DNA from: Oceanospirillaceae bacterium
GTDB lineage: Bacteria; Pseudomonadota; Gammaproteobacteria; Pseudomonadales; Oceanobacteraceae
NCBI GenBank assembly: GCA_002724925.1
Contig: PBQA01000030.1
Span: forward strand, 1-64,000
Length of the DNA stretch: 64,000 nucleotides
Reading direction: 5' to 3'
Program-made: the position numbers and the translations under genes
Notes under the pieces: model-generated
Databases searched by the model: none
Seen by the model: the letters and a program-made list of their open reading frames with translations, nothing else
Told to the model about the DNA's origin: nothing
Part shown: in pieces, positions 1 to 64,000 of the stretch
How the letters are laid out: each line of letters opens with the position of its first letter
Position numbering within the stretch: position 1 is the stretch's first letter

Positions 1-369
<369 letters not shown>

Positions 370-518
370 AAAGTTTTCGATCGGTGGAATATCCGATCTA
401 ATCTTACTCAAGAATAAAACTGTCAACATTCACATAAATGAATTTTCGACGAGTTCTTACTTGAAATCTTATGTCTCCACAACATCTCAGTAAGCACCCA
501 CACGAATTACTTAATGCT

Positions 519-535
519 AATTTTTAAAGAACGTT
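519..535 (-). promoter_or_regulatory. boxA-like antitermination element in the rrn leader
   Basis: The minus strand reads ACGTTCTTTAAAAATTAGC, which resembles the rRNA boxA sites of gammaproteobacteria that recruit NusB/NusE antitermination factors. It lies about 150 nt upstream of the mature 16S end and downstream of all four promoters, the expected place. The match is by eye. Confidence 0.6.
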
Positions 536-577
536 GCTTTGGATTCGCCAGAAGCTTTCTCTCAAAGCGGGCTGCGT

Positions 578-605
578 ATTTTACAGAAGCAGCTTTCAAT
601 GTCAA
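578..605 (-). promoter_or_regulatory. rrn promoter, gene-proximal of four
   Basis: On the minus strand a TTGACA -35 box (600-605) is followed after exactly 16 bp by TAAAAT (578-583) and a GC-rich start region (ACGCAGCCCGC). Its form is that of a sigma-70 rRNA promoter with a stringently controlled discriminator. Confidence 0.75.
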
Positions 606-692
606 CAAGTTTTTTCAAACTTTCTTAAGAGGCGAACCTCTCAATTTTTGACATCCAACCAAGTCGCCGTAGCGTCTCAATCAGTGCGAAGC

Positions 693-720
693 ATTCTACC
701 AGAGAACCTTTCGCTGTCAA
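693..720 (-). promoter_or_regulatory. rrn promoter, second of four
   Basis: TTGACA (715-720), a 16-bp spacer and TAGAAT (693-698) are seen on the minus strand, followed by the GC-rich discriminator GCTTCGCAC. It lies 115 bp upstream of the gene-proximal promoter. Confidence 0.8.
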
Positions 721-811
721 CCGTTAATTTTTAAAAAATCTTTTAAAATCAACAAGTTAATAACCTAAATCAGAGCATTCCGAAGAGCGACTCTGTTGGA
801 TCAGGCGGCGC

Positions 812-839
812 ATTCTACAGTCTTTTCAGACTTGGTCAA
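812..839 (-). promoter_or_regulatory. rrn promoter, third of four
   Basis: TTGACC (834-839), a 16-bp spacer and TAGAAT (812-817) on the minus strand, followed by the discriminator GCGCCGCC. This discriminator is nearly identical to that of the most distal promoter, which suggests the array grew by duplication. Confidence 0.8.
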
Positions 840-905
840 CACCTTTTTTTGACCCATTTCTTGTTCGTTTTCAGCGTTGTGCTGGGTAACGATCAAGAGC
901 GGCGC

Positions 906-933
906 ATTATAGAGATGCGGCGATTTGGGTCAA
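906..933 (-). promoter_or_regulatory. rrn promoter, most distal of four, with AT-rich upstream element
   Basis: TTGACC (928-933), a 16-bp spacer and a perfect TATAAT (906-911) on the minus strand, then GCGCCGC. The 20 bp upstream (934-956) are A/T-rich like an UP element and run into the last codons and stop of msrQ, so this promoter uses coding DNA of its upstream neighbour. Confidence 0.85.
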
Positions 934-952
934 CTACTTTCTGTAATAATTT

Positions 953-1570
953 TCAGGAAGTTCTGGCGCGTTTCTTCTTAGCAAAAAACCATAGTCTTAA
1001 GGCCAGTAGGAATGCAGCTATAAGAGTGTAGGCAACAGGCTCAAACCAGCTAGCCCTGATTTGTAATAAATAGTGAACGGCTGCGAGGGCTACGATTACA
1101 TAAATGAGTTGGTGTAGTCGCTTCCAACGCCTTTTCAGCCTTCTCTGCCACGATTTCGTCGAGGTGACCACCAGCGGCAACAAGAGCAACCAGGACAAAG
1201 CTCCGACCATGAGATACGGACGCTCCACGACCTCACGACCTAACTCACCCCACTGCCATCCCAGAAGGAAAGCCAGGTACGCTAATGCGTGCAAAGATAC
1301 ATAGAAAGCCGCATAGAGGCCCAGCATCCTCCGGTGAGGCACCAGCCATTTTTGCCCCAAGTGACGACTCAGCGGCGTTATCGCCAGTGTCGCAATCAGA
1401 AAGTTGAAGCCCCAGGTTCCGGTAAAGTGGGTAATCGCTTTTCCTGGTTCAGGCCCCAACAGATCCCACTCGCCAGTCTGCACACGTACTATTGCTTGTA
1501 CTATGTAGACAAGAGGCAACACCCCGGCTACCCCCACCAGCCAGCGGCGTTGGTCTACTGTCAGTACCAT
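953..1570 (-). CDS. msrQ: MsrQ, heme-binding membrane subunit of the MsrPQ methionine sulfoxide reductase
   Basis: This 205-residue protein has the length and look of MsrQ (formerly YedZ), the inner-membrane b-heme protein that passes electrons from the quinone pool to periplasmic MsrP for repair of oxidised methionines. About six hydrophobic segments are visible, with family histidines in THFTGTWGFN, PHRRMLGLY and VSLHALAY and a further histidine in the RLHQLIYV segment. The start overlaps the end of msrP by 10 bp, so the two are translated from one message. The stop lies only about 20 bp from the -35 box of the distal rRNA promoter, and no terminator is visible between them. Identification rests on family recall and the partner gene, and is firm. 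Confidence 0.93.
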   Translation of the reverse strand: MVLTVDQRRWLVGVAGVLPLVYIVQAIVRVQTGEWDLLGPEPGKAITHFTGTWGFNFLIATLAITPLSRHLGQKWLVPHRRMLGLYAAFYVSLHALAYLAFLLGWQWGELGREVVERPYLMVGALSWLLLLPLVVTSTKSWQRRLKRRWKRLHQLIYVIVALAAVHYLLQIRASWFEPVAYTLIAAFLLALRLWFFAKKKRARTS

Positions 1571-2565
1571 TTACGAAGATCCATTCCTTTGTACAAATGC
1601 GCTACCTGCTCACCATAGCCGTTGAACATTTCAGTCGGTATCCGATTAGGGCTGAAGATACTGTTTGGGAGTCTTCGTTCTGAAGCCTGACTCCAGCGTG
1701 GATGATCTACCTCTGGATTTACGTTGGCATAGAAGCCGTATTCCTGAGGAGCCAGATCATTCCAGGTCGTCGCAGGCATCGTCTCGCGGAAACGAATTTT
1801 CACAATCGACTTAATACTCTTAAAGCCGTACTTCCAAGGGACGACTAAGCGCATCGGAGCGCCATTCTGGTTAGGCAGCACGTTACCGTACATACCAACC
1901 GCCATTATGGTCAGTGGATTCATTGCTTCATCCATTCTCAGCCCCTCGCGATATGGCCAATCAATGGTAGAGAATACCGAACGCTGCCCCGGCATCTCTT
2001 TCGGGCGCTCAACGGTCACGAACTCGACGTATTTCGCCGATGACAGAGGTTTACATCGTTTAATCAGGTCAGCCAAAGGAAAGCCAACCCAAGGAATAAC
2101 CATTGACCAGGCCTCGACGCAGCGTAAACGATAGATGCGCTCTTCAAGATCTATCCCTTTTATAAGGTCTTCAAGTTCAAAACTCCCTGTTACTTCGCAG
2201 TCCCCTTCTATCTCTACTTGCCAGGGGTGTGCATTGAACTTTCCTGAGTTTTCGAATGGGTCTGACTTACTCATTCCGAACTCGTAAAAGTTGTTGTACT
2301 GGGTCGCCGAACTGTACGGTGCCGTTTTCTCACCCGCACCAAATGCTGTTTCGGCAGCGTTAACAACGGCTTTCTGTAACCACTCTGGCCCCTCAGGCAA
2401 GCGGCTCCCTCCTTCGGGAGTAACTAATGCCTGCGCCTGAATAGTACTCAGGGCCGCCGCGGCCGAGAGACTGCCTTTCATGAATAAACGGCGATTCACG
2501 TACAGTTCTTCAGGCGTGATCTCAGAAGGGGCAATCTTCGGATAGCGGCGTTTGGGAATCAGCAT
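1561..2565 (-). CDS. msrP: MsrP, molybdopterin-dependent periplasmic methionine sulfoxide reductase
   Basis: MsrP (YedY) reduces methionine sulfoxide in periplasmic proteins with a mononuclear molybdenum cofactor. The N-terminus carries a twin-arginine signal (NRRLFMKGSLSAAAAL), which fits export of the folded cofactor protein. The motif RLRCVEAWSMV holds the cysteine expected to ligate Mo. I place the start at the ATG at 2565, not the in-frame GTG at 2571, because an AAGAGG ribosome site sits 5 nt before it; this gives 334 residues, the E. coli length. It is followed by msrQ with a 10-bp overlap, and is separated from upstream pssA by a terminator at 2597-2626. Confidence 0.95.
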   Translation of the reverse strand: MLIPKRRYPKIAPSEITPEELYVNRRLFMKGSLSAAAALSTIQAQALVTPEGGSRLPEGPEWLQKAVVNAAETAFGAGEKTAPYSSATQYNNFYEFGMSKSDPFENSGKFNAHPWQVEIEGDCEVTGSFELEDLIKGIDLEERIYRLRCVEAWSMVIPWVGFPLADLIKRCKPLSSAKYVEFVTVERPKEMPGQRSVFSTIDWPYREGLRMDEAMNPLTIMAVGMYGNVLPNQNGAPMRLVVPWKYGFKSIKSIVKIRFRETMPATTWNDLAPQEYGFYANVNPEVDHPRWSQASERRLPNSIFSPNRIPTEMFNGYGEQVAHLYKGMDLRKWY

Positions 2566-2596
2566 ATACACCTCTTAATATCTGAACGGCTGTGAC

Positions 2597-2628
2597 AAAA
2601 AAGCCCGGCGATAGTGCCGGGCTTCTTT
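2597..2628 (-). terminator. Rho-independent terminator of pssA
   Basis: On the minus strand AAGCCCGGC, a short loop and GCCGGGCTT are followed by a T run. It ends the pssA transcript before msrP, so msrPQ should have its own promoter or depend on read-through. Confidence 0.85.
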
Positions 2629-2657
2629 CCATATTTCTGTCTACATTCGTATAGTCG

Positions 2658-3401
2658 TCAATCGAACAGTTTTTCTTTCACCGCCCACGCAGGACCTGAC
2701 AACGCGTAGAGCATAAAGACAGCCAGCAGGACGGTCGCCGGGTCAATCGACACGATTGCAAAGCCCATCACAATCGCCAGTAGTGCGACAAACGGAATCT
2801 TGCCGCGCAGATCCAGACCTTTGAAACTATGGTACTTAAAGTTGCTGACCATGAGCAGGCCCGCTGCGGTAACTATAATCGCCATCCACCAGGCCGCATC
2901 GGCACCCTGAGTTCCTGATTCGGTAAACACCCAGATATTACCTGCCACAATAGCCGCAGCTGATGGACTGGCAAGACCGGTAAAGTAGTTCTTATCCGCC
3001 ACCGCCAACTGGGTGTTAAAACGCGCGAGACGCAAAGCGGCGCCAGCGCAATAAACAAATGCGGCCACCCAGCCTACCTTACCTAAGTCCTGCAACGCCC
3101 AACTGAAAGCGACCAACGCAGGAGCGACACCGAACGAGACCATGTCGGCGAGGCTGTCGTATTCAGCGCCAAAATCACTCTGGGTATTCGTCATACGTGC
3201 TACACGGCCATCAAGGCCATCTAGCACCATCGCAACAAAGATCGCGATCGCTGCATTTTCAAAATCACCATTCATACCTGCGACCACTGCGTAGAAACCG
3301 GAAAACAGCGCCCCAGTTGTAAACAGATTAGGCAGGAGATAGATGCCTTTTCGATCGCGCTTTGTCGCTACCGGTACCGGAGCGTCTTCGTTATCACTCA
3401 C
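2658..3401 (-). CDS. pssA: CDP-diacylglycerol-serine O-phosphatidyltransferase
   Basis: This integral membrane enzyme makes phosphatidylserine, the precursor of phosphatidylethanolamine, from CDP-diacylglycerol and serine. The CDP-alcohol phosphotransferase signature is complete: DGLDGRVARMT, then DFGAEYDSLAD with the metal-binding aspartates. Several hydrophobic helices follow. The open frame extends to 3512, but I choose the GTG at 3401 (protein begins VSDNEDAP), which has AAGGAAC 6 nt upstream; the longer reading adds 37 residues without a ribosome site. This gives 247 residues. In related bacteria pssA lies downstream of ilvIHC; here ilvY and ilvC lie beside it, divergently arranged. Confidence 0.93.
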   Translation of the reverse strand: MSDNEDAPVPVATKRDRKGIYLLPNLFTTGALFSGFYAVVAGMNGDFENAAIAIFVAMVLDGLDGRVARMTNTQSDFGAEYDSLADMVSFGVAPALVAFSWALQDLGKVGWVAAFVYCAGAALRLARFNTQLAVADKNYFTGLASPSAAAIVAGNIWVFTESGTQGADAAWWMAIIVTAAGLLMVSNFKYHSFKGLDLRGKIPFVALLAIVMGFAIVSIDPATVLLAVFMLYALSGPAWAVKEKLFD

Positions 3402-3490
3402 ACTATGTTCCTTAATGTGTAACCCCTGCTTTATTAGAGGTGTGGGTAAAGTCAGGGCTATTATGGTCCAAAGCCGAGCATCTGGCCATG

Positions 3491-4366
3491 TCACCGCCCC
3501 GCTGTTTGCCATAAGGCCTGCAGGACTGGCTCATTCAGTCGTTCGGTACGGGAGCACAAACCAATCAGAAAGGGCTCCAGCTCTGGTGTAACCGACAATA
3601 CGCGAACACGGCTCAACAAGGGGCTGTTCTGCAATACCACCTGAGGGACAACCCCGACCCCGACGCCCAGCGCGACCATACTGACGATGGCTTCGTGCCC
3701 TGTCACCTGAGCATAAATATTCGGAGTGAGGCTCCTTGAGGCAAACCACTGATTCACTCGGGTTCTGGCTAGCCCGGTTTCTGACAGCACCATAGGCACT
3801 TCTGCCCATGGAATCTCTGATTGCGTAAGCTGCGGAACAGTTCCCACTGCTTTCGGGGCGATAAACAGCAATGGGGACTCTGAAATTCCGCGAAAGGTCA
3901 GGTCTGGTGAGAGTTGTTCGGGACGCGCAGCAATCACAACGTCAGCATCACCGGACTCTGCTCTTGGAATGGAGGCTGCGGCATCACCGGTATGGATGCG
4001 CAAATCGACTTTGGGATACCGCTCCCGGAAACGTGCCAACAGGTCTGCCAGAAAGGAGTAGCTCGCCGTCACCGAGCAATACAGCGTCAAAGATCCTTCA
4101 AGCTCGCTGACATCCGCATTGACCGCAGAGCGCATCGACTCCCAGGCATCCAGCGTCTGCTCTGCATGTTGAAAGAACAGCTCTCCTGCCGAGGTTAGAG
4201 TCAGAGGTCCATTGTCACGAACAAGTAACTTTGCGCCCGCATCCTCTTCCATACGCGCAATCCGACGGCTCAGAGTTGAAGGGCTTATATGCAGCTGCTG
4301 TCCGGCCTGCCCCAGATGTTGAGTCGCAGCGACCGTGAGAAAAACCCGTAAGTCCTTGTAATCCAT
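3491..4366 (-). CDS. ilvY: IlvY, LysR-type activator of ilvC
   Basis: A 291-residue LysR-family regulator with an N-terminal winged helix-turn-helix (about residues 1-60, including HISPSTLSRRIARMEED) and a C-terminal inducer-binding domain. It is transcribed divergently from ilvC across a 161-bp gap containing a dyad of the T-N11-A type, the classical ilvY-ilvC arrangement of enterobacteria, where IlvY activates ilvC in response to acetolactate or acetohydroxybutyrate. The assignment as IlvY rests on this layout together with the LysR family. No good ribosome site is visible, and the start is chosen by alignment with the family. Confidence 0.88.
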   Translation of the reverse strand: MDYKDLRVFLTVAATQHLGQAGQQLHISPSTLSRRIARMEEDAGAKLLVRDNGPLTLTSAGELFFQHAEQTLDAWESMRSAVNADVSELEGSLTLYCSVTASYSFLADLLARFRERYPKVDLRIHTGDAAASIPRAESGDADVVIAARPEQLSPDLTFRGISESPLLFIAPKAVGTVPQLTQSEIPWAEVPMVLSETGLARTRVNQWFASRSLTPNIYAQVTGHEAIVSMVALGVGVGVVPQVVLQNSPLLSRVRVLSVTPELEPFLIGLCSRTERLNEPVLQALWQTAGR

Positions 4367-4414
4367 CGATTAACCCAGAGGTGTCTGTTTTCTGGCATGG
4401 CCAGCCACTGAAGC

Positions 4415-4431
4415 GTTGCAAAAAACGCAAC
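4415..4431. promoter_or_regulatory. Probable IlvY operator (LysR T-N11-A dyad)
   Basis: GTTGC-N7-GCAAC is a perfect inverted repeat in the ilvY/ilvC gap. A partner GCAAC occurs again at 4458-4462, next to the CCTCG/CGAGG arms at 4433-4437 and 4462-4466, consistent with the tandem operators known for IlvY in E. coli. A TAAAAT -10 candidate for ilvC is at 4476-4481 without a good -35, as expected of an activator-dependent promoter. Confidence 0.6.
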
Positions 4432-4527
4432 ACCTCGACGCAAATATAGCATTTTACGCAACGAGGTTCATACCCTAAAATTCTCACCGATTATTTCTAT
4501 CTAACCCACTTATTTGAGGACGCAGAG

Positions 4528-6018
4528 ATGAGTAACAACTACTTCAACACTCTGAACCTCCAGCAAAAGCTGGATCAACTCGGCCGCTGCCGTTTCATGG
4601 ACCGTTCTGAATTCGCTTCTGAAGCTGAATTCCTGAAAGGTAAAAAAGTTGTCATCGTTGGTTGTGGTGCTCAGGGCCTGAACCAGGGCATGAACATGCG
4701 CGACTCGGGTCTGGATGTTTCTTACACCCTGCGTGCAGAAGCCATTGCAGAGAAGCGTCAGTCGTGGAAAAACGCGACTGAAAACGGCTTCAACGTAGGT
4801 ACCTACGAAGAGCTGATCCCAACGGCTGACCTGGTGATGAACCTGACGCCAGACAAGCAGCACACTGCTGTTGTTACTGCCGTTATGCCGCTGATGAAAG
4901 AAGGCGCTTGCCTGGGTTACTCCCACGGTTTCAACATCGTTGAAGAAGGCATGCAAATCCGTGAAGACCTGACTGTTGTGATGGTTGCACCTAAGTGCCC
5001 AGGTTCTGAAGTACGTGAAGAATACAAGCGTGGTTTCGGTGTACCGACTCTGATCGCTGTTCACCCAGAAAACGACCCTAAAGGCGAAGGCTGGGACATC
5101 GCTAAAGCATGGGCTGCTGCCACTGGCGGTCACCGCGCTGGTTGTCTGGAATCTTCTTTCGTTGCTGAAGTTAAGTCTGACCTCATGGGCGAGCAGACCA
5201 TTCTGTGCGGCATGCTGCAGACTGGCGCGATCCTGGGCTTCGAGAAAATGGTTGCCGACGGCATCGACGAAGGCTACGCCTCTAAGTTGATCCAGTACGG
5301 TTGGGAAACTGTCACTGAAGCGCTGAAGTACGGCGGCATCACTAACATGATGGACCGTCTGTCTAACCCAGCGAAAATCGTTGCGTTTGACATGGCTGAA
5401 GACCTGAAAGAACTGATGCGTCCTCTGTTCCGCAAGCACCAGGCTGACATCATGGAAGGCGAATTCTCCTCCACTATGATGGCTGACTGGGCGAACGACG
5501 ATGCAAACCTGCTGAAATGGCGTGAAGAAACCGCAGAAACTGGCTTCGAAAAAGCATCAGCGTCTGACGTTGAAATCGACGAGCAGGAATACTTCGACCA
5601 CGGCATCATGCTGGTTGCAATGATCAAGGCTGGTGTTGAGCTGGCGTTCGAATCTATGGTTGAAAGCGGTATCGTTGAAGAATCTGCTTACTACGAGTCT
5701 CTGCACGAAACGCCACTGATCGCGAACACGATTGCACGTCGTAAGCTGTACGAGATGAACGTGGTTATCTCTGACACAGCTGAATACGGTAACTACCTGT
5801 TCTCTCACGCTGCCGTACCTCTGCTGCGCGAGAAGTTCATGCCACACATCAGTACTGACGTGATTGGTAAAGGTCTCAACCTGAAGTCTAACTCGGTAGA
5901 CAACGCTCGTCTGATTGAAGTGAACGAAGCTATCCGTAACCACCCAGTTGAGTGGGTTGGTGCTGAGCTGCGTGGCTACATGACCGACATGAAGCGTATC
6001 GTTGAAGCATCTAAGTAA
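4528..6018 (+). CDS. ilvC: Ketol-acid reductoisomerase, class II (long form)
   Basis: IlvC converts acetolactate and acetohydroxybutyrate to the dihydroxy acids of valine and isoleucine synthesis, using NADPH and Mg2+. At 496 residues this is the long class II form with a duplicated knotted domain, very like E. coli IlvC (491 residues). The nucleotide-binding stretch [20 protein letters not shown] and the stretches [19 protein letters not shown] and [14 protein letters not shown] are visible. GAGGA precedes the ATG by 8 nt. A strong terminator follows. Codon choice is strongly biased, as for a highly expressed gene. Most marine gammaproteobacteria with an ilvC-pssA neighbourhood carry the short class I enzyme instead. 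Confidence 0.97.
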
Positions 6019-6042
6019 TACCTGCTTTAACTAGCACATAAG

Positions 6043-6078
6043 AAGCCCCGCCAGTGCGAACTGGCGGGGCTTTTTTGT
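6043..6078 (+). terminator. Rho-independent terminator of ilvC
   Basis: The stem AAGCCCCGCCAGT / ACTGGCGGGGCTT with a GCGA loop is followed by TTTTTTGTTT. It ends the monocistronic ilvC message. Confidence 0.95.
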
Positions 6079-6114
6079 TTACTTCACACAATCGGAATTG
6101 CGCTGTAAAAGGGC

Positions 6115-6120
6115 TATAAT
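6115..6120 (+). promoter_or_regulatory. Probable -10 box of the dapC-sufE promoter
   Basis: A perfect TATAAT followed by GCGCGC lies 34 bp before the dapC start and just after the ilvC terminator. No good -35 hexamer is found at 16-18 bp, so the element is suggested by the -10 alone. Confidence 0.5.
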
Positions 6121-6153
6121 GCGCGCTTTCTGAACAACAAGACCGGAAGCGGC

Positions 6154-7347
6154 ATGAACCCAGATCTGAGCAAACTCCAGCCTTACCCATTTGAAAAACT
6201 GGCCAAACTGAAGGGCGAAGTCACGCCTCCTGCAGATCTGGAGCATATCGCCCTGTCGATTGGCGAACCTAAGCACCCAGCGCCGGAGTTTGTTCTCGAC
6301 ACTCTTCGCACTGAACTGCAACGCGTAGAGAACTACCCAACGACTAAGGGCCTGCCTGAGCTGAACTCAACGATTGCCAGTTGGCTGGAGCGCCGCTTTT
6401 CACTGGCAAACGTCGACCCTGTATCTCAGGTCATTCCAGTCAATGGTACCCGTGAGGCTATTTTTGCCTTCACTCAGGCTGTGGTGAACCGTTGTCAGTA
6501 CCGTCCTTTGGTTGTTTCTCCTAACCCCTTCTACCAGATCTACGAGGGCGCAGCGTACCTCTCAGGTGCTGAGCCGCACTTCCTGCCGTGTCTCGAAGAG
6601 AATGGATTTAACCCAGATTACGATGCCGTGCCGGAGGAAATCTGGCACCGCTGTCAGATGCTGTTCGTCTGCACGCCCGGTAACCCGACAGGTTCAACGC
6701 TTAAGCTGGAAGACTTTAAAAAGTTAATTGATCTCGCTGATCAGTACGATTTTGTTCTGGCCAGTGACGAGTGCTATTCAGAAATTTATGTCGATGGTGC
6801 AGATGCACCGATGGGTCTGCTGGAAGCCTGCGAACAGCTAGGCCGCAAAGACTTCAAACGCTGCGTCGTATTCCACTCGCTATCCAAGCGCTCTAACCTT
6901 CCCGGTCTGCGTTCAGGCTTCATCGCTGGTGACGAAGATCTGCTGAAACCCTTCCTGCTGTATCGAACTTATCACGGCTGCGCGATGCCGGTTCATACGC
7001 AACTGGCCAGTATTGCCGCCTGGAGCGATGAGCAGCACGTGATTAAGAATCGCCAGGAATACACACAGAAGTTCAGCTCTGTACTCGATATTCTCAGCCC
7101 AGTTCTGGATGTTAAACAAACCGAGGCCAGCTTCTATTTATGGCCAAAAACTCCGATCAACGAAGAAACGTTTGCTCAACAACTGTTTGCCCAGCAGAAC
7201 GTTACCGTATTGCCAGGGTCCTATCTGTCTCGCACCGTTGATGACATTAATCCGGGCAGCAACCGTATCCGCATGGCATTGGTTGCTCCGACCGCAGAGT
7301 GCACAGAAGCAGCACTGCGCATACGCTCATTCATTGAATCTCTATAA
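6154..7347 (+). CDS. dapC: Succinyldiaminopimelate transaminase
   Basis: A 397-residue PLP-dependent class I/II aminotransferase of the DapC type, which transfers the amino group from glutamate to N-succinyl-2-amino-6-ketopimelate in lysine and peptidoglycan precursor synthesis. Visible features are the N-terminal SIGEPKHPAPEFV, the PLP-site FVCTPGNPTGS, the ASDECYSEIY aspartate region and the Schiff-base lysine in HSLSKRSNLPGLRSGF at about residue 245. It is 9 bp ahead of sufE. In relatives dapC and sufE belong to a glnD-dapC-arsC-dapD-sufE cluster, of which this seems to be a reduced remnant. Confidence 0.9.
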   Translation: MNPDLSKLQPYPFEKLAKLKGEVTPPADLEHIALSIGEPKHPAPEFVLDTLRTELQRVENYPTTKGLPELNSTIASWLERRFSLANVDPVSQVIPVNGTREAIFAFTQAVVNRCQYRPLVVSPNPFYQIYEGAAYLSGAEPHFLPCLEENGFNPDYDAVPEEIWHRCQMLFVCTPGNPTGSTLKLEDFKKLIDLADQYDFVLASDECYSEIYVDGADAPMGLLEACEQLGRKDFKRCVVFHSLSKRSNLPGLRSGFIAGDEDLLKPFLLYRTYHGCAMPVHTQLASIAAWSDEQHVIKNRQEYTQKFSSVLDILSPVLDVKQTEASFYLWPKTPINEETFAQQLFAQQNVTVLPGSYLSRTVDDINPGSNRIRMALVAPTAECTEAALRIRSFIESL

Positions 7348-7356
7348 GGAACGCAT

Positions 7357-7785
7357 ATGTCTATCGAAAGCCCGTTTGGTAAGAGCATTACCAGCGAAGA
7401 TATTGTCGATACTTTAAGCTTTTTCGATGACTGGGAAGAGCGCTACAAATACATTATCGATCTCGGTAAAGAATTACCGGGCATGAGTGACGATAAAAAA
7501 ACGGACGACTTTCTATTGCGCGGTTGCCAGAGTCAGGTCTGGATCGACCATGCAAGCGATGATGGAAAGCTCGTATTTGAAGCCGATTCGGACGCCCATA
7601 TCGTTCGCGGGCTATTAGGAATGGTGCTCGCAGCATATAACTACAAAACGCCTGCTGAGATTCTCGCATTCGACAGCGACGAATATTTTAAGCAGGTCGA
7701 CCTGGTGAAGCACCTTAGCCCAACCCGAGGCAATGGTTTACGCGCGATGGTACAGAAAATTAAAGATACGGCAGCAGCATCCTGA
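7357..7785 (+). CDS. SufE-family cysteine desulfuration protein
   Basis: A 142-residue SufE/CsdE protein that accepts persulfide sulfur from a cysteine desulfurase (SufS or CsdA) and stimulates it for Fe-S cluster assembly. The acceptor cysteine is in the family motif RGCQSQVW. AAGGAACG precedes the ATG. No desulfurase gene is adjacent, so the partner cannot be decided from this window. Whether it is SufE or CsdE is left open, hence no symbol. Confidence 0.9.
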   Translation: MSIESPFGKSITSEDIVDTLSFFDDWEERYKYIIDLGKELPGMSDDKKTDDFLLRGCQSQVWIDHASDDGKLVFEADSDAHIVRGLLGMVLAAYNYKTPAEILAFDSDEYFKQVDLVKHLSPTRGNGLRAMVQKIKDTAAAS

Positions 7786-7797
7786 GCCACGAAAGGC

Positions 7798-9030
7798 TCA
7801 GGACTCAAACGTCGCCAATGGCTGAGGGCGTGACAATAAATATCCCTGTCCGAATCCGATAGAGAGCGTCTGCAGCTCAGCTAATTCAGCCTCTGTTTCG
7901 ATCCCCTCGGCGACAACCTTATACCCTTGCACCTCGGCAAACCCTCTCAGCGCAGCGACCAGAGATTGCTTATCTCTGTCTTGATCAATATCGCGGATCA
8001 GGCTCATATCCAGCTTCAACATATCCGGGCTGAGCAAAAGAATGTGACGCATACTCGCATATCCTGCACCAGCATCGTCAATGGCCAGACGCATCCCCGC
8101 ATCACGCAGAGGCTTTAAGCGCGCATTGAGAACATCATAGTCAGGAATTTCTTCATGCTCAGTGAGCTCCAGAACAATACGCCTGGCTTCTTCCGGCGTA
8201 TAAATTCCAGAGATATCGCACTGTAAGAGGAAAGCAGGCGTGACGTTAATTGAAACATAGGCATTCGCTGGCAGCCTTGCTAACGCTTCCTTAGATTTCT
8301 CAACGACTCTCAAACCAATCGCAGACGACAAGCCAAGACGGTCTGCATCGATAAATAACTGAGCAGGTGACAGATCCAGGTCGGTTGACAGCCTTGCCAG
8401 AAGTTCAAACCCCTGCACTGAGCGGTCTGTAAGCGCACAGATGGGCTGAGCATGCAGAAGCAACTCATCACGTTCAAGGATATCAAGAATAACCTCCTGA
8501 CGCTGACGGTTTTCTTCACTGCCTTTTCGGGCGTCCTCAATCAAGGCTGCAATCACATCAGCGAAAACCCGCACCAGCATAAGACTGCGGTTGTTGAGTT
8601 TCGGTTTTACCTGACGACTGAAAATACAGAAGGTGCCAAACGTATGCCCATCAGAAAGCACCACAGGGACGCTAACATGAGACTTTACCGGGATAGTTGT
8701 GAACTCAGGTACTAAATCTGTCTCGCCGCTGGATTCGGTATCCGGAACCAATTGCTTCAGGCGGCCATCAGCGATCATTTCACAGAAACTATCTTTTAGT
8801 GGGCCACAGCTGTCCTCAGACACCAGGTTGGCATCACTGGCGCAGTCGACGAAACGGAATACGCGCTGATCCTGACTGAACTCGGACAAAAAACCCACAT
8901 CCATATCAAGCCGGTCCCGAACGGAACGTATCAGGCTGGAGATGGCTGTTTTTAGTGTTTCCGGGCTTTTGGGAGCAGGTTCATTGATCACCTCTGCGAG
9001 CTGTCTCGCGACATCCGGGCGCTTTTCCAT
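7798..9030 (-). CDS. GAF-EAL cyclic-di-GMP phosphodiesterase (probably active)
   Basis: A 410-residue soluble protein with an N-terminal GAF sensor domain (about residues 20-170, containing SHVSVPVVLSDGHTFGTFC) and a C-terminal EAL domain (about 180-405). All catalytic positions of the EAL family are recognisable: the glutamate of FELLARL, the asparagine of SINVTPAF, the glutamate of LELTEHEE, the aspartate pair of IDDAGAGYAS, the lysine of MLKLDMSLI, VAEGIET, and the glutamine of GFGQGYLLSRP. It should therefore hydrolyse c-di-GMP under control of a GAF ligand that cannot be read from sequence. A diverged paralogue lies 243 bp upstream on the same strand. Confidence 0.9.
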   Translation of the reverse strand: MEKRPDVARQLAEVINEPAPKSPETLKTAISSLIRSVRDRLDMDVGFLSEFSQDQRVFRFVDCASDANLVSEDSCGPLKDSFCEMIADGRLKQLVPDTESSGETDLVPEFTTIPVKSHVSVPVVLSDGHTFGTFCIFSRQVKPKLNNRSLMLVRVFADVIAALIEDARKGSEENRQRQEVILDILERDELLLHAQPICALTDRSVQGFELLARLSTDLDLSPAQLFIDADRLGLSSAIGLRVVEKSKEALARLPANAYVSINVTPAFLLQCDISGIYTPEEARRIVLELTEHEEIPDYDVLNARLKPLRDAGMRLAIDDAGAGYASMRHILLLSPDMLKLDMSLIRDIDQDRDKQSLVAALRGFAEVQGYKVVAEGIETEAELAELQTLSIGFGQGYLLSRPQPLATFES

Positions 9031-9273
9031 TCAGTAATACCTTCAAACTTTTCACCATGGAACTATAGCACTCTGTCGGAATTAAACATGTCTCACAAGG
9101 CAACTCTTGGCGGCATTTTCCACTCAGGTCAAATATAAGGCATTAGTGTGAAATATTCTTGCAGAGACGAAGCGGATTGTGTGGAAAATGCAGATAAATA
9201 TCGCAGTTACTGCACCAATACTCACCGGAAAGCTAACCAGAAAAGACAAAATACGCCATTTGAAAATATAATC

Positions 9274-10536
9274 TCAAATAGACGTACGGGTGCAAGCCCC
9301 AGGCAGAGAGCAACGGAACGAACGATCATACTGCCCAACCGATATTCCAGAGTGAAGGAGGTACTCCTCATCCCACTTATTCGAAATTCCGTCAGCTACT
9401 AACGTGCAACCCTGTGCCCTTGAAAAAATCAGCAACGCCTGCAACATGGCCTGCTGACCGCGGTCAGAAGCGATACCACAGGTGAGGCCAGCATCCAGCT
9501 TCACGAACTCAGGTTGCAGCTGCAATATATGTTGCATGGAGGCGAATCCGGCCCCGGCATTATCAATCGACAAGCGTATGCCAGATGTCCGTATAGGTTG
9601 AAGAATCCTCTTGAGATCATGATAACTCGAAACGCGATCGTGCTCTGATATCTCGAAAACGACACGCTTGCACATGTCTTTATTCAACCACTCCAGAAAA
9701 TCGAACTCTGCCAGAAGCTGCGGCGTAATATTTATCGCTACGAAATGTTCATCAGGTGTTGTCGATAATGTTGAAATCACCCGCTCGATTAAATTAACAC
9801 CGATTAAATTCGCCAGACCTAAGCGAATCACCTCATGCATTAGCAGCACAGGGCTTGCGATAGTCTCAGTCGCTTGAGTCAGTGTGGGCATCAATTCGAC
9901 GCCCAACTGCTTGCCTGTGTTTAAATTAATCAACGCCGCAGGCGCATATTTCAACCTGCCCTCTGTCAGTAGTTCCGTTACTTCGATTTTCTTCTTCGCA
10001 CAATAATGTGACTCGTACTGAGGCAGAGCACTCACCTCTTCGATCAATGCCGATGCCACATCCGCAAATACACGACACATAGCCAGACTTCGATGATTGA
10101 GCTCAGGGATGGCATAACGACTGAAGACACAAAAGGTCCCAAAAACAGTGCCATCAGAAAATACAATCGGAACGCTGATATGAGCCCCAACAGGCACCAG
10201 TTTCACAGCGGTGAGATCATTGGCACCGGCAACCGTTTGAGCATTTGCGATCAACTGCGAAGCCCGGCCATCGACAACGCGCTGGCACAGACTTTCACCC
10301 CGGTACTCTGATCCGCCAGACTGGACAATGTTGACCCCGGGCGCCGAGTCAACCAAGTAAAAAGTGCGCATATCACCATCAAAACGGGATATGAACCCAA
10401 CCTCCATCCTCAGCTTCGTGCGGGCAGCATAAAGCAAGCCCAGCAAGGTTTGCTCTAGCGGCTTGTGCCCTGCCAGCACAGCGACAGGGTCGAAGGCCAA
10501 AGCCAGCTGGTCGAGAGCATCGGAATAATCAGACAT
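9274..10536 (-). CDS. GAF-EAL protein with degenerate catalytic site
   Basis: This 420-residue paralogue of the preceding gene keeps the GAF core (AHISVPIVFSDGTVFGTFC) and much of the EAL fold, but key positions have changed. The paired aspartates IDDAG have become IDNAG, the VAEGIET motif has become VADGISN, and the C-terminal GQGY-L-SRP stretch is replaced by an unrelated tail (GQYDRSFRCSLPG) that could come from a frameshift. The signature E, the N of AINITPQLL, the E of EISEHD and the K of FVKLD remain. It is likely to bind c-di-GMP or a partner protein without hydrolysis, as other degenerate EAL proteins do. Expression would depend on its own promoter, not seen. Confidence 0.85.
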   Translation of the reverse strand: MSDYSDALDQLALAFDPVAVLAGHKPLEQTLLGLLYAARTKLRMEVGFISRFDGDMRTFYLVDSAPGVNIVQSGGSEYRGESLCQRVVDGRASQLIANAQTVAGANDLTAVKLVPVGAHISVPIVFSDGTVFGTFCVFSRYAIPELNHRSLAMCRVFADVASALIEEVSALPQYESHYCAKKKIEVTELLTEGRLKYAPAALINLNTGKQLGVELMPTLTQATETIASPVLLMHEVIRLGLANLIGVNLIERVISTLSTTPDEHFVAINITPQLLAEFDFLEWLNKDMCKRVVFEISEHDRVSSYHDLKRILQPIRTSGIRLSIDNAGAGFASMQHILQLQPEFVKLDAGLTCGIASDRGQQAMLQALLIFSRAQGCTLVADGISNKWDEEYLLHSGISVGQYDRSFRCSLPGACTRTSI

Positions 10537-10625
10537 ACAAAAGGCCCGAAAGGAAAACCCCTACAGTATATGCCGGAATTCCGAAATGTGTTTCCGCGCT
10601 GCCTAAGACCTTTTACCAATACACG

Positions 10626-11087
10626 CTACAGCCAACGTCTCACCCGTTGCGAGTAATCAAGGTACTCCTGCCCGAAGAGCTTCTGCAGTGCACGCTCTTC
10701 AGGGATGATCTGAAAGCGAGTGATGTATCCCACAAATAACACGGGGCCAACAAATGCCAGCGGGGTTTGTAGCCAAACAGCGAGTGCAGTCAGCAGAAGA
10801 GCCATCCCCAGATACATCGGATTACGGGTGAATCGATAAACCCCGCCTGTGACCAACGCTGATGCGTTTTCGATTTTTACTGGGTTGATTGTGGTCTTAC
10901 TGCGGATAAACGAGAGAAGTCCACCGGAATCCAGAAACAGCCCCAACAATACAAGCAGCCCAGTGATAGCCTGCGCGGTGAATCCCCACCAATTGATTGC
11001 CACAGTCTGTGTACTGATTCCCCACATGAGTAACCCACAAAGCGCACCAACCACAGGTGGCGGTATTTTATGTTCTAACCAGCTCAT
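10626..11087 (-). CDS. Membrane methyltransferase of the isoprenylcysteine/phospholipid methyltransferase type
   Basis: A 153-residue protein with about four hydrophobic segments and the signature of the ICMT/PEMT fold near its C-terminus: GGVYRFTRNPMYLGM, followed by PEERALQKLFGQEYLDY. These bind S-adenosylmethionine in characterised relatives. The bacterial members are mostly of unknown substrate, possibly lipids or small thiols. It stands alone between the GAF-EAL gene and the fba terminator. Confidence 0.8.
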   Translation of the reverse strand: MSWLEHKIPPPVVGALCGLLMWGISTQTVAINWWGFTAQAITGLLVLLGLFLDSGGLLSFIRSKTTINPVKIENASALVTGGVYRFTRNPMYLGMALLLTALAVWLQTPLAFVGPVLFVGYITRFQIIPEERALQKLFGQEYLDYSQRVRRWL

Positions 11088-11135
11088 ATCATTCCTTCTC
11101 AGTTATATTTAGATAATGCAGGAATAACAGACAAG

Positions 11136-11160
11136 AAAAAAGGCGCCGAAGCGCCTTTTT
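11136..11160 (-). terminator. Rho-independent terminator of fba
   Basis: The stem GGCGC-TTCG-GCGCC is flanked by A and T runs on both sides, so it can work in either direction. It sits 22 bp after the fba stop and upstream of the methyltransferase gene. Confidence 0.9.
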
Positions 11161-11182
11161 AACTACCAGCAAGATCGACAGA

Positions 11183-12247
11183 TCAGCTGATTTTTGGATC
11201 AAGAGCACCGCTCTGGTACTTCTCGAACATATCGTCGAGAGAGATCGCTTTGATCTTAGAGGCGTTGCCCGCCGTACCGAACGCTTCATAACGAGCGATA
11301 CAAATATCCTTCATCGCAGTGACAGACTCTTTGAAGTACTTACGCGGATCAAACTCAGCTGGGTTCGCTGCCAGGAAGCGACGAATCGCACCGGTAGATG
11401 CCAGACGCAAGTCAGTATCGATGTTTACTTTGCGCACGCCGTACTTGATGCCCTCAACGATCTGCTCAACCGGCACACCGTAAGTTTCAGGGATTTCACC
11501 ACCGAACTCGTTGATGATTGCCAGCCACTCCTGAGGTACAGAAGACGAACCGTGCATTACCAGGTGAGTATCCGGGATACGCTTATGGATCTCTTTGATA
11601 CGGTCGATGGCAAGAATGTCGTCTGTAGGCGGACGAGTAAACTTGTACGCGCCATGTGAGGTACCACAAGCAATCGCCAGGGCATCTACCTGAGTCTTGC
11701 GCACGAAGTCAGCCGCTTCTTCAGGGTCGGTCAACATCTGATCGTGAGACAGGGTGCCTTCTGCACCAATACCGTCTTCTTCACCCGCCTGACCGGTTTC
11801 AAGAGAACCCAGACAACCCAACTCACCTTCTACCGACACACCACAGGCGTGCGCCATTTCAACGGTGCGACGAGTCACATCAACGTTGTACTCATAGTCG
11901 GTCGGGGTTTTGCCGTCTTCGCCCAGAGAGCCATCCATCATCACCGAACTGAAGCCAAGCTGGATAGAACGCTGACATACCGCCGGAGACGTACCGTGAT
12001 CCTGGTGCATGCACACCGGGATATGCGGAAATTCTTCGATGGCAGCCAGAATCAGGTGACGCAGAAACGGCGCACCCGCGTACTTACGAGCACCTGCAGA
12101 AGCCTGCACGATCACAGGAGAATCCGTTTTGTCTGCCGCTTCCATGATGGCGCGCATCTGTTCGAGGTTGTTTACGTTGAACGCTGGTACGCCGTAGCCG
12201 AACTCGGCTGCGTGGTCCAGCATCTGACGCATGCTGATCAATGCCAT
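11183..12247 (-). CDS. fba: Fructose-bisphosphate aldolase, class II
   Basis: A 354-residue class II, Zn-dependent aldolase that cleaves fructose-1,6-bisphosphate in glycolysis and makes it in gluconeogenesis. The zinc and catalytic motifs are visible: [25 protein letters not shown], and [12 protein letters not shown]. The length and motifs point to the CbbA-like subgroup (Calvin-cycle type), used for central metabolism in pseudomonads and relatives. It is separated from upstream pgk by the small lipoprotein gene and a terminator at 12366-12392, so it is probably transcribed partly from its own promoter. Confidence 0.95.
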
Positions 12248-12365
12248 GTGAATACCTTCAATGGGTCTATAAAATGGGGACTAAAAAATATCCGGGTATT
12301 CTAGCGATTAAAGGGAGGGATAGAAACCTCAAGGGGAGAATGTCGGGCGGCAAGGTGGTCAATAC

Positions 12366-12392
12366 AAAAAAACCCAGCATTGCTGGGGTTTA
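12366..12392 (-). terminator. Terminator after the pgk-lipoprotein pair
   Basis: On the minus strand AACCCCAGC-AAT-GCTGGGTT is followed by a T run. It separates pgk and the small lipoprotein gene from fba. Confidence 0.8.
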
Positions 12393-12438
12393 AATGGAGA
12401 CAATCTTTCTAAGCTAAACCTTTTCTTTCGGCTAACGC

Positions 12439-12606
12439 CTAGTAGAACGGTGCTTGCGGTTGAGGCTGGTGATTCCTCGGCACGCCCATCGTCTCAAAAT
12501 GTCTGTTCTGCTGATCCACCGATTGCTGGACCGCAGAATCTGCGTCAATTGTGTGCTGTGCGCAAGCTGTAAGCAGGCACACAGCACTCAACAAGAGCGT
12601 TTTCAC
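12439..12606 (-). CDS. Small predicted lipoprotein translationally coupled to pgk
   Basis: A 55-residue reading frame starts with a GTG that overlaps the pgk stop codon (GTGA), with GGAAGAG about 8 nt upstream inside pgk. The protein begins [17 protein letters not shown]: a basic residue, a hydrophobic stretch and the lipobox LTAC, so the mature form would be a lipid-anchored peptide of about 41 residues, rich in Q, P and H (ending [11 protein letters not shown]). A terminator follows. Residues after the +1 cysteine are A-Q, not aspartate, which favours the outer membrane by the enterobacterial rule. No family is recognised. The coupling, lipobox and terminator make it a probable real gene. 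Confidence 0.75.
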
Positions 12607-13763
12607 TTCGCACGCTCTTCCAGAATCGCAACCGCTGGCAGTACTTTGCCTTCTACGAATTCAAGGAATGCACCGCCACCGGTAGAGATGTAAGACACCT
12701 GCTCTGCGATGTTGTACTTATCTACGGCTGCCAGGGTGTCACCGCCACCTGCGATGGAGAAAGAATCAGACGCAGCGATCGCCAGTGACAGTGCTTTGGT
12801 GCCTTCGCCGAACTGATCGAATTCGAACACACCGACCGGGCCATTCCAGATGATGGTTTTGGCTTCTTTCAGTTGCTCGGCCAGTGCTTTGGCTGAATCC
12901 GGGCCGATGTCGAAGATCATGTCGTCGGCTTCTACTTCATCTGCAGACTTCAGAGTCGCCACGGCAGTTTCAGAGAATTCTTTACCGCACACTACGTCGG
13001 TTGGTACTGGGATAGACACTTTTTCCATCAGCTTTTTCGCCGCTGGAATCAGGTCTTCTTCGTACAGTGACTTACCAACAGGCTTGCCTGCTGCCGCTAA
13101 GAAAGTGTTAGCGATACCACCACCCACGATGATCTGGTCACAGATGTCAGACAGGCTTTCGAGTACTTCAAGCTTGGTCGACACTTTAGAACCACCCACG
13201 ATGGCGACCAGCGGACGTGCTGGCTTATCAAGTGCTTTGCCGAGTGCGTCGAGCTCTGCCGCCAGCAGAGGACCTGCACAGGCAACCGGTGCGAACTTAG
13301 CCACACCGTGAGTTGACGCCTGAGCACGGTGCGCGGTACCGAAGGCGTCCATGACGAAGATGTCGCACAGTTCGGCGTAGGCTTTGGCCAGTTCATCTTC
13401 GTCCTTCTTTTCGCCTTTGTTAAAGCGCACGTTGTCGAGCAGTGCCAGTTCACCGTCGGCCAGTTCGATACCAGCGCGGAAGTCTTTAACAACGTTTACG
13501 TCGCGGCCCAGCAGGCCAGCGAGGTGATCAGCCACAGGCTGCATGGAGAACTCTTCGGCGTATTCGCCTTCGGTCGGACGACCGAGGTGAGACATCACAA
13601 TGACTTTGGCACCGGCTTCAAGCGCGTGCTGAATGGTTGGCAGTGACGCGCGGATACGCACATCAGAAGTCACCTTGCCGTCTTTTACCGGCACGTTCAG
13701 GTCTTCGCGGATCAGAACCCGTTTTCCTTTCAGGTCCAGGTCGGTCATTTTCAAAACAGTCAT
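12603..13763 (-). CDS. pgk: Phosphoglycerate kinase
   Basis: A 386-residue monomeric kinase that transfers phosphate between 1,3-bisphosphoglycerate and ADP. Family motifs are visible: [15 protein letters not shown] at the N-terminus, SHLGRPTEG, the nucleotide site [16 protein letters not shown], and the C-terminal [12 protein letters not shown] with [11 protein letters not shown] place the start at the second ATG (13763), which has GGGA at a suitable distance; the ATG at 13769 lies too close to it. The gene shares a message with the small lipoprotein gene. A probable extended -10 promoter is at 13972-13980, giving a leader of about 200 nt. Confidence 0.96.
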
Positions 13764-14110
13764 AGTCATGTCCCAGATAATGGAGTCTTTTAAATTCTTC
13801 AGCGTGATAGTGCATAGCCATGCTGAGACGCGGTGGATACATCCCTGTACGCTCGGCTGTCGCGTCCATGCGACAGACGCTCAGCCTGACTCCGCACTAC
13901 CCCACTTCAAACAGACACCGCGCGGCGGTCAAAGCGGAGCGATGCCAATAAGTTGGTTAGAAATCGCGCGGAGTATACCAGCATGAACAGTGCGTTTCAT
14001 CGGCCCACACATGACAATCACCGCCCAGAACTGACCTTTACCTTGTTTACCTCGGTAAGTGCCGATAGCCTGCTTAGCCTTCCATGTAATTACGGTTCAA
14101 AGGCTTTCTG
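13764..14110. other. Intergenic region between pgk and the ABC exporter gene
   Basis: This gap of about 350 bp holds the probable pgk promoter and leader. On the minus strand an extended -10 (TGGTATACT, 13972-13980) is seen without a good -35. The leader contains a perfect hairpin CTGTCGC-N6-GCGACAG (13857-13876). No convincing promoter for the plus-strand exporter gene and no further reading frame were found. Confidence 0.5.
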
Positions 14111-15850
14111 ATGCTGTGCTGGCTCTGGCAATTTATCCGCCCTTACAAACTGCGTTTAACCATTGCAGTGATCGCGCTGGTGACTACGGCAGGCCTGACG
14201 CTCAGCCTTGGTCAGGGCGTGCGTCTGATGATCGATCAGGGGTTCGCGGCCAGTTCAGTCGAAGGCCTGAAAGACGCGGTGATCTTTTTCGCCATATTGG
14301 TGGTTGCAGTATCCGTCGGGGCTTACTTCCGGTTTTATATGGTCTCGTGGCTGGGTGAGCGGGTAGTCGCTGATATCCGTAAAACGCTCTACCGACACTT
14401 AGTCACACTGCCTCCCTCCTTCTTCGAGGATAATCTTTCCGGCGAAATCCAGAGCCGGATCACTACAGACACCACCCTTCTGCAAACTGTAATTGGCTCG
14501 TCGTTTTCCTTTGCTCTGCGTAATGCCCTCACGTTCGTGGGCGGCATTACCCTGATGTTTATCACCAACCTCAAACTCAGCCTGATCGTTTTAGTGGCGG
14601 TGCCTCTGGTGGTATTTCCCATGGTGTTTTTCGGTCGAAAAGTGAAAAAACTCTCACGCGAAAGCCAGGACAAAGTCGCCAGCGTCGGCGCCTGGGCAGG
14701 CGAAAGTCTGCAACACATCAAAGTCGTGCAGGCCTTTACCCGTGAAGACAGTGTGAATAAACAATTTGGCGACGCGGCGGAATCTGCCTTTGATGTCGCC
14801 TTACTGCGGATTAAACAGCGCGCCCTGATGATTGCTCTGGTTATGGTTCTCGTGATGGGGTCCGTTGCGGGCATGCTGTATGTCGGTGGTCACGATGTGA
14901 TTACCGGCAGTCTCAGTGGCGGCGATCTGGCCGCCTTTGTGTTTTACGCCATCATGGTCGGCGGCTCGCTGGCCGCGGTGACCGAAGTCTACGGAGAAGT
15001 TCAACGCGCGGCGGGCGCAGCAGAGCGTATTCGTGAACTGATGGCTGCGGAGTCTGATATACGATCACCCGCCGACAATGTGACTCCTGCCGTAAAGCAC
15101 AGCGAGACTCAGATTGCATTTCAAGAGGTCAGTTACCACTACCCTTCGCGGCAAGACAAAGCAGCCTTAACAGAACTCAATCTCGAGGTACGCGCTGGCG
15201 AGCGCATTGCCTTGGTCGGGCCATCCGGGGCAGGCAAATCCACCCTGTTCGATATGCTGCTGCGCTTTCGTGATCCGCAACATGGGCAAATTCTGGTGGA
15301 AGGCACACCATTACCTGAATGGCAGTTACAGAGCCTGCGCAGCCAGTTTGCTCTGGTGCCTCAACAGCCGGTGCTGTTCAGCACTAACGTGCTGGAAAAC
15401 CTGCGCTACGGCCGACCTGACGCCTCCGATGCGGATATTCTCGCTGCCGCCAAAGCGGCGCATGCCGATGAATTTATTCAGCAGCTGCCGGAACAATACG
15501 AGTCGTATCTGGGAGAAGGCGGCGTGAAACTATCGGGTGGTCAGAAGCAACGCTTGGCCATCGCCCGAGCGATTCTGCACGATCCGAAAATCCTTCTGCT
15601 TGATGAAGCCACCAGCGCCTTAGACGCCCAGAGCGAATACCTTGTGCAACAGGCGTTAGATAAACTGATGCAGAACCGCACCAGCTTTGTGATCGCGCAT
15701 CGTCTGTCGACCATCAAACACGTCGACCGCATCGTTGTGATGGACCAGGGGCGTATAGTGGCTGTCGGCACGCACGATGAACTGCTTGAACGCTCGCCCT
15801 TGTATAAGCGGTTGGCCGAGTTACAGTTTGGGGAAGAGAAAAGCGCTTAA
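14111..15850 (+). CDS. ABC exporter half-transporter (MsbA/LmrA-like)
   Basis: A 579-residue fusion of a six-helix membrane domain (about residues 1-310) and an ATPase domain. The ATPase shows Walker A GPSGAGKST (about residue 370), the signature KLSGGQKQR, Walker B ILLLDEATSALD and the switch histidine in IAHRLST. It should work as a homodimer exporting a hydrophobic substrate; lipid, peptide or drug cannot be told apart from sequence. AAAGG precedes the ATG. It lies on the opposite strand from its glycolytic neighbours, and its stop is adjacent to that of convergent epd with no gap. MsbA itself is usually linked to lpxK, which is not here. Confidence 0.9.
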   Translation: MLCWLWQFIRPYKLRLTIAVIALVTTAGLTLSLGQGVRLMIDQGFAASSVEGLKDAVIFFAILVVAVSVGAYFRFYMVSWLGERVVADIRKTLYRHLVTLPPSFFEDNLSGEIQSRITTDTTLLQTVIGSSFSFALRNALTFVGGITLMFITNLKLSLIVLVAVPLVVFPMVFFGRKVKKLSRESQDKVASVGAWAGESLQHIKVVQAFTREDSVNKQFGDAAESAFDVALLRIKQRALMIALVMVLVMGSVAGMLYVGGHDVITGSLSGGDLAAFVFYAIMVGGSLAAVTEVYGEVQRAAGAAERIRELMAAESDIRSPADNVTPAVKHSETQIAFQEVSYHYPSRQDKAALTELNLEVRAGERIALVGPSGAGKSTLFDMLLRFRDPQHGQILVEGTPLPEWQLQSLRSQFALVPQQPVLFSTNVLENLRYGRPDASDADILAAAKAAHADEFIQQLPEQYESYLGEGGVKLSGGQKQRLAIARAILHDPKILLLDEATSALDAQSEYLVQQALDKLMQNRTSFVIAHRLSTIKHVDRIVVMDQGRIVAVGTHDELLERSPLYKRLAELQFGEEKSA

Positions 15851-16870
15851 TCAGGCCTTGATCACAATCATCTCACTGGCCGTATCCAACATACGGTTAG
15901 CAAAGCCCCACTCGTTATCAAACCAGACCAACAGTTTGAGCAAGCGTCCGCCGCTGACCCGGGTCTGAGTCGCATCCACAATGGCGGAACGCGGATCATG
16001 ATTAAAATCGATAGAGGCGTGGGCTTCGCGGGTCAGGCCAAGAATCCCGTCGAAACTCTGGTTAGCCGCCGTTGCCAGTAACTGATTCACCGCTTCGGTA
16101 TCTGTCGCTTTGTTGAGTTGCAACGTGATATCCAACGCCGAGACATTGATGGTAGGCACACGCACGTGCAGGCTCTCTATTTTGCCGGCCAGTTGCGGCA
16201 TCAGGCGCTCGATCCCCGCGGGTAACCCGGTATCGACAGGAATAATGCTCTGCACAGATGATCGGGTACGACGCAGGTCTGAGTGGTAGGCATCAATCAC
16301 TGGCTGATCATTCATCGCGGAGTGGATGGTGGTCGTGACCCCGGCTTCAATGCCATAGGCCTGATCAATCAATGTCAGTACCGGAATCAGAGCATTGGTC
16401 GAGCAGGAACCGTTAGAAACAATGCGCTGATCCGCCGCCAGTGAGTCATGGTTGTGACCATAAATGATGGTGTTATCGACTGCGCTGTCTGCCGGGTTCG
16501 AAATCAGTACTTTCTTCGCACCGCGGCTGAGGTGCAGCTCGGCATCTTCGCGTGAGCGGATCTGGCCGCTGCATTCCAGTACCAGGTCCACGTCCAGCGC
16601 AGCCCAATCCAGTTCTGCCGGATCACTGATATGACGAACACAGATACGATCGCCGTTGACCATCAGGTGCTGCTGATCAGCGATGCTGACGGTGCCATTG
16701 AAGCGACCGTGCGTACTGTCGTAACGCAGCATGTAGCTCAGCGACTCAATGTCTGCCAGCTCGTTGATCGCGACCACTTCGATGTCCTGCCGGTAACCGT
16801 TTTCATAAAGCGCACGCAGCACACAGCGGCCGATACGTCCAAAACCGTTGATGGCGATACGGGTTGTCAT
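15851..16870 (-). CDS. epd: Erythrose-4-phosphate dehydrogenase
   Basis: A 339-residue GAPDH-family enzyme. It matches Epd, which oxidises D-erythrose 4-phosphate to 4-phosphoerythronate for pyridoxal phosphate synthesis, better than glycolytic GapA: note VVAINELAD, TTIHSAMNDQPVIDAYH, DLRRTR, DFNHDPRSAIVDATQTRVSG and VWFDNEWGFANRM. The NAD site is INGFGRIGR and the catalytic cysteine is in VSNGSCSTNAL. In many gammaproteobacteria epd, pgk and fba form one operon; here the ABC exporter lies between epd and pgk. Whether this enzyme also serves as GAPDH cannot be settled from sequence. Confidence 0.85.
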   Translation of the reverse strand: MTTRIAINGFGRIGRCVLRALYENGYRQDIEVVAINELADIESLSYMLRYDSTHGRFNGTVSIADQQHLMVNGDRICVRHISDPAELDWAALDVDLVLECSGQIRSREDAELHLSRGAKKVLISNPADSAVDNTIIYGHNHDSLAADQRIVSNGSCSTNALIPVLTLIDQAYGIEAGVTTTIHSAMNDQPVIDAYHSDLRRTRSSVQSIIPVDTGLPAGIERLMPQLAGKIESLHVRVPTINVSALDITLQLNKATDTEAVNQLLATAANQSFDGILGLTREAHASIDFNHDPRSAIVDATQTRVSGGRLLKLLVWFDNEWGFANRMLDTASEMIVIKA

Positions 16871-16990
16871 GGGTTTGTGCGCCTCATTACTGTCTCATGA
16901 TTGCCGGGCTTCTCAGAAGCTGGATACTATGCACTCTATTGTCGCGGAATTGGTCGCCGTAGGCAAAATGCACACACCGGAATACCCGAC

Positions 16991-17638
16991 ATGACTTATC
17001 CCCCCTGCCCTTTGTGCCACGAAACAGAGCAGATTTCGGTTCTCGACAGCGCCATGCCGCGTCGTTATCTCGCCTGCGGGCAGTGTTATCTGGCGTATAT
17101 GCATCCCGACGACTACCTGAGTGCAGATGAAGAGAAAGCATACTATGCAACCCACGAGAACAGCATAGATGACGAAGGCTATGTCGGGTTTCTGAATATT
17201 CTGCTGGCGCCGTTATTAGATCTCATCGAGCAGAAAGAAAAGACAATAGCGCTGGACTATGGTTGTGGTCCGGGCCCCACCCTTTCTGTGTTGCTTGAGC
17301 AGAACGGCATCCACTGTGATAACTATGACCCGTTTTTCTTTCCGAAGGCATTGTCCCCGCCGTACGATGTCATCACAGCCACTGAATGCTTTGAGCACTT
17401 TCATCACCCGGAAGATGAACTTAAAAAATTAGTATCAATGTTAAAGCCGGGAGGCCTTCTGGCTTTAATGACAAGTCGCTGGAGCAATGCCGAAAAATTC
17501 ATGCACTGGCATTACAACCGTGATCCGACCCATGTAATTTTTATGCACGAAAAAACGATCAATTACATCGAAGATAGGTTTGGTTTATCCTGCATTTGTA
17601 AGGATGAAAAGCGCGTCGTTATTTTTAAAAGAAAATAA
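16991..17638 (+). CDS. SAM-dependent methyltransferase with N-terminal zinc-ribbon motif
   Basis: A 215-residue class I methyltransferase. The N-terminus has two CxxC pairs (PPCPLCHE and LACGQCYLAY), like a zinc ribbon. It is followed by the SAM motif LDYGCGPGPTLSVLLEQ, the acidic end of strand 2 in NYDPFF, and DVITATECFEHFHHPE with MLKPGGLLALMTS. The frame is open from 16901, but the ATG at 16991 starts at the zinc-ribbon segment and gives the usual family length. It is divergent from epd. The substrate is unknown. The end of the gene and the spacer after it are noticeably A-rich. Confidence 0.8.
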   Translation: MTYPPCPLCHETEQISVLDSAMPRRYLACGQCYLAYMHPDDYLSADEEKAYYATHENSIDDEGYVGFLNILLAPLLDLIEQKEKTIALDYGCGPGPTLSVLLEQNGIHCDNYDPFFFPKALSPPYDVITATECFEHFHHPEDELKKLVSMLKPGGLLALMTSRWSNAEKFMHWHYNRDPTHVIFMHEKTINYIEDRFGLSCICKDEKRVVIFKRK

Positions 17639-17666
17639 AAAATTAAAATTAATAAAAACCAAAAAA

Positions 17667-18593
17667 TTAACGCGACGCAAATTCTCTCGGCGTCATGCCG
17701 TACTGCTGATGGAAGCGACGGGAAAAATGACTTGGATTAGAAAACCCGAGTTCATAACAGGTACTGGTAATACTTTTTCCGCTGCGGATAAGTTTGCAGG
17801 CATGTTCTAAGCGACGCTGCTGCTGGTATTGGGCTGGGCTACACCCGAGGCTGTTTTTAAATTGCTGAAAAAGCTTGGTGCGCGACATACAGGCAACACG
17901 CGCAAGCTGATCAATATCCACCGACTGTGCAAGATTCTCTTCAATATAAGCCACGGCATTCGTCAGGCCCGACTGGGTCGGGTTCTGTTGCACACAACGC
18001 AGTAAGAAATCCCGCCCCTGCTGACGTAGCATCCGCGCTACCAGCTCATTTACTCCGAAGTTCAATACCAGGTCACAATCGTCTTCTTTCTGTACGTGGC
18101 TGGCGACGATACGCTCTAGTAGCTGCTGAGTAGCATCGGTGTGAGCGAGATGCCACTGACGTGTCTCGACTTCCCACTCACCCAGATCTTTCGGTCGCTC
18201 GCTGACAGTATTCAGCTGATCGCAGACTTTCAGCAGAGTCTCACGGGGTATTTCCAGCGTCATACAGGTGGTGGGGGTGTCTAACGTGGCTTCGGGAAAG
18301 TCGATTTCAACATATTCACCGGGCGCAACAACGAAGGACTCGTGGGGAAGAAATTCTGTCGAAAAGCCATCCATACCGTGCATGACTTTCCGGCCGGTCA
18401 TCATGCCGCAGTACAACAACTCACCAGCATCCAGACGGATACGATCGGCCTGTTCATAAGTGTCATACACAGATAACTCGGCTAACTGGCTGGCATATAC
18501 CGTACGGTTTTCTATTAATTCGCTGGGGACGACTTTCTGGCGATGAGCACCTGCGAGTGCAGCCATACTGCCCGGTCGATGTTCTGTAGTCAT
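17667..18593 (-). CDS. AraC-family transcriptional regulator
   Basis: A 308-residue regulator with an AraC-type N-terminal ligand domain (about residues 30-190) and a C-terminal double helix-turn-helix (about 205-305: VDIDQLARVACMSRTKLFQQ, and the family signature ending GFSNPSHFSRRFHQQYGMTP). It lies back to back with the aldehyde dehydrogenase gene across 267 bp, which suggests that it controls that gene in response to an alcohol or aldehyde; this is inferred from position only. A perfect 18-bp palindrome in the gap (18800-18817) is a candidate operator. Confidence 0.85.
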   Translation of the reverse strand: MTTEHRPGSMAALAGAHRQKVVPSELIENRTVYASQLAELSVYDTYEQADRIRLDAGELLYCGMMTGRKVMHGMDGFSTEFLPHESFVVAPGEYVEIDFPEATLDTPTTCMTLEIPRETLLKVCDQLNTVSERPKDLGEWEVETRQWHLAHTDATQQLLERIVASHVQKEDDCDLVLNFGVNELVARMLRQQGRDFLLRCVQQNPTQSGLTNAVAYIEENLAQSVDIDQLARVACMSRTKLFQQFKNSLGCSPAQYQQQRRLEHACKLIRSGKSITSTCYELGFSNPSHFSRRFHQQYGMTPREFASR

Positions 18594-18799
18594 AAGAAAT
18601 GCGCCGTCGTCGTTACATAGAGTCGTTCTAAGAAAAAGCCTCTGTCTGCCAGTCCGCTCTCGTGTGTAATTGCGGGCCAGTTACACATCCTGACACCAGC
18701 GGGACTCAGAGAACATTCTTGCGGACTGTCGTGCAAGTCATCACCCCAATAGACCACATACTCTGGAGTCACACAACAGAAAACGCCGGCAGATTGGGC

Positions 18800-18817
18800 C
18801 GACTAATACTTTAGTCG
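18800..18817. promoter_or_regulatory. Perfect 18-bp palindrome upstream of the aldehyde dehydrogenase gene
   Basis: CGACTAA-TACT-TTAGTCG is a perfect 7-bp inverted repeat 44 bp before the aldB-like start, in the gap shared with the AraC-type gene. It may be an operator or a short hairpin in the leader. AraC proteins usually bind direct repeats, so a different regulator is also possible. Confidence 0.5.
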
Positions 18818-18860
18818 AAGACCTGAAAGGACCGGTAAGAATAACAACGGAGATAACACC

Positions 18861-20381
18861 ATGATCTATGCAAACCCAGGACAGCCGGGCGCTGTCGTAT
18901 CCTATAAAGAACAGTACGGTAACTACATCAACGGTGAGTTCGTTGCTCCGGTTAATGGCAACTATATGGACAATGTCAGCCCGGTAAACGGCGAAGTGTT
19001 CTGCCGCGTTGCCCGCTCTGACGCCGACGATATCAATAAAGCACTCGATGCCGCACACGCTGCAGCGGCTGCATGGGGCAAAACCTCAGTGCAGGAGCGC
19101 TCAAACATTCTTCTCAAAATTGCAGACAGAATGGAAGCAAACCTCGAAATGCTGGCCGTTGCCGAGACCTGGGATAACGGTAAAGCCGTGCGCGAAACTC
19201 TGGCAGCAGATATTCCTCTGGCCATCGACCACTTCCGTTACTTCGCCGGCTGCCTGCGTTCACAGGAAGGCAGTATGGCTGAACTGGACGAGACCACTGT
19301 GTCGTACCACGTTCATGAACCTCTGGGCGTCGTTGGCCAGATTATTCCGTGGAACTTCCCGCTATTGATGGCCGCGTGGAAACTGGGCCCAGCGCTGGCT
19401 GCCGGAAACTGCGTAGTTCTGAAGCCTGCTGAACAAACCCCGGCGTCCATTCTTGTGCTAATGGAACTGGTCGGTGACCTGCTGCCACCGGGTGTTCTCA
19501 ATATTGTTAATGGTGTCGGTGAAGAAGCCGGTCAGGCACTGGCCACCAGCGACCGTATCGCTAAGCTCGCCTTTACCGGCTCGACTCCGGTTGGCCAGCA
19601 CATCCTGCGCTGCGCAGCAGAAACTCTGATCCCAAGCACCGTTGAGCTGGGTGGCAAGTCGCCGAACGTCTATTTCGAAGACGTGATGCAGATGGAAGAC
19701 GACTACCTGAGCAAAGCCGTCGAAGGCACCGTGCTCGCCTTCTTTAACCAGGGCGAAGTCTGTACCTGCCCATCCCGCGCTCTGATTCAGGAAAGTATTT
19801 ACGACGAATTTATCGCCAAGGTCGTTGAGCGTGCTCAGACCATCAAGCGCGGTAATCCACTGGATACGGACGTTCAGGTCGGTGCTCAGGCCTCGCAGGA
19901 ACAGTACGAGCGCATCATGAAGTACATTGAAATCGGTAAACAGGAAGGCGCTGAAGTCCTGATCGGTGGCGCGCCAGAGAAACTCGAAGGCGACCTCAAG
20001 ACCGGCTACTACATCCAGCCGACCGTTTTCAAAGGCCACAACAAAATGCGCGTATTCCAGGAAGAAATCTTTGGCCCGGTGATCAGCGTAACGACCTTCA
20101 AAGACGAAGCCGAGGCGCTGGAAATCGCTAACGATACTGAGTTTGGCTTGGGTGCGGGTGTCTGGACCCGTGACATGAATCGCGCTTATCGCATGGGTCG
20201 TGGCATTCAGGCAGGCCGCGTCTGGACTAACTGTTATCACGCTTACCCGGCACACGCCGCGTTCGGTGGCTACAAGAAATCCGGTATTGGTCGTGAAACC
20301 CACAAAGTGGCACTGGAGCATTATCAACAGACCAAGAACCTGCTGGTCAGCTACGCCACCAGCCCACTGGGTTTCTTTTAA
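18861..20381 (+). CDS. NAD(P)-dependent acetaldehyde dehydrogenase (AldB/ExaC type)
   Basis: A 506-residue aldehyde dehydrogenase that oxidises acetaldehyde or similar aldehydes to the acid. It closely follows E. coli AldB and pseudomonad ExaC along its whole length. Visible motifs are [19 protein letters not shown]-type [20 protein letters not shown], the catalytic glutamate in VELGGKSPN, the catalytic cysteine in [13 protein letters not shown], and [12 protein letters not shown]. The C-terminal stretch [20 protein letters not shown] is shared with AldB. GGAG precedes the start. It is monocistronic with a terminator at 20485. No PQQ alcohol dehydrogenase gene is nearby, so the source of aldehyde is not shown by context. 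Confidence 0.93.
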
Positions 20382-20484
20382 ACAACGCTCTCTCACCTCT
20401 CCTCTGGTATGAAATGCGCTGCATTTCTCCTCCTGGGCTGATGTCGGTTTGTTGGGAGACCCGGCATCATTAAGGCCCTTTTTA

Positions 20485-20512
20485 AGCACCCGTTCGCGGG
20501 TGCTCTTTTTAT
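20485..20512 (+). terminator. Rho-independent terminator of the aldehyde dehydrogenase gene
   Basis: AGCACCC-GTTCGC-GGGTGCT followed by CTTTTTATT, 104 bp after the stop codon. Confidence 0.9.
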
Positions 20513-20609
20513 TGCTTTCAGAACAATCAGTTCCGATTTCTTTATTGATTGCCCCACTCTGATCACGTAGTGTTCTACAGACTTTCATTACGCGTTTCCG
20601 GGGATAATT

Positions 20610-21191
20610 ATGGAACTTCTGATTCTCGGCCTTGTGCTATTTGTCGGTGGTCATTCAGTCAACCTGTTTGCCAACCAATGGCGCAATTCCATGGTCGAAA
20701 AAGTCGGCCTCTTACCCTGGAAAGGCCTGTACTCTCTCTTCGCCATCGTGGGTCTGGTGTGCCTCGTCTACGGATACGGCGACGCCCGTGCCGAGGGCGT
20801 TTACCTCTGGCAACCACCGGTCTGGACGCGTCATATTGCAGCGTTGCTGACCTTACCTGCCTTCTTACTGCTCTTTGCCAGCCAGATTCCGGGAAACCGT
20901 CTTCAGGTAGCAACAGGCCACCCGATGTATCTGGGCATCAAGCTCTGGGCATTTGCCCACATTATCGCCAACGGCGGCCTGCACGACGTCCTGCTGTTCG
21001 GTACCTTCCTGATCTGGGGTATCGCCGGCTTTGCTGTATCACGTCGTCGGGATAAGGCTGCCGGCAACGTGCGTGAGTATAAGGGGCTGATGCGCGATGG
21101 GATAACCCTCGTTGTCTCTCTTGGCGCCTGGGCTGGCTTCGCTTTCTGGGCGCACGCGGTACTCATTGGCGTCCCGCCATTCGGCGCCTGA
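20610..21191 (+). CDS. NnrU-family membrane protein
   Basis: A 193-residue polytopic membrane protein of the NnrU family, with about five hydrophobic helices. NnrU was named from denitrification loci of alphaproteobacteria, but family members occur widely and resemble membrane methyltransferases of the ICMT superfamily (the segment GHPMYLGIKLWAFAHI is typical). No nitrite or nitric oxide reductase genes are nearby, so a denitrification role is not supported here. Confidence 0.85.
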   Translation: MELLILGLVLFVGGHSVNLFANQWRNSMVEKVGLLPWKGLYSLFAIVGLVCLVYGYGDARAEGVYLWQPPVWTRHIAALLTLPAFLLLFASQIPGNRLQVATGHPMYLGIKLWAFAHIIANGGLHDVLLFGTFLIWGIAGFAVSRRRDKAAGNVREYKGLMRDGITLVVSLGAWAGFAFWAHAVLIGVPPFGA

Positions 21192-21284
21192 TTTCAGGCT
21201 CTGTAAACCAGAGGCTTGAGGTATACATAAGCCGCAATCAATAATACCCTATCAACACACTCGGTTATTATTGGTTGCACTGTT

Positions 21285-22811
21285 ATGCCCGTCGTCTTTC
21301 CGTTCGAAAATATCTACGCGCAACTCCCTGTACAATGTTTTGAGCGGGTGATGCCGACGCCGGTAAAAACTCCGACACTGATTCGTTTCAATACGTCTTT
21401 GGCGACCGAATTAAATATCGAATTCAGCGATGCCGATGATGAAGAACTCGCTCAGGTCTTTTCCGGTAATCTGGTGCCACACAATGCCGATCCACTGGCG
21501 ATGGCGTATTCGGGGCATCAGTTCGGCAACCTGAATCCACAACTTGGCGATGGCCGCGCCATCCTGCTGGGCGACCTCTATGATAGCGACGCAAAGCTGA
21601 AAGATATCCAACTCAAAGGATCTGGGCGCACCCCCTTTTCGCGCGGTGGAGACGGTCGCAGCCCTCTCGGGCCTGCGCTGCGCGAGTACATCCTGTGCGA
21701 GGCCATGCATGCCTTAGGTATTGCGACCACCCGGGCACTCGCTGTGGTCAGCTCGGGCGAACATGTGATCCGCCAACAGCGTGAACCGGGCGCCGTATTC
21801 ACCCGTGTTGCCTCCAGCCATATCCGTGTCGGGACGTTTCAATATTTTGCGATGCGCAGAGATCATGTCGCCCTGAAAGCACTGGCAGACCACGTGATTG
21901 ACCGGCATTTCCCCAAGCTTAAAAATAGTCCTGAAAGCGAGAATATTTATTTATCACTGTTTAAAAATATCGTTAAAAAACAGGCAGAATTAATTGCATC
22001 ATGGATGAACCTTGGATTTATTCATGGCGTGATGAACACCGACAATATGACCATCAGCGGCGAGACCATTGATTACGGCCCCTGTGCATTTATTGATGCC
22101 TTTAATCGTAAAAAAGTCTTTAGCTCGATCGATCAACAAGGGCGATACGCTTACATCAACCAGCCTGCTATTGGCCAGTGGAACCTGACCCGTCTGGCGG
22201 AAGCTATGCTGCCTTTGTTTATGAATGACACAGACAGCGAAGCTGCGGAGAAACAGGCGATTGATGACGCCACTCAGATTCTCAATGACTATGTCCAGAT
22301 GCATCAAGATGCCTGGGAATCGGGCATGGCGAAGAAGCTTGGCTTCAGCTCAGTCGAGACTGGCGACCGGGAGTTTTTCGAATCACTGCTCGACCTTCTT
22401 GATGAAAGCCATCTCGACTTTACTTTGTTTTTCCGACGACTGAGTGACTGTACAGACTCGGATATTGATACCGGCGCTCTGTTTACCCTATTTGATTCGC
22501 CTGATGCCCGCTCAACGGATGATATCAAGCAGCGTCTGTCAGAGTGGATTAGCAAATGGCAGGCACGACTGAGCGAACGCGATGAGCTGAAAGCGGCTGA
22601 AGAGCGAATGAAACAGAATAACCCTGGCATCATCCCCCGCAACCATCAGGTGCAAGCGGTGATCTCAGCGGCGGAAGAAGGGGACTACACTCCGTTTGAC
22701 GCTTTACTGGCTGCGCTGAAGTCACCCTACGAGCAGCATGCCGAATACGCTGCATATGAAGCGCCCCCATTGCCAGCAGAGCAGGTGTTCAGGACCTTCT
22801 GCGGCACCTGA
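21285..22811 (+). CDS. selO: SelO (YdiU), protein AMPylating pseudokinase
   Basis: A 508-residue member of the SelO family. Characterised members have a kinase fold that binds ATP in inverted orientation and transfer AMP to protein hydroxyls, with a role in redox stress. Family stretches are visible: MAYSGHQFGNLNPQLGDGRA, QLKGSGRTPFSRGGDGRSP, FTRVASSHIRVGTFQ, and the catalytic HGVMNTDNMTI and DYGPCAFID segments. The C-terminus ends FRTFCGT. It is monocistronic and not obviously linked to its neighbours. Confidence 0.95.
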   Translation: MPVVFPFENIYAQLPVQCFERVMPTPVKTPTLIRFNTSLATELNIEFSDADDEELAQVFSGNLVPHNADPLAMAYSGHQFGNLNPQLGDGRAILLGDLYDSDAKLKDIQLKGSGRTPFSRGGDGRSPLGPALREYILCEAMHALGIATTRALAVVSSGEHVIRQQREPGAVFTRVASSHIRVGTFQYFAMRRDHVALKALADHVIDRHFPKLKNSPESENIYLSLFKNIVKKQAELIASWMNLGFIHGVMNTDNMTISGETIDYGPCAFIDAFNRKKVFSSIDQQGRYAYINQPAIGQWNLTRLAEAMLPLFMNDTDSEAAEKQAIDDATQILNDYVQMHQDAWESGMAKKLGFSSVETGDREFFESLLDLLDESHLDFTLFFRRLSDCTDSDIDTGALFTLFDSPDARSTDDIKQRLSEWISKWQARLSERDELKAAEERMKQNNPGIIPRNHQVQAVISAAEEGDYTPFDALLAALKSPYEQHAEYAAYEAPPLPAEQVFRTFCGT

Positions 22812-22918
22812 GCTACCGGTTCCGCCCGCGCCTGCAACCTATTGTTCCAGAATCCCGGTTTTTACCCGTGCTGTCCGCTGCTAATCTGAACAGAAGATGA
22901 TGACCAAGAGAGGCTCAG

Positions 22919-23911
22919 ATGGGACTGCTGGTAAAAGGTGAGTGGCACGACAAATGGTACGACACCGATAAGTCAGACGGTGCGTTCGAACGCGAAGACG
23001 CGCAACTGCGAAGCTGGGTAACGGCAGACGGCAGCGCTGGCCCTTCCGGTAATGCCGGTTTCAAGGCCGAGTCCGGCCGCTATCACCTGTATGTCTCTCT
23101 CGCCTGCCCTTGGGCACATCGCACCCTAATATTTCGTCAGCTGAAAGGACTTGCTGGGCATATTGGTGTATCTGTCGTTTCTCCCGATATGCTGGATCAC
23201 GGCTGGACCTTCAATACCGAGGCAGGCAGTTCTGGCGACCCGCTTTACCACAGCGACTTTATGCACCAGATATATACCCGCAATAAATCCGATTACACGG
23301 GGCGGGTTACGGTTCCTGTGCTCTGGGATAAACAGCAGGAATGTATCGTCAGCAACGAATCTGCTGAAATTATCCGTATGCTGAACTCAGCGTTTAATGA
23401 TCTCACTGGCGACACTCAGGATTTTTATCCGGAAGAACTCCGGTTTCAAATAGACGAGGTGAATGAGCGCGTCTATCACACGGTCAATAATGGTGTGTAC
23501 AAAGCCGGTTTCGCTACTAAAGCAGAGAAGTATGAAGCTGCCTTCGGCGAATTATTTGACTCACTGGACTGGCTAGAGGAACGACTGACGGAGCAGCGTT
23601 ACCTGGTCAGAGATGGAGACCAAAGTGTCCTGACAGAGGCTGACTGGCGCCTGTTCACAACGCTGATCCGCTTCGATCCCGTGTACTTCGGTCACTTCAA
23701 ATGCAATCTGCGCCGCATCGAAGATTACCCGGCGATCAGTGGCTACGTGCGCGATCTGTATCAGCATCCGGGCGTTGCGGAGACGGTCGACTTCTCCCAC
23801 ATCAAGCGCCACTACTATTACAGCCACGATATGATCAACCCGACGCGCATCGTGCCGCTGGGTCCTGGGCTGGATTTTACCCAGCCTCATGATCGGAAAT
23901 CGCTCAGGTGA
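22919..23911 (+). CDS. Glutathionyl-hydroquinone reductase (YqjG-type, Xi-class glutathione transferase)
   Basis: A 330-residue protein of the YqjG/ECM4 family, which reduces glutathionyl-hydroquinones through a mixed disulfide. The catalytic cysteine is in SLACPWAHRTLIFR. Other family stretches are GWTFN, LWDKQQECIVSNESAEIIRM and the tyrosines of HYYYSHDMINPTRIVPLGP. It is preceded by GAGAGG and stands alone. The function in quinone detoxification is taken from the family. Confidence 0.92.
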   Translation: MGLLVKGEWHDKWYDTDKSDGAFEREDAQLRSWVTADGSAGPSGNAGFKAESGRYHLYVSLACPWAHRTLIFRQLKGLAGHIGVSVVSPDMLDHGWTFNTEAGSSGDPLYHSDFMHQIYTRNKSDYTGRVTVPVLWDKQQECIVSNESAEIIRMLNSAFNDLTGDTQDFYPEELRFQIDEVNERVYHTVNNGVYKAGFATKAEKYEAAFGELFDSLDWLEERLTEQRYLVRDGDQSVLTEADWRLFTTLIRFDPVYFGHFKCNLRRIEDYPAISGYVRDLYQHPGVAETVDFSHIKRHYYYSHDMINPTRIVPLGPGLDFTQPHDRKSLR

Positions 23912-24022
23912 TCGACGTCAAAGGTGACAATTGAAATAATTCCGACACCCAGTTTGTGCTAGCTTAGTCGATCTTCTTACATTTTCAGCCTGCTGCTTAT
24001 GCAGGCATCGCAGGGATACACT

Positions 24023-24733
24023 ATGAGCACAATCCACTTTATCGGTGGCGAAAAAGGCGGTGTCGGTAAATCCGTATTTTCCCGTCTGCTGTCGCAGTAC
24101 TTTCTTGATCACAACATGCACTACGCAGGTTTCGATGCCGACCAGTCACACGACACCCTGACCCGCTTTTACCCTGAGTTCACTCAACCTGTAAACCTGG
24201 ATAAGTTCGAAAGTGCCGATCGTATTATTGAGACGGCACTGGAGAACGACGTTAATGTTGTTGTTGACCTGCCCGCTCAGAGTGAGCGTTTTCTGAAGCG
24301 CTGGATGGAAGACAACGATGTCAGCGCTCTGTGTGAAGAAACCGGTGTGAAGTGCTACTTCTGGTACGTGGTCGATGATGGTATGGACTCAGCGCGACTG
24401 GCTGCGGCTTTCCTTGATCGCTATCAGGATGAGCTGCCGTGTGTATTGGTGAAGAACTATGGCCGTGGTGGCGATTTCAGTAGCCTTGAGAAGACAATCG
24501 CTGACGCGGGAATTACCCCCAAAGCATCCATCGCCATTAATGAGCTGCACGATGGCACCATGCGAAAAATCGACAAGCTATCCCTCAACTTCTGGGCCGC
24601 TGGCAACCTGACTGAGCGCGCAGAAGGCACTCTCTCACTGATGGAGCGTCAGCGCACCCGCGTTTGGTGTAAAAAGTCGTACGCGGAAATTGAAAAAGGG
24701 CTACAGACCCAGGCAAGTAGCGTACTGGCCTGA
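24023..24733 (+). CDS. ParA/MinD-fold P-loop ATPase resembling plasmid TraL/MobD mobilisation proteins
   Basis: A 236-residue ATPase with the deviant Walker A motif FIGGEKGGVGKSVFSRLL at its N-terminus and DADQSHDT as the switch I region. VVVDLPAQSER stands in the Walker B position. The overall layout, including the C-terminal TERAEGTLSLMERQRTRVW, resembles TraL/MobD proteins of conjugative plasmids more than chromosomal MinD or ParA. No ParB, relaxase or transfer gene is nearby. AGGGA precedes the ATG at 24023; the frame is open from 23999. The cellular role is unknown. Confidence 0.75.
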   Translation: MSTIHFIGGEKGGVGKSVFSRLLSQYFLDHNMHYAGFDADQSHDTLTRFYPEFTQPVNLDKFESADRIIETALENDVNVVVDLPAQSERFLKRWMEDNDVSALCEETGVKCYFWYVVDDGMDSARLAAAFLDRYQDELPCVLVKNYGRGGDFSSLEKTIADAGITPKASIAINELHDGTMRKIDKLSLNFWAAGNLTERAEGTLSLMERQRTRVWCKKSYAEIEKGLQTQASSVLA

Positions 24734-24792
24734 GGGTTTCCTGATTCGCCAAACCAATCAAGTCGATTGAGTGAGCAAGAAATCACCCAAAT

Positions 24793-24820
24793 AAAAAAGG
24801 GCGCTGAGCGCCCTTTTTTA
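24793..24820 (+). terminator. Bidirectional terminator between the ParA-like and PepSY genes
   Basis: GGGCGC-TGA-GCGCCC flanked by A6 and T6, between two convergent genes, so it can serve both. Confidence 0.92.
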
Positions 24821-24842
24821 TTTCTACCATGACCGCGTGTTC

Positions 24843-25382
24843 TTAAAGCACTGCGGCCAGAATAACAAAGACCAGGATACCCGCTGCTGTCAGACCGATA
24901 GTAGGTTTCTTCAGCAGAGGGGATTTCAGACCAATGATCAGACCCGAAATCAGAATCAGGATCAGACCTAAAGCTGTGATCTGCTCAAGAATACGGAACA
25001 AGCCGGGGCCATGGCCTTTGTGAAGCTCCATAAGCGAGGCCACAAGGTCGGGCGAGACCGGCGTAATATTCATGCCATCAGCTGTCGGCTCCAGCTCAAA
25101 GTAATCGCGACTAGTAGGGCGGGTCTGCATCAACCTGCCACGATCTTTGACATATTCGAAATCGGTATCCAGTCCCGCCTGTTGAAGTATTTCCTTAACC
25201 TGCGACTCTTTTTCCTGATCAGCATCAATCTGAACCGCGGGCACAAATATCGTCTCGCCCTTTTCAAAAGACCCTTTGATGCCTGAAAGATAGAGGCCAC
25301 CAGATACCGCCATTATCAACATAATGGGAGCAAAAAAAGCTGCCAGGTAAAGGTGAATTGTTACAAGTGTTTTACGTGACAT
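24843..25382 (-). CDS. PepSY-associated membrane protein
   Basis: A 179-residue protein with one N-terminal hydrophobic helix (about residues 12-33), a periplasmic part with a PepSY-like region (about 50-125) and two C-terminal helices. It begins RKTLVTIHLYLAAFFAPIML, the histidine-containing first helix typical of PepSY-TM proteins, and has MELHKGHGP ahead of the last helices. Larger relatives act with iron-siderophore uptake or as reductases; this is a short form. GCGGAG precedes the ATG. Confidence 0.7.
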   Translation of the reverse strand: MSRKTLVTIHLYLAAFFAPIMLIMAVSGGLYLSGIKGSFEKGETIFVPAVQIDADQEKESQVKEILQQAGLDTDFEYVKDRGRLMQTRPTSRDYFELEPTADGMNITPVSPDLVASLMELHKGHGPGLFRILEQITALGLILILISGLIIGLKSPLLKKPTIGLTAAGILVFVILAAVL

Positions 25383-25466
25383 TGTGTGCTCCGCAAGATG
25401 TGAATCAGACGCTTACTATACTGCCGTCTACGATCGCAGTGTGTAAAGAAGCGTCCCTGAGTTGCG

Positions 25467-26330
25467 TTAGATCAAGTTCTGAGAAAGGACTCTCAAACCA
25501 TCCTCCTTACCCATCTCATACGCTTCATCCAGCACCTGCATATCCGTCGTGAACTGACCTGCAGAAAATGATTCTGGAGGGCATAACTCAATCACCTCAC
25601 AGTCAGCTGGAGGGTTACGGATGAAGTCGAGCGCCTCATTGTATTCAAGGTGACGACGCTGAAGCCGCTTGGCCACCGCGGGATACTGTCGGAGAATGTA
25701 CGGAAACAGATGTCTGAAGCGATATGCCTGCTTCCGATACGACGCGGGGTTAGAACGAATCACCATAATTTTCCGCGCACCGCGACGATACGCCTCTTTT
25801 ACGGGTAACGAATCAGCAACACCGCCATCCAGCCAGGTCCGCCCTCGGAAAGGAACAGACCCCTTAAACGCGATAGGCATCGCAGCAGAGCATTTGATTG
25901 CCTGAAATAACTCATCACGCTCAGGCGCTATATACTCGGCCTTTCCTGTTTCAGCGTCGGTAACAACAGCCAGGAAACGCCCTTTACGTTTATCGATCTC
26001 ATCCAAACCAATATCCAACTCGCGTTCGGTAATATCCCAGAGCCATTCGATATCAATCAGGTGCCCTCCTCGCAGGAAGCGTCTCAGGCTTTTAAATTCG
26101 GGCCGGCGGCAGTAGTCCGTGATTACTTTGTAATTACGACCATATTGCTTACCGATATACGCCGCAGTATTTGAAGCGCCTGCTGACACACCAAAGTACC
26201 AGTCGAACGGGTAATAATCGGCTCTTATAAACTCATCCAGAACGCCTGCACTATAAATACCCCGCATGGCGCCACCTTCGACGATCAGGGCAGATTTCAC
26301 CTTCGTATTGTCAGTCATCGGAATAACCAT
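25467..26330 (-). CDS. Patatin-like phospholipase (YjjU-type)
   Basis: A 287-residue patatin with the oxyanion motif EGGAMRGIYSAGVL, the serine nucleophile in GVSAGAS and the catalytic aspartate in LDGGVAD, so the Ser-Asp dyad is intact. It should hydrolyse acyl esters of lipids. Its start overlaps the end of the thioesterase gene by 20 bp (or 8 bp if the second ATG at 26318 is used); neither start has a clear ribosome site, which suggests translational coupling. There is no signal peptide, so a cytoplasmic or inner-membrane-facing role is likely. Confidence 0.88.
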   Translation of the reverse strand: MVIPMTDNTKVKSALIVEGGAMRGIYSAGVLDEFIRADYYPFDWYFGVSAGASNTAAYIGKQYGRNYKVITDYCRRPEFKSLRRFLRGGHLIDIEWLWDITERELDIGLDEIDKRKGRFLAVVTDAETGKAEYIAPERDELFQAIKCSAAMPIAFKGSVPFRGRTWLDGGVADSLPVKEAYRRGARKIMVIRSNPASYRKQAYRFRHLFPYILRQYPAVAKRLQRRHLEYNEALDFIRNPPADCEVIELCPPESFSAGQFTTDMQVLDEAYEMGKEDGLRVLSQNLI

Positions 26331-26826
26331 GCCCGTAGTTATGAGATGAAGAAAAGGTGCAGGTCATAGCATCAAGGTCGTCCTCACCGACAAGACCAAG
26401 GTTCAGAAACTGCTCTTTCTCGAGCATGGCAAATTCGGATGATGAGGTAGCGAGTAGTTCTCCCTGGTCATCGTGAAGCTCACCGACCAGCAGATATTTC
26501 CGGCGATTTTTCTGCTCTTTGATCCATCCCGTCGCGACCACGGTCTGGTCAACAAACACTGGTTTCCGGAAAGTCACACTAAGATCGCGGGTCAGTGGAT
26601 ATTTATTCGTAAAATACATACTGGCCCACCCCATGACCTCATCCAGAATGGTTGAGGTAACACCGCCATGCGCCAGTTTTGCCCACCCACGAAGATGCTC
26701 CGGAATCGTCACAGTGGTTCTGACTTTTTCGCCATCCGTTTCGAAATTCATATTCAGACCGTGAGGGTTTTCTGTACCACAGCCAAAACAGCGGTGATCC
26801 GCTTTACTGATAGGTTGCCAGGGCAT
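26311..26826 (-). CDS. Hotdog-fold acyl-CoA thioesterase (PaaI-like)
   Basis: A 171-residue hotdog protein. HRCFGCGTENPHGLNM is the typical N-terminal segment of this subfamily and KLAHGGVTSTILDEVMGWA is the active-site region with the conserved HGG and the acidic residue on the helix. It probably cleaves acyl-CoA esters. I start it at the ATG at 26826 with AAGAGAG upstream; the longer frame to 26865 has no ribosome site. It is coupled to the patatin gene, giving a small acyl-ester-hydrolysing pair. Confidence 0.8.
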   Translation of the reverse strand: MPWQPISKADHRCFGCGTENPHGLNMNFETDGEKVRTTVTIPEHLRGWAKLAHGGVTSTILDEVMGWASMYFTNKYPLTRDLSVTFRKPVFVDQTVVATGWIKEQKNRRKYLLVGELHDDQGELLATSSSEFAMLEKEQFLNLGLVGEDDLDAMTCTFSSSHNYGHGYSDD

Positions 26827-26925
26827 GATGCGCTCTCTTACCAGGGAATAATAATCAGGCAGCATTATGCAAAGTCAGGCGAGGTTTGTCCCGGTCTGGC
26901 CGTAATAGGCCAGCCGTTTATGTGC

Positions 26926-26955
26926 ATCAGTGTGTTCCAGGTCTCACACACTGAT
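26926..26955. other. Strong hairpin after alr, without a T run
   Basis: ATCAGTGTGT-N10-ACACACTGAT forms a perfect 10-bp stem 13 bp beyond the alr stop. A second small stem CTGGCC-N6-GGCCAG follows at 26896-26913. Neither has a T run on the minus strand, so they may stabilise the alr 3' end or act with other factors. Confidence 0.5.
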
Positions 26956-26967
26956 ACTCGATGAGGT

Positions 26968-28038
26968 TTACTGCAGATTAATGCGCGGCACCCGCTGCGT
27001 CAGGCGACAGTACAATTCATAACTGATAGTACCCGCAAGGCGCGCGACTTCATCAATATCGACCAGCTCGCCCCAGAGCTCGACTGGCGAGCCGATACGA
27101 GCCTCCGGTACATCTGTAATATCGACAGTAATCATATCCATGGATACCCGGCCAACCAGCTGGCAAAGTTTACCTGCGACGTTCACGGGCGTGCCAGTCG
27201 GCGCATGACGCGGATAGCCGTCACCATAGCCAATCGCAACGACGCCGATACGGCTATTGCGGGGGGCTGCCCAGGTACAACCATAGCCAACTGTGTCCCC
27301 GGCTTTCACGTCGTGCACACTGATCAAGGCGGACTGTAAGGTCATAACGGGCTTCAGGCCGGCATCCCGGGCGGTAATATCTTCACAGGGAGAACTGCCA
27401 TAGAGCATGATCCCAGGTCGCATTACCTTTTCTCCTGTAACGCCACCGCGAATAACGGATGCACTGTTGCTGAGGCTCAGAGAGACAGGCCAGGCATGAT
27501 CTGTCATGCGTCGCTTCTGCTCTTCGTAGAATGAGGTATCGGCTTCATCTGACGTCGCAAAGTGGCTCATAACATGCCGGAGAATCAGGCCGCGATCATT
27601 GCGGATCCGGGCGATCATCTCTGGCGCATCCTCCAGCTTCACGCCCAGGCGGTTCATTCCACTACTGACCTTAAGCCAAACCGCCACTTCGTCCGACAGC
27701 TCAGCTGCGGCGCGATCTTTCAGTTGTTGAGGATGATGTACCACAAGTTGAATATGATGCTCTGACGCCTGCTCCCACTCTTCGGCATCGTAAGCGCCTT
27801 CGAGAACAAGAATTGGCTGTCGAATGCCCGCGCCCCGTAATTTCAGAGCTTCATCGACGCACGCAACGGCAAAACCGTCTGCTTCACCACTCAGTGCATT
27901 CGCACATGCCACCATGCCATGGCCGTAGCCATCAGACTTGATGACAGCGTATACCTCATGGGATGTCACTTCTCTGGCTTTGCGATAATTGTGACGCAGA
28001 TTTGACCATTTCAGCAGGGCACGTGTCGGACGGGTCAT
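26968..28038 (-). CDS. alr: Alanine racemase
   Basis: A 356-residue PLP enzyme that interconverts L- and D-alanine for peptidoglycan. The PLP lysine is in YAVIKSDGYGHG at the N-terminus and the second catalytic tyrosine is in VGYGCTW. The stretch VAIGYGDGYPRH is also typical. I use the ATG at 28038 (MTRPTRALLKW), which fits the family; upstream in-frame codons are open to 28149. It keeps the common gammaproteobacterial position after dnaB, but seven genes now lie between them. Confidence 0.95.
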   Translation of the reverse strand: MTRPTRALLKWSNLRHNYRKAREVTSHEVYAVIKSDGYGHGMVACANALSGEADGFAVACVDEALKLRGAGIRQPILVLEGAYDAEEWEQASEHHIQLVVHHPQQLKDRAAAELSDEVAVWLKVSSGMNRLGVKLEDAPEMIARIRNDRGLILRHVMSHFATSDEADTSFYEEQKRRMTDHAWPVSLSLSNSASVIRGGVTGEKVMRPGIMLYGSSPCEDITARDAGLKPVMTLQSALISVHDVKAGDTVGYGCTWAAPRNSRIGVVAIGYGDGYPRHAPTGTPVNVAGKLCQLVGRVSMDMITVDITDVPEARIGSPVELWGELVDIDEVARLAGTISYELYCRLTQRVPRINLQ

Positions 28039-28147
28039 AGGCGTATGAAGATTCCTGAAAATCAGTACAATGTTGTGTTCTGCCCGGTGCGAACACCGGG
28101 AAGCTTGTGTCATTATGTCAGCCTTACTTACACCCCGGAAGTCGTTC

Positions 28148-29326
28148 ATGCCCGTTCACCCGCTAATCAGCGATCATGCCATCAGTCTCTCTGCGACACT
28201 CGCGGCAACGATCGGGCTAGAAGAAGCCATTCTGTTATCGGTTCTGAACGATGCCGCACGGCTGCAGACCCAGCCTCAGGCACGCCTGAACAGCGATACG
28301 CTGAGACGACAGGTGCCCTTCTGGGATGACAACACCATAGTGCGGGTGATGGACTCTCTGACTGCCAAAGGGCTTCTGCAACTTCATGGCCCTGCATTTA
28401 CTCAGGCAGCAGGCATCGTCTTCAGCTTTGGCAATGCGCCAGTGCCTCAGGAGCACCCGGAACGCGCGAAAGCGCCTGTGCAGCAAGCTGTGCCCGCTCC
28501 TCAACCCGCGCAGGCCAAACCTCAACCGGCCCGTCCTGCACCTATGCCTGAGCAATGGCAGCCGTCTGAAGAGGCTATGCAACGACTGGAGCAGCATGGT
28601 ATCCCCCGTGCATTCTCCTTCTCGCAGCTTGATGCCTTTGTACTGCAAGGGCAGGAACAGGGCTCAAACCGTAATGACTGGAATACTCGCTTCTTCCGCT
28701 TCATAAAGAACCAGTGGGTATACGCTCAGAATGACGCTGGTCGCTTCCGTCGTCAGCAGGAGCGCACCGGCTTTCAGCCAACTCAGGAAGAAGCCCAGCC
28801 CATTACCGGAGACTGGCAACCGAGTAGCGATGCATTGCAGATCTTGCAGCGCGCGGGTATCGACCCTCAGTTTATTGAAGATGCCGTACCCGAGTTTGTT
28901 CTCTACTGGCAGGAGCGCGGCGACGTATTCAAAACCTGGAACAGCAAATTTATTCAGCACGTACGCCAGCAATGGGCGCGCTACACCGCCGCCGTTGAAC
29001 ATTCACCGATGCCCACCCGCATCGAGAGTAATTGGCAGCCTGCGGAAGACTGCTACGATATTCTGAGCATGGGCCATATTCCCAGAGATTTCGCCAGCGC
29101 ACTCGTTGCTGAGTTTGTTTTATACTGGCGGGATTCGAATCAGGTACACAACAGTTGGAACAGCCGCTTCTTACAATACGTGAAGCAGCAATGGGCGAAG
29201 CGACACGCTCAATCCTCCGGCAATCCAACAGGAGCCAACAATGGACAGCAAGCAGGTACTCAACCGGGTTACTCAACAGCTGAAGCAAGCGTCAGCCGAC
29301 TCAGTGACACCAGCTGGGCAAAATAA
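28148..29326 (+). CDS. DnaT-like primosomal protein with three C-terminal DNA-binding repeats
   Basis: A 392-residue protein. Residues 1-90 look like a winged-helix domain (SDTLRRQVPFWDDNTIVRVM). A proline/glutamine/alanine-rich linker covers about 100-135. Three copies of the DnaT C-terminal domain begin at about W137, W223 and W296, each starting WQPS/A and ending with an N-W-N/NSW-NS/TRF segment and a K/RQQW tail. In E. coli DnaT has one such domain and helps load DnaB at PriA-marked forks. GGAAG precedes the ATG at 28148. The gene overlaps the next by 86 bp. The function as restart or loader factor is inferred from domain and from position near dnaB. Confidence 0.8.
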   Translation: MPVHPLISDHAISLSATLAATIGLEEAILLSVLNDAARLQTQPQARLNSDTLRRQVPFWDDNTIVRVMDSLTAKGLLQLHGPAFTQAAGIVFSFGNAPVPQEHPERAKAPVQQAVPAPQPAQAKPQPARPAPMPEQWQPSEEAMQRLEQHGIPRAFSFSQLDAFVLQGQEQGSNRNDWNTRFFRFIKNQWVYAQNDAGRFRRQQERTGFQPTQEEAQPITGDWQPSSDALQILQRAGIDPQFIEDAVPEFVLYWQERGDVFKTWNSKFIQHVRQQWARYTAAVEHSPMPTRIESNWQPAEDCYDILSMGHIPRDFASALVAEFVLYWRDSNQVHNSWNSRFLQYVKQQWAKRHAQSSGNPTGANNGQQAGTQPGYSTAEASVSRLSDTSWAK

Positions 29327-29888
29327 CGCGCCAAGCGACGACCAGCTGTCTGCCATCAATCAGATTTTTGAGTTATTCCGGTTCAATTATCACAACCAGT
29401 TTTTAAAAGCGTTTCCCGACCTCGACACCATGAACATGGCGAAACGCCTGTGGTTACGACTACTCGGTGACTATAGCGGTGAAGTCATCATGCGCGCCGC
29501 CGAAAAAGCCGTAAAAGAGAATAGCTGGCTCCCAAACGTTCACGAAGTACTGGCACGCTGTGATATTTCTGAAGTGCTGGGCCTGCCATCGCCACATGCA
29601 GCCTACGTAGAAGCCTGCCGGGCGCCATCGCCAAAAAAAGAATTTAACTGGAGTCATCCTGCCGTGTATTTTGCAGGCCGCTCAACCGACTGGTTTTTTA
29701 TCGCCAATGAACCAGAAGAAAAAGTATTTCCAGTGTTCAAGCGTAACTATGATCTTCTACTGAATCGTATTCAGAACGGTGAAAATCTGGAGATAGACAT
29801 TCCACGCGGTCTCCCTGAAGAAACTACGACGCCTTTATCACGGGATGAGCAAAAAGATCGCTTGAAAAACCTGATGGCAGACCTCTGA
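29241..29888 (+). CDS. Lambda-P-like replication protein, candidate DnaB helicase loader
   Basis: A 215-residue protein that resembles phage lambda replication protein P. Shared-looking parts are the segment QIFELFRFNYHNQFLKAF, the helical RLWLRLLGDYSGEVIMRAAE followed by SWLPNVHEVLARCD, and the later HPAVYFAGRSTDWFF. Lambda P binds and loads DnaB at a phage origin. CAGGAG stands 7 nt before the ATG, which supports this start despite an 86-bp overlap with the DnaT-like gene. No other phage genes are present, so it looks like a domesticated loader. The resemblance is read by eye and would need a profile search to confirm. Confidence 0.65.
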   Translation: MDSKQVLNRVTQQLKQASADSVTPAGQNNAPSDDQLSAINQIFELFRFNYHNQFLKAFPDLDTMNMAKRLWLRLLGDYSGEVIMRAAEKAVKENSWLPNVHEVLARCDISEVLGLPSPHAAYVEACRAPSPKKEFNWSHPAVYFAGRSTDWFFIANEPEEKVFPVFKRNYDLLLNRIQNGENLEIDIPRGLPEETTTPLSRDEQKDRLKNLMADL

Positions 29889-29889
29889 A

Positions 29890-30084
29890 ATGCTACTCGA
29901 CGAACACGGCATCCACTGCCCTTATTGTGGTGAATATCAGACAGTTTTTATCGACCCCAGCGACGTCGATGAGGAAAGCTATATTCAGGACTGCCAAGTC
30001 TGCTGCCGGCCGATCACCTTTCATCTGACCGAAGGGTTTGATGGCAGCGTGTCGCTGACGGTCTCTCACGAAAATGATTCGTGA
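29890..30084 (+). CDS. CPXCG-motif cysteine-rich small protein
   Basis: A 64-residue protein with two cysteine pairs (HCPYCGEYQ and DCQVCCRP), the layout of the CPXCG cysteine-rich family, which probably binds one metal ion. The first codon is 1 bp beyond the stop of the lambda-P-like gene, so it is likely part of the same transcript, which ends at the terminator at 30157. The function is unknown. Confidence 0.8.
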   Translation: MLLDEHGIHCPYCGEYQTVFIDPSDVDEESYIQDCQVCCRPITFHLTEGFDGSVSLTVSHENDS

Positions 30085-30156
30085 GTTTACTGCCAATTTC
30101 GCCCACCAAAATACTATTTTATCGATCAACGAGAACAACAAAAATCCGCATTAAAT

Positions 30157-30184
30157 AAAAAAGGCCGCATCTGCGGCCTTTTTG
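30157..30184 (+). terminator. Bidirectional terminator after the DnaT-like operon
   Basis: AAAAAAGGCCGC-ATCT-GCGGCCTTTTT between convergent genes. It can end both the plus-strand dnaT-like operon and the minus-strand dnaB-GNAT message. Confidence 0.93.
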
Positions 30185-30205
30185 ATTCTAGTAGCGAGCA
30201 TGAAA

Positions 30206-30745
30206 TTAGATATTCAGCTCACCTTTAAGCAAAGAGTATACATCGAGGTCAATATCTTCACCTTCAAACTCCATTTGAGATGGTAGAGTTCCTTCGTGTG
30301 AAAAGCCTAACGCTGTAAGTAGCTTGCTCTGATCATCACTCCCTGTTCTCAAGCGCATTTCTAAACGGTGGAGATGCAGATCGTCTGACAGGTAGTTCAC
30401 GATAACAGGAAGTACTTCCTGCAGTTCTTCAAGGCCACACTCTGCCGACAGCTCCCACTGTAACTGAGCATTCAGCATCATCCAGTTTATGTACTGAACG
30501 CCAATACGCGCAACAACCTCACCGTCAGACTTGCGCTCAATCAACCAGAATGCCGCTTCACGTGTCTCAAAGCGCATAGCGATTCTGCGTAGCTCATCAA
30601 GTGCCTGAGCCTCTACCGTCATTGGCAGGCGCGGGATATGAGCAGCAGCAGAACTCTGGCTCAGCAGCTTAAACAGTGCTGCTCCGTCCTGATCAGAAAC
30701 CGGCAGGCGGATCAGGAATTGTTCAGTTTCGAAGTTCCAGCTCAT
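30206..30745 (-). CDS. GNAT-family acetyltransferase-like protein (first of a pair)
   Basis: A 179-residue protein with the general layout of RimJ/RimL-type GNATs: TEQFLIRLPVSDQDGAALF at the N-terminus and a C-terminal LHRLEMRLRTGSDDQSKLLTALGFSHEGTL segment, which is the strand-helix after the acetyl-CoA site. The usual acetyl-CoA binding loop is weak. Its ATG overlaps the stop of the next upstream GNAT (TGATG), so the two are translationally coupled. Substrate unknown. Confidence 0.6.
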   Translation of the reverse strand: MSWNFETEQFLIRLPVSDQDGAALFKLLSQSSAAAHIPRLPMTVEAQALDELRRIAMRFETREAAFWLIERKSDGEVVARIGVQYINWMMLNAQLQWELSAECGLEELQEVLPVIVNYLSDDLHLHRLEMRLRTGSDDQSKLLTALGFSHEGTLPSQMEFEGEDIDLDVYSLLKGELNI

Positions 30746-31347
30746 CAGGACTCCCCTCTTTTATTCGCATTGAGGTTCTGGCCCAATTCGTCATCGTCAC
30801 CCAGTTTTCGAGGCACCGGCTTATTCTCGCTCGAGATCCAATGATATTGCTCAACATCTGAAAACTCGGTATTCCCTGTGCGCCAGCCGTCGCGCAAGCG
30901 CGCAGCCAGCGTAAAGCCACACTCCGAGAGCGCCGCTTTAATATCGTCAGACTGACCTTCAATCCATTGGTAAGCGAAGTTACGTACATGGTACTTGGTA
31001 CTGAGAAAACTGATCGCAGCTTTTAACGACGCAGTACGTTCTTCCACCGTCAGCTGCGGCAAGCCATCAACACGCATAACGATTCGCAAATTCGAAGGCT
31101 GCCAGTCAAATCCACTGACCATGCCTTTGATCTGCCCTTCTGTTTCAATCGCCCACATCATTCCACGCTGTGTGGCGGCCATCTGAACACTGTAATCGAT
31201 CATTCGATTCAGTTGTTCTTTATCCTGCAGTGGACGCTGCCCAGGAATTTCAGGATGCTTATACAGTTCGAATAAGCCGTCTATGTCGTCGTAGTGAAGC
31301 GGTTTGATACAACCGCCGGGGATCTCCAGCTCGGGAGTAAATTTCAT
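30745..31347 (-). CDS. GNAT-family acetyltransferase-like protein (second of a pair)
   Basis: A 200-residue GNAT-like protein, with HYDDIDGLFELYKHPEIPG at the start, and VRNFAYQWIEGQSDDIKAALSECGFTLAARLRDGWR near the end, as in RimJ-type enzymes. It is 38 bp downstream of dnaB on the same strand and followed directly by the second GNAT. Proximity to rpsF, rpsR and rplI makes acetylation of a ribosomal protein possible, but nothing in the sequence decides this. Confidence 0.65.
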   Translation of the reverse strand: MKFTPELEIPGGCIKPLHYDDIDGLFELYKHPEIPGQRPLQDKEQLNRMIDYSVQMAATQRGMMWAIETEGQIKGMVSGFDWQPSNLRIVMRVDGLPQLTVEERTASLKAAISFLSTKYHVRNFAYQWIEGQSDDIKAALSECGFTLAARLRDGWRTGNTEFSDVEQYHWISSENKPVPRKLGDDDELGQNLNANKRGES

Positions 31348-31385
31348 GGAAACTACCTACTGATGAAGACTATGAAAGTGACGGG

Positions 31386-32774
31386 TTAATACTCGTCATC
31401 TCCGTCATAGCCATGAGCAAGATTTTCAAATCGGGTGTATTTACCGATAAACGCAAGACGGTCGATACCAATCGGACCATTACGGTGCTTACCGGTAATA
31501 ATTTCAGCAATGCCTTTATCGGGTGAGTCTTCGTTATAGACCTCATCACGATAAATAAACTGAATAATATCGGCGTCCTGCTCGATCGCACCGGATTCAC
31601 GCAAGTCAGAGTTCACCGGGCGCTTGTTCGGACGCTGCTCCAGTGATCGGTTAAGCTGCGACAGAGCAATCATTGGGCAGTTAAATTCTTTAGCGATGAT
31701 CTTCAGCGTCCGCGAAATTTCAGAAATTTCCTGGGTACGCCCCTCAGAAGGCCCAGACACCCGCATCAACTGAAGGTAGTCGACCATGATCATGGCCAGA
31801 TCATTATTGTTCTCTCGATACACTTTGCGCGCCCGCGCTCGCATTTCCTGCGGTGTAAGTGCTGCGGTGTCATCGATATAAAGCGGCAGATCTTTCAGCA
31901 TGTTGACCGCGGCTGAAAGCTTGGGCCAATCTTCATCAATCAGCTTGCCCGAGCGGATACGGGTCTGATCGATTTTTCCGATCGACGACAGCATACGCAT
32001 CACGATCGATTCTGACGGCATCTCAAGACTGAATACCAGGCACGGACGCTTAGTAGCCAACAGGGCATTTTCCACCAGATTCATAGCGTAGGTGGTTTTA
32101 CCCATCGAAGGACGTGCCGCCACAATCACCAGGTCGGCTTTCTGGAAGCCTGATGTCCGGTTGTCGATCTCGGTAAAGCCGGTTGTCAGCCCCGTCAGCC
32201 CTTCAGGCTGGTTGAACATCTGATCCAGCTGCTCAAGGGTATTCTTAAGAATAGGAGCGACCAACTCAGGGCCACCGTCTTTACGGTTACCCTCTGCGAT
32301 CGTGGCAATCGATTTCTCAGCGTCTGAGATCAATGTGAGCGCATCATCACCACCCGGCTCATAGGCTTTTTCGATGATGTCACTGGCGGCTTCAATCAGG
32401 CTGCGCTGTTGTGAGCGCTCGGCAACAATGGTCGCATACGCAGCGCAGTTATCGATCGACGGGGTCATATCGACGAGCCGACTCAGGTATGACGCACCAC
32501 CCGCCTTCTCAAGCTGCCCACGCTCTTCAAGCTCTTCAGCGACCGTGACAACGTCAATGGGTTGTTCCTGAGCAACCAGGTGCTGAATAGCCCGGAAGAT
32601 GATGCGATGGTCATGACGGTAGTAGTCAGTATCCAGTAGGGTCTCTGAGACGGTCTCCCAGGCGCGCTCGTCCAGCATCAGTGAACCAAGGACTGATTGC
32701 TCAGCTTCAACTGAATGGGGTGGCATGCGGCTACTGCCGACGCTGTCTGTATCCTGTCCGAATTCTTCGTTCAT
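31386..32774 (-). CDS. dnaB: Replicative DNA helicase DnaB
   Basis: A 462-residue hexameric helicase with an N-terminal domain (about 1-130, including PPHSVEAEQSVLGSLMLD) and a RecA-type motor domain (Walker A ARPSMGKTT, then FSLEMPSESIVMRM, and MVDYLQLMR as Walker B). No intein interrupts it. The ATG at 32774 (MNEEFG) has a GAAG site; the longer open frame from 32837 would run through the rplI terminator and is unlikely. It follows rplI as in many bacteria. A terminator lies in its leader only 10 nt before the start codon. Confidence 0.96.
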   Translation of the reverse strand: MNEEFGQDTDSVGSSRMPPHSVEAEQSVLGSLMLDERAWETVSETLLDTDYYRHDHRIIFRAIQHLVAQEQPIDVVTVAEELEERGQLEKAGGASYLSRLVDMTPSIDNCAAYATIVAERSQQRSLIEAASDIIEKAYEPGGDDALTLISDAEKSIATIAEGNRKDGGPELVAPILKNTLEQLDQMFNQPEGLTGLTTGFTEIDNRTSGFQKADLVIVAARPSMGKTTYAMNLVENALLATKRPCLVFSLEMPSESIVMRMLSSIGKIDQTRIRSGKLIDEDWPKLSAAVNMLKDLPLYIDDTAALTPQEMRARARKVYRENNNDLAMIMVDYLQLMRVSGPSEGRTQEISEISRTLKIIAKEFNCPMIALSQLNRSLEQRPNKRPVNSDLRESGAIEQDADIIQFIYRDEVYNEDSPDKGIAEIITGKHRNGPIGIDRLAFIGKYTRFENLAHGYDGDDEY

Positions 32775-32783
32775 ATCTTCAAT

Positions 32784-32825
32784 GCAAAAAATAAAGGCAC
32801 TATCAGTGGGAACCAATAGTGCCTT
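32784..32825 (-). terminator. Terminator/attenuator between rplI and dnaB
   Basis: On the minus strand AAGGCACTAT-N12-ATAGTGCC(TT) is followed by TTTATTTTTT, ending 10 nt before the dnaB start. A second perfect stem GCCGCAATGA-TGGC-TCATTGCGGC (32831-32854) stands just upstream. It may reduce dnaB expression relative to the ribosomal genes. Confidence 0.8.
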
Positions 32826-32871
32826 AATCTGCCGCAATGAGCCATCATTGCGGCGTCTGCGCGGTAATTAC

Positions 32872-33318
32872 TTATTCAGCAACTACGTGCAGTTTCAGTA
32901 CTGCTTCGACTTCTGGGTGCAGACGGATAGTGATGTCGTATTCACCCACCTGACGTACTGGGCCTTCTGGCAGCAGTACTTCAGATTTAGCCAGCTCAAC
33001 GCCAGCTGCAGTCGCGAGGTCAGCAATGTCACGGTTGCCCAGTGAACCAAACAGCTTACCTTCGTCGCCTGCTTTAACAGCAGCAGACAGTTCGATTTCG
33101 TCGATTCTTTCAGCGCGAGCCTGAGCAGCAGCCAGCTTATCAGCAGCCTGAGCTTCCAGTTCAGCGCGACGGGTTTCGAACTGTTCAACGTTTGCTTTAG
33201 TCGCAGGAACCGCTTTGCCCTGTGGGAACAGGAAGTTACGTGCGTAACCCGGACGAACAGTTACCTGATCACCCAGTGAACCCAGGTTTGCGATTTTTTC
33301 CAGCAGAATGATTTGCAT
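32872..33318 (-). CDS. rplI: 50S ribosomal protein L9
   Basis: A 148-residue L9 with the characteristic start [19 protein letters not shown] and [15 protein letters not shown] in the 23S-binding N-domain, a central helix rich in A, E and R, and a C-domain. It is the last ribosomal gene of the rpsF-rpsR-rplI group and is followed by two hairpins before dnaB. Confidence 0.98.
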
Positions 33319-33446
33319 GATAATTCCTCATTACAGGGTAACTTGCTTAGTGAATTAAGAAGCCACCGTGTCTTTTTGTCTCCCGACATACATCATTGGA
33401 TGCCGGGCTACGAAAATTAGTAATGATACAGTGTTAACCGTATCTC

Positions 33447-33677
33447 TTATTTGTCGTGCTGATCAGTGTATGGCAGCAGAGCAATGTAGCGCGCACGCTT
33501 GATTGCTGTAGACAGCTGACGCTGATACTTAGCGCGGGTACCGGTGATACGGCTTGGTACGATTTTGCCAGTTTCAGTAACGTAGCCTTTCAGAGTGTCC
33601 AGATCTTTGTAATCAATCTCGGTCACACCTTCAGCGGTGAAACGGCAGAACTTACGACGACGGAAAAAACGAGCCAT
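33447..33677 (-). CDS. rpsR: 30S ribosomal protein S18
   Basis: A 76-residue S18, with [10 protein letters not shown] and [15 protein letters not shown]. It follows rpsF by only 14 bp, so priB, which stands between the two in E. coli, is absent. A 128-bp gap to rplI carries a possible 8-bp stem but no T run. Confidence 0.98.
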
Positions 33678-33691
33678 GATCTGATCTCCTA

Positions 33692-34123
33692 TTACTCAGC
33701 GTTGTCTTCAGCTGAAGATTCTTCTTTTTCAGCCTTTTCTTCAGACTGTTCGGTTTTCGCTTCAGAAGCTTCGTTGCGCTCAGCGCGACGACGGTCTTCA
33801 CGGCTTTCTGCCGCTTTGATTGGCGACATTTCAGTCACAGCTTCGTCACGACGGATAACCATGTTACGCAGAACAGCGTCGTTGTAACGGAAGTTAGTAG
33901 TCAGCTCATCCAGCGCTTCCTGAGTACACTCAACGTTCATCAGGATGTAGTGCGCTTTGTGCACGTCGTTGATTGGGTATGCCAGGTGACGACGGCCCCA
34001 GTCTTCGTAACGGTCGATCTTACCGCCAGTAGATTCGATGGTGTTGGTGTAACGCTCAACCATCGCAGGTACTTGCTCGCTCTGGTCCGGGTGAACCAGG
34101 AAAACGATTTCATAATGACGCAT
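33692..34123 (-). CDS. rpsF: 30S ribosomal protein S6
   Basis: A 143-residue S6, first gene of the group. [19 protein letters not shown] and [20 protein letters not shown] are typical. The C-terminal about 40 residues form a charged tail rich in E, K and A, longer than in the core fold but common in gammaproteobacteria. GGAG precedes the start, and an RNA hairpin in the leader may bind the S6:S18 dimer. Confidence 0.98.
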
Positions 34124-34146
34124 TTTCAGCTCCTTATGGGTTTATA

Positions 34147-34170
34147 GCCTTCCGGCCCATCCGGTAAGGC
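34147..34170 (-). promoter_or_regulatory. Leader hairpin of rpsF, possible S6:S18 autoregulatory element
   Basis: On the minus strand GCCTT-A-CCGG-ATGGG-CCGG-AAGGC forms a 9-bp stem with one bulged A, 23 nt before the S6 start. S6:S18 dimers are known to bind a CCG-containing leader hairpin in many bacteria, and this one is in the right place. The match to that motif was not tested with a covariance model. Confidence 0.45.
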
Positions 34171-34502
34171 AAGGAGTCCGGATTTCTATGCCATCACGAG
34201 ACACAGAAAAACGAAGGGCGGCGATTATATGTGATCATCCCGACGGTTTCAATCCCGCACTGCGACACTCTGCCGCATCCCCAGCGTCCCCCACGAGCCC
34301 TACTATAGATAAGGGCTATGAGGGTGGCCTGAATGCGCAGCTACTGGGGTCACTGTCGCCCGCTGGCGGTAGCTGCGTCCTCTTCTAAACCAAGTACCGC
34401 TTTTTCCAAACTAAGTACCTCTTTCTTCAACCCGATAAGCCTCCTACACTACTAACCTGACTTACCTACCGGATCGGGCGAGTACCCGAACAGCACCAAC
34501 AT
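34171..34502. other. Intergenic region between rpsF and the two-helix membrane protein gene
   Basis: About 330 bp between divergent genes. It should contain the rpsF promoter. Two short direct AAGTACC repeats (34393-34399 and 34414-34420) in the sequence AAACCAAGTACCGC / AAACTAAGTACCTC are visible upstream of the plus-strand gene. No further reading frame with a ribosome site was found. Confidence 0.4.
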
Positions 34503-34760
34503 ATGCCATTAAAAGAGTGGATCAGTTCAAAACAGGGGAAGGAAAGACGATACCTGACCCGCTTCTCAATAGGCGCTACGCTTTTTTTTGCCGGTTCTGG
34601 CGCCATGCTGTTTGCTGATAACCGAATATCGCCATCTCTGACTCAGGAAGTCGTAACGCTGATCGGTATGACGACCGCAGCAAGCGGTGCCCTTATTTCT
34701 CTGAGCGCCTATATAATGCTCACCCTACTTCGACTGTTTTCGGATACCCGCAATGACTGA
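34503..34760 (+). CDS. Small two-helix membrane protein of unknown function
   Basis: An 85-residue protein with two hydrophobic segments (about residues 20-38 and 49-75) and charged ends. No family is recognised. Its last 8 bp overlap the next gene, so the two form a coupled pair. No clear ribosome site is seen at its start (ACCAACAT before the ATG), so the start is uncertain. Confidence 0.55.
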   Translation: MPLKEWISSKQGKERRYLTRFSIGATLFFAGSGAMLFADNRISPSLTQEVVTLIGMTTAASGALISLSAYIMLTLLRLFSDTRND

Positions 34761-35121
34761 ACGCTTCCCGGACCTTGAGATTTACCTGATGAAAGGCGAC
34801 CCAGCCAAAGTTACCGAGTGGCTACGTTCAGTACTGGGAGAGATCAACACAATAAAGGACACTGGCACTCATCAACACTGGCGCTCAGGCGGTATGGATA
34901 TCTATATGAACGCCAACGCTGAAAAGAACTTCTCCAGCCTCTGGTTCAAACAGAACGATACGCCGTGGAATACCGACCTGGAAGCAGCACGAGCTGCCTG
35001 GCAAGCCTTAGAGACCGAAGTCCGCTGTAGCGACAGTGGCTGGGAAGAATCAGAAAGCGACTCAGGAAAAGAAGGCTGGGTGAAACTGAACGCCCGGGGC
35101 GAGAAGCCTTTCAACTGGTAA
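34753..35121 (+). CDS. Conserved-looking hypothetical protein, coupled to the small membrane protein
   Basis: A 122-residue soluble acidic protein. It starts MTERFPDLEIYLMKGDPAKV and ends WVKLNARGEKPFNW, with a tryptophan-rich middle (HWRSGGMDIYMNAN, SSLWFKQNDTPWNTD). I recognise no named domain. The overlap with the preceding membrane protein gene suggests the pair works together. Confidence 0.6.
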   Translation: MTERFPDLEIYLMKGDPAKVTEWLRSVLGEINTIKDTGTHQHWRSGGMDIYMNANAEKNFSSLWFKQNDTPWNTDLEAARAAWQALETEVRCSDSGWEESESDSGKEGWVKLNARGEKPFNW

Positions 35122-35222
35122 TTTTGCTTTTTCTATCGAATGTGGCTTTCCCTATAAAAAGTAACTTTTTCTATCTGAAAGCCACTTTTGATAAATATTT
35201 GCAATAGTCACAGCATTGCAAT

Positions 35223-35237
35223 TGATAATAATTCGCA
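35223..35237. promoter_or_regulatory. Fur-box-like operator
   Basis: TGATAAT-A-ATTCGCA lies within AATTGATAATAATTCGCATTA (35220-35240) and matches the 7-1-7 Fur pattern TGATAAT-N-ATTATCA in 12 of 14 positions. It sits 33 bp before the start of the following gene, where a repressor would block transcription. Confidence 0.6.
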
Positions 35238-35270
35238 TTAACTTATTCCTATCCGATGGAGGAAGAGCTA

Positions 35271-35678
35271 ATGCGATCCATGCAAACTGTACCAGACGAC
35301 CCAAAGCCCTGTGATACTACCCCAGGTTTGTCCCGGCACGATCAATTTACAGTGCTCGAACTGAGTATCACCAATTACCGTTCATTGAATAGCGAATTGT
35401 TGGATCATTATCTGGACACAGGTCTCGACCTTGCCATCAATGCTGGAAGCTCAGGTTTAACACGCCTGCAGGAAAGCTGGCTGCGCAGAATCTACACAAC
35501 GCTACGTTCAATCAGCCTCGACCCAGAGTGCGAAGAAGCCTCGCGCACCCTCTGCTTCGATGCTCTGTATCAGGTGTTCTTCGCCCTACGCCATATGTAC
35601 AAGGCCCGCCCGGGTGGTGAGCGCAGTCTTCGTAACCTTGTCCGCGAAATGCAGTTTATCAGTCACCATCTGGTGTAA
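35271..35678 (+). CDS. Hypothetical protein behind a Fur-box-like site (first of a pair)
   Basis: A 135-residue, mostly helical soluble protein of no recognised family. GGAGGAAGAG precedes the ATG at 35271 closely, which is better than the upstream ATG at 35256 that lies inside the ribosome site. The protein contains LSRHDQFTVLELSITNYRSL and ends RNLVREMQFISHHLV. It is followed after 5 bp by a second unknown gene. The likely iron control suggests a role in iron limitation, possibly like the small Fur-regulated genes (for example fagA) of pseudomonads; this is inference. Confidence 0.6.
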   Translation: MRSMQTVPDDPKPCDTTPGLSRHDQFTVLELSITNYRSLNSELLDHYLDTGLDLAINAGSSGLTRLQESWLRRIYTTLRSISLDPECEEASRTLCFDALYQVFFALRHMYKARPGGERSLRNLVREMQFISHHLV

Positions 35679-35683
35679 CCGGT

Positions 35684-36088
35684 ATGCGCAAGCGAATCCC
35701 TCTGTACCCAACGCAAGAAAAACCAAAGAATCCAGGTGCCATGTCTTGCGCTGCGATGATCTGCACCGCGGGTTGTCCTGCTGACATTACCGAGCAACTC
35801 GCAGAGTCGCTGCCCAATATTTGCTTTGACTGTTATGCCACAGAAGTCGCCAGCGCTCAGAATATCTGCCCGTACAAAGATATTTATCTGTTAATTTCAG
35901 CGGAGGATATTATTGGTATTGAGGAAGATTGGCTGGATACCACAACGGCCTTTAAAGGTATCAGCCTGAAAGAAAGGAACGTATTTATTCAAGGATATCG
36001 GAATGAATTATTGAGCCCCGACTGGGAAGCCTTACTAAGTAGCTTCGCCAGTCGGGGAGCCCTGCCTGTGCTGCTAGGGCCCTCCTAG
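35684..36088 (+). CDS. Cysteine-rich hypothetical protein (second of the Fur-box pair)
   Basis: A 134-residue protein with seven cysteines in its first half (MSCAAMICTAGCPAD, NICFDCYATEV, NICPYKD). The arrangement could bind a metal or Fe-S cluster, but it does not match the bacterioferritin-associated ferredoxin spacing. The C-terminal half (KGISLKERNVFIQGYRNELL) has no recognised domain. It is co-oriented and nearly contiguous with the preceding gene, so it should be under the same Fur-like control. Confidence 0.55.
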   Translation: MRKRIPLYPTQEKPKNPGAMSCAAMICTAGCPADITEQLAESLPNICFDCYATEVASAQNICPYKDIYLLISAEDIIGIEEDWLDTTTAFKGISLKERNVFIQGYRNELLSPDWEALLSSFASRGALPVLLGPS

Positions 36089-36155
36089 TCCAGCACAGGC
36101 GACGTTAACGTCTGATCTGGCCTGACCTGACAAGCAGACCAGATCTATTCAGAAA

Positions 36156-38930
36156 TTAACGCCCAAACAGCCAGGAGAAGATCGACCGGAAGAATTCATA
36201 AACCCGGTTGAAGAAGTTCGCGGCCGGGCGCTCGTCACGAATGTCTACGACCAGCTGAATGCTTTCTCCACCATCGCTGACTTCAACCGTTGCCGACACA
36301 GGCAGCTGATTCAGAAGATCACGATCAGCCACACCTGACAACACACCCATTGAGCTCAGCGTCATGCCTTGCGGCAGTGTGACCGCCTGATAAGACAGAA
36401 GATCACCGTCGGCATCAGTCACATACGCACTGAGATCGACAGCAATATTCTGGTTACGGCGAGTCACTTCAATCGCCGGGATATCCGCTACCTGTTCTGG
36501 AGCAACGTTTGGCTCTTCGATCATCAGGCCGACCACAATCGGATCGTGATCCGATGAGCGGTAAGCATCCGGCGCTGCGTAACTATCCACCGAGCGATAT
36601 GGCTGACCATTGGCTTCGGTCAGGTAATCCACCAGCGAATCTTCAACCGAGTTAATGTGCCACGCATCCACACTCACCACCTGAGCGAGCAGATCGTCAG
36701 TCGCCAGTGCGTGATCCAGTGAACCCAGCAGGCCCGAGAAGGTATAACTGTATGGCCGCTCTTCGGTGGCGGCATCGGTGTATTTCAGGTTGGTGAAACC
36801 GGCGGAGTAGAACGCCTGCATCGGATCTTCCTGGCTGTACGCATTCAGGTCGCCAAGAATCATCACCTGCTCATCGTCAGCGAGAAATTCAACTAAGGCC
36901 TGTGCCGCACGGGTACGGTTAATGTTGCAGCTGCCCTGACCATCCAACCCTTCGTCCGGTTCATTACACGCAGACCCTTTTGACTTCAGGTGGTTAACGG
37001 CAAAGGTGATTTCCTGGCCATCAACATTAAAGGTCTGAATTAATGCAGGGCGGTTTTTCGTGTCATCAAACAGCGGGATATTATTTTCATCCAGTGGTGA
37101 ATTACTGGAATCAAGGACACGCGCTGCACCCACCGGTGTGACGCGATCAGCGCGATAAATCAGACCAACGGCGATTTCATCAGTGCCGATACGATTACCG
37201 CCCGGATTAATCACAGAATATTCATCACCCGGCGCCTGCACAGCGTTCAAAGCTTCTGTCAGTTCAACGATGGCGCTCTCTGCATCCCAGCCGTCGTTCT
37301 CAAGCTCCATCAAACCAATCACATCAGCGTTCATGGCATCCAGTGCTGCAACGATCTTCGCGGTCTGCATATCAAGCGCGTCAGCGCTTGGGGCGCCACG
37401 AGACGTCGGGAAGCCACCCCCCATGCCATCACCATTAAAGAAGTTAAGAACATTCATACCAACAACCACCAGGTTCGCCTGGTCAGACACCTGAGGCACC
37501 AGTGTGCGTGGGTGTGTAGGATCAATGGTGATCGCCGCTGGAATAACCGTGTAATTATCGCGGAACGCGTTCATCACACCAGCGAACGCAGGAACGGAAT
37601 AACCGATACGTACCGGGTTATCTGCGGAGAAACCCGAGTCATCCGGGAAAGGAATAAATTCCGGATACGACGCCGACACACCGTCATCAATTAACAGCGT
37701 GTCCAGCACCCGGTTTGGCTCTGCCGCCAGCGCTTCGGCTGAACCCGGCAGCGCAATTTCAGTACCCTGAAAATGCAGACGTGAAGACACAGCAAACTGG
37801 CCGTAATTACCGAAGCCGTAGCCGGTACCAAACAGGTCACTGATCAGCAGCGACTGATCGCTTTCTACCAGCATGCCTTCGACCGCTTCGAATTCGGCCA
37901 GATCAGCCACCGGCAGAGTCAGCTCAATGGCTGCCGGCAATGCATTGCCTGACGAGCAGACGGCAATATCAGAAATATTGCTCAACTGAGTTACGTTGTT
38001 GTATTCGCCAACCGTTGCCTGCAAACGCACGCGATCACCAACAGAGACGTTCTCGCTGTAGTTGTAAACAAATACACCTTCCGAAGTCATCGGGTCAGTA
38101 TCGGTTTCATTGTCGGCCTGCTGCAGCCAGAAACCACTGTACTGGTAAGAATATTCGCCGTTCGCCAGAGTGCCGCCCTGCAGGTCGGTAGTCACGATGG
38201 CTTCAACGATGACCTGCTGGCCATTCATTGGGCTGGCATCGTTCGCGATATCTGTAATTAATCCCTGAATTGCGCTGATCGGGGTAGCGACATCACCACA
38301 GGCACCCAGTGTTGGCTCAGGCTCACTGCCGCCACAGGCATTTGCTTCGCCCGGCGTTGGCAGATCAGCAACAAAGCCTTCGGTGTCGCGGGCACCGCCC
38401 GAACAACGTTGCAACGAATGGTGATCTTTATTGCCGCTCATGGCTTCGTTCAGTTGAGGCTGACCAGCATTCAGCAGAGGTAACAGGCCAGCGTCATCAC
38501 TATCATTGGTGTCGTAAACAACCGCATCGATCAGGCCGTCCGTCGTTACAGGGGTACCATTCGGAAAGTCTGACGCCGGGCGGGAAAACAGTGCAACGGC
38601 ATCTGCGCCGTTCTGAACCAGATTGCTGTCAGGCGACAGATCCAGGTCGCAATTGCTGACGTTGCTATCATCGCCGCAAACAACGAAGTACCCATCAGCG
38701 TTGGTCTGAAAGCCATTCAGTGAAATGGATTTATAGCTGGCATCACCGTTACCATTAAACAGAACTAATGACAGGCCATTCAGTGACTGAGCACCGAGAC
38801 CGCCATCATAAAGCTCGATAAATTCAGCCGTGTCGGTGCTGGGGGTATCAGCATCGGTTTCATTGATCAGAATATCGGCATGCGCAGCACTCGCAGAGAG
38901 CATTGCCAGCCAGAGAAGAGAACGTTTCAT
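36156..38930 (-). CDS. Secreted ExeM/NucH-type endonuclease
   Basis: A 924-residue exported protein. A signal peptide (MKRSLLWLAMLSASAAHA) is followed by a lamin-tail-like domain (about 20-200: ILINETDADTPSTDTAEFIEL), a six-strand OB-like region (about 210-470), and an endonuclease/exonuclease/phosphatase domain (about 490-800) with VVGMNVLNFFN, LMELENDGW, ILGDLNAYSQEDP and SSDHDPIVVGL, which carry the metal and catalytic residues. A cadherin-like segment follows. The end is NRVYEFFRSIFSWLFGR, a short hydrophobic-basic tail. Related ExeM proteins degrade extracellular DNA, for biofilm dispersal or nutrient use. Confidence 0.88.
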   Translation of the reverse strand: MKRSLLWLAMLSASAAHADILINETDADTPSTDTAEFIELYDGGLGAQSLNGLSLVLFNGNGDASYKSISLNGFQTNADGYFVVCGDDSNVSNCDLDLSPDSNLVQNGADAVALFSRPASDFPNGTPVTTDGLIDAVVYDTNDSDDAGLLPLLNAGQPQLNEAMSGNKDHHSLQRCSGGARDTEGFVADLPTPGEANACGGSEPEPTLGACGDVATPISAIQGLITDIANDASPMNGQQVIVEAIVTTDLQGGTLANGEYSYQYSGFWLQQADNETDTDPMTSEGVFVYNYSENVSVGDRVRLQATVGEYNNVTQLSNISDIAVCSSGNALPAAIELTLPVADLAEFEAVEGMLVESDQSLLISDLFGTGYGFGNYGQFAVSSRLHFQGTEIALPGSAEALAAEPNRVLDTLLIDDGVSASYPEFIPFPDDSGFSADNPVRIGYSVPAFAGVMNAFRDNYTVIPAAITIDPTHPRTLVPQVSDQANLVVVGMNVLNFFNGDGMGGGFPTSRGAPSADALDMQTAKIVAALDAMNADVIGLMELENDGWDAESAIVELTEALNAVQAPGDEYSVINPGGNRIGTDEIAVGLIYRADRVTPVGAARVLDSSNSPLDENNIPLFDDTKNRPALIQTFNVDGQEITFAVNHLKSKGSACNEPDEGLDGQGSCNINRTRAAQALVEFLADDEQVMILGDLNAYSQEDPMQAFYSAGFTNLKYTDAATEERPYSYTFSGLLGSLDHALATDDLLAQVVSVDAWHINSVEDSLVDYLTEANGQPYRSVDSYAAPDAYRSSDHDPIVVGLMIEEPNVAPEQVADIPAIEVTRRNQNIAVDLSAYVTDADGDLLSYQAVTLPQGMTLSSMGVLSGVADRDLLNQLPVSATVEVSDGGESIQLVVDIRDERPAANFFNRVYEFFRSIFSWLFGR

Positions 38931-39076
38931 TACATCACCATCCGGTAGAAAAACCAGCGGGTATTCAGTCAGAAACAGATGTCATTGCCGGGTCACTTTT
39001 CTTACGGTTTTACGGCGTATTTATTACGGTTTATTAAACGTATTTTTTATAAGGTTTCCCGGCACTCAATGATGTC

Positions 39077-39577
39077 TTAAGAGGTTTTCCCGTCGAGCCA
39101 GCGCTGAACGATTTTTCCGGTCGCCGAACCCCAGCCTTTCAGTTTTTCAACGGGGATGATTTTGTATTCATCCAGTTCATTCTCATCCAGTGCGATATTC
39201 CCCTCCGCGTAGATATGAAAGCCGATAATGATCTGATTATATTCATGACCATTAAAACCTTTGCCATCGAACAGCTCGAAACCAATAAAGTCAGCCTGTG
39301 TTGCTTTTAAGCCGAGTTCTTCTTCGGTTTCTCGCAGAGCACAGATCTCAGGCGTTTCTCCACGCTCCAGAAAGCCGGTAATAATACTATATTTGCCCGC
39401 GGGCCAGAGCTTGTTGTGGGCCAACACCACACCATCTGGCGTTTCGACTACGACTGCCACCACGGGTGTCGGGTTATCCCAGAAGACAAAGCCACATTGC
39501 ACTGCACAAGCGCGTCGCTTTTCACCATCAATGACCTGAATATTGATATCAGCTTTGCATTGCGGGCAGTATTTCAT
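39077..39577 (-). CDS. NUDIX hydrolase with N-terminal zinc ribbon
   Basis: A 166-residue protein with an N-terminal CPQC...C...C zinc-ribbon-like segment and a complete NUDIX box (GFLERGETPEICALRETEEE, then LGL), the metal-pyrophosphate site. Such proteins resemble NudC-type or ADP-ribose-type enzymes, and the exact nucleotide is not predictable. I choose the ATG at 39577 because it overlaps the stop of the COG0523 gene (ATGA) and has GGAG 7 nt upstream; the frame is open to 39592. The coupling indicates co-expression with the metallochaperone. Confidence 0.85.
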   Translation of the reverse strand: MKYCPQCKADINIQVIDGEKRRACAVQCGFVFWDNPTPVVAVVVETPDGVVLAHNKLWPAGKYSIITGFLERGETPEICALRETEEELGLKATQADFIGFELFDGKGFNGHEYNQIIIGFHIYAEGNIALDENELDEYKIIPVEKLKGWGSATGKIVQRWLDGKTS

Positions 39578-40566
39578 TGTTCGCTCCGACACTTTTTCAG
39601 TGATATTTCCAATGCGTCAGCATCTGGTGTGGTTTCGGTAATAATTTCCAGCCGACTTTCTTCCAGCGCGCGGGTCGGCATTTCTGAAAGTACACCATCA
39701 CGCCAATTGAGAACATAATGCCCCTGCTCGGTGTGGATTAATGCTTTCGCACGCACCACCCTCCCCTCATCCGAATCGAGCTGGTCAAACCAGTAGCGCA
39801 GCGCATCGAGAGAAAACACCCATTCGCCAGAGATCAGCCAGCCGCAGGAAAAGTGCCCCTCACCGTGGCTTTCCAGACGACGAATCTCCTCACCGGCCTG
39901 CAAGGCAACCGGCGCAGCCGGCTCTTTACTGTGGTGATGATGATGGCCGCGATCTTTCAATTGCAGGCGCTCAGGGTTGGTGGACAATTCCAGCAAGGAA
40001 GCCTCCAGCCGGCCCTGTTGCGTGCGTACAACCTCCGCCTTAGGAGGTGTTGCTGATGCCGCCAATGCATCGAATGCCGCCAGATCATCAACGGAGCAAA
40101 GATCGGTTTTATTGGCGACCAGTACATCAGCCAGTGTGATCTGATCGTTAAAGGTATCATTATCGGTGTAGCGTGAGTCCTTCAGATGACGTGGGTCGAT
40201 CAGGCAGAGGTTGGCTCCAGCCGTCAGCAGATCGCGATAGTCATCGCTGCGCAGTGTGGTCAGTACTTTGCGAGGATGCCCCAGGCCGGTAGGTTCAATT
40301 AACAGAACGTCGGGTTTTTCTTTGGCGAGCAACATATTCAGCCCCATCTGAAACGGCAGCCCGGACACGCAACACAGGCAACCGCCGGGCACTTCACGCA
40401 CGACAGCGCCATTGGCTTCGAGGATGGCGCCATCGACACCCACTTCGCCAAATTCATTCACTAATACGGCCCACTTCTCGTTACCGGGGGACTGTTGCAA
40501 AAGGTCCAGAATGGCAGTTGTTTTACCCACTCCCAGAAACCCAGTGATCAGATGTACTCGTGTCAT
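39574..40566 (-). CDS. COG0523-family GTPase (CobW/YjiA/ZigA-type metallochaperone)
   Basis: A 330-residue G3E GTPase. Walker A is ITGFLGVGKTT, the metal site is VPGGCLCCVSG (CxCC), Walker B lies in LLIEPTGLGHP, and VANKTDL is the guanine-specificity motif. A histidine-rich run in DRGHHHHHSKE (about residue 210) is typical of members that handle zinc. The CobW C-terminal domain follows. It is probably a zinc-delivering chaperone; Zur control is common in this family, but I see no convincing Zur box here. It precedes and overlaps the NUDIX gene. Confidence 0.9.
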   Translation of the reverse strand: MTRVHLITGFLGVGKTTAILDLLQQSPGNEKWAVLVNEFGEVGVDGAILEANGAVVREVPGGCLCCVSGLPFQMGLNMLLAKEKPDVLLIEPTGLGHPRKVLTTLRSDDYRDLLTAGANLCLIDPRHLKDSRYTDNDTFNDQITLADVLVANKTDLCSVDDLAAFDALAASATPPKAEVVRTQQGRLEASLLELSTNPERLQLKDRGHHHHHSKEPAAPVALQAGEEIRRLESHGEGHFSCGWLISGEWVFSLDALRYWFDQLDSDEGRVVRAKALIHTEQGHYVLNWRDGVLSEMPTRALEESRLEIITETTPDADALEISLKKCRSEQ

Positions 40567-40696
40567 ACCCTTTGCTCAGACGCTAAAAAGATACAGTGTA
40601 ACACTCTCTCACCTTCCCGACCCGGTCCGGCTCTCTGGTAAGCCGTGTTTTCGAAGCGCATACTCGCAAACACTGAACTCCTGTGGTGACTGGAAC

Positions 40697-41497
40697 ATGC
40701 ACGAGACCAATATTCTGACATTAGCACTGCGATTAGCTAAAGAGGCAGGCGACCTGATTGCCAGCCAAAGAAAGTCACTGTCGTTGTCCTACAAAAATGG
40801 CAGCGAACTGGTTACCCAGGCTGACGTCGCGGCTGACGAGCTGATTACAGCCGCGATTCGTCGTAACTACCCGGATCATCAGATTCTGTCTGAAGAGCTG
40901 AATCCCGATGAGCTGGCAAAGGCAGGCCAACAGGAACACTTATGGATCGTCGACCCGATCGATGGCACCGTTAATTTTGCTCACAATCACCCTCAGGTCG
41001 CTGTCTCGATTGCCTACTATCACAATGGAAAAGCGCGAGTGGGTGTCGTTCACAATCCATTTCTCAATGAGACATTCCATGCACAGGCAGGAAAAGGCGC
41101 ACGGCTCAACGATGTACCGATTCACTGCTCAGATAAAACGGATCTTGGCCGCTCAATCATCGCCACCGGTTTCCCATACGAGATTGATAACCTCGCTTTA
41201 TTAATGCGGCGACTTGAGCACGTTCTGGCGCACTGCGCAGATATACGCCGCTTAGGTTCTGCAGCACTGGATATCTGCTGGGTAGCTTGTGGGCGTCTGG
41301 ATGGTTACTACGAATCGGTCAAACCCTGGGACTTTGCCGCAGCGCAACTGATCGCCCGCGAGGCTGGAGCCTGTTTTGGACATATCCAGGCATTAAATGA
41401 AGAAATGAACCCCCAGCTGTGCGGTGACAATATTCTGATCTCAGCACCGTCGCTGTTTAAACCATTACAGGCACTTCTTGCTGATGCTGGGGATTAA
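40697..41497 (+). CDS. Inositol monophosphatase family protein
   Basis: A 266-residue Mg2+-dependent phosphatase of the IMPase family (SuhB-like). Motifs are EELNPDEL with the metal glutamate nearby, VDPIDGTVNFAHNHP, and the C-terminal KPWDFAAAQLIAREAGA. It could act on inositol-1-phosphate or similar substrates, and SuhB in E. coli also acts in rRNA antitermination; the sequence is not close enough to give the symbol. The ATG at 40697 (MHETN) starts at the family's usual position; the frame is open from 40412 on the opposite strand of the COG0523 gene. Confidence 0.85.
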   Translation: MHETNILTLALRLAKEAGDLIASQRKSLSLSYKNGSELVTQADVAADELITAAIRRNYPDHQILSEELNPDELAKAGQQEHLWIVDPIDGTVNFAHNHPQVAVSIAYYHNGKARVGVVHNPFLNETFHAQAGKGARLNDVPIHCSDKTDLGRSIIATGFPYEIDNLALLMRRLEHVLAHCADIRRLGSAALDICWVACGRLDGYYESVKPWDFAAAQLIAREAGACFGHIQALNEEMNPQLCGDNILISAPSLFKPLQALLADAGD

Positions 41498-41516
41498 CAC
41501 TTACGCTCTACAGAAG

Positions 41517-42467
41517 CTAATCTGAGCTTGCCTGTAACGCAGCATCGACACGCTTCTGCTCAACAGGAGAAAAATGCTCAGTCAGGTAGGCCTCAGTCAG
41601 ATCATCAATATTTTTCTTATCTGCATTGTGTTCCAGAAAGGCTCTGTAGTCTGACAGTCGGGCATGCCACTGCTGGCGTTCAACATCCAGAGCTGCCAGC
41701 CGGTCTGCAGCGGCTTGCCCAAATCGCTCTTTCCTGGCCTCCCAGAGTGCCTGAGGGTCATCGATGGTATCCCGCAAACTCTGAGAGGTTTCGATACTTC
41801 GGGCTTTCTCCCTCGCAACACGCAGATGAAGTGGCAATGTATCTTCCAGTTGGTCCAGTGCCGCCGTGTCACCACCGTTCTTAGCAAGTCGCATTCTTTC
41901 TAGAGAATAGCGATCCAACGCCTCATCGTCGCCGAAAAATGCAGCAATCGTAGTATCAGCAAAGTAGATACGGCGCAGATCTTCTAACCACTCCATACGC
42001 GCGACCAGACCATCCAGATCGGCGCCATTCACTTTTCTTCCGCTGACTTCATCGTAGCGCGAAATATCATCAAGATACGCAAGATACTTATGTAAAAGGT
42101 CCAGTGCCTGCTGATCAGCAGGCGCTGGCAAAGTGCGCATCTCTGCTTCCATAAATTCAGTGATTTCCTGAATACTGAATTCACCCACAGAGCTGAGATA
42201 GAAATCCATCCACCGTTTGAGATCGCGATTTACCAACAGGTTTCCATTCAATACCTGCAGCCGTCCATCCGGAGTAGCACCTCTGAATGTTGCCGACTGC
42301 AGGAAACGTGAACGTAACGGGCTGTCAGCTATCGGTCTTCTGGCGTCAATAGATTGCGACGAAGAGGGTTCTGACTGGCTGATCACAACGCCTCCCTGAG
42401 GGAGCCAAAAGAAGCCAGCGACAGCCGCTGACATCACTAAAGCGACAACGACTATGCTGACTTTCAT
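41517..42467 (-). CDS. Lipase-specific foldase (lipase chaperone)
   Basis: A 316-residue membrane-anchored periplasmic steric chaperone (Lif/LipB). One N-terminal membrane helix (MKVSIVVVALVMSAAVAGFF) is followed by a variable linker and a long helical body. The conserved foldase motif appears as KRWMDFYLSSVGE. It folds class I.1/I.2 lipases before type II secretion. It starts 1 bp after the stop of the second lipase gene, the classical lipA-lipB order. Two lipases probably share this single foldase. Confidence 0.9.
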   Translation of the reverse strand: MKVSIVVVALVMSAAVAGFFWLPQGGVVISQSEPSSSQSIDARRPIADSPLRSRFLQSATFRGATPDGRLQVLNGNLLVNRDLKRWMDFYLSSVGEFSIQEITEFMEAEMRTLPAPADQQALDLLHKYLAYLDDISRYDEVSGRKVNGADLDGLVARMEWLEDLRRIYFADTTIAAFFGDDEALDRYSLERMRLAKNGGDTAALDQLEDTLPLHLRVAREKARSIETSQSLRDTIDDPQALWEARKERFGQAAADRLAALDVERQQWHARLSDYRAFLEHNADKKNIDDLTEAYLTEHFSPVEQKRVDAALQASSD

Positions 42468-42468
42468 A

Positions 42469-43404
42469 TCAGAGACCGTCGTTCTTGAGGCGGTTAGCGT
42501 GCGTGCGGAACACCGTCAAAGGATCGGTTTCGCTCAGGTCATGAATACCGAGCATCTGGTTCACCTCATCCAGATGGGTCATAGCAAAATCATTGCGGAT
42601 GACCATACCCAGGTTACTCGTGCACGGGTCGACAAAACCATCGTTAGCAACCCCGTCAGGGAAGAACTGCGAGAACGCGATAGTAATCGGCTCCAGCGGG
42701 TCCAGGAGATTGGTCGCTGGCTTCGCTCCGGCCCAGGAGTAGTAGTGCACGCCGTTATATTCATAGCCCCCCTCGCCGCAATCACTTTCTGGAATTCCAC
42801 CGGGGTGTGCTGCATTGAAGATAACCGATGCATCAGTTGTCATTGACCGCACAGACTCAACAGGCGCCAGTGGAAGATCACTGCCCGAAGCAAAGGATAT
42901 AAACCCAGAAATCCCTGAAATAAATACATCAAAGGCCGTCCCGAACACATCAGAGTTATCGGACCATTCCATGAGTGTATCAGCCACGACTGTGCCTTTA
43001 TTGACGCCAGAAATAGAGGAAACCGATGCAATAATGTCCGGTCTCACTGACCCAGCGTAGCGCGTCGTAGGACCACCATGGCTGTGCCCAATCAGATTTA
43101 CCTTTTCTGCGCCTGTAATAGCCAGAATATCCTCAACCTGCTCAATTAGTTGTTCACCGCGAACTTCTGGGTAGTTAGTATTTGATACTGTTGCAACAAA
43201 TACTTCTGCGCCATCCTGTTGCAGTGTTTCCGGAATGTTATACCAGTAATCAACACCGACCAGCTGATCAAATCCAAGAAAACCATGAACAAGTACGATA
43301 GGATATTTTGTTTCGGTATACCCGGTTTCTAAGGTTTCGGACATAGCCATAACCTGTGAAGACACAGTAGCTGCTGCTACTGCTGTAAGCAGATATTTTT
43401 TCAT
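42469..43404 (-). CDS. Secreted triacylglycerol lipase, copy 2 (foldase-proximal)
   Basis: A 311-residue lipase of subfamily I.1/I.2. A signal peptide (MKKYLLTAVAAATVSSQVMA) precedes the mature enzyme. YPIVLVHGFLGF gives the oxyanion region, GHSHGG the serine nucleophile, NDGFVDPC the catalytic aspartate region with a disulfide cysteine, and TMTHLDEVNQ-like MTHLDEVNQMLG the histidine. The C-terminus (FRTHANRLKN) matches Pseudomonas LipA. It is 309 bp downstream of a close paralogue whose promoter region it shares. Confidence 0.93.
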   Translation of the reverse strand: MKKYLLTAVAAATVSSQVMAMSETLETGYTETKYPIVLVHGFLGFDQLVGVDYWYNIPETLQQDGAEVFVATVSNTNYPEVRGEQLIEQVEDILAITGAEKVNLIGHSHGGPTTRYAGSVRPDIIASVSSISGVNKGTVVADTLMEWSDNSDVFGTAFDVFISGISGFISFASGSDLPLAPVESVRSMTTDASVIFNAAHPGGIPESDCGEGGYEYNGVHYYSWAGAKPATNLLDPLEPITIAFSQFFPDGVANDGFVDPCTSNLGMVIRNDFAMTHLDEVNQMLGIHDLSETDPLTVFRTHANRLKNDGL

Positions 43405-43580
43405 TTCCTGTTCCTCACCCTATTATTTTTATTTGGTGCTTTGGCCAGAGCGAAAAAAGTATACAAATGTTTATCTTGTATAAAATGCTTTATCCGGACA
43501 TAAAAGTACTTATAAAGACAGGGTTACAAAACAACTACATTCGAGGTAAATTATCCGGACGCGCTAATACCTAAGAGTGA
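43405..43580 (-). repeat. Duplicated promoter region of lipase copy 2
   Basis: About 175 bp upstream of lipase copy 2 align with little change to 44647-44822 upstream of copy 1. Shared pieces include the leader around GTTCCTCACCCTATTATTTTTAT, the AAGTATACAAATGT block and the GACAGGGTTACAAAA block. Each copy has two TTATCCGGAC-like direct repeats (here 43490-43499 and 43551-43560). Confidence 0.85.
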
Positions 43581-43627
43581 GAGATACCCCTTAACAGACT
43601 ATTATCGAAAATTAAAAACCGAAGAAA

Positions 43628-43653
43628 GACAGGCTAATTTTTAATAGCCTGTC
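43628..43653 (-). terminator. Hairpin after lipase copy 1
   Basis: GACAGGCTA-N8-TAGCCTGTC is a perfect 9-bp stem 61 bp beyond the stop of copy 1. The following T run is broken (TTTCTTC), so termination may be leaky, leaving partial co-transcription of the two lipases and foldase. Its arms match those of the terminator at 44886-44922. Confidence 0.6.
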
Positions 43654-43713
43654 AGAAAGAATGATCAGAATCGGTTTAATTTCTCTTTTTAATTGTGGTC
43701 TATTTTATCAGGA

Positions 43714-44646
43714 CTATAGACCGTGTCGTTTTAAACGATGAGCGTGTGTACGAAAAACAGTCAGGGGATCGGTTTCATTTAAACCATGTAATCCGAGCAA
43801 CTGATTTACTTCATCAAAATGGTTCATTTTGAAATCGTTGCGGATAACCATCCCCAGGTTCGTAGAGCATGCTCCCACCAGACCATCGTTTGCTTCGCCT
43901 GCCGGGAAGAAGAGTGAGGCTGCCGCCGATACATAGTCAAAAGGATCAAGCGCATTGGTCAGTACCTGAGATCCGGTCCAGGAGTAATATCTCACTCCCT
44001 GATATTCGTATTCTCCCTCACCACATGTCGTTTCAGGAACGCCACCTGGGTGCTGTTCATTGAAACGCTCTGCTTCAGCAAAGGTCATTGAGCCCACGGA
44101 TGCTGCCAGATCCTGTTCGTATCCACCGCCAGAAACAAAGTCGATGACCGTGGCCAGAGCATTGCCCAGGTTCGTTACGAGAGAGGGATTCTCCGGACTT
44201 CCACTTATTCCGTTTACACCTTCTGCAACCGGTGTGCCTTTATTCACACCACCAATAGAGGTGACGGAAGCCACTAAATCGGGGCGCACAGAGGCAACAT
44301 AGCGCGTAGTCGGACCACCGTGGCTGTGTCCGATCAGGTTTACTTTCTCAGCGCCTGTAATCGCCAGAATTTCTTCAATTTGTGGAATTAACTGCTCGCC
44401 TCTGATTTCAGGACTGTTCGCCGCAGCCACTTGTGTCAGGTAGACATCTGCACCGTCTTCTTGCAGAGTTTCGGGGACTCTATTCCAGTAATCAACACCG
44501 AGAATTTCGTCAAACCCAAACAAACCATGCGCCAGAACAATGGGATATTTCGTCTCTGTATAGCCAGTTTCAACAGTTTCCGACATCGCAGAAACCTCCG
44601 CCGACATAGTGGCCGCAACCACTGCCGTAAGCAGATACTTTTTCAT
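43714..44646 (-). CDS. Secreted triacylglycerol lipase, copy 1
   Basis: A 310-residue paralogue of the lipase at 42469, with a nearly identical signal peptide (MKKYLLTAVVAATMSAEVSA), oxyanion region YPIVLAHGLFGF, nucleophile GHSHGG, NDGLVGAC, and MNHFDEVNQLLG. The calcium-site and disulfide residues appear kept. The middle lid region (about residues 145-210) differs most from copy 2, which suggests different substrate or interface preference. It has its own promoter region and precedes copy 2 and the foldase. Confidence 0.93.
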   Translation of the reverse strand: MKKYLLTAVVAATMSAEVSAMSETVETGYTETKYPIVLAHGLFGFDEILGVDYWNRVPETLQEDGADVYLTQVAAANSPEIRGEQLIPQIEEILAITGAEKVNLIGHSHGGPTTRYVASVRPDLVASVTSIGGVNKGTPVAEGVNGISGSPENPSLVTNLGNALATVIDFVSGGGYEQDLAASVGSMTFAEAERFNEQHPGGVPETTCGEGEYEYQGVRYYSWTGSQVLTNALDPFDYVSAAASLFFPAGEANDGLVGACSTNLGMVIRNDFKMNHFDEVNQLLGLHGLNETDPLTVFRTHAHRLKRHGL

Positions 44647-44822
44647 TTTCTGTTCCTCACCCTATTATTTTTATGTGGTGCTATGGCCAGAGCGAGAACA
44701 AGTATACAAATGTCTATCTTTTGAAGAATGCTTTATACGGACAAAGAAGGATTAATAGAGACAGGGTTACAAAAGCACTACGCGAATTCGTGCATTATCC
44801 GGACAGCCTCATACCTAGGAAT
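44647..44822 (-). repeat. Duplicated promoter region of lipase copy 1
   Basis: This block matches 43405-43580 (see there). The two direct repeats here are TTATACGGAC (44733-44742) and TTATCCGGAC (44795-44804), 62 bp apart. Retention of spacing in both copies suggests a regulator binding site. Confidence 0.85.
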
Positions 44823-44885
44823 GAAATTGGCCAGAAAAAACCGAGAAGGTCATTTCATGGAAGGTGTAAATGAAAAAGAGGGATA

Positions 44886-44922
44886 TAAAAAAATAAAAAC
44901 AGGCTATCCGCAGATAGCCTGT
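44886..44922 (-). terminator. Rho-independent terminator of the nitronate monooxygenase gene
   Basis: On the minus strand ACAGGCTATC-TGCG-GATAGCCTGT is followed by TTTTATTTTTTT, just after the stop at 44932. Confidence 0.93.
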
Positions 44923-44931
44923 ATGGCGTCA

Positions 44932-45966
44932 TCAGGAAAAGAAGCGGTTATTGCTTTCATGCATCGCTTTGGCGTCTGCCAGAATACGATCTACCAGCTC
45001 CTGAACCGTTGGTATGTCCTCGATCAAACCCTGAGTCTGACCAATGAACTGCACGCCTTTATCAAGATCACCATTGATTGTTGCGGCCTGCAGGCGCGGC
45101 ACACTGGCACCGAAGTATGCGAGCAGCTTGATTTTATCGAGCATCACCATCATGCCGAGCATGATCTTCCATACTGGCTGTTTAACGATCTTGGCTGCTT
45201 TCGTCGCTTCAATACCTGCCATGATGAGATTCATAGGGCGTTTGGTTTCTTTGACTGAGCGCGGCGTCTTCATCACTCGGGCCCAGAGGCCATCAAAGTT
45301 TTTAGAGTAGATAGTTTCCTGCTCGGACTTCTTAATCACAGTCTCTTTAACATGGTTATGCAGCGGACTGTCTGCACTGGTCGCAAATCGGGAGCCCATT
45401 GCTACCGCTTCGGCGCCGAGAGAAAGCGCTGCCATTAAGCCACGGGCATCGGCAAAGCCACCGGTGGCGATGACAGGAATATCTACTTTGCTGGCGATAG
45501 AGGGTACCAGCACCAGTGATGTCACATCACCGCCGTGGGCAGCGGCTTCATGACCAGTCACCAGCAGAGCATCCGCACCGATACTCTGAGCTGATAATGC
45601 GTGCTTTTCTGACACGACGGTAGCGATCACTTTGCCACCGTATTCATGAGCTTTTTTAACCAGCCAATCGCCTTTACCCAGCGAAAAGTTAATAACAGGT
45701 ACCTTTTCTTCCAGTGCGATCATGGCATTTTCTTTCGCGCCCGGCATGAGCAGAGTCACGCCTACGCCGAAAGGTTTATCCGTCAGTTCACGGATTTCAC
45801 GAATAGCGGCTCGGGGTTCTTCTGGAGTCAGAGGCCCACTGGCAAGAATACCAAGGCCGCCCGCATTCGATACGGCAGCAACAAGCTGAGGAGTAGAGAT
45901 CCAGCTCATCCCCGGAAGGATCAGGGGAGCTTCGATACCTAAAAGTTCAGTGATACGTGTTTTCAT
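44932..45966 (-). CDS. Nitronate monooxygenase family FMN enzyme
   Basis: A 344-residue TIM-barrel flavoenzyme of the nitronate monooxygenase (2-nitropropane dioxygenase) family. It shows the N-terminal APLILPGMSWISTPQLVAAV, the phosphate-binding segments TGHEAAAHGG and IPVIATGGFADARG, and the AMGSRFATSADS loop. Such enzymes oxidise nitronates such as propionate 3-nitronate, or act as NADH:quinone reductases; the substrate is not decided here. Monocistronic. Confidence 0.88.
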   Translation of the reverse strand: MKTRITELLGIEAPLILPGMSWISTPQLVAAVSNAGGLGILASGPLTPEEPRAAIREIRELTDKPFGVGVTLLMPGAKENAMIALEEKVPVINFSLGKGDWLVKKAHEYGGKVIATVVSEKHALSAQSIGADALLVTGHEAAAHGGDVTSLVLVPSIASKVDIPVIATGGFADARGLMAALSLGAEAVAMGSRFATSADSPLHNHVKETVIKKSEQETIYSKNFDGLWARVMKTPRSVKETKRPMNLIMAGIEATKAAKIVKQPVWKIMLGMMVMLDKIKLLAYFGASVPRLQAATINGDLDKGVQFIGQTQGLIEDIPTVQELVDRILADAKAMHESNNRFFS

Positions 45967-46057
45967 GCTGGTTTCCCGAGATTAGACGGGCACCACTTTA
46001 TCGGCTGGATGGGATTTGTCCATTGCCGAAATGACGCAATTCTTAAGGGAGGTATTT

Positions 46058-46348
46058 TTAGCGGCGACGCTCAGCATCCTGAACGAAGTTACGGAACATC
46101 TCCTGACGCTGCTCCGTCGACATATCACGCAGCTGTTCAAGATGACGCTGTCGCTCGTTGATGTCGGGATTACCCGCACCCGGCGGCATTTGTTGCAGCG
46201 CCTGATAAAAATTATCCAGTGCCTGACGTTGTTCTGGCTGGCTGTTGCTCCACTCAACCGACATGTCCGGGCGTGCGCCTGAATGCGGCGGGTTTGCCAA
46301 AGCGACCGCCGGAAGACACATCAATATCAGAGTGGGAATCAAACGCAC
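46058..46348 (-). CDS. Small periplasmic protein, Spy/CpxP- or DUF3106-like
   Basis: A 96-residue protein with a signal peptide (MRLIPTLILMCLPAVALA) and a short helical mature part rich in Q, R and E, with two similar segments (SQPEQRQALDNFYQALQQMP and MSTEQRQEMFRNFVQDAERR). The TxEQR repeats recall the LTxxQ motif of periplasmic CpxP/Spy chaperones. It lies 95 bp downstream of a CpxA-like kinase gene on the same strand, which supports a link to envelope stress. Confidence 0.6.
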   Translation of the reverse strand: MRLIPTLILMCLPAVALANPPHSGARPDMSVEWSNSQPEQRQALDNFYQALQQMPPGAGNPDINERQRHLEQLRDMSTEQRQEMFRNFVQDAERRR

Positions 46349-46443
46349 AATACAACCTGCTTATTCTTGTAGACTTGTATTGTAACGGCAGCTCAACAAT
46401 TTATTACAGCAGAGAGAAGTAAACCCAACGTAAAGAGGCCATT

Positions 46444-47796
46444 TCAGCCCGCTGGAGGAAGGTCAATAGTGACCATCAGGCCACCCTCACGATGGTTGCG
46501 CAATGAAATCTGCCCCCGATGATGCGACACCACCCGATGTGCAATAGCGAGGCCCAGACCAAAACCGCGATGTCCTTGCCCCAGTCGCTCCCGCGCAGAC
46601 TCAGCCCGAACAAACGGGCGCAAAAGATCTTCCAGTTTATCGTCAGGCACCCCTGGCCCATGATCCCGGATCACAATCCGGATCAGGCCATTTTTCATCC
46701 GCGCTGACAGATCAACACTGGTACCCTCCTGAGTGTGTAGCAACGCATTGCGGGTGATATTTTCAAACGCAGACTTAAGCAGTTTTCGATCGCCAAATAC
46801 CACCGGCAAGCCCTCTGCCAGTGTCAGATTCACTTCACTGTCCGGATGCTCAAACCGGGCATCATCGACGACTTGCTGCAATACATTATCGCAATGCACG
46901 TCGCTCCAATGGCTATGGTCCTGCTGAGCATCAAGCTTGGCCATGTTCAGGAGATCTTCAATCATCTCATTGAGCCGGTGTGTTTCCAGCTCGATACGAT
47001 CCAGATGCTCCTCCTGATCAGGTACCGCATCAAGACGAGCTAGCTCCAGAGCCACAGTACTGCGAGCCAGAGGCGATCGCAACTCGTGGGAAACATCACT
47101 GACGAGCTGCTTCTGGTCATGTATCAGACGCTCAATGTAACCCGCCATATGATTAAACTCGCGGCTCAGCTCACCCAGTTCATCCCGTCGCCTTAGTGAT
47201 CTTGGGTCCATTCGGGCATGCCAGTCTCCACTGGCAAAGGCCTGAACCGTTTTCTGCATGAATCGCACAGGGCGCGTGAGATAGCCAGAGAGCAGAAGGC
47301 TCCAGACAGCAAAGATCAGAAAGGACGCGAGTAACCCCCAGCCGAGATAAGCCGGCAAATTAAACACCACCAGCGGATGCATAAACTCAACCACGAGGAG
47401 ATACACCCGGCCCCCAGCACTTTCGATTGGGGCTTTCACGAGAATTTCAGAGCGACTGACAGGATTTACCTGAGCCTCATAGCTTTCTGCCGATAAGGCA
47501 TAGTTGACGACAGTCGCGGGAGGGTCGGGTAGCAGGCTCAGCCCCTGATCATCAAAAACATAGGCATTAACACTCGGATGCCTTTCAAACCGTAGTAACC
47601 ACTCCAGCAACAAGGGTTCGCCACCCTGCTGAAGAATCAGCTCAGCCGCAGAGATGTAGCCTCCGGTCGGTGCGATCAGGTTGACCGAATCATTGGACCA
47701 CTGGCGATAATAGGCTGCCAGAGTAATGGTGACAGCCGTGGTTACCAAAGCAGTCACCATAAAGGCGAGATAGATCTTGAGAAATACGCCGCGCAT
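46444..47796 (-). CDS. Sensor histidine kinase, CpxA-like
   Basis: A 450-residue inner-membrane kinase: first helix (about 8-28), periplasmic sensor domain (about 30-150), second helix (about 155-175), HAMP domain, the phosphoacceptor histidine in VSDVSHELRSPLAR, N box ENITRNALLH, and G boxes RDHGPGVPD and GFGLGLAIAH. The gene overlaps the regulator by 1 bp (TGATG). The H-box and pairing are of the CpxA/RstB type. The signal is probably envelope stress, inferred from the family and from the small Spy-like protein downstream. Confidence 0.88.
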   Translation of the reverse strand: MRGVFLKIYLAFMVTALVTTAVTITLAAYYRQWSNDSVNLIAPTGGYISAAELILQQGGEPLLLEWLLRFERHPSVNAYVFDDQGLSLLPDPPATVVNYALSAESYEAQVNPVSRSEILVKAPIESAGGRVYLLVVEFMHPLVVFNLPAYLGWGLLASFLIFAVWSLLLSGYLTRPVRFMQKTVQAFASGDWHARMDPRSLRRRDELGELSREFNHMAGYIERLIHDQKQLVSDVSHELRSPLARSTVALELARLDAVPDQEEHLDRIELETHRLNEMIEDLLNMAKLDAQQDHSHWSDVHCDNVLQQVVDDARFEHPDSEVNLTLAEGLPVVFGDRKLLKSAFENITRNALLHTQEGTSVDLSARMKNGLIRIVIRDHGPGVPDDKLEDLLRPFVRAESARERLGQGHRGFGLGLAIAHRVVSHHRGQISLRNHREGGLMVTIDLPPAG

Positions 47797-48491
47797 CAGT
47801 CTTCAGCTGATCCCTGCTCCATCTGGTACATGTAACCGACACCACGGACGGTCTTAATGCGCTGCTCTCCGCCAGGCGAAGGCCCCAGTTTCTTGCGCAG
47901 ATTACTCAGATGCATATCGAGACTGCGGTCAAACAGGGTCAATGAACGTTGCATCGACTGCTCAGCGAGGCGGTTCTTGTCGACAACTTTGCCGGCTTCA
48001 CGTACCAGAACACCCAGAATATTGAATTCTGTGACCGTAAGGTCGAGTTCTTCGCCGTTGCGGTGCACGATGTGCTTGTCGAAGTCGATCACCAGATCTT
48101 CTACTTCCAGCGTTGCAGAGATGACATCTGCCGAACGACCTCGTCGCAGAATGGACCGCAGCCGGGCAGACAGTTCTCGGGGGTTACACGGCTTGGGAAT
48201 ATAGTCGTCTGCGCCAATCTCGAGCCCTTGAATGCGATCCATTTCATCGCCCTTCGCAGTGAGCATCAGAACAGGAACGTCACTGCGGGTACGGATTTGC
48301 CCAAGAATGTCGATACCACTACCTCCGGGCAGCATAACATCAAGCACAACGGCCTGATAACGTGCACTCAGAGCCTCAGCCAAGCCTTCTTCTGCAGTGT
48401 GGACGGCGGTTACTTTAAATAGCTCACGCTCAAGGTAGCGGGTCAGCAATGCCGTCAGTTCAGTATCGTCATCCACCAATAAGATATTCAT
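47796..48491 (-). CDS. OmpR-family response regulator, CpxR-like
   Basis: A 231-residue regulator with a receiver domain (NILLVDDDTELTALLTRYLE, phosphoacceptor aspartate in AVVLDVMLPGGSG, lysine in LTAKGDE) and a winged-helix DNA-binding domain ending in TVRGVGYMY. It pairs with the kinase gene 1 bp overlapping. Its targets may include the small periplasmic gene at 46058. Confidence 0.9.
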   Translation of the reverse strand: MNILLVDDDTELTALLTRYLERELFKVTAVHTAEEGLAEALSARYQAVVLDVMLPGGSGIDILGQIRTRSDVPVLMLTAKGDEMDRIQGLEIGADDYIPKPCNPRELSARLRSILRRGRSADVISATLEVEDLVIDFDKHIVHRNGEELDLTVTEFNILGVLVREAGKVVDKNRLAEQSMQRSLTLFDRSLDMHLSNLRKKLGPSPGGEQRIKTVRGVGYMYQMEQGSAED

Positions 48492-48574
48492 TAATTACTC
48501 CATCAGGCAGCCACTGAACCCGGCGTGCCAATCCTGTCTTATTATTCAAACCTGTCGTTACAATAATACGCCGC

Positions 48575-48871
48575 TCAACCGATGTCATTGCCCGCGTCGT
48601 CTTCTCGCCGGTGAGAATCAACGAAGCGTATTGCATCGGCGACGCCATCACGGACCCGTTGGCGGGTCATAATCAGCTCATCCGGGGACATATAAAACGC
48701 CATATCCACCTCGTACCGGATGTATTTCGGTGGCAACCTGTTAAGTGCAACACAAGCAATATCAGCCATAGCGCCCGTCGATACATCACGCCCCGCTGCA
48801 TTCAGTTGAGTGACAATTTCTTCGGCCACCATCTGCTCGTAGTAGTTACGGATACTGTCTGAAAAACTCAT
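48575..48871 (-). CDS. ComFB-family protein
   Basis: A 98-residue protein with the family stretches NYYEQMVAEEI, VACVALNRLPPKYIRYEVDM-like ACVALNRLPPKYIRYEVD and FYMSPDEL. ComFB was named from the Bacillus comF operon. Members in cyanobacteria have been reported to bind c-di-GMP, which is of interest since two GAF-EAL proteins are encoded in this window; a link here is inference. It stands between the CpxR-like gene and a divergent CBS protein gene. Confidence 0.8.
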   Translation of the reverse strand: MSFSDSIRNYYEQMVAEEIVTQLNAAGRDVSTGAMADIACVALNRLPPKYIRYEVDMAFYMSPDELIMTRQRVRDGVADAIRFVDSHRREDDAGNDIG

Positions 48872-48967
48872 GAAACCTCCCTTCCGGCGTGACTATCTGA
48901 TTTCAGAATAGCAGCTCCCCGGTTAAGTGCTTTACTTTAGGTAAGGTAATGAAAGAGATCTGAAATT

Positions 48968-49384
48968 ATGCAAACCGTCAGCGACATCATGACCCGCGAC
49001 GTCAAAACCCTCGGCACCGAATCTACGTTGCGCGATGCCGAAGAATTGATGCGGGAGCACCACGTACGCCATATTCCAGTGGTCAATGAATCAGGCTCAA
49101 TTAAGGGCGTGCTGAGTCAGAAAGAGTTTCTGCGTGAAGCGTTCCGGATTACCGATAAATTTGGCGCCCACCATCTGCAGGACTATCTGGCGAAAACGCC
49201 GGTACTCGACTGCCTGGACAAAGAAATCGATACCTTACCCGCAGATACGCCGCTTAAGACAACCGGAGAGCGCTTGAGAGCTGAGAAAGAAGGTTGTCTG
49301 CTGATCGCAGACGAAGAGGGAAACCTGCTCGGGATTGTCACCTCGCAGGATTTTGTCCGACTGGCGCTGGATCTTCTGGACTGA
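48968..49384 (+). CDS. Protein with two CBS domains
   Basis: A 138-residue protein consisting only of a CBS pair (first at about 8-60: TVSDIMTRDVKTL, HHVRHIPVVNESGSIKGVLSQ; second at about 75-135: GCLLIADEEGNLLGIVTSQDF). CBS pairs usually bind adenosine nucleotides and control a partner. No partner domain or gene is obvious. It is divergent from comFB. Confidence 0.88.
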   Translation: MQTVSDIMTRDVKTLGTESTLRDAEELMREHHVRHIPVVNESGSIKGVLSQKEFLREAFRITDKFGAHHLQDYLAKTPVLDCLDKEIDTLPADTPLKTTGERLRAEKEGCLLIADEEGNLLGIVTSQDFVRLALDLLD

Positions 49385-49409
49385 TCAGCCCAGAAGAACA
49401 GCTGTAGGC

Positions 49410-50768
49410 TTACTGATCGCCAGTTTTTTTCCAACCGGCGATATTGCGCTGCTTACCACGCGCGACTGCCAACTCGTCTGCACCGACCTCTTTAGTGATG
49501 GTCGAGCCGGCAGCTACGGTCGCGCCACTCCCTACCTTCACTGGAGCCACCAATGACGAGTTTGAACCAATAAAAGCACCATCACCGATCTCGGTGCGGA
49601 ATTTATTCACGCCATCGTAGTTACAAGTGATTGTACCGGCACCGATGTTGGCGCCCTCACCGATAATCGCATCACCTATATAGGTCAGGTGGTTCACTTT
49701 CGAGCCCTTGCCGATCTGTGATTTCTTCACTTCACAGAAGTTACCGACCCGAGCGCCGTCCGCCAATTCAGCACCAGGGCGCAGTCGCGCGTATGGGCCA
49801 AGATTACACGCCTGAGCAACAACCGCTTCTTCTATATGACAAAAGCTCTCAACCTGAACGCCCTTGCCCAGCTTACTGTTACGAATCACGTTATAGGCGC
49901 CGACCTGAACGTCATCTTCAAGGATGACATCACCCTCGAATACACAACCCACATCGATACTGACATTGCGCCCTACAGTGAGTGTGCCTCGGACATCAAT
50001 ACGCGCAGGGTCCGCCAGAGCGACTCCCTGTACCATCAGGCTGTCAGCCTGCTGACTTTGGAATTCCCGCTCAAGAGCTGCCAGTTGGCGACGATCGTTT
50101 ACACCTTCGACCTCCGTAGCGGACTGAGGCTGCAGAGCATTCACGACCACCCCATCGGCAACCGCCATAGCAATGACGTCCGTCAGGTAGTACTCGCCCT
50201 GAGCATTATTCGACGACAACGCTGGTAGCCAGCGTTTCAGATAACGCGCAGGCATGGCCATGATGCCGGTATTGACCTCGCAGATCTGTCGCTGTTCATC
50301 GCTGGCATCTTTATGTTCAACGATCGCCTGCACTTCATTCTTATCATTACGAACAATACGGCCGTAGCCGGTTGGGTCTTCAAGTGTGACGGTCAATAAC
50401 GCCAGTGCATTCTCTGCAGCCGCTACCATTGACGCTAACGTTTCTGTGCAGATAAGAGGAACATCACCATAAAGCACCAGCACAGAAGCATCGTCAGCGA
50501 TATCCGGTAGCGCCTGCGCCACGGCATGCCCTGTTCCTTTTTGCTCAGTCTGTACAGCCCAGGTGAGTGAACGATCAGAGAACATATCCCGGACTAACTC
50601 AGCGCCGTGGCCAATAACAACATGCTGAGATGCGTCATCGAGGCGTTCAGCAGCATCCAGCACATGACCCAGCAGTGGCTTCCCGGCCAGACGATGTAGC
50701 ACTTTTGGAAGATCAGACTTCATCCGCGAGCCTTTGCCCGCTGCCAGAGTAACAACTGCCAATATCAT
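49410..50768 (-). CDS. glmU: Bifunctional GlcNAc-1-phosphate uridyltransferase / glucosamine-1-phosphate acetyltransferase
   Basis: A 452-residue enzyme making UDP-GlcNAc for peptidoglycan and LPS. The N-terminal uridyltransferase has VVTLAAGKGSRMKSDLPKVL and the C-terminal half is a left-handed beta helix with many hexapeptide repeats and the acetyltransferase residues in VGNFCEVKKSQIGKGSKVNH and NCDGVNK-like CNYDGVNKF. Start at the ATG at 50768. It is usually beside atp or glmS genes; here it stands alone, back to back with the GNAT-GH3 cluster. Confidence 0.96.
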   Translation of the reverse strand: MILAVVTLAAGKGSRMKSDLPKVLHRLAGKPLLGHVLDAAERLDDASQHVVIGHGAELVRDMFSDRSLTWAVQTEQKGTGHAVAQALPDIADDASVLVLYGDVPLICTETLASMVAAAENALALLTVTLEDPTGYGRIVRNDKNEVQAIVEHKDASDEQRQICEVNTGIMAMPARYLKRWLPALSSNNAQGEYYLTDVIAMAVADGVVVNALQPQSATEVEGVNDRRQLAALEREFQSQQADSLMVQGVALADPARIDVRGTLTVGRNVSIDVGCVFEGDVILEDDVQVGAYNVIRNSKLGKGVQVESFCHIEEAVVAQACNLGPYARLRPGAELADGARVGNFCEVKKSQIGKGSKVNHLTYIGDAIIGEGANIGAGTITCNYDGVNKFRTEIGDGAFIGSNSSLVAPVKVGSGATVAAGSTITKEVGADELAVARGKQRNIAGWKKTGDQ

Positions 50769-51224
50769 AGAGTTAAATCCACAGGTTTCAGAATCAGCGG
50801 CGTATTGTAGAGAGGCTCCGTCGCGTTGCAACAAAGCAACATACTTCTGTCATTGTGCCGCCTAAACTCAAGATCCCTTCAGACTTACTGAAACCGGTCA
50901 ATTCCTGCAAAATAAGGGTTATGTAAAGCCATATCAAGCCAATATGGCGTACTTAAACCTCATGATGTCACAATTATGACCAGTGTCACATTAGGGAGGA
51001 ATACCGCTTTGATACCTTTATCAAAACGCTGGTCACCGGCCAGCAAATATAATTAACATAAGTTCACAGATCACGAATACGAACAGTTACTCCCGGCCGC
51101 TGGCCCCGGAGCAGCTGCTTGAAGGACCCCTGATTGTGGTCAGGTTAAGACAATGGATTGCAGATTCCGCCCATCCTGTTTGGCGAGGCGGTAATAAAAC
51201 AATAAGAAAAATATCGAGGCTGCA
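50769..51224. other. Regulatory region between glmU and the GNAT-GH3-RND cluster
   Basis: About 456 bp. It holds an inverted repeat GCCATAT-N7-ATATGGC (50928-50948), a CRP/Vfr-like site (50975-50990), an inverted repeat TTTGATA-N4-TATCAAA (51008-51025) and a TATAAT (51048-51053) without a good -35, all on the side facing the plus-strand cluster. No reading frame was found in it. Confidence 0.55.
50975..50990. promoter_or_regulatory. CRP/Vfr-like binding site
   Basis: TATGA-CCAGTG-TCACA differs from the consensus TGTGA-N6-TCACA at one position and has A/T-rich flanks on both sides. It lies about 60 bp upstream of a TATAAT, a common distance for a class I activator site. Confidence 0.45.
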
Positions 51225-51995
51225 ATGACTAAAAAAGCGAAACTCACCTGTCGTTTCTTCCCTATCAATGAAGTAAACATCGCTAAGCTTGTCGAAATGC
51301 ACAGCATTTTCACCCGTTTCTATGAGAACGCCGATCTCACAACCTTTATTAAGGACATGAGTGAAAAGAAAGGCGTCATGATCCTGAAGAACAAAACCAC
51401 CGGGAAAATAGTGGGGTTCAGTACCTACAACGAAGTCGAACTGATGCACCAGGGTAAGAAAGCCATTGGCGTATTCACGGGCGACACCATCGTTGAGCCT
51501 GAATTCTGGGGCAACAAAACACTGCATACTGCCTTTGCCATGAAAATGCTGAAAGCGAAGATGTTGCGCCCAACGACCCCTATGTTCTGGTTATTGATTT
51601 CGAAGGGTTATAAAACGTACCTGCTTATGGCGAATAATTTTCAACGCTTCTACCCAAGACATGATCGCCACGACCATGAAATGGAAGGCCTGATGCAGCA
51701 GTACTGCCAGAAACTCTACCCAACCTACTACAAAGAAGAAGAGAAGATCCTCGACTTCGGCGAGGGATATCACGCTCTGAAAGACGACGTTGCAGACATC
51801 ACTCCACGCATGCGTGCCAGTAATTCAGCGATCCGCTTCTTTGAAGAGCGTAACCCCGAATGGCGCCGTGGCACTGAACTCCCGTGCATCGGTGAGATTG
51901 GCCTTTCAACTATCGGGATTTTCTTCAAGAAACTGATGCGCAGCACCTTCGGCCTGCGTCGCCCAGCCCGCAAACCCCGTCGTCTGGCGGCATAA
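51225..51995 (+). CDS. GNAT-like protein heading the GH3-RND cluster
   Basis: A 256-residue protein with GNAT-like order in its N-terminal part: a variable segment, a hydrophobic strand ending in KIVGFSTYNEVEL, then GVFTGDTIVEPEFWGNKTLH, the region where GNATs bind acyl-CoA, and FWLLISKGYKTYLLMANNF. The C-terminus is very basic (RRPARKPRRLAA). Acyl-homoserine-lactone and N-acyl amino acid synthases share this fold, so it may transfer an acyl chain; no specific family is recognised. GAGG precedes the ATG. 281 bp separate it from the GH3 gene. Confidence 0.65.
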   Translation: MTKKAKLTCRFFPINEVNIAKLVEMHSIFTRFYENADLTTFIKDMSEKKGVMILKNKTTGKIVGFSTYNEVELMHQGKKAIGVFTGDTIVEPEFWGNKTLHTAFAMKMLKAKMLRPTTPMFWLLISKGYKTYLLMANNFQRFYPRHDRHDHEMEGLMQQYCQKLYPTYYKEEEKILDFGEGYHALKDDVADITPRMRASNSAIRFFEERNPEWRRGTELPCIGEIGLSTIGIFFKKLMRSTFGLRRPARKPRRLAA

Positions 51996-52276
51996 CACCG
52001 CCTGCAGCTGGCCTGAAGTGTGACATAGTACGTAATATGCGCCAAAGGCACACTCAGACCAGCCGCGGCAATTCAGTTGCCTAAGACTTTATGGTTAAAT
52101 CGCTGGCCCGTTCTTACCTCCGCACCTTGCGAAGAGAGTACGGATAATAATAAACAATAGTGCCTTCATCGAATTGTCAGATTCAGAGCTTTTTATACCG
52201 GCCAACGCTGCCGGGCTCAGGGCCTGATGCAGATGAAAGTCTTCACCACACAAAGAAAGATACAGGAGCCTGTCAG

Positions 52277-53941
52277 ATGTCCGCTCTGAAGAACCTGACC
52301 ACGTCGCTGCTTCATTTTGCATCATCCACGCTGACCCGTAAGGGCGCGCGAAAATTCATTGACGCCAGTTATGACGTAGAGAGCGTTCAGCGCTCTATTC
52401 TCAGCGACACACTGAACATGGTTGTTGGCGCAGAATCTGCTGTTAAGCATGGCCTGCGTAAGGGCATGACGGTCGAAGAATTCCGTAAGCAAGTACCGAT
52501 TACCGACTACAACTACTGGCACGACATGATTGTTGAACAGCAGAAGAGCGGGAAGCCTATGCTGACAACCTCCAGCTGCGACCGCTACCAGCCGACCTCT
52601 GGCTCTACCTCAAAAATCAAATGGATCCCGTACACTCGGCCATTTCTGGACCAGGCAGATGAGGCAATCAGCCCGTGGATGTCTGACCTGTACGCAAACT
52701 TTCCGGGCATAAAGAAGGGCCGCCATTATTGGTCCCTGTCTTGGGTACCAAGCGACCTGCGCGATCAGGTCAGTGAAAGCATCAACGATGATATGCAGCT
52801 GCTGCCGTGGTGGAAACGTCTGTTTATGGCGGGCACGATGGCGGTACCTGAAGGTGTCTCACTTGCAGAAAGTTCAGATGAATCCTTCTTTGCGACCTCC
52901 TGTTATCTGGTCGCCTGTACTGACCTTTCCTTTATGTCCGTCTGGAGCCCGACCTTCGCCATGAGCCTGTTGCAGGTCATGCAGGAACACCGCGAGAAAA
53001 TCGCCGAAGTACTCGAAACTGGCCAATGGGTAGCTCCGTTCGACAGCCTGAAGAATATCGAACCTCCGAAGAATGAAGCTGCCGCAGCATACATGCGCAA
53101 GTGGGATGGTGAGATCAATCCGGCCTTCACCAAAGCTATCTGGCCAAACCTGGCGCTGATCAGTTCTTGGGATACGTCCTCATCTAAAGGTTGGGCTGAG
53201 AAACTGCACGCGATATTCCCGCACAGTGGTTTCCAGGGCAAAGGGCTGTTTGCAACAGAGGGTGTGGTTACTTTCCCAATGGGCGACGAGTACCCACTGG
53301 CCTTTACCAGCCACTTCTATGAGTTTGAAGATCTGGACACCAACGAGATCCTTTGCAGTTGGGAACTGAAAAAAGACATGCGCGTGCGTCCTATCATTAC
53401 CACAGGGAACGGACTGCTACGCTACCAGACCAAAGATATGTTGCTGGTCACTGACTTTATTAACCAATGTCCTTGCCTGCGCTTTATCAGCCGTATTGAT
53501 GGTGTGGACATGGTTGGCGAGAAGCTATCCCCGGATGCCGCCGTCAAACTGATTGACCACTTCAGTGGCAATATGGGTCTTTCACCTGTGACCCTGATCG
53601 CGATTCCACAATCTGACCTGCGTGCGAAGCCGGTTTATGGTCTGCTGTGCTCAGGCAGTGCCGACGCGATTGCAGCCCGTGATGATCTTGGCGCACAACT
53701 GGAAGAGCAACTGAACCAGCACTTCCATTACAAACTTGCCCGCGAGTTAGGCCAGTTAGGGCATGCCGAAATGCTGATCGTACCGGATGCCATGGAAGTC
53801 TATACCGAGCACAAGATCGCCGGTGGTATGGTCGCGGGCAATATTAAGATCGAACCGCTGGCACTCTGGCAAAACGACCAGATGCCGGGCGCAGTCAGTG
53901 ACATTCTGAGAAACTCAAAACCGGCGGAGGCCGATGCATGA
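52277..53941 (+). CDS. GH3-family acyl-adenylating amido synthetase
   Basis: A 554-residue enzyme of the GH3 superfamily, best known from plants, where it joins hormones such as jasmonate or auxin to amino acids through an acyl-adenylate. The three ATP-binding motifs are present: TSGSTSKIKWIPYT (about residue 106), FATEGVVTFPMGDEY (about 325) and RYQTKDM (about 383, in the place of YRTGD). A C-terminal cap domain follows. I start it at the ATG at 52277 with AGGAG upstream. It overlaps the next gene by 4 bp. The acyl and amine substrates are unknown. Confidence 0.85.
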   Translation: MSALKNLTTSLLHFASSTLTRKGARKFIDASYDVESVQRSILSDTLNMVVGAESAVKHGLRKGMTVEEFRKQVPITDYNYWHDMIVEQQKSGKPMLTTSSCDRYQPTSGSTSKIKWIPYTRPFLDQADEAISPWMSDLYANFPGIKKGRHYWSLSWVPSDLRDQVSESINDDMQLLPWWKRLFMAGTMAVPEGVSLAESSDESFFATSCYLVACTDLSFMSVWSPTFAMSLLQVMQEHREKIAEVLETGQWVAPFDSLKNIEPPKNEAAAAYMRKWDGEINPAFTKAIWPNLALISSWDTSSSKGWAEKLHAIFPHSGFQGKGLFATEGVVTFPMGDEYPLAFTSHFYEFEDLDTNEILCSWELKKDMRVRPIITTGNGLLRYQTKDMLLVTDFINQCPCLRFISRIDGVDMVGEKLSPDAAVKLIDHFSGNMGLSPVTLIAIPQSDLRAKPVYGLLCSGSADAIAARDDLGAQLEEQLNQHFHYKLARELGQLGHAEMLIVPDAMEVYTEHKIAGGMVAGNIKIEPLALWQNDQMPGAVSDILRNSKPAEADA

Positions 53942-55038
53942 GTCAGCGTTTTATCATTCGCCCCACCATCGAAGAGGATGCACCCGGGCTGAGTGAATTG
54001 CTGTCTGATACGCCACAGGAAGGCAGTATTCAGCTGAATTTCGAACGCGAACCCAACTACTTCCATGCCACAGACGTGGGGACAACGACCCGCGACCTCT
54101 GGGTGATGGAAGATACCGAACAGCATCGGGTTGCTGGCGCGTTCAGTATGGGATTCCGGGATGTTTTTGAAAACGGCGAGCGTAAATCTATGCGCTACGG
54201 CAGTGACCTGCGTATCCACCGTGATTATCAGGGTGGACGCACGCTGCTGCGTTTTTTTAAAACCGTCAAAAGCCTTATTGGCAGTGATAATTACCAGACC
54301 GTCATTCTCGAAGAGAACAAAGCATCTCTCGATACCGTTGGCGGTAACCGCATTAAGGTACAGCCAACATACAATGCGTTTCGTCGTCATCGCACCAATA
54401 TGATCGAACTGCGTCGACGCGAGAAACATGTCATCAATCTTAATATCCGTCGTGCAACGAGCGCTGATATCCCAACGATGCAGGCATTTTTTGATGCCAA
54501 TGCCCCGAAAAAACAGTTCTACCCATGCTACGACTTCTCCAGAGTAGAAACCGGAGACAGTTACTACCGCGACATTAAACTAAACGACTTCTTGCTGGCG
54601 TTTGAAGGCGATGAATTGGTGGGAATGACCGGATTCTGGGATCAGAAGGCCTTTAAACAGACGCGAATCGCGGGATATTCTAAGGCGATTCAGTACGCAC
54701 GTCCGTTTTACAACGCATACACAAAGATCGCGGGAGGGTTGTCACTCCCACCTGCGGGCTCATTGACCAGCTATATTTATCTGCACTGTAATGTATTTAA
54801 AGACAATCGCAGTGATATCTTTGCAGATCTTCTCGCATACGCACGCAAGGAACTGAAAGATAGTGAGTATGATGCCTTAGTCGTTGGCTTCGATACGGAA
54901 GACCCTTTGCACAAGGTAACCGATAAATACAAAAAAGAAGAATTATTCAGCCTTCACTTTATATGTGGCTACGGTGACGACCCAACGCCCGACCTGAACC
55001 CTGAAGGGCTGATGTATCTCGAAACTGCGCGCCTGTAG
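53938..55038 (+). CDS. Double GNAT-domain protein
   Basis: A 366-residue protein that appears to hold two GNAT-like halves: the first (about 1-150) with FIIRPTIEEDAPGLSELL, DLRIHRDYQGGRTLLRFF at the acyl-CoA-binding position; the second (about 168-360) with IRRATSADIPTMQAFF and FKDNRSDIFADLLAYARKEL. It overlaps the GH3 gene by 4 bp (ATGA), so the two are translated together and probably act on the same product. Specificity is unknown. Confidence 0.7.
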   Translation: MSQRFIIRPTIEEDAPGLSELLSDTPQEGSIQLNFEREPNYFHATDVGTTTRDLWVMEDTEQHRVAGAFSMGFRDVFENGERKSMRYGSDLRIHRDYQGGRTLLRFFKTVKSLIGSDNYQTVILEENKASLDTVGGNRIKVQPTYNAFRRHRTNMIELRRREKHVINLNIRRATSADIPTMQAFFDANAPKKQFYPCYDFSRVETGDSYYRDIKLNDFLLAFEGDELVGMTGFWDQKAFKQTRIAGYSKAIQYARPFYNAYTKIAGGLSLPPAGSLTSYIYLHCNVFKDNRSDIFADLLAYARKELKDSEYDALVVGFDTEDPLHKVTDKYKKEELFSLHFICGYGDDPTPDLNPEGLMYLETARL

Positions 55039-55104
55039 CAAATACATCATCAGCTTGAGTAACACTGGCTGCCCGCGCGCTCGTTATTTGCAACAGAGAG
55101 CAAT

Positions 55105-56244
55105 ATGAAACAGTTGAAATTTTTTATCATCGGTCTGGTTATTCTCGCTGCTGCCGGATACGCCGGATACACCATGTACATCAATGCACCGAAACCCCAG
55201 ACACAGGAAGTTAAGGTCGCTATTCCTCAGGTACCTTACAAAGAAGTACGCATCTCCACGCAATCAATTCCTATCTTCAGTCGTGGCCGCGTCTCAGCAT
55301 CGCGCGTCCATAAGATCGCCAGTCAGGTTTCAGGACTGGTGACAAATATCGCGCCTGAGCTTAAGAAGGGTGAGATCGTCAACGCAGACCAGCTACTGGT
55401 TCAGATTGATGAGCAACCGCTTATTCTTGATATTGCACAGAAAAAAGCACAACTGACACAAACCAAATTACGCCAGGAAGAAACCGAAGCCAACGCTCGT
55501 GTTGCTCGTCGTCAGGCAGGGCGAAACGCTTCTGATTATGCGCGATTTGTTCCTCAGCTGGCCTATGCCAATTCACAAGTTGAAGCCGCAGAAGCGGCTT
55601 TGCAATACGCCTATGACCAACTGGAAAATACAAAAATCAGCTCACCTATCGAAGGTAAAGTCGTTGATGTCTTCATTAACGAGGGGGATCTGGTTCAGAC
55701 TGGCTCACCGGTCGCTGTACTGTACGGCATGAACCAGGCTGAAATTCGTTTACCTCTCAACGACGCTGAACTCATGATTATCGGCGTGGAAGAAAACACC
55801 AGTACCGAGACCGGCCCTAGCTTCATGCCTCAGGTCACCCTGCGTGACTACGAGAGCGGTGATGAGTGGAACGGCTACATTGTGCGCACGGATGGTGAGC
55901 GCAGTGCTAACCAGCTGCTCTACATTATCGCTCAGGTCAACGGCGATGAGATGTACAGCAATACCGGTCGCTATCTGGTTCCGGGGTCATTTCTTGAAGC
56001 CGAAATCCGCGGGCAGGAAATTGAAAATATGCGCATATTGCCTCGCGACGTCATTCTCTCTGGCGATGCTATCTGGATGATCAATGCGGATAACACTATC
56101 CAGCGTCAGCCTGTGACGATCCGCTATCGCGGTAAAGAATTCGCGTACATTGATACTGCGCTGCCACCCGGAACCCGGGTCGTTGCTGGTAACTTCAATC
56201 GTCTTGTCGAAGGCATGACCGTCGAACCGATTCGCAAGAAGTAA
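55105..56244 (+). CDS. RND efflux periplasmic adaptor (membrane fusion protein)
   Basis: A 379-residue HlyD/AcrA-family adaptor. An N-terminal membrane anchor (LKFFIIGLVILAAAGYAGY) is followed by a lipoyl-like domain (SRVHKIASQVSGLVTNIAPE), a helical hairpin (about 110-165), and beta-barrel and membrane-proximal domains. No lipobox is present, so it is anchored by the helix. It links the inner-membrane pump at 56263 with an outer-membrane channel that is not encoded here. It is 66 bp after the double-GNAT gene. Confidence 0.9.
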   Translation: MKQLKFFIIGLVILAAAGYAGYTMYINAPKPQTQEVKVAIPQVPYKEVRISTQSIPIFSRGRVSASRVHKIASQVSGLVTNIAPELKKGEIVNADQLLVQIDEQPLILDIAQKKAQLTQTKLRQEETEANARVARRQAGRNASDYARFVPQLAYANSQVEAAEAALQYAYDQLENTKISSPIEGKVVDVFINEGDLVQTGSPVAVLYGMNQAEIRLPLNDAELMIIGVEENTSTETGPSFMPQVTLRDYESGDEWNGYIVRTDGERSANQLLYIIAQVNGDEMYSNTGRYLVPGSFLEAEIRGQEIENMRILPRDVILSGDAIWMINADNTIQRQPVTIRYRGKEFAYIDTALPPGTRVVAGNFNRLVEGMTVEPIRKK

Positions 56245-56262
56245 CCTGCCGGAGGCTGACTT

Positions 56263-59200
56263 ATGAAACAGATCATCCGCTGGTTCGCGGAGAATACCGT
56301 TGCTGCCAATCTGTTGATGTTCTGCCTGATTGCCCTTGGCTTGATGGCAGTGCCGGAAACGCGCAAAGAACTTATTCCAAACGTGACTCTGGACCGTCTG
56401 AGCATCCAGACGAAATTGCCGGGTGGCAATGTAGAGACCATTGAGAACAGTGTCTGTAAGGCCATCGAAAACCGCATCTACGACATTCAGGGTACCCAGA
56501 ACCTGACGTCTTTTGCCTACGACGGCCTGTGCAGCATGACGGTCGATATCGCAGACGGCTACGAAACCGATAAAATTTCTGACGAAATCTCCCGCCGTAT
56601 TAATGAAGAAGGTCTTCTCCCTGACGACGCAGAAACACCGACGTTACAGGAACTCTCCGTTAAAAACCGTGTTGCTAAGTTAATTATCTACGGCAATACC
56701 AGTTACGCCGCTCTGGCCGAAACATCCCGTGAAATTCGCAATGACCTGATGGATATGCCAGACATCAGCGTGATTGAACTGCAGGACATGTCAAAGTCAG
56801 AAATCCGCATCGAAGTACCAGCTCACAACCTCGAAAAGTACGACCTCACGTTCGATGACATCTCAGGGATGATCCGACAGCAGACTGGCTTCCTACCTGG
56901 TGGTGTACTGGAAACTCAGGACGGCGACATTCTGATCACCAGTGACGCTTACAAAGACTCTGCAGAAGCCTATCGCAATATCGTTATCTACTCAGACTCA
57001 ACCGGTGCTGAGATTCTGCTGCGTGATCTCGCGATCATTACAGATACCCGTTACGTCAGCGAGACTAATGCCAGCTTCGATGGCGCACCGTCTGCTTCCA
57101 TCGATATTTACCGCGTTGGCGACCAGAGCATTATGGACATCGCCGATGACCTGCATACATATGTTGATAGCCTGCGTTTGCCCGAGACCATCAAGACACA
57201 CGTCTGGCAGGACGAATCGAAGCACCTGCGTGAACGCATCAGCATGCTGCTTGAAAACGCCCTTGCCGGTCTGGTGCTGCTCTTTATTACCCTGCTTCTG
57301 TTTCTGAACGGCCGCCTGTCGTTCTGGGTCAGTATGGGGATTCCTGTGTCTTTCTTCGGTGCACTGTTTGCAATGCCGATGTACGACGTCTCCATTAATG
57401 CGGTGTCATTGTTTGGCTTTATTCTTGTACTCGGGATCGTGGTCGATGATGCGGTTGTGGTTGCTGAAGCGATTCACAATCGAAACGAAAAAGGCATTTA
57501 CGGCACCGAGGCTGCACTTCAGGGCGCTTTTGAAGTGTACAAGCCGATTCTGTTTGCTGTGGTGACAACCATTATCGCGTTTATTCCGTTGATCGGCTTA
57601 CCCGGCCCCGAAGGAAAAATGATGCAGGCGATTCCTATCGTCGTGATTGCCACGCTTATTTTTTCAGTCATTGAATCCTTCCTGATTCTGCCGGCTCACC
57701 TGTCTCATGCACAAAAGGTCAATGTTAAAAAAGAGCCGTCCGCACTGGAGAAGGTTCAGGCGAAATTTGATGGTGCTCTTCAAAGCTTTATGCGCTCCAT
57801 TTACCTGCCGTCACTGCGCGGAGCACTCCAAGCGAAGGGGATTATTATCCTGGTATTCACCATCAGCTTTACGTTGATGCTGGTGATGATGCTTACCGGA
57901 TGGATCAAATCGTCGCTGTTTACTCCGGTCGAGGCTGACTCTGTTGTGGCTCGCCTGGTGCTGCCAGAAGGTTCTCCACGAGAAAAGACAGAGATGGCCG
58001 TTGAGCGTCTGACCAACGCCGCTGAGCTTTTGAAACACCGCTACGAAATGGAAGGCGTCGCAACCATTGATCATATCTATGCGGTGATCGGGCCTAACGA
58101 ATCTAAAAGTAATATGAAGAGCAGCCAGGACCGTGATCACCTGGCGAATATTACGTTGGAGCTGGTCTCTGACAGAACCAGTCGTATCAGCGGCCGTGAG
58201 ATCATTTCCAGCTGGCGCAACATCGCGGGAGACATCCCGGGCGTCAGCCAGTTAAGTTTCAGCGCCAGCCTCAACCCGGCAAGACCGGATATCCAGATTG
58301 AGCTGTCAGCCAACGATCAGGAAGATCTGAAAGAAGCAGCCGACCAGTTAATGGTTCAATTAAAAGGCTTTGCCGGTGCATATGATGTGCGCCACACTCA
58401 GGAAAATACCAAGCAGCAGGCCGACATTATTCTTCGTGATAATGCCAGCTCACTGGGCCTGACACAGCAGACGGTCGTTGCTCAAATCAATCAGGCTTTC
58501 CAGGGTAAGGTTGTTCAGAATGTTCAGACCCGCGACGATGAAATCGAAGTCTGGCTGGGCCTGCCGGACGACGAGCGTGATTCTTCCTGGCACCTCGAAA
58601 ACATGCATGTGAAATACGCGCCGGGGCAATACGTTCCGCTATCAGCAATCGCGGATATTGTGTACCAGGACGCACCGACACACATCAAGCGCAACAACCG
58701 TAAGCGCGTGGTCACGGTAACTTCCTTTATCGATACCAGCCGTAACTCGGTACAGAATGTTCAGCGTGTGGTTGAGAATGAAATATTGCCCTCGCTGGTG
58801 CGTCAGTACCCCGGGATGGACTGGGCTCGCGGCGGTCAGCAACGCGACTTGAGTAAGTTTATGACCACCCTGTTCCAGTATTACATGGTCGCTGTTCTGG
58901 CTATGTATCTGTTACTGGCCGTGTTGTTCAAGTCGTACATGCAGCCGTTTATTATTATTTATGCCATCCCGTTTGGAATTATGGGCTCCGTTATTGGCCA
59001 CCAGCTGTTTGGTATGGTGATTACGTCTTGGTCTTACATCGGCATGGTGGCCGTCAGTGGCGTTGTGGTGAACGATAACCTGGTATTGATGGATTACATT
59101 AATAACCGCAGGGAAAAAGGCGCCAGCACTTATGATGCCGTGATTGAGGCCGGCATCGCCCGTTTCCGGCCGATTCTTCTGACCTCATTGACCACGTTTG

Positions 59201-59526
59201 TGGGTCTGATACCGCTGATATCCGAAACCAGCCTGCAGGCCCAGTTCCTGATTCCTATGGCCATTTCACTGGCGTTCGGTGTGCTCTTTGCCACCCTGGT
59301 CAGCTTGTTACTTGTACCTTGTACCTATGTACTTCTGGACGACATTCAGGTGGCATTCCGTCGTGCCTTCAGTAGTGGTGGCGAAGAGAACGTTACCGTT
59401 GAGGATGCCTACGATGAGGGCTTTAAACAGGGCAACTCGAACGCTCGCAAGGTCAACCCTTACCGCTCAGACCTGCTTGCTGCCAGCTGGGATGCGGGCT
59501 ATCAGGACGGGAGCGAAGCTCGCTGA
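56263..59526 (+). CDS. RND-family inner-membrane efflux pump
   Basis: A 1087-residue AcrB-type transporter with 12 predicted helices and two large periplasmic loops. The first helix is in NTVAANLLMFCLIALGLMAV, the helix 4 proton-relay aspartates are in LGIVVDDAVVVAEAI, and the helix 10-11 region has GVVVNDNLVLMDYINN. In place of the short AcrB end it has a C-terminal extension of about 45 residues (beginning EDAYDEGFKQGN). It starts 18 bp after the adaptor gene. Substrate is unknown; the context suggests the product of the GH3/GNAT enzymes. Confidence 0.93.
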   Translation: MKQIIRWFAENTVAANLLMFCLIALGLMAVPETRKELIPNVTLDRLSIQTKLPGGNVETIENSVCKAIENRIYDIQGTQNLTSFAYDGLCSMTVDIADGYETDKISDEISRRINEEGLLPDDAETPTLQELSVKNRVAKLIIYGNTSYAALAETSREIRNDLMDMPDISVIELQDMSKSEIRIEVPAHNLEKYDLTFDDISGMIRQQTGFLPGGVLETQDGDILITSDAYKDSAEAYRNIVIYSDSTGAEILLRDLAIITDTRYVSETNASFDGAPSASIDIYRVGDQSIMDIADDLHTYVDSLRLPETIKTHVWQDESKHLRERISMLLENALAGLVLLFITLLLFLNGRLSFWVSMGIPVSFFGALFAMPMYDVSINAVSLFGFILVLGIVVDDAVVVAEAIHNRNEKGIYGTEAALQGAFEVYKPILFAVVTTIIAFIPLIGLPGPEGKMMQAIPIVVIATLIFSVIESFLILPAHLSHAQKVNVKKEPSALEKVQAKFDGALQSFMRSIYLPSLRGALQAKGIIILVFTISFTLMLVMMLTGWIKSSLFTPVEADSVVARLVLPEGSPREKTEMAVERLTNAAELLKHRYEMEGVATIDHIYAVIGPNESKSNMKSSQDRDHLANITLELVSDRTSRISGREIISSWRNIAGDIPGVSQLSFSASLNPARPDIQIELSANDQEDLKEAADQLMVQLKGFAGAYDVRHTQENTKQQADIILRDNASSLGLTQQTVVAQINQAFQGKVVQNVQTRDDEIEVWLGLPDDERDSSWHLENMHVKYAPGQYVPLSAIADIVYQDAPTHIKRNNRKRVVTVTSFIDTSRNSVQNVQRVVENEILPSLVRQYPGMDWARGGQQRDLSKFMTTLFQYYMVAVLAMYLLLAVLFKSYMQPFIIIYAIPFGIMGSVIGHQLFGMVITSWSYIGMVAVSGVVVNDNLVLMDYINNRREKGASTYDAVIEAGIARFRPILLTSLTTFVGLIPLISETSLQAQFLIPMAISLAFGVLFATLVSLLLVPCTYVLLDDIQVAFRRAFSSGGEENVTVEDAYDEGFKQGNSNARKVNPYRSDLLAASWDAGYQDGSEAR

Positions 59527-59549
59527 CAACCCAGGTTAGCACCACCCAT

Positions 59550-59587
59550 AAAAAATGCCGCGTGGGGCGACCCGCGCGGCATTTTTT
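59550..59587 (+). terminator. Bidirectional terminator after the RND gene
   Basis: AAAAAATGCCGCG and CGCGGCATTTTTT form a stem between two convergent genes. Confidence 0.92.
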
Positions 59588-59601
59588 ATAAACAGAAGAA
59601 A

Positions 59602-60276
59602 TCAGTCAGCGTCAGAAAGGCGTATAGAGTGGTAATCGTGGCTTAGCTTCTGCAACCACACAACTTCGAACGTTATACGCGCCGTGACAATATAAAAAAC
59701 CAGATAAAATGCGTACGCAGAAAAAGCCCACATCATCACAGTTTTAAAATCCGCAATCGTGATTGCTGAACTCATCATATAGACAGCGGTTAGTTTGCAG
59801 ACGTTGGCTGATACAAGCGAAAGAGACCAGACCGGCAAAAGCCAGGCAGCCGGTTTATGATCATGATCAGGCGGAATACTGTCGTAGCGCATCGCATCAA
59901 TCAAACGGGTAATTTTGTGCAGGCGCTTCAACAGGCTGAAAAACAATTTAAAAGATTGCTTTGTACTGCGGGTATGTTCCTCAAAGAGCGACATCATATT
60001 GCGCGATGAGAAATAGACCCAATAAGTGTAAAAAAGCACCAGCACCAGCGTCGTTATAACCTGAGCCTCACGAATCAGAGTGTCTATCTGCAACTGCTCA
60101 CGCATACCCACAGTCAACGACTCCAACGCTGTGCCGCCTCCCAAAGCAGACAGCCCCTGCCAGCTCCAGAAGCCATGGACCAGACCTGCAACACATAGCG
60201 CCCCCGGAAAAATAGAGACGATATTGGTCAGCCAGGTAAAGCGGGTTAAATCATAAAAGGGATAACTCTGAGACAC
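59602..60276 (-). CDS. Polytopic membrane protein, possibly DUF4328-like
   Basis: A 224-residue protein with about four to five hydrophobic helices. It starts with GTG at 60276 after GGAAGATCAC. The segment YTYWVYFSSRNMMSLFEE and the later PAAWLLPVWSLSLVSANVCK recall DUF4328 proteins, but the match is weak. It lies alone, facing the RND gene tail to tail. No function can be assigned. Confidence 0.6.
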   Translation of the reverse strand: MSQSYPFYDLTRFTWLTNIVSIFPGALCVAGLVHGFWSWQGLSALGGGTALESLTVGMREQLQIDTLIREAQVITTLVLVLFYTYWVYFSSRNMMSLFEEHTRSTKQSFKLFFSLLKRLHKITRLIDAMRYDSIPPDHDHKPAAWLLPVWSLSLVSANVCKLTAVYMMSSAITIADFKTVMMWAFSAYAFYLVFYIVTARITFEVVWLQKLSHDYHSIRLSDAD

Positions 60277-60364
60277 GTGATCTTCCTGATTACTTTATTA
60301 TTCTGAAGTTTTTACAATGAAATATACCGATCTGGCCATACCTGAAAAGGCCAGATCGGACTAT

Positions 60365-61174
60365 TTATTCACTGAGGCAATGAGCCGCACGGTCGGCCAT
60401 GTCCCTGAGAAAATAGGGATAACCATCACGTGTAAGAGAGATATTTCCGCCAAGAGGATCAAGTTCGCCCTGTTTAACCGGGAGGTCTCCCACGACCTTC
60501 ACCACCAGTGCAGGAGAATATTCTGGCTCACGGAATATACAGGCGACCTGGCCCGACCTGAGCTGCTCACGCATTAACTGTATCGTGCGCATCCCCGGCT
60601 TCTGTTCAGGCGTAATGGTAAATGCGCCGACCTGATTGAGGCCAAATTCGGTCACCCAGTGGTCGTAAGCGCGATGGAACACAAAGAATCCACGCTCCTT
60701 CACCGGAGCCAATACTCGCTCACTGTATGCCACGGCGCTCTCAACCTGAGCCGCAAAGTCTGTCGAGTCTGCACCAAGTACATCCGCCAGCGCTTTCTGT
60801 GCTGCAACAACTGCAGGCGGTGAGAGCCAGTAATGCGGATCTTTGATGCTCGCTTCTGAGGCAAAAGCTGAGATATCGATCCAGTGCTTGTCTGGCCAGC
60901 GACGGGCGAAGCCTGACAGATAGGGCTCAATACGAGCGCCTGACCAGAAGATGACCTCCGCCTCCTGCAAGCGGTCGATATCTGACGGACGCAAAGAAAA
61001 ATCATGCGGGGTCACACCCGGCTGTAGCAGAACATCGAGTTGCTCAGCTTCAACGACCGACGAGGCAATCAGGCCAAGTGGATGAATACTGGCGAGCACC
61101 TTCGGGGAATGATCGGCCTGGGCAAACAGTGATAACATGGTGGAACTCACCATTACAGCAAATCGTCTGAACAT
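60365..61174 (-). CDS. znuA: Periplasmic zinc-binding protein of the ZnuABC transporter
   Basis: A 269-residue solute-binding protein of the cluster A-I metal family. It has a signal peptide (FAVMVSSTMLSLFAQADH) and zinc-ligand histidines in SIHPLGLIA, GVTPHDFSLRPSD and FVFHRAYDHWV. The central His-rich loop of E. coli ZnuA is absent. I start it at the ATG at 61174, with only a weak ribosome site; the frame is open to 61303. It is divergent from zur-znuC-znuB across a gap with a Zur-box-like site. Confidence 0.88.
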   Translation of the reverse strand: MFRRFAVMVSSTMLSLFAQADHSPKVLASIHPLGLIASSVVEAEQLDVLLQPGVTPHDFSLRPSDIDRLQEAEVIFWSGARIEPYLSGFARRWPDKHWIDISAFASEASIKDPHYWLSPPAVVAAQKALADVLGADSTDFAAQVESAVAYSERVLAPVKERGFFVFHRAYDHWVTEFGLNQVGAFTITPEQKPGMRTIQLMREQLRSGQVACIFREPEYSPALVVKVVGDLPVKQGELDPLGGNISLTRDGYPYFLRDMADRAAHCLSE

Positions 61175-61208
61175 AACTCTGGCTAAATTTATCGTCTTTC
61201 GTAAAATT

Positions 61209-61221
61209 GCAACATTATAAC
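61209..61221. promoter_or_regulatory. Zur-box-like operator
   Basis: GCAACATTATAAC (reverse GTTATAATGTTGC) matches 10 of 13 positions of the Zur core GTTATAATATAAC. It sits between the divergent znuA and zur starts, where it could control both transcripts. Confidence 0.65.
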
Positions 61222-61236
61222 CTAAGGACTGGTCTG

Positions 61237-61707
61237 ATGCCCGCTTCACAACAGCACGATCATAATCACTGCATAACCACCGCCATGGATACCGCACGCT
61301 CACTGTGCGAAGAGCGTGGTTTACGTATGACGCCTGTACGACGCAGAGTGCTGGAGCTGGTGTGGCAGAACCACAAGCCTACCGGAGCCTACGACCTTCT
61401 TGCTCAGCTAACCGAAGAGGGCTTCAACTCGGCACCTCCGACGGTATACCGTGCCCTGGACTTCCTGCTCGAGCTGGGCGTCGTCCACCGTATCAGCAGC
61501 CTCAATGCATTCGTTGGTTGTGATCACCCCGGCCATGAGCACGACACCGGGTTCTTTATCTGCAAAGAATGTGGCAATGCGACTGAACTCCCAGCGAGCG
61601 AGATTAAAAAACTGCATGAGACCCTGCTGAAAAAGTTCGGCTTCAGCATCGAAAGCAGTAACCACGAACTCACAGGCCTGTGTCAGAACTGCAAGGCAAC
61701 TTCATGA
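61237..61707 (+). CDS. zur: Zinc uptake regulator Zur (Fur family)
   Basis: A 156-residue Fur-family repressor. The winged-helix domain (about 20-90: GLRMTPVRRRVLELVW, SAPPTVYRALDFLLELG) is followed by a dimerisation domain with GCDHPGHEHDTGFFICKECGNATE and the second CxxC in GLCQNCKA. The two CxxC pairs form the structural zinc site. It should repress znu genes when zinc is sufficient. AAGGA precedes the ATG at 61237. Its stop overlaps the znuC start (ATGA), so it is autoregulated with the transporter. Confidence 0.92.
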   Translation: MPASQQHDHNHCITTAMDTARSLCEERGLRMTPVRRRVLELVWQNHKPTGAYDLLAQLTEEGFNSAPPTVYRALDFLLELGVVHRISSLNAFVGCDHPGHEHDTGFFICKECGNATELPASEIKKLHETLLKKFGFSIESSNHELTGLCQNCKATS

Positions 61708-62474
61708 ATGAACAGCCTATCCTCAGGGCCAATAACCTGAGCCTGACGTTTGGCCAGAAAAAAGTACTGGATCAGATCAATCTGAATATTCAGCCCCGCC
61801 AGATCATTACACTGATTGGCCCTAACGGGTGCGGCAAATCGACGCTGACCAAGGTTCTGCTCGGCCTGGTACGCCCCGACGCTGGTAAAGTTATTCGTTC
61901 GCGACAGCTCCGCATTGGTTATATGCCGCAACACCTGCCGCTGGATCAACGTATGCCGCTCAATGTCGACGAATTTCTGCGACTTACCCGTCGTAGCACC
62001 CGCGCCGCCGTTGATCACTGGCTGGAGCGATTGAACATTACCAGCTTAAAGCACCAGAGTGTTCACGACTTATCGGGGGGCGAATGGCAACGTGTGCTGC
62101 TCGCTCGTGCCTTATTAGTAGAGCCTGAACTCCTTGTTCTTGATGAGCCTGTGCAAGGAGTTGATGTACAAGGCCAGCTGGAGCTATACCAGTTGATTCC
62201 TCAGCTCCGCGATGAGCTGGGCTGTGCCGTATTGATGATTTCACACGATCTGCACCTCGTTATGTCGGCCACTGATGAAGTCATCTGCCTGAATGGCCAC
62301 GTCTGCTGCTCTGGCCATCCAGAGACGGTATCTGCCGACCCTGCCTATCTTGAGTTGTTCGGTCGTCGACTGGATGACGGCATTGCTTACTACACGCACC
62401 ACCATGATCACGAGCACTGTGATCATGACCACAGCAACCAATCCAGCACGACAGGACACCACCACCATGATTGA
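61704..62474 (+). CDS. znuC: Zinc ABC transporter ATPase
   Basis: A 256-residue ABC ATPase: Walker A IGPNGCGKST, signature DLSGGEWQRVLLARAL, Walker B LLVLDEPVQGVD, switch H in ISHDLH. The last about 25 residues are rich in histidine (THHHDHEH then HDHSNQ and GHHHHD), a probable zinc-binding tail typical of ZnuC. It overlaps zur by 4 bp and znuB by 8 bp. Confidence 0.95.
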   Translation: MNEQPILRANNLSLTFGQKKVLDQINLNIQPRQIITLIGPNGCGKSTLTKVLLGLVRPDAGKVIRSRQLRIGYMPQHLPLDQRMPLNVDEFLRLTRRSTRAAVDHWLERLNITSLKHQSVHDLSGGEWQRVLLARALLVEPELLVLDEPVQGVDVQGQLELYQLIPQLRDELGCAVLMISHDLHLVMSATDEVICLNGHVCCSGHPETVSADPAYLELFGRRLDDGIAYYTHHHDHEHCDHDHSNQSSTTGHHHHD

Positions 62475-63264
62475 CGGTTTGCAGACCTGGTGGCTGATGC
62501 CTCTTGTCGCCGGATTACTTTTAGCCGTCAGCGCCGGCCCTCTGGGTAGCTTTGTGGTGTGGCGACGTATGGCGTTCTTTGGCGATACCCTTGCCCATGG
62601 TGCCTTACTCGGGATTACCTTCGGTGTTCTGACCGATCTCGATCCAACGTTAGCACTGGTGGTTGGGTCAGCATCACTGGCGCTTATCCTGCTACCGTTG
62701 CAACTCGCCAGTCGCCTGTCGGCGGATACTCTGCTGGGGATTGTTTCTCATGGCACGCTGGCAATCGGTCTGGTTGCCTTAAGCCTTGCCGACGGCATCC
62801 GGGTCGATCTGATGGGCTACCTGTTTGGTGACCTGCTGGCCATCAATGAAGGGCATGTTTACTGGTTGTTGGGCAGCACCGCCATTACGCTGACCTTAGT
62901 GCTGTGCTTCTGGAACTCATTGCTTGCGGTGACGGTCAGCCCGGAGCTGGCCAGAATCGAAGGCCGTCCGGTCATGCTACTTGATCTGATGTTGATATTG
63001 CTGCTCGCCATGACGGTGGCACTGGCGATGAAGGTTGTAGGCATTCTGCTGATCAGCGCCTTGTTGATTATGCCTCCGGCAGCCGCCCATGCGCTGAGTA
63101 AAGGGCCACGCCAGATGGCCGCTATTGCTTCAGTCGTAGGGATAATGTCTGTTCTTTTCGGAATGTGGGCGTCGTTCCGCTGGGATACACCAGCAGGGCC
63201 AAGCATCGTAGTGACTGCCATGCTCCTGTTTATCGCCAGCCTCACCTTTCGCCGCAAGCGCTAA
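62467..63264 (+). CDS. znuB: Zinc ABC transporter permease
   Basis: A 265-residue ABC-3 type permease with about eight membrane helices. GSFVVWRRMAFFGDTLAHGALLG and the later LLISALLIMPPAAA are typical. The start (MIDGLQ) lies inside the end of znuC. No terminator is seen before the convergent SCO1 gene 12 bp away. Confidence 0.94.
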   Translation: MIDGLQTWWLMPLVAGLLLAVSAGPLGSFVVWRRMAFFGDTLAHGALLGITFGVLTDLDPTLALVVGSASLALILLPLQLASRLSADTLLGIVSHGTLAIGLVALSLADGIRVDLMGYLFGDLLAINEGHVYWLLGSTAITLTLVLCFWNSLLAVTVSPELARIEGRPVMLLDLMLILLLAMTVALAMKVVGILLISALLIMPPAAAHALSKGPRQMAAIASVVGIMSVLFGMWASFRWDTPAGPSIVVTAMLLFIASLTFRRKR

Positions 63265-63276
63265 ACGAAAAACGCA

Positions 63277-63906
63277 TCAAGGCAGAGCCAACACCGACCG
63301 GATCACAGGTAGCATGCGCTCAGGATCATGCGGGGGCTCAATATAGCCCCTGTAATTCAGATCAGAATCTAATAAAACGATATTGGCGCTGTGATCCATC
63401 AGGTAGCCGCCATCCTCCCGATCAACCCGGGCAAAAAACGCATTCAGCTGCGACGCCAGCTTTTTCATATTGTCTGGGTTGCCCGTCAGTGCCGTAAACT
63501 CCGGATTAAAGTAATCCATGTACTGGCCAAGTTGCTCTGGCTTATCGCGTTCAGGGTCTACGCTAACCAGCACCACGTTAAGCTGCTCACGCTCATCCTC
63601 AGTCAGGCGCTTCATCAGACGATTCATGTGCATCAGGGTCATTGGGCAAATATCAGGGCAATAGGTGTAACCAAAAAAGAGCAGTGACCAACGCCCCTTC
63701 AAATCCGCCAACGACACTGCATCTCCGTATTCATTGATGAATGACAGATCGCCAACCTGACCACCGGCAAACATCTCAACGCCCGCCGTTTGTGTAAGAC
63801 GTTCCTGTGGAGAGGGCGGCGCACTCCACCAGCCAGCAACAAACGCCACCAGCAACACCGCAAACAGTGCTAAACACAGTACAATAGCGCTTCTTTCACC
63901 ACGCAT
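63277..63906 (-). CDS. SCO1/SenC-family copper chaperone or thiol protein
   Basis: A 209-residue membrane-anchored periplasmic protein of the Sco family, which delivers copper to cytochrome oxidase subunit II or works as a thiol reductase. An N-terminal helix (about 8-28) is followed by a thioredoxin fold with the copper-binding YTYCPDICP and the histidine in YLMDHSANIVLLD. GAGGGAAG precedes the ATG at 63906. It is convergent with znuB. Cytochrome oxidase genes, if linked, lie outside the window. Confidence 0.93.
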   Translation of the reverse strand: MRGERSAIVLCLALFAVLLVAFVAGWWSAPPSPQERLTQTAGVEMFAGGQVGDLSFINEYGDAVSLADLKGRWSLLFFGYTYCPDICPMTLMHMNRLMKRLTEDEREQLNVVLVSVDPERDKPEQLGQYMDYFNPEFTALTGNPDNMKKLASQLNAFFARVDREDGGYLMDHSANIVLLDSDLNYRGYIEPPHDPERMLPVIRSVLALP

Positions 63907-63920
63907 ACGGCTTCCCTCAA

Positions 63921-64000
63921 ATGACTTCAGGCGCCAGTGTAACAGGCCAGCCCTCTTCTCTGCCTGCGGCAAATCAACGCACAGTCTGGGCGCTCGCCTG
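63921..64000 (+). CDS. Possible start of a gene running off the right edge (MATE-like)
   Basis: An open frame begins at the ATG at 63921 and continues to the edge, reading MTSGASVTG, then NQRTVWALA. The VWALA end recalls the start of DinF/MATE transporters, whose first helix begins with a similar stretch. No ribosome site is visible and only 26 codons can be read, so this is tentative. Confidence 0.3.
   Translation, partial: MTSGASVTGQPSSLPAANQRTVWALA

Follow-up and report, generated by a model that had tools for sequence, protein, structure and literature searches.

No cell can do without helicase loading, for which bacteria use unrelated proteins. Which proteins load DnaB is the question raised by a locus in an Oceanospirillaceae bacterium whose nearest named kin is Thalassolituus; the window analyzed here is the first 64,000 nucleotides of contig PBQA01000030.1. 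A first-pass annotation of this stretch had proposed that a captured phage-type loader, paired with a multi-domain DnaT, has become the resident DnaB-loading or restart system. The genes that it suggested looking for elsewhere in the host genome (99.96% complete, with DnaA and PriA present) were not found: a profile search detected no DciA, PriB gave no match above the cut-off and two below it (one of them an SSB-like ORF of a prophage), and DnaC, looked for in the host's own genome only, gave AAA/IstB matches that on inspection by eye look like DnaA and Lon. PriC was not found in the host genome either. The gap between rpsF (end 33692) and rpsR (start 33677) is 14 nt, so that no priB lies at that place, as the annotation had stated. 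We conclude that the pair of overlapping genes described below is probably the resident replicative-helicase loading system of this bacterium, the DopC/DopE system, with its origin in the O and P replication genes of a lambdoid phage.

Arrangement of the dopC- and dopE-like genes

The two genes lie within the dnaB-alr interval and overlap, both as annotated (Table 1). The interval 28148-30084 that had been singled out holds the pair but also takes in the Cys_rich_CPXCG gene. The mechanical ORF begins at 28070, and the ATG at position 28148 was taken as the DopC start; by eye, Shine-Dalgarno-like GGAAG/AGGAG sequences are located six bases 5' of both the dopC-like and the dopE-like starts. An overlap of at least 60 nt was tallied in 44 of 50 multi-repeat loci, with lengths that are upper limits given that first in-frame starts were taken. 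In 35 of the 50 multi-repeat loci (18 families), a RadA-like cluster, labeled from the scan of one member, lies upstream and is encoded on the other strand, and dnaB falls within the fetched stretch in 14 of 49 (window excluded). The CPXCG gene was weighed as a possible third member of the system but discarded: among the loci with at least three repeats, it directly follows the pair in only 2 of 49, the window included.

Table 1. Positions of genes, protein domains and motifs at the locus
Feature	Position	Strand	Description
alr	26968-28149	-	Borders the pair on one side
dopC-like gene	28148..29326	+	392-aa protein; ORF call, PF17948 x3
N-terminal winged-helix-like domain	28172..28438	+	About residues 9-97; model secondary structure, weak VIA matches
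DnaT repeat 1 (R1)	28541..28732	+	PF17948 E 4.2e-15; Y127/W128 equivalents are Q/G
DnaT repeat 2 (R2)	28796..28993	+	PF17948 E 9.9e-29; F124, Y127, W128, F135, K143 equivalents kept, K133, R146, S147 not
DnaT repeat 3 (R3)	29018..29212	+	PF17948 E 2.2e-24; equivalents of F124, Y127 and W128 conserved, R in place of K143; K133, F135, R146, S147 not conserved
Two-frame overlap	29241..29326	+	86 nt; DopC tail and DopE N-terminus encoded by the same DNA
dopE-like gene	29241..29888	+	215-aa lambda P-family helicase loader; PF06992, phrog_109
D-T-S-W-A motif	29306..29320	+	DopC residues 387-391; tail motif common to phage O proteins, proposed to dock DopE
Cys_rich_CPXCG gene	29890-30084		64 aa; PF14255, 3e-18
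Two ORFs	30206-31347	-	With the CPXCG gene, separate the pair from dnaB
dnaB	31386-32837	-	Borders the pair on the other side

Domains and sequence motifs of the two proteins

The assignment of the dopE-like product to the lambda P family held up. DopE matches Phage_lambda_P (PF06992; E 8e-9, 35.9 bits vs a cut-off of 26) and the PHROGs family phrog_109, 'P-like helicase loader' (3.7e-20); it also matches Inhibitor_G39P just above threshold (22.8 bits vs a cut-off of 22). The PF06992 match is modest, since the genome-wide search with that profile listed the prophage copy only. When the DopE profile was compared with PDB chains, lambda P (8v9t) was matched at 5.6e-6. The structural model of DopE (pLDDT 77.6) has the DnaB-lambda P complex 9oa1 as its best match by both Foldseek (3.1e-4) and VIA (Z 9.8, 190 residues), where the high rmsd of 9.0 reflects domains that superpose loosely as a whole; SPP1 G39P (1no1) aligns with VIA Z 9.1 over 67 residues at rmsd 1.8. 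No NCBIfam model matches DopE or DopC.

DopC contains three DnaT stretches (PF17948, E 1.2e-66, 220.8 bits vs a cut-off of 25), in agreement with the three repeats of the first-pass annotation. An AlphaFold2 model (pLDDT 81.3, with a low pTM of 0.35) shows a disordered tail (pLDDT under 50), and its region of R2 matches E. coli DnaT 4ou6 (VIA Z 8.0, 63 residues, rmsd 2.4); Foldseek returned no PDB match under 0.001 for the model. The best VIA rows for the N-terminal domain are 4pql (Z 8.4; 'N-terminal domain of DNA binding protein') and 4pt7 (Z 8.1; 'Structure of initiator'), with 93 residues aligned at rmsd 6.2-6.3. These matches are weak in that the remaining listed rows reach Z 6.5-8 and Foldseek gave nothing under 0.001. 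In a sequence search of PDB chains, the best DopC match was the lysozyme-named chain 5i8l (5.2e-6), which was judged to be due to chance given single-domain scores under 10 bits; DnaT chains rank after it at 0.024 and worse.

Conservation was evaluated at the ten positions at which E. coli DnaT contacts ssDNA. F124, Y127, W128 and K143 are kept as a rule in the DopC repeats, and K133, F135, R146, S147, I150 and G151 are mostly not. The F124 equivalent is present in 48 of 48 sequences for every repeat, the W128 equivalent in 42, 48 and 48 of 48 (R1, R2 and R3), and K or R at the 143 equivalent in 37, 45 and 42 of 48. Since K133, F135 and R146 contribute to binding by E. coli DnaT, it is uncertain whether and in what mode DopC binds ssDNA. 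The annotation had called the triple DNA-binding repeat unusual. Three repeats are present, but they are the rule rather than the exception within this group, and the label of a triple DNA-binding repeat is unsafe for the window's own protein, since the aromatic pair of R1 (the Y127 and W128 equivalents, ssDNA-binding in E. coli DnaT) is lost to Q and G in this genus. The linker between R2 and R3 is 12-15 aa long in all 48 sequences. In a tree of the repeats (69 columns) R3 forms one group with a support of only 56, and R2 requires two changes and R1 eight; the repeats likely go back to a single old triplication, as far as alignments of this length indicate.

The pattern [DN]x[STDNG]W occurs within the last 40 aa of 69 of 70 resident DopC proteins, compared with 19 of the 1082 remaining ORFs in these loci. 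Of 33 distinct C-termini of phage O proteins, 25 have it as well, and lambda O itself ends in TNTDWIYGVDL; one of six extra, prophage-type copies carries it. E. coli DnaT is without the D-x-S-W-A tail.

Distribution of the pair and alternatives to a resident loader

A P-like protein was found in 71 of the 115 genomes of the sampled order and DciA in 35, with both in one genome and neither in ten, counts that rest on one profile or one query each for DciA, DnaT and P, and for DciA absence on one Pfam profile. DnaT domains and a P-like protein co-occur in 70 of the 115. When the one genome with both is left out, the pair is present in 28 families and DciA in 16, none of them shared; because the families are kin, these are not independent events, and the exclusion (Fisher p 4e-19) carries no correction for kinship. 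Outside the order, DnaT domains were found in 8 of 274 genomes of the class. The window's own genome left out, four of these have two or three repeats and no DciA, and three have one repeat and do have DciA. One two-repeat genome (L298) has no recognizable DopE. The co-occurrence of DnaT domains with a P-like protein, together with the family-by-family absence of DciA, favors the proposal that a captured phage-type loader and a multi-domain DnaT serve as the resident system.

An alternative is that the pair functions only in PriA-dependent restart, in a role like that of DnaT, and that an unrecognized loader acts at oriC. The repeats are DnaT domains, and the host combines PriA with an apparent lack of PriB and PriC, as this alternative would have it. 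However, no other loader was found in the host genome, and the lambda P family, to which the partner belongs, loads DnaB at the phage origin. Moreover, genomes with the pair almost never have DciA, which is reported to be essential for initiation in P. aeruginosa (PMC5109545). We therefore regard a restart-only function as unlikely, and favor the view that the pair serves both oriC initiation and restart because no other loader, PriB or PriC was found.

A loader overlooked by the profiles, either a divergent DciA or an AAA+ protein, could instead perform the loading, with the pair as an accessory such as a DnaB regulator. Two of the 35 DciA matches of the order fall below the curated cut-off, indicating that in places the profile works close to its limit, and the ten genomes with neither DciA nor a P-like protein point in the same direction. 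Yet with the same profile DciA turns up in 16 families of the order, none of which is among the 28 that bear the pair, and this explanation appears improbable.

Relatives of the P-like protein occur in 22 phage records, and a separate, genuine lambdoid prophage pair lies at another site of the host genome. No more than one DnaT domain was found in any of 86 loci from phages and viral contigs, which were picked through the P gene with 3 kb read on each side and scanned with a DnaT profile trained on the resident repeats, such that distant phage DnaT domains can escape it. A viral-contig scan with a single DopE query found nothing. The P gene of one viral contig (L215) groups inside the multi-repeat group, and a tree placing it outside was not rejected (p 0.16). 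The 'long' group of one-domain versions (10 genomes) sits among phages in a quick tree, and a single resident clade was not rejected by the AU test (p 0.355); the first tree was built without L100, L120 and L121, whose P genes are contig-cut or split, and the second without seven more long rows. A prophage remnant or recently captured phage module without a host role, to which the lambda O-P organization, the phage relatives and L215 might point, is thus very improbable and already contradicted, given the viral loci with no more than one DnaT domain and the separate location of the host's own prophage pair, and an in-place prophage origin was rejected in view of the occurrence in 28 families rather than in prophage remnants only, the recurring chromosomal neighbors and the lack of phage genes recognizable by eye among the ORFs of 24500-33500.

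Comparison with known loaders and a possible mechanism

Brézellec et al. in 2017 reportedly described DopC/DopE as a domesticated lambda O/P pair in which the P-like protein adjoins an O-derived partner in bacteria without dciA and dnaC/dnaI. We take the pair in the window to be very probably the same system; the likeness is a resident O-like plus P-like pair in a genome in which neither dciA nor dnaC was found. The idea of a phage-derived loader pair is thus very probably not new. A 2016 paper by the same first and last authors names Cellvibrionales and three Oceanospirillales species as being without dciA and dnaC/dnaI, and the named relatives (Cellvibrio, Zhongshania and Thalassolituus) belong to the orders it names (PMC5109545). 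DopE is listed as a loader family in PMC13326638.

The pair shares gene order, overlap, P family and C-terminal tail motif with phage lambda O-P and its relatives (e.g., Pseudomonas phage PAJU2), but the phage O proteins examined have at most one DnaT domain by the profile used, and lambda O and PAJU2 O have none, compared with three in DopC. E. coli DnaT resembles DopC in domain family, fold and part of the ssDNA-contact residues, and dnaT likewise adjoins a helicase-loader gene. In contrast, E. coli DnaT is a self-assembling single-domain protein that works with PriB and has the AAA+ protein DnaC as partner, whereas DopC joins a winged-helix-like N domain and three DnaT domains in one chain, has a P-like partner and occurs in a genome with no PriB over the cut-off. 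DciA has the same presumed job, that of a helicase operator for DnaB, and belongs to a different family.

We infer from family and fold that DopE would hold DnaB and open or stabilize its ring as lambda P does. DopC would be the targeting partner, its DnaT domains binding ssDNA and its D-x-S-W-A tail docking DopE. In the E. coli mature preprimosome, four DnaT C-domains form a filament on lagging-strand ssDNA with two bases per junction (PMC13377028). The three tandem domains of DopC would most plausibly represent a ready-made, single-chain piece of such a filament, so that a single DopC could offer as many as three DnaT protomers while its tail tethers DopE-DnaB. As a tentative extension, the fused protomers may nucleate on ssDNA with no need for PriB, PriC or self-assembly and pass on the DopE-held DnaB via the O-derived tail, which would merge origin firing and fork restart in a single loader serving much of the sampled order and some small-genome gammaproteobacteria.

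The pair would represent a further solution to helicase loading taken from phages, in 28 families of the sample. The tandem DnaT would be a fixed-length, single-gene form of the recently seen E. coli filament that can be trimmed domain by domain, which would allow a direct test of how many DnaT protomers it takes to pass DNA to the helicase. In 20 of the 70 genomes with the pair, DopC has a single DnaT domain, and three domains are therefore not essential to the principle.

Gene organization and predicted folds of the probable dopC-dopE pair

The first-pass annotation had described a protein with three DnaT-type repeats overlapping a lambda P-like gene within the dnaB-alr interval, and each element of this description was borne out. 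The PF17948 profile covers three stretches of the upstream product, DopC (R1, R2 and R3, numbered from the N-terminus); the downstream product, DopE, scores above the PF06992 cut-off and matches phrog_109 'P-like helicase loader' (E 3.7e-20). The two genes share 86 nt, read in different frames, and lie between alr and dnaB, which are both on the - strand. The Cys_rich_CPXCG gene was included in the interval first annotated but was rejected as part of the dopC-dopE unit; among loci with at least three repeats, it follows dopE directly only in the window and in a congener (G104).

Features of the dopC-dopE region and of the start of the window
Feature	Coordinates	Strand	Description
dopC-like gene	28148-29326	+	392 residues; three DnaT DNA-binding domains, PF17948, 220.8 bits, E 1.2e-66
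DnaT repeat 1 (R1)	28541-28732	+	PF17948
DnaT repeat 2 (R2)	28796-28993	+	PF17948
DnaT repeat 3 (R3)	29018-29212	+	PF17948
dopE-like gene	29241-29888	+	215 residues; Replication protein P, PF06992, 35.9 bits (cut-off 26)
Cys_rich_CPXCG gene	29890-30084	+	PF14255; directly 3' of dopE
16S rRNA gene, partial	1-369	-	Window start; model positions 1-374

In 2017, Brézellec and colleagues reportedly gave the names dopC and dopE to genes derived from lambda O and lambda P, respectively. PMC13326638 lists DopE as a loader family and is, among the matches listed by a literature search, the only paper using DopC/DopE in the replication sense. The window pair is very probably a member of the DopC/DopE system. 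The first-pass proposal that a captured phage-type loader has become the resident system is very probably not a new idea, but it stands insofar as the pair is resident and no other loader was found.

The best match to the DopE model (pLDDT 77.6) is lambda P with DnaB (9oa1, Foldseek 3.1e-4), and a profile of 33 DopE relatives matches lambda P chain 8v9t (5.6e-6). The DopC model (pLDDT 81.3, pTM 0.35), for which there were no Foldseek matches under 0.001, has a winged-helix-like N domain and helical bundles that match DnaT. The VIA Z values, which are middling for folds so small, are 9.8 for DopE against 9oa1 (190 residues, rmsd 9.0), 9.1 for DopE against SPP1 G39P (67 residues, rmsd 1.8), 8.4 and 8.1 for the best rows of the DopC N domain (4pql and 4pt7), and 8.0 for the bundles against DnaT 4ou6 (63 residues, rmsd 2.4). 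The DnaT identity of the repeats is carried by the sequence evidence.

Other loaders, distribution and prophage copies

The nearest named relatives of DopE are from an 'Oleibacter marinus' MAG (95%) and Thalassolituus maritimus (94%), which points to a Thalassolituus-like marine gammaproteobacterium as the source of the window; Thalassolituus is classed by NCBI in the Oceanospirillales. Cellvibrionales, three Oceanospirillales species and most Thiotrichales are described as lacking both dciA and dnaC/I, and the operator used by Cellvibrionales was posed as a question (Brézellec et al., 2016, PMC5109545). The rest of the window's own genome (3.97 Mb, 99.96% complete) was examined for dciA, priB and dnaC, as the first-pass annotation had suggested. 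Profile searches gave zero matches for DciA and for PriC, and two for PriB that were both under the cut-off, one being the SSB-like ORF of a prophage (by eye) and the other a 222-aa ORF. The IstB/DnaC-type AAA profile matched two ORFs, which are by eye DnaA (beside a DnaN-like ORF) and Lon. PriA is encoded, and priB is indeed missing between rpsF and rpsR, its usual location, where the gap is 14 nt.

Across 115 genomes of the order, a P-like protein is present in 71 and DciA in 35. DnaT domains occur in 70, which is the P-like set minus G060. In G060 alone, a P-like match and DciA coexist; that P-like match spans residues 62-172 (5e-11) and has no DnaT partner. With G060 set aside, the pair occurs in 28 families and DciA in 16, with none shared (Fisher p 4e-19, kinship ignored). 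In ten genomes these searches gave neither DciA nor a P-like protein, some of them incomplete and some not (G035 and G043 are at 100%), and these could use yet another loader. The pattern of DnaT repeats against DciA recurs outside the order. DnaT domains were found in 8 of 274 genomes sampled from the class, the window's own included; G117, G144, G159 and G288, which have two or three repeats, all lack DciA, and the three one-repeat genomes all have it. The P-like gene overlaps the DnaT gene in three of those first four genomes (it is short in G117), and none was found by profile in the 0.9-Mb genome of G144.

A second DnaT and P pair in the window's genome (contig C21, L123:7480-8956) sits in an apparent lambdoid prophage, surrounded by CI-like repressor, RecT-like, methylase, SSB and NinB-like ORFs (by eye), and forms a natural contrast to the resident pair. 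The first-pass annotation had allowed that such pairs might exist only in prophage remnants; no prophage-type neighbours were recognised around the window pair (24500-33500), and the resident pairs are spread over the 28 families.

DnaT repeats, the C-terminal tail and a proposed mechanism

In the order sample, 50 of 70 resident pairs have at least two DnaT repeats (48 three, one four, one two); single repeats are found in a short group (10/70, proteins of 143-178 residues) and a long group (10/70, 269-317 residues). Among the best 80 of 544 named relatives, 76 have three repeats, three have two (L163 by a frame break) and one contig lacks the gene. The triple repeat, initially regarded as unusual, is therefore standard within the group closest to the window. 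Phage and viral loci contain one DnaT domain in 11 of 86 cases and more than one in none. Mean identities over 24 genomes are 52% for both R2-R2 and R3-R3, 34% for R1-R1 and 30-36% between positions, implying that R2 and R3 are plainly old and R1 less clearly so. The R2-R3 linker is 12-15 residues in 48/48 three-repeat proteins.

Several variants were observed. Three loci (L066, L176 and L180, the last from a Dasania) encode a two-repeat DopC of ~200 aa, and no N-terminal winged-helix region was found in these proteins. The two-repeat DopC of G144 (L298:6324-7133) lacks the D-x-S-W-A tail and is not followed by a recognisable DopE; it ends in a basic LRKKYKI stretch that by eye resembles DopE ends. 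In G117 (L297:6985-7494), a three-repeat DopC is paired with a short P-like protein of 169 aa, from which the otherwise near-invariant WSHPAVY region is missing.

Residues of E. coli DnaT that contact ssDNA are F124, Y127, W128, K133, F135, K143, R146, S147, I150 and G151; binding is weakened by single substitutions at K133, K143, R146, Y127, W128 or F135 and almost lost in Y127A/W128A (PMC4132743). In 48 DopC proteins per repeat aligned to E. coli DnaT, the F124 equivalent is F in 48/48 for each repeat, and that of W128 is W in 42, 48 and 48 (R1, R2 and R3, respectively). The Y127 equivalent is Y in 40, 43 and 28, with F in 5 R2 and 19 R3 repeats, and the K143 equivalent is K/R in 37, 45 and 42. 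In R1 of the window's genus, Q and G replace the Y-W pair. The K133 equivalent is mostly acidic or Q, that of F135 mostly non-aromatic and that of S147 mostly H; at R146, K/R occurs in 25/48 R1 repeats and Q in 20/48 R2 and 45/48 R3 repeats. These counts suggest stronger conservation of the base-stacking face than of the backbone contacts; ssDNA binding by DopC appears likely but not assured.

The last residues of DopC include a D-x-S-W-A motif, a tail that E. coli DnaT lacks. Scored as [DN]x[STDNG]W within the last 40 residues, the pattern is present in 69/70 resident proteins (50/50 multi-repeat, 9/10 short, 10/10 long), compared with 19/1082 of the remaining ORFs at these loci. Among phage O-like ORFs located upstream of P, 25/33 distinct C-termini have it; the lambda O C-terminus is TNTDWIYGVDL. 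Of six additional DnaT-domain copies of the prophage type, one has the pattern at its end and four have an EGW variant; the O protein of the C21 prophage has an STDWADG stretch ~50 residues inside. Because lambda O recruits P, the DopC tail suggests itself as a candidate for the contact between O and P, which would have been kept after domestication.

In the mature preprimosome of E. coli, a filament of four DnaT C-domains sits on the lagging-strand ssDNA, binds two bases at each junction and takes the DNA over from PriB (PMC13377028). By analogy, a single DopC chain could supply up to three DnaT-like protomers, work without need of PriB and have DopE-DnaB attached to its tail. Such a single-chain filament section would fit the number of repeats, the constant R2-R3 linker length, the retention of the aromatics and of the tail, and the absence of PriB. 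Loss of the backbone contacts argues against the DnaT binding mode being simply copied, and the one-repeat forms indicate that three repeats are not indispensable.

Genomic position and history of the resident pairs

A quick tree joins the 48 multi-repeat rows that were included with one viral row, L215 (SH-aLRT 97), as sister to the short one-repeat group (93), and tentatively places the long one-repeat group among phages (83). A single resident clade was not rejected by the AU test (p 0.355), and both one capture and two are possible. The P-like protein of L215 (L215:2516-3552, viral contig IMGVR_UViG_3300003318_000003) groups within or beside the resident multi-repeat proteins, and its 154-aa upstream ORF keeps a DCSWATG stretch without a DnaT domain. 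This locus is possibly a loader recaptured by phage; placement outside the multi-repeat rows was likewise not rejected (p 0.16).

Neighbour counts are lower bounds because many loci are cut by contig ends: a RadA-like gene cluster lies upstream on the opposite strand in at least 35/50 multi-repeat loci (18 families), dnaB is inside the fetched stretch in at least 14/49 multi-repeat loci other than the window, and the short one-repeat group adjoins methionyl-tRNA synthetase in at least 7/10 loci and an ApbC/Mrp-like gene in at least 8/10 (one member each scanned). The RadA-like cluster was typed from one member as a KaiC-type ATPase with a LapB zinc ribbon; the window is not among the 35 loci and has alr at that place. 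The DnaB ORF beside the pair at L056:8654-11299 (-) reads as 881 aa, compared with a range of 461-563 aa at the 14 remaining loci of the cluster, and may contain an insertion such as an intein.
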